The position numbers and the translations under genes were made by a program. From NCBI GenBank assembly GCA_020349865.1, contig CP070700.1, forward strand, positions 1,563,541 to 1,571,739: DNA of 8,199 nucleotides, given 5' to 3'. Below are positions 1-8,199 of this stretch, piece by piece (positions within the stretch are counted from its first letter, which is position 1; each line of letters starts with the position of its first letter). The stretch is from Desulfobacteraceae bacterium (lineage in GTDB: Bacteria; Desulfobacterota; DSM-4660; Desulfatiglandales; Desulfatiglandaceae). The notes beneath the pieces were generated by a model. It was not told where the DNA came from. It searched no databases and saw nothing but the letters and a program-made list of their open reading frames with translations.

Positions 1-801
1 AATCCCCTTTCTGACAGGTCCTAAGTCGCCTGACATCAATGTCCCGCCACTGAGTTCAATGGCGTTAATTCCATTATCCTGCAACATGTTTGCAACCTTC
101 AAGGAGTCTTCCAAGATCAGTCCCCCATCAAGGAAATCCTGACAATTCATTTTAATGAGAACGGGAAAGTCAGGCCCCACCCTGGCACGGATGGCATCCA
201 GTGCCTCGAGGATGGCTCTGGCCCTATTTTCCACAGAACCGCCATAGGCGTCTTTACGTCTATTATAAACAGGAGATAAAAACTGACTGTAGAGGTATCC
301 ATGGGCTGCGTGGATTTGTACTCCGTCAAAACCGGCTTCTCTGGCCCTTCTTGCTGCCTCACCAAAGGCTTCCGATATCTTTTGGATGTAGTCTATAGAC
401 ATTTCCTCGTGAGGCGTATCCACAAGGTCAGGAATATGAGAAGGGGCCAAGGGGACCCGGCCCGTGAATTGAGGGTCGGAATAGATGCCGGCGTGTACAA
501 TCTGGACCACAACCTTACTCCGGTTTTCGTGTATGATCTGGGTCATCTCCTGAAAGCCTTTTAGAAGATCGTCTTTGTAAAATCCAAGCTGCCCAATCCT
601 GGCTTTGCCTTCAGGCAAGACATAAGCATAACTGGAGATGATGAGTCCCACGTCTCCTTTGGCGAGTTTAGCCATAAGATCGATGAGTTGAGGGGTGCAG
701 CTTCCGTCTTCGGCTGCCATTCCTTCCCATGTGGCAGAACGAACAAACCTGTTCGCCAGTTCCATGCCGTTTATTTTCGTCGCTTCAAATAGCTTTGGCA
801 T
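1..801 (-). CDS. OYE-family NADH:flavin oxidoreductase, N-terminal 267 residues (partial)
   Basis: The frame is open without a stop from the ATG at 801 to the window edge, so the C-terminus is missing. The protein is an FMN-dependent TIM-barrel enzyme of the old yellow enzyme family, which typically reduces activated C=C bonds with NAD(P)H. Visible family signatures are the N-terminal KLFEATKINGMELANRFV strand, QIVHAG (Gln100, His103), HAAHGYL (His164, His167 for substrate anion binding, Tyr169 as proton donor) and the NRRKDAYGGSVENR loop at 180-193 that follows the active site. The start is fixed by a GGGAGG Shine-Dalgarno just upstream. The gene lies 92 bp after the broken cyclase gene on the same strand. 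It cannot be told from this fragment whether a 4Fe-4S motif and an FAD/NAD domain follow, as in 2,4-dienoyl-CoA reductases. The substrate is unknown. Confidence 0.93.
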   Translation of the reverse strand, partial: MPKLFEATKINGMELANRFVRSATWEGMAAEDGSCTPQLIDLMAKLAKGDVGLIISSYAYVLPEGKARIGQLGFYKDDLLKGFQEMTQIIHENRSKVVVQIVHAGIYSDPQFTGRVPLAPSHIPDLVDTPHEEMSIDYIQKISEAFGEAARRAREAGFDGVQIHAAHGYLYSQFLSPVYNRRKDAYGGSVENRARAILEALDAIRARVGPDFPVLIKMNCQDFLDGGLILEDSLKVANMLQDNGINAIELSGGTLMSGDLGPVRKGI

Positions 802-893
802 TAATTACCTCCCTTATAAACGTTAAAGAAAAAATTTTCTGAAATCCTGATTCCCTCGTTGACTCTCATGAGGGCAACTGTTCAATGGCTTCC

Positions 894-1835
894 TCAACTC
901 GCCTTTGAAAGAATTTCTCGTATGGGATCAACTCCAAGAAAGCCTTCTCTGAGTTGACGATCAGAAAGAGCATTTGCCACCTTGTTTATCACTTCCGATG
1001 CAGCACCCCATTGCTCCCGCGCCTCGCTGAGTCGTTTCAGCTTAGAAAAGGCGGATGCTAGAGAAGAATGGGCTTGCCAGAGTTGTCGAGGGTTTCCTAC
1101 TTCTTTTAGAATCTCAACAGCTTCCCAAAAATGTTCAATGGCTTTTTCAGATTGCTTACGTCCCAACTGAACCTCACCCATCAACCGCAAGAAGCATCCT
1201 TCTCTTTTTTTCAACTGATGACCTCTGACTTTTTCAAGGTTTTCCCGGATAAAGGTATCAGCTTGATCGATATCGTTTCTGGATATGAGTACTTGCGCGG
1301 CCAGGTAGTTCATCCGGCTTGCCCATACATGGCGCGCAATGTCATAGTCTTTGGTGCTCGACTCCGATTTAAAAGACTGCATCAACTCCCATGCCTCATC
1401 CAATTTGCCCTGATCAAACAGGTTTTCCATCAAGTTAACGGTTGCCTGAGCATGCATTTCCGAATAAAGGCGAATTCCAGCGGCGTCCTGATCCATTTGG
1501 CTTCGAACTACCTCAACAGCTCTTAGGTTATAATTCCAGGCATGGTCAGGTAAAACAATCTTACTGTAACAATATCCAAGCGTGTTATAAAGTGCCCCCA
1601 ACCGAAAGACTGCCCCGAATTTTTCCGATATATTAATACCTTGTTTCATTGCTGCCATTCCGTCTTCAATCCGTCCGATTTCGGCCAGGGCAACGCCTCG
1701 CATTGAAAGCAAGTATAACTGTCGTGTCACGTCGAATTCAGAACCCAAGGCTTCAGCAAACCCCTCAGTTAACTCTAATGTCTTTGTGGGTCGCCCAAGC
1801 CAACGCTCCGGGAAGGCTCGATAGCTGCGGGTATC
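894..1835 (-). pseudogene. TPR-containing C-terminal remnant of a cyclase/ATPase/TPR protein
   Basis: This frame (up to 313 codons, bounded upstream by a TAG at 1836-1838) has no good start. The first usable codon is a TTG at 1748 without a convincing ribosome site, and the coding character already begins upstream near 1800 (LGRPTKTLELTEGFAEALGS). The sequence is a series of helical TPR-like repeats, for example ALAEIGRIEDGMAAMKQGI, LYNTLGYCYSKI and LIRENLEKVRG-type segments. It ends in a region resembling the C-termini of large bacterial adenylate-cyclase/AAA/TPR proteins (REQWGAASEVINKVANALSD). I read it as the detached C-terminal end of the gene whose N-terminal half is at 1775-2833. The two are in different frames (-1 relation), and the ATPase core that should join them is absent. 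It is probably not translated, unless by reinitiation. Confidence 0.75.
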
Positions 1836-2833
1836 CTATTTTGAAACTCATAAGAGAGGCGACTTTTTCCCACACCGGCTTCACCCACTACATCCACTAC
1901 CCGTGCTTCACCGCTTTTGGCCCGCTCCCAAGCTGTTTTGAGAATCTCCATTTCAGGCCGACGGCCCACAAGCTTGGTGATGCCTTTGGCCAGACCAGCT
2001 TCAAATCTGGTGCGAACTTTTTTATGTTCAGCCACAAGACGATAAGTAGGTTGTGGTTCGGCTTTGCCCTTCAATTCAAGATCACCAACCGATTCAACCT
2101 GAAAAAACCCGCCAATGATATTTTGTGTGTACTTGGTTAGCCATACTTCACCCGGTCTTGCAGACTGCTGAATGCGCGCGGCCAAGTTTGTTGTGTCACC
2201 CACAGCCGTATAGTCCATCCTCAAATCATCGGCGATGGCACCCACAATGACCGGGCCGGAGTTTATTCCAATGCGTATCTTGAACTCCACACCTGTGTTT
2301 TCCTTCATCTTAGTGCCGTATTCAATCATTACCTTTTGAATGGCCAGGGCTGCATAGCAGGCCCTTTGAGCATGATCCTCATGGGCAACAGGGGCCCCGA
2401 ATAAAGCCATGACACCATCACCTGTGAACTGATTAATAGTACCCTCATATCTATGGATTTCATCCATCAAAATCTTGAAAAATCCATCCATAATCTGGTG
2501 TACTTCTTCGGGGTCTAACTTCTCTGATATTGAAGTGTAGTTGGCCACATCTGCAAAGAAGGCCGTTACCAGTTTCCGCTCCCCTTCCATGGAGCTACGA
2601 GTGGTGAGGATTTTATCTACAAGGTGCTTGGGAGTGTAGGATTGGGGTTCTGAATAGTCTAAAGAAGAGGCTTTTTTGATTCCTTTTAGATTATGGCCAC
2701 AATCTCCACAAAAATCATCATCCGATAGTATTTCGGCATCGCATTTAGGACAAGTCAGTAAAAGTTTACTCCCACATTTACGACAGAATTTCTTTGTCTC
2801 AGGATTTTCGGCCTGGCAGTTTGGGCATTTCAT
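1775..2833 (-). CDS. Zinc-ribbon class III adenylate/guanylate cyclase, truncated in its ATPase domain
   Basis: The product is 352 residues from the ATG at 2833, chosen over an upstream in-frame TTG (2851) because GGAGGA lies 4 nt before the ATG. Order of parts: a double zinc ribbon (CPNC..CRKC and CPKC..CGDC, about residues 3-45); a class III nucleotide cyclase domain (about 84-265) with both metal-binding aspartates (FFADVANYT and FTGDGVMALFG) and the NLAAR transition-state Asn/Arg; then the opening of a STAND/AAA ATPase with an intact Walker A (GEAGVGKSR). Soon after Walker A the frame runs into unrelated residues and stops at TAG 1775-1777. Full-length relatives continue with an ATPase core and TPRs. 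The cyclase domain itself looks intact and could still make cAMP or cGMP. The usual purine-specifying Lys position in GTINQFTGDG is Gln, while the partner position (YTAVGD) is Thr, so base specificity is not clear. The gene has its own promoter at 2906-2934. Confidence 0.85.
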   Translation of the reverse strand: MKCPNCQAENPETKKFCRKCGSKLLLTCPKCDAEILSDDDFCGDCGHNLKGIKKASSLDYSEPQSYTPKHLVDKILTTRSSMEGERKLVTAFFADVANYTSISEKLDPEEVHQIMDGFFKILMDEIHRYEGTINQFTGDGVMALFGAPVAHEDHAQRACYAALAIQKVMIEYGTKMKENTGVEFKIRIGINSGPVIVGAIADDLRMDYTAVGDTTNLAARIQQSARPGEVWLTKYTQNIIGGFFQVESVGDLELKGKAEPQPTYRLVAEHKKVRTRFEAGLAKGITKLVGRRPEMEILKTAWERAKSGEARVVDVVGEAGVGKSRLSYEFQNRIPAAIEPSRSVGLGDPQRH

Positions 2834-2905
2834 ATCGTCCTCCGGAGTCAAAAAAGCGTTTATTGATGGGGGAAAGGAACGGATTATTTGTTATTGATAA
2901 GATGA

Positions 2906-2934
2906 AGTATAAGAGAGACTGGACTTTATGTCAA
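2906..2934 (-). promoter_or_regulatory. Near-consensus sigma70-type promoter for the cyclase gene
   Basis: On the minus strand, TTGACA (2934-2929) and TATACT (2911-2906) are separated by exactly 17 bp. The expected transcription start, near 2899, leaves a leader of about 65 nt before the ATG at 2833. A full-consensus -35 and a 5/6 -10 make this the strongest promoter visible in the window. Confidence 0.78.
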
Positions 2935-3004
2935 TTGAGGTCTTATCCAATCCTTATTAGGACCCTTATACCAACGATAACTTGATATCTTTTGCTATGA
3001 AATG

Positions 3005-3034
3005 AAAAAAGGCAAAGTCATTTTTGACTTTGCC
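3005..3034 (-). terminator. Intrinsic terminator after the GMC-AmrS unit
   Basis: Read on the minus strand, GGCAAAGTCA and TGACTTTGCC form a perfect 10-bp stem with an AAAA loop (3034-3011), followed at once by six T residues (3010-3005). This is a textbook rho-independent terminator. It ends the transcript of the oxidoreductase and AmrS genes and separates it from the cyclase promoter at 2934. I see no further signal between 2935 and 3004. Confidence 0.88.
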
Positions 3035-3045
3035 TGAATTACATT

Positions 3046-3061
3046 GCCTCAAGATTGAGGC
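3046..3061 (-). other. Small hairpin just upstream of the terminator
   Basis: GCCTCA and TGAGGC form a perfect 6-bp stem with a 4-nt loop, 11 bp upstream of the intrinsic terminator hairpin. There is no T-run behind it. It may assist termination or protect the 3' end of the transcript, or it may be incidental. Confidence 0.5.
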
Positions 3062-3140
3062 CCATTATTTCTTCTTAAACTTCCTCCTGTGAATCCTGAG
3101 ATATTGACTAAGCCGGAATCCAAAAGGAATATGAAGGATA

Positions 3141-3344
3141 TTATAAAGTAATGACCTGTTGGGCACCCATCTCTTGAGACTTATTGTAAAGATCAGGGAA
3201 ACACCCTTCCTCAACATCTTCATACAGGCGGTTGGCAATCCCCCGCTGCTCGGTGCAAAGATCACAACAGAGCAAAAAAAATAAGAGAAGAAAGACCTGA
3301 ACTAGGTCAGGAGCAAGACGGTCAGTCGCATCCCTTATCAGCAA
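3141..3344 (-). CDS. Doubtful small ORF downstream of amrS
   Basis: This 67-codon frame overlaps the end of AmrS by 23 nt and ends at TAA 3141-3143. It starts from a non-ATG codon without a clear ribosome site. The upstream part has a hydrophobic run (VQVFLLLFFLLCC), and the downstream part (residues about 29-67, TEQRGIANRLYEDVEEG onward) has codon use that looks coding. A second frame (3065-3265) takes over on the other side of the stop and ends in a basic tail (RIHRRKFKKK), so this could be a small frameshifted gene or the decayed 3' end of a larger one. I do not recognise either peptide. It lies inside the same transcript, before the terminator at 3034. Confidence 0.22.
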   Translation of the reverse strand: MLIRDATDRLAPDLVQVFLLLFFLLCCDLCTEQRGIANRLYEDVEEGCFPDLYNKSQEMGAQQVITL

Positions 3345-4275
3345 CCATATTTACATATTTTAATCCCCGACTCTTTCCTATGGACACCGCTGTTTCCAGC
3401 AAATCCATTGGCGTTGACGGCAGTAAAGCCAATTTGTGTTTTGGGAAAAACCGCAGGATGTGCCACACGATGTTTTGCCCAAGGTTTTGGAGAATCCAAT
3501 CGGCAATTTCACCAAGCATTTGCGGATCGTCATTGTGGTTCGGAACCACACATGTTCGTGTTTCCACGTGAATGGCATGGTGTTGGGCTGCATAGGCACA
3601 TGTTTGCAGGACTTTATCGACGGCATGTTCTACCTGACACAATTCAGCGTAATAACCATCGTCCAGGCTTTTGATATCCAAAGCCATGGCATCAATATGA
3701 GGACCGATCAAATCCATGTGCATCGGCGTAAGCCAGCTATTTGTGACATACACCGTATAAAGACTGTTTTCCTTTGCAAGCCTCGAGGTGTCTAAAACGT
3801 ACTCAAGCCAAATTGTCGGTTCATTATAGGTAAAGGCGATACCGTCGCAGAATTGATTTTTAGCATATTGAATGACATCCATGGGCTCCATATACTTTAT
3901 CCCCATAGATTCCAGTTTCTGAGGGTAATTATTGCCCTCGGGTGTTTCCAGAGCCATTGCGGCCATGGCATCAAGCTCTTCCGTGCCCCAGGAGATCTCA
4001 TGGTTTTGGCACCCCAGGCATCTAAAATTACAGCCATAAGTGCCTATTGAAAGACATCGGCTACCCGGTTTGAAACGGATAAAGGGCTTTTCTTCTATGG
4101 GTGTCGGTTCAACAAAGGAAACAACACCGTATATGAGGCTGTAAAGCGTTCCGCCTATATTGATGCGACTTTTGCAGAAACCTCGTTCTTTATCATGAAT
4201 GATACACTGTCGGAAACATAATCGGCATTGAACCTGACCATTATTAAGTCCCTTGTATAATGTACATTCTTTCAT
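3322..4275 (-). CDS. amrS: AmmeMemoRadiSam system radical SAM enzyme
   Basis: The product is a 317-residue radical S-adenosylmethionine enzyme. The 4Fe-4S/SAM motif CxxxCxxC is seen as CNFRCLGC (Cys82, Cys86, Cys89) right after the GTYG strand. The N-terminus carries a second cysteine set (Cys17, Cys20, Cys24, Cys34 in CRLCFRQC...GFC) followed by the GGTLYSLIYGVVS block that is characteristic of the AmrS branch of COG1180-like proteins. The usual partners, a MEMO1-family and an AMMECR1-family protein, are not in the window, and the physiological reaction of the trio is not settled. The C-terminus stops soon after GLKYVNMVADKG; many relatives extend further, sometimes with a Cys-rich end, so a modest C-terminal truncation is possible. 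The gene starts 50 bp after the GMC-type oxidoreductase and is probably cotranscribed with it. Confidence 0.88.
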   Translation of the reverse strand: MKECTLYKGLNNGQVQCRLCFRQCIIHDKERGFCKSRINIGGTLYSLIYGVVSFVEPTPIEEKPFIRFKPGSRCLSIGTYGCNFRCLGCQNHEISWGTEELDAMAAMALETPEGNNYPQKLESMGIKYMEPMDVIQYAKNQFCDGIAFTYNEPTIWLEYVLDTSRLAKENSLYTVYVTNSWLTPMHMDLIGPHIDAMALDIKSLDDGYYAELCQVEHAVDKVLQTCAYAAQHHAIHVETRTCVVPNHNDDPQMLGEIADWILQNLGQNIVWHILRFFPKHKLALLPSTPMDLLETAVSIGKSRGLKYVNMVADKGCD

Positions 4276-4325
4276 GAGTTGCCCCTTTTAACACTGATTA
4301 TGGTGAACCTCTATGGGTAGGAGGC

Positions 4326-5702
4326 TTAAGCTGCTTTTTCCTTTTCGGTTGTAAGATCTTCTCCCACAGGCGTTTTAACCTTAGTTTCAATCGGTTTGTC
4401 ATCTAAGATTGTTTGTTCACTTAAAAGATGTTTTACCAGGCGTTTTCCAAGGGCGGCTAAGGTAAATGTCGGAGGCAAACCAAATTTTTCAGGGATGACT
4501 GAACAATCACACACATAAAGATTGTCGAATTCTGTTTTCAGATTGTTGTCAACAAGCTCACCGATCTTCACGGTGCCACCAGGATGGGCAGCAATATACC
4601 AGGTTTTATATATTTCACTAGCACCGGCATTATTAAAAATTTCTTTGGCTATTTCATATCCTTTCATTAATTTCTGTTTGTCATTTTCGGCCAGCTTTTT
4701 CCTGACTCCACCTTTGTCTGTTAAATGACCTCCAAGTTCATCTCTCACCTTGATCATTATTGGAACAAAATTGGAATAGGAAAACATCTGTTTGATTTTG
4801 AAGACCCCTGCATCAAAAATCAGTTTTTGTAGATAACCCATTGGTATATCTGTCATCATGATACCGTCATCTTTTAAGTGCATACCTGCGGACATGGGAA
4901 TTGCTTTTCCTTCATTGATGCCCTTGATCTTTCCCCAGGCAACGATAAGCGGATCAAAGAAAAAATCATAGCCGGCGTTGCTGATACCAGTTTGACGGAG
5001 AATTATCGGCGAACCGATGCCGCCTGCAGCTAAAATGATCAAAGGAGCGCAGGCACTCTTTCGCTTCCTTCTTTGCTTATATTCAACACCAACCGCTGCA
5101 TTGTTTTCAATAATGACTTTTTCTACCTTTGCCTTGTTAATTATTTGAGCTCCCTTTTCAAGCGCTTCATCAACAAAATGGCGTCCATTCCACTTCGCAC
5201 CGTGTGGACAACCATACATACATAGTTGACATTTTGGCAGGCACTTATCTTGATAAATAAATTTGTTTAGCTTATCCCAATCATAACCAAGTTCCTGGGC
5301 GCTCTCCATAACCTTTTTTGGCCCTGGTCCGAAAAGTTCATCAGAAAGAGGGTCTATGGGGATTTCGTTTTTCAGTTCCTCAATTTCATCTGAAATTTGG
5401 ACACCATGGGAGTTCAACATATCAACAGGTGGATTATAAGCCGTTGCGCAGTAAAAATAAGAACTTCCTCCTGTGGTTATCCCTCTCACAGTGCTGAGAA
5501 AGTCAGGTGTTATGAGTAAACTCTTCCCAGGAATAAAAGCGCCACTGGCATATTGAAAAAAGGATCCCTTCGCAGGTGCGTAATCTCCCCATTCCAGAAT
5601 GAGAACCTTTTTGCCTTTTAACGACAATTCCCTTGCCACGGTGGCACCACCTGGTCCGGTACCTACAACGATAGCATCAAATTCTTTCTGATCTGATGTC
5701 AT
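4326..5702 (-). CDS. GMC-type FAD-dependent oxidoreductase with a four-cysteine cluster motif
   Basis: I place the start at the ATG at 5702, because an AAGGAG site lies 9 nt upstream; an in-frame ATG at 5711 (461 residues) abuts that site directly. Residues are numbered from 5711. The N-terminal Rossmann fold is clear (DAIVVGTGPGGATVARELS, Gly17/19/22, Glu40). Residues 157-168 hold C-x3-C-x2-C-x3-C followed by PHGAKW, a pattern suited to an iron-sulfur cluster. A second FAD-binding segment reads LIILAAGGIGSPIILRQTG. The C-terminal GMC signature reads HPGGT (376-380) and NLYVCDCSVIPEKFGLPP with the usual FTLAALGKRL ending. GMC enzymes oxidise alcohols, or in some branches other C-H bonds; the substrate here is unknown. 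The last 30 residues are a charged, Pro-containing tail outside the fold. It is probably cotranscribed with amrS. Confidence 0.88.
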   Translation of the reverse strand: MTSDQKEFDAIVVGTGPGGATVARELSLKGKKVLILEWGDYAPAKGSFFQYASGAFIPGKSLLITPDFLSTVRGITTGGSSYFYCATAYNPPVDMLNSHGVQISDEIEELKNEIPIDPLSDELFGPGPKKVMESAQELGYDWDKLNKFIYQDKCLPKCQLCMYGCPHGAKWNGRHFVDEALEKGAQIINKAKVEKVIIENNAAVGVEYKQRRKRKSACAPLIILAAGGIGSPIILRQTGISNAGYDFFFDPLIVAWGKIKGINEGKAIPMSAGMHLKDDGIMMTDIPMGYLQKLIFDAGVFKIKQMFSYSNFVPIMIKVRDELGGHLTDKGGVRKKLAENDKQKLMKGYEIAKEIFNNAGASEIYKTWYIAAHPGGTVKIGELVDNNLKTEFDNLYVCDCSVIPEKFGLPPTFTLAALGKRLVKHLLSEQTILDDKPIETKVKTPVGEDLTTEKEKAA

Positions 5703-5775
5703 AATTTTCATCTCCTTTTCCCAAATTCCTTTTTTGGTTATGGGTAAGAATCAAGAAATAGGGAATTACGTTTTC

Positions 5776-5794
5776 AATCCGCACAAATCGGATT
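5776..5794. promoter_or_regulatory. Short dyad at the putative GMC promoter
   Basis: AATCCG and CGGATT form a perfect 6-bp inverted repeat with a 7-bp spacer. It overlaps the first two bases of the proposed -10 element (5793-5798) and the expected start of transcription, the position of a repressor operator. Only one copy is seen and no regulator gene lies nearby. Confidence 0.3.
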
Positions 5795-5820
5795 TATAGT
5801 GAGTGTATGTTCAAACTCAA
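5793..5820 (-). promoter_or_regulatory. Candidate promoter for the GMC-amrS unit
   Basis: On the minus strand, TTGAGT (5820-5815) and TATAAA (5798-5793) are spaced by 16 bp, about 90 bp before the gene. It lies downstream of the inverted repeat at 5853-5896, as expected if that repeat ends the preceding transcript and this starts a new one. The -35 is only a partial match. Confidence 0.42.
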
Positions 5821-5852
5821 AGCTTGGACACCTAATATTATCATCCGAAAGG

Positions 5853-5896
5853 ATTAAGCCCCGAAAGAGATAAAGCGATCTCTTTCGGGGCTTAAT
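5853..5896. terminator. Perfect 19-bp inverted repeat, probable terminator of the selenoprotein transcript
   Basis: ATTAAGCCCCGAAAGAGAT is repeated exactly in inverse orientation around a 6-nt loop (5872-5877). The GC-rich core with TTAA ends forms a very stable hairpin in either direction. It begins 64 bp after the MerB-family stop codon. The T-run on the minus strand is poor, so it may act as a 3' end-stabilising hairpin or a weak bidirectional terminator rather than a classical intrinsic terminator. Confidence 0.65.
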
Positions 5897-5960
5897 ATCC
5901 GTGCCTTCTGAAAACCTTTTCTCATGGTCCTTCCAAAAACCTATAATAACTTCTTATTTA

Positions 5961-6659
5961 TCAGCCCGGCATTTGCCAGAAAGAACCCAAAGCTTGGAAA
6001 CCTCCAATCGCTTCCATCATATATTCCTGCAAGTGGGAAACATAATCTGAATCCAGGCGTTTCGTAAAAAGACTGCCAGAAAAACCTGCTGCCATGTCAA
6101 GTACCGGTATCATCCCTGCTTCGGCGTCTGACTTAAAACCGCTCCAGTTACGAACATGCTCTTCCGACCGGAAGATATTCATGGTGCTTCAGGCGTAGGG
6201 CAGATCATTGAACCACTCCCGAAGGGGGACGCACGTGAATGCCATCAGACCTTCTGGTTCGGTTTTTAGTACTTCACCGTCCTTCATTTCCACTTTGATC
6301 GGCGATCCACAATCCAGACAGGGAGCATCGATCTGGACAACTTTACCCGGAACAAGCCAGCTGACCGCTAGCGACTCGAATCCTCATTGACCGAACCATT
6401 TTTGTTGGCCATCAATTGTGATGCGGTACTGAGTGGGTAGGTTATTGAACGGGGGAAAAGAGCAGATGTAGTCTGTATTGGGGAACAACCACCCAGGGAA
6501 CATGGGCGTTGAGAAAAGTTCCTGAAGAGCCTTTCTCCCCTCGTCAGGAGCGACTCCTAATTCGGTTGCGATCTCTGTATAGTGCGGTGCTTGCCCTGTC
6601 TCCACCATTCGTTTCATGATGATTTGAAATACTTGATCAGATTGGCTGGATTCACCCAT
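5961..6659 (-). CDS. Alkylmercury lyase (MerB)-family selenoprotein with two in-frame UGA (Sec92, Sec157)
   Basis: From the ATG at 6659 (AAGGAGG lies 8 nt upstream) the frame runs to TGA 5961-5963, followed at once by TAA, giving 232 residues if two internal UGA codons (6384-6386, 6189-6191) are read as selenocysteine. Residues about 1-60 form a helical winged-helix-like domain; then come SFPPFNNLPTQYRI and the MerB core. UGA92 sits in GQ-Sec-GFESL, where MerB has Cys96; Glu95 takes the place of Asp99, and Cys114, exactly 22 residues on, matches the MerB Cys117. UGA157 sits in PYA-Sec-STMN, where MerB has Cys159, with a conserved Trp 15 residues later. A CxxC (114-117) and Cys143 are also present. 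MerB cleaves carbon-mercury bonds using these two cysteines and the acidic residue. The reading is supported by a SECIS-like hairpin after each UGA and by intact coding between them. The substrate is unknown; no mer genes are adjacent. A pseudogene is the alternative but would need two chance stops at exactly the catalytic positions. Confidence 0.88.
6160..6191 (-). promoter_or_regulatory. SECIS-like element for UGA157
   Basis: The UGA is at 6191-6189. After 19 nt comes the tetraloop GGUC (6169-6166), closed by a perfect 6-bp stem UCUUCC/GGAAGA (6175-6170 with 6165-6160). Further out, AUG (6182-6180) can pair with CAU (6158-6156). The loop sequence and distance closely match the E. coli fdhF element, where GGUC follows the UGA by about 18 nt and is bound by SelB. 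Confidence 0.83.
6356..6386 (-). promoter_or_regulatory. SECIS-like element for UGA92
   Basis: The UGA is at 6386-6384. After 17 nt comes the loop GGUCA (6366-6362), closed by the 6-bp stem GCUAGC/GCUGGC (6372-6367 with 6361-6356; one U-G pair). Two G residues at the start of the apical loop, at this distance from the UGA, are the defining features of bacterial SECIS hairpins read by SelB. Confidence 0.83.
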
Positions 6660-6723
6660 GGTAATACCCTCCTTATATCAAGTTTAGAAATCTTTTGGAC
6701 ATTTTGTTGCAAAGAGTGGAATA

Positions 6724-6760
6724 AGCTCCCAACAGGACATAATATATCCTGTCAGGAGCT
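6724..6760. promoter_or_regulatory. Interrupted palindrome upstream of the selenoprotein gene
   Basis: AGCTCC-2-ACAGGA, 9 nt, then TCCTGT-2-GGAGCT forms a 37-bp inverted repeat with a 2x2 internal mismatch. The inner 21 bp are themselves nearly symmetric, with ATA and TAT steps around the centre. It lies 65-101 bp before the start codon, between the OYE gene and the selenoprotein gene. It could be an operator, a leader hairpin, or the 3' hairpin of the OYE transcript; it is not followed by a good T-run on the minus strand. Confidence 0.5.
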
Positions 6761-6855
6761 AGGTATGCACATTTTGAGATGTTCTCCCATGAGTTAACCA
6801 CCTGAATAGAGGTTGATGTATGGGATGAAAAGAATGATTATATTTTACTTCATTC

Positions 6856-6884
6856 AGAATAAGGAAAACATTTTAAAAAATCAA
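6856..6884 (-). promoter_or_regulatory. Weak candidate promoter for the selenoprotein gene
   Basis: TTGATT (6884-6879) and TATTCT (6861-6856) lie 17 bp apart in an AT-rich stretch just after the OYE stop codon. Each box matches the consensus at four of six positions. If used, transcription would pass through the palindrome at 6724-6760 in the leader. The alternative is read-through from the OYE gene. Confidence 0.3.
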
Positions 6885-6924
6885 GAGCAAATTTAAATTG
6901 TTATACAGACCTACCTAGTATAAA

Positions 6925-8025
6925 TTACCTCATGTCGATCTCTCGCCCTGCACGCTCATTCACCTTACAGACAGGATCCCCCGGTTTCCATTTGCCACTC
7001 CGCAGAGGCCGAAAGCAGGTGTTACAGGACAAACACGGAACGATCTCTTCAGCCCTGCCCTCCATAACCTTATTAGGCCATTGGGGATCAGCCAGTAACT
7101 GCCGAGCAATACCGACGATATCAGCCCTTCCCTGTGTCAAAATGGACTCGGCCACTTCCGGAGTGTTGATCCGCCCCACAGCCATAACTGGGACAGAGGT
7201 AACCTCTTTTATGGCCTCGGCTAAATGCACAAAGGTACCCATCTTGGCCCTCTTGGTGGGTGATGCCAAGCGTTTGGTATCATGACCAACGGAAACATCG
7301 AAGAGATCTATACCTTCCTTTTCCAGTTCCGCTGCAAAAGCCTTACTCTGTCTGAGGGTAATACCTCCTGCTCTCTTCTCCTCAGAGGCAATTCGGAAAA
7401 AGATGGGAAAGTCGTCCCCAGAAGCATTTCTCATGGATTGGGCGATCTCAAGCCCAAATCGCATTCGTCCATGGAGATCACCCCCATACTGGTCCGTTCT
7501 TTTATTGTCCGCTCCTGAAAAGAATTGGCAAAGGAGGTACCCGTGGGCACCATGCACCTCAACAAAATCGAAACCTGCCTCCTTGGCCTTTTCCGATGCC
7601 AAGCCAAACTTGTTAACAATGGATTGAATCTCATCCACAGTCAGTGCTCTCATATTATCCACGGCCGAAGGAGCCACCTGTTCACCGAAACCCTCTATTG
7701 CTACGCCGCTCCCGGCTGGAAACTGGTTTCCATGCCAGAGTTGGATGCCTATCTTTGCACCGGCATCCCTGATCTCCTGGTTAATGGTTTGCATACTTTC
7801 GACAAAGATACGCACACCGTCGGGTCGTCCCCAAGCTTCGTCATCAATGAAAAGATCCACCGAAGTGGCACACATGATAATGGCACCCACACCACCCCTT
7901 GCCCGCTCCAGATAAAATGCCCTGGCTCGCCGGTTTCTTACCCCCAACACCAGTTGCATGGCAGGCATCACGATATGGTTCTTTAATGTCATTCCCCTTA
8001 TGGTTATTGGTTCGAATAATTTCAT
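6925..8025 (-). CDS. OYE-family NADH:flavin oxidoreductase with C-terminal Fe-S cysteines
   Basis: The product has 366 residues from the ATG at 8025, preferred over an in-frame start at 8052 because GGGAGA lies 6 nt upstream and homologous sequence begins at MKLFEPITI. The FMN TIM barrel carries IQLWHG (Gln95, His98) and HGAHGYL (His158, His161 and Tyr163, the substrate-binding histidines and proton donor). Near the C-terminus, CLSCNTC and a later Cys (331, 334, 337, 353) in the context CKVNERAG match the 4Fe-4S site of 2,4-dienoyl-CoA reductase/trimethylamine dehydrogenase-type members. Unlike those, the protein ends about 13 residues after the last Cys and has no FAD/NAD(P)H domain, so electrons would have to come from a separate partner. 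The substrate is unknown. The MerB-family gene follows 265 bp downstream on the same strand. Confidence 0.92.
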   Translation of the reverse strand: MKLFEPITIRGMTLKNHIVMPAMQLVLGVRNRRARAFYLERARGGVGAIIMCATSVDLFIDDEAWGRPDGVRIFVESMQTINQEIRDAGAKIGIQLWHGNQFPAGSGVAIEGFGEQVAPSAVDNMRALTVDEIQSIVNKFGLASEKAKEAGFDFVEVHGAHGYLLCQFFSGADNKRTDQYGGDLHGRMRFGLEIAQSMRNASGDDFPIFFRIASEEKRAGGITLRQSKAFAAELEKEGIDLFDVSVGHDTKRLASPTKRAKMGTFVHLAEAIKEVTSVPVMAVGRINTPEVAESILTQGRADIVGIARQLLADPQWPNKVMEGRAEEIVPCLSCNTCFRPLRSGKWKPGDPVCKVNERAGREIDMR

Positions 8026-8199
8026 CTGCGTTCTCCCTTGTATTGGTTTCAAATGATCTCAATCAATTTTAACCCCGTAGTTGCATAAATGTGGATAAAA
8101 AACCGCTATTTTGCCTTTTAAAACTTCAATTGCCGCTTTTGGCGCCTTCGATCAGGAATTCACTAATGGTGAAATCCAGAATTGGCCTGCAAAATGGCC

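Follow-up and report, generated by a model that had tools for sequence, protein, structure and literature searches.

Organomercurial lyase, MerB (PF03243; solved structures 3f0o, 3f2f and 1s6l), has cysteine at both metal-binding sites, Cys96 and Cys159, and Asp99 as its third catalytic residue. MerB2 (PDB 5c17) also has Cys at both sites, with Ser at the Asp99 column of the printed alignment. MerB-like proteins with a single selenocysteine (Sec) are already in print, as far as the accessible text of the sources goes. SaoL (NF040728) is a MerB-like protein with one predicted Sec in a 'CU' motif (PMC13188914). 'Organic mercuric lyase MerB2' appears among predicted selenoproteins in PMC7435645, in an entry that gives no Sec number, position or sequence, and a Sec-containing MerB-like protein had thus been predicted by 2020. 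In genome surveys, MerA is missing from 906 of 1795 MerB genomes, and Deltaproteobacteria make up 10 of 1778 bacterial MerB genomes (PMC8261052, the latter in Table 1). The same scarcity of anaerobes is seen in PMC9948709, at 1 of 93 merB genomes.

The window, meaning the whole 8,199-nucleotide stretch analysed, encodes a MerB-family protein of 232 residues on the minus strand (5961..6659), with its ATG at 6659 and a stop UGA at 5961-5963 followed by TAA. Two in-frame UGA codons, each predicted to encode Sec, interrupt the frame at codon 92 (6384..6386, minus) and codon 157 (6189..6191, minus). A standard ORF listing reports the gene as two pieces of 91 and 73 residues, the fragmentation that the preliminary description had expected of a 232-codon frame with two UGAs. 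AGGAGG, a likely ribosome binding site read from the sequence, lies 8 bases 5' of the ATG (6668..6673, minus). Downstream of the gene, a long inverted repeat at 5853..5898, also read from the sequence, is a likely transcription terminator; it is absent from the output of a terminator scan requiring a T run. Its Rfam matches were sub-threshold scores to unrelated families and were disregarded. Old-Yellow-Enzyme (OYE)-type genes lie at both ends of the window (1-801 and 6925-8052, minus), one of them directly upstream of the MerB-family gene. Elsewhere in the window (894-2851, minus), a zinc-ribbon/adenylate-cyclase frame stops 51 positions into an AAA_16 domain and a TPR frame begins about 27 bases on; the two together resemble a single long regulator gene that has lost a piece internally or been broken.

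Membership in the MerB family, proposed earlier from the letters alone, holds. The PF03243 profile matches at 72.5 bits against a gathering score of 27, and fold prediction places the protein in the MerB fold. Both UGAs had been assigned to the catalytic Cys columns, and phmmer alignment to PDB sequences agrees, with PDB residue numbers counted by hand from the printed alignment. U92 falls on C96, E95 on D99 and C114 on C117; U157 aligns with the first member of the C159/C160 Cys pair. The spacing anchors are also as described, with 22 residues from U92 to C114 and 15 from U157 to W172. The classical Cys96/Cys159 pair is replaced by UGA at both columns, each predicted to be Sec, a chemical analogue of Cys. 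Therefore, the protein would at most act in the manner of MerB, with selenium in place of sulfur. The third catalytic residue, the likely proton donor Asp99, is Glu at codon 95 (6375..6377, minus), and a carboxylate is present at this column in all 121 sequences (116 E and 5 D). Codons 114-117 (6309..6320, minus) encode a near-invariant CLDC motif (C114 in 121/121 sequences, C117 in 120/121), in which C114 occupies the MerB Cys117 column and C117 completes an extra CxxC pair. The NCBI MerB models score well under their curated cut-offs (NF009710, 32.4 against 193; NF033555, 26.4 against 200). The best NCBIfam match, SaoL, is also below its cut-off, at 39.8 bits against 140.

The UGA pair recurs far beyond chance. 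A first genome scan found relatives in three Desulfobacterota and two Chloroflexota, and each of these five has TGA at the two sites. Matches were present in 37 of 395 Desulfobacterota genomes, and all 27 full-length rows (>270 bits; the other rows represent fragments or distantly related sequences) contain exactly two TGA codons. In 389 genomes sampled at class level, 24 of 26 rows contain two TGA codons, the other two rows being partial with one TGA each; 22 of the U/U genes from this sample, with both sites read, had not been seen before. The picture in 400 Chloroflexota genomes is more varied, with 23 rows in 18 genomes carrying two TGA codons (5), one (13) or none (5). UAA or UAG at these sites would argue against Sec, and no in-frame TAA or TAG occurs in any row of the Desulfobacterota, Chloroflexota and class-level scans. 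Across 54 genes from two phyla, the frame is kept on both sides of the UGA at these two columns, and in 32 aligned U/U genes (window included) in-frame UGA is confined to them. One locus (L092, genome G1148, which has hgcA) has UGA at site 2 and no matching in-frame N-terminal part; it is possibly a decaying copy. In two Chloroflexota loci (L004 and L005, 8001-9560), the double-UGA MerB domain runs without a stop into a C-terminal region, for about 519 residues in total; this region is called AAA-ATPase-like from motifs (WAAPGSGKT, DEID) rather than from a profile.

Homologs with U/U, C/U (Cys at site 1, UGA at site 2) and C/C pairs, suggested earlier as a search target, are all present. The alignment contains 32 U/U genes, 14 C/U genes (the 13 one-TGA Chloroflexota genes and L045) and eight C/C loci. 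Both columns therefore show the pattern of a bacterial selenoprotein, an in-frame UGA at a position where homologs have Cys. A quick maximum-likelihood tree, built from 72 rows without the two U/C columns, implies at least nine C/U state changes at site 1 and at least seven at site 2. In 13 of these rows, which are database proteins, U at site 2 is assumed, and 18 of 120 proteins were selected manually; with U assumed in those 13 rows, U and C are the only states at either site of the 72. A search of 5.8 billion sequences returned 482 matches. The 120 listed comprise 47 with Trp at both sites, 65 that combine Cys at site 1 with an early end, five C/C proteins and three of other types. Within the same 120, 66 of 67 early-ending proteins stop at residue 156, immediately ahead of the second UGA, and one protein has Ser at site 1. 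We infer that the Trp/Trp and early-ending proteins represent UGA translated as Trp or as stop.

Two further observations concern the states of these sites. L043 and L045, two distant relatives, share 93% DNA identity; site 2 reads TGC in one of them and TGA in its counterpart, Ser is changed to Cys two codons further along, and the difference is possibly a very recent Cys/Sec switch. A separate Chloroflexota subfamily (L050, L052, L054, L055, L057-L062, L065 and L067) typically reads NCAWDxxG ... TUGTMLLFRSEEH. Its catalytic columns are Cys, Asp and UGA, and it shares the GGUC core after the UGA.

A SECIS-like hairpin directly follows each UGA, more weakly at site 1. The predicted bacterial SECIS elements are GCUAGC-GGUCA-GCUGGC after the first UGA (6356..6372, minus) and UCUUCC-GGUC-GGAAGA after the second (6160..6175, minus). 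A GGUC loop is also found in E. coli fdhF. The site-2 core, CUUCC-GGUC-GGAAG, is fixed at synonymous sites across two phyla. Among genes having the residue in question, the codons are TTC in 46/46, CGG in 45/45 and TCG in 46/46, and the same holds in the 22/22 further genes; the fixed CGG and TCG are notable since Arg and Ser each have six codons available. The three four-codon windows best conserved at synonymous sites in the whole gene start at codons 161-163. Compared with synonymous shuffles (150 per site, none of which reached the real mean folding energy), z was -5.5 at site 1 (32 genes) and -12.7 at site 2 (46 genes). The C/C genes serve as a natural control. At site 2, the GGUC loop is present in 30/32 U/U genes and 0/8 C/C genes, and mean energy over the same 36 bases is -10.2 kcal/mol in U/U genes versus -4.2 in C/C genes.

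Site 1 is less secure because the C/U genes, which encode Cys there, match the UGA genes in mean energy (-10.5 in both). The Ser96 codon is TCG in all 23 U/U genes with Ser, the GGUC loop occurs in none of the 13 Cys-coded C/U genes, and loops vary among U/U genes. One of these Cys-coded C/U genes, L049, has the TCG codon as well.

Relatives that carry the gene have Sec machinery. Of 40 genomes with UGA versions, 39 have SelB over its cut-off, and the one miss (G014) has tRNA-Sec at 74.3 bits. The first five relatives, two of which are among the 40, have SelB in 5/5, tRNA-Sec in 5/5 and SelA in 4/5. These SelB counts cover the 40 genomes and the five relatives, with most carriers from the class-level sample outside them. 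SelB is absent from four Chloroflexota genomes whose versions are all C/C. Their best tRNA-Sec scores are 47.1-47.6 bits, against a gathering score of 47, and we read these matches as other tRNAs passing by chance because 5 of 14 control genomes pass as well. Within Chloroflexota, SelB is present in 14/14 carriers and in 0/4 C/C-only genomes (p 0.0003), a contrast that rests on few genomes since 117 of 151 Chloroflexota have SelB; presence in 14/14 carriers is weak by itself (0.028) because SelB is common there anyway. SelB is also present in four Desulfobacterota genomes with distant relatives lacking an in-frame stop (sites read in three).

Alongside the observed frame, catalytic columns, predicted fold, recurring UGA/UGA, Cys/UGA and Cys/Cys pairs, hairpins, and SelB and tRNA-Sec of the relatives, we consider it probable that UGA 92 and 157 are decoded as Sec through the hairpins that follow them, and that the selenolate pair of this MerB-family protein would likely cleave C-Hg bonds. 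Sec92 and Sec157 would ligate R-Hg+, and Glu95, in the place of MerB Asp99, would give a proton to carbon with release of R-H. The bound Hg(II) would then be passed on; its route may lead first to the CLDC dithiol close by and from there to free sulfide or to thiols, since the usual partner, MerA, is over its curated cut-off in just 5 of 44 genomes. The CLDC pair is a candidate acceptor of Hg(II). Exchanging sulfur for selenium is plausible because, in MerB mimics, selones cleave the Hg-C bond faster than their sulfur analogues (PMC11639659). This mechanism is weakest at the release of Hg(II), as two selenolates could hold the metal too tightly for turnover.

No recurring neighbour was found in 41 neighbourhoods, nor any mer operon or transporter, and so the substrate is unsupported by either. 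The OYE-type neighbours were likewise not found again in four or more other loci of this set. In the class-level sample, hgcA is present in 19/26 carriers and 152/363 other genomes (p 0.003), a comparison in which kinship, genome size and completeness are uncontrolled. Such an overlap of hgcA with a MerB-type gene would be new if it holds, because the available text of PMC8261052 reports HgcAB in none of the genomes with MerB and without MerA. We tentatively suggest that methylmercury demethylases with a Sec-Glu-Sec di-selenolate site form a hidden class, which may occur in Desulfobacterota and some Chloroflexota, in many genomes with hgcA and mostly without MerA.

The lack of recurring neighbours and the rarity of MerA would also fit a double-Sec lyase of the MerB fold that naturally acts on a different organometal or on an organometalloid. 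The match to SaoL is in keeping with this, as the NCBI name 'MerB-like organometallic lyase' leaves the substrate open. However, the three catalytic columns are those of MerB with conservative replacements, and no neighbour suggests a different metal. MerB without MerA is common in the survey cited above, and hgcA is somewhat commoner in carriers, though with kinship uncontrolled. We regard a different substrate as a real though minority possibility.

The CLDC motif raises the prospect of a redox enzyme built on the MerB scaffold, in which a Sec92-Sec157 diselenide, or selenenyl-sulfides with CLDC, would reduce a small substrate. Selenoprotein families are mostly thought to be redox proteins (PMC9312934), and an OYE-type oxidoreductase gene adjoins the MerB-family gene in the window. 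However, that neighbour is non-recurrent, the UGA pair occupies the metal-binding pair of the lyase, and the carboxylate retained at column 99 would be needless for a plain redox pair. These points make a redox role unlikely.

Selenolates bind mercury very tightly, and the diselenolate could act as a mercury sponge, holding Hg(II) or CH3Hg+ irreversibly with no catalysis, in genomes that mostly lack MerA over cut-off. The retained carboxylate and the whole MerB fold would be needless for a sponge, and we consider this somewhat less likely still. A plain stop, a decayed gene or Trp decoding through a changed code, to which the ORF listing ending at the UGAs and the Trp-bearing database relatives might point, is very improbable and appears already contradicted by the patterns of intact frames, Cys homologs, SelB or tRNA-Sec and a conserved site-2 hairpin that is gone when Cys is encoded, and Trp decoding also by the lack of any further UGA codon in the 32 aligned genes, where other Trp must be TGG.

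If Sec is present at both metal-binding positions, C-Hg cleavage by the selenolate pair would take to an extreme the use of selenium for soft-metal chemistry rather than for redox. Demethylation genes would then exist in anaerobes, where merB surveys show few, and carriers with hgcA could themselves make methylmercury. Because two UGAs split the gene, the class would be missed when annotated proteins are surveyed for merB. The C/C, C/U and U/U series within one family, with several switches per site, offers a ready set for testing what is gained from selenium at each position.

A MerB in which Sec occupies both of the catalytic positions was not found described in the open literature as available, which did not extend to the original description of SaoL. 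Compared with MerB, the window protein has predicted Sec at both sites, Glu in place of Asp99 and the extra Cys of CLDC; no mer operon was seen, and the protein is under the NCBI MerB cut-offs. Of solved structures, MerB2 (5c17) is the nearest in both sequence and fold, with Cys at both sites and Ser at the Asp99 column where the window protein has predicted Sec/Sec and Glu. SaoL, compared by score and listed Sec count, falls short of a match and carries one predicted Sec, whereas the window protein carries two.
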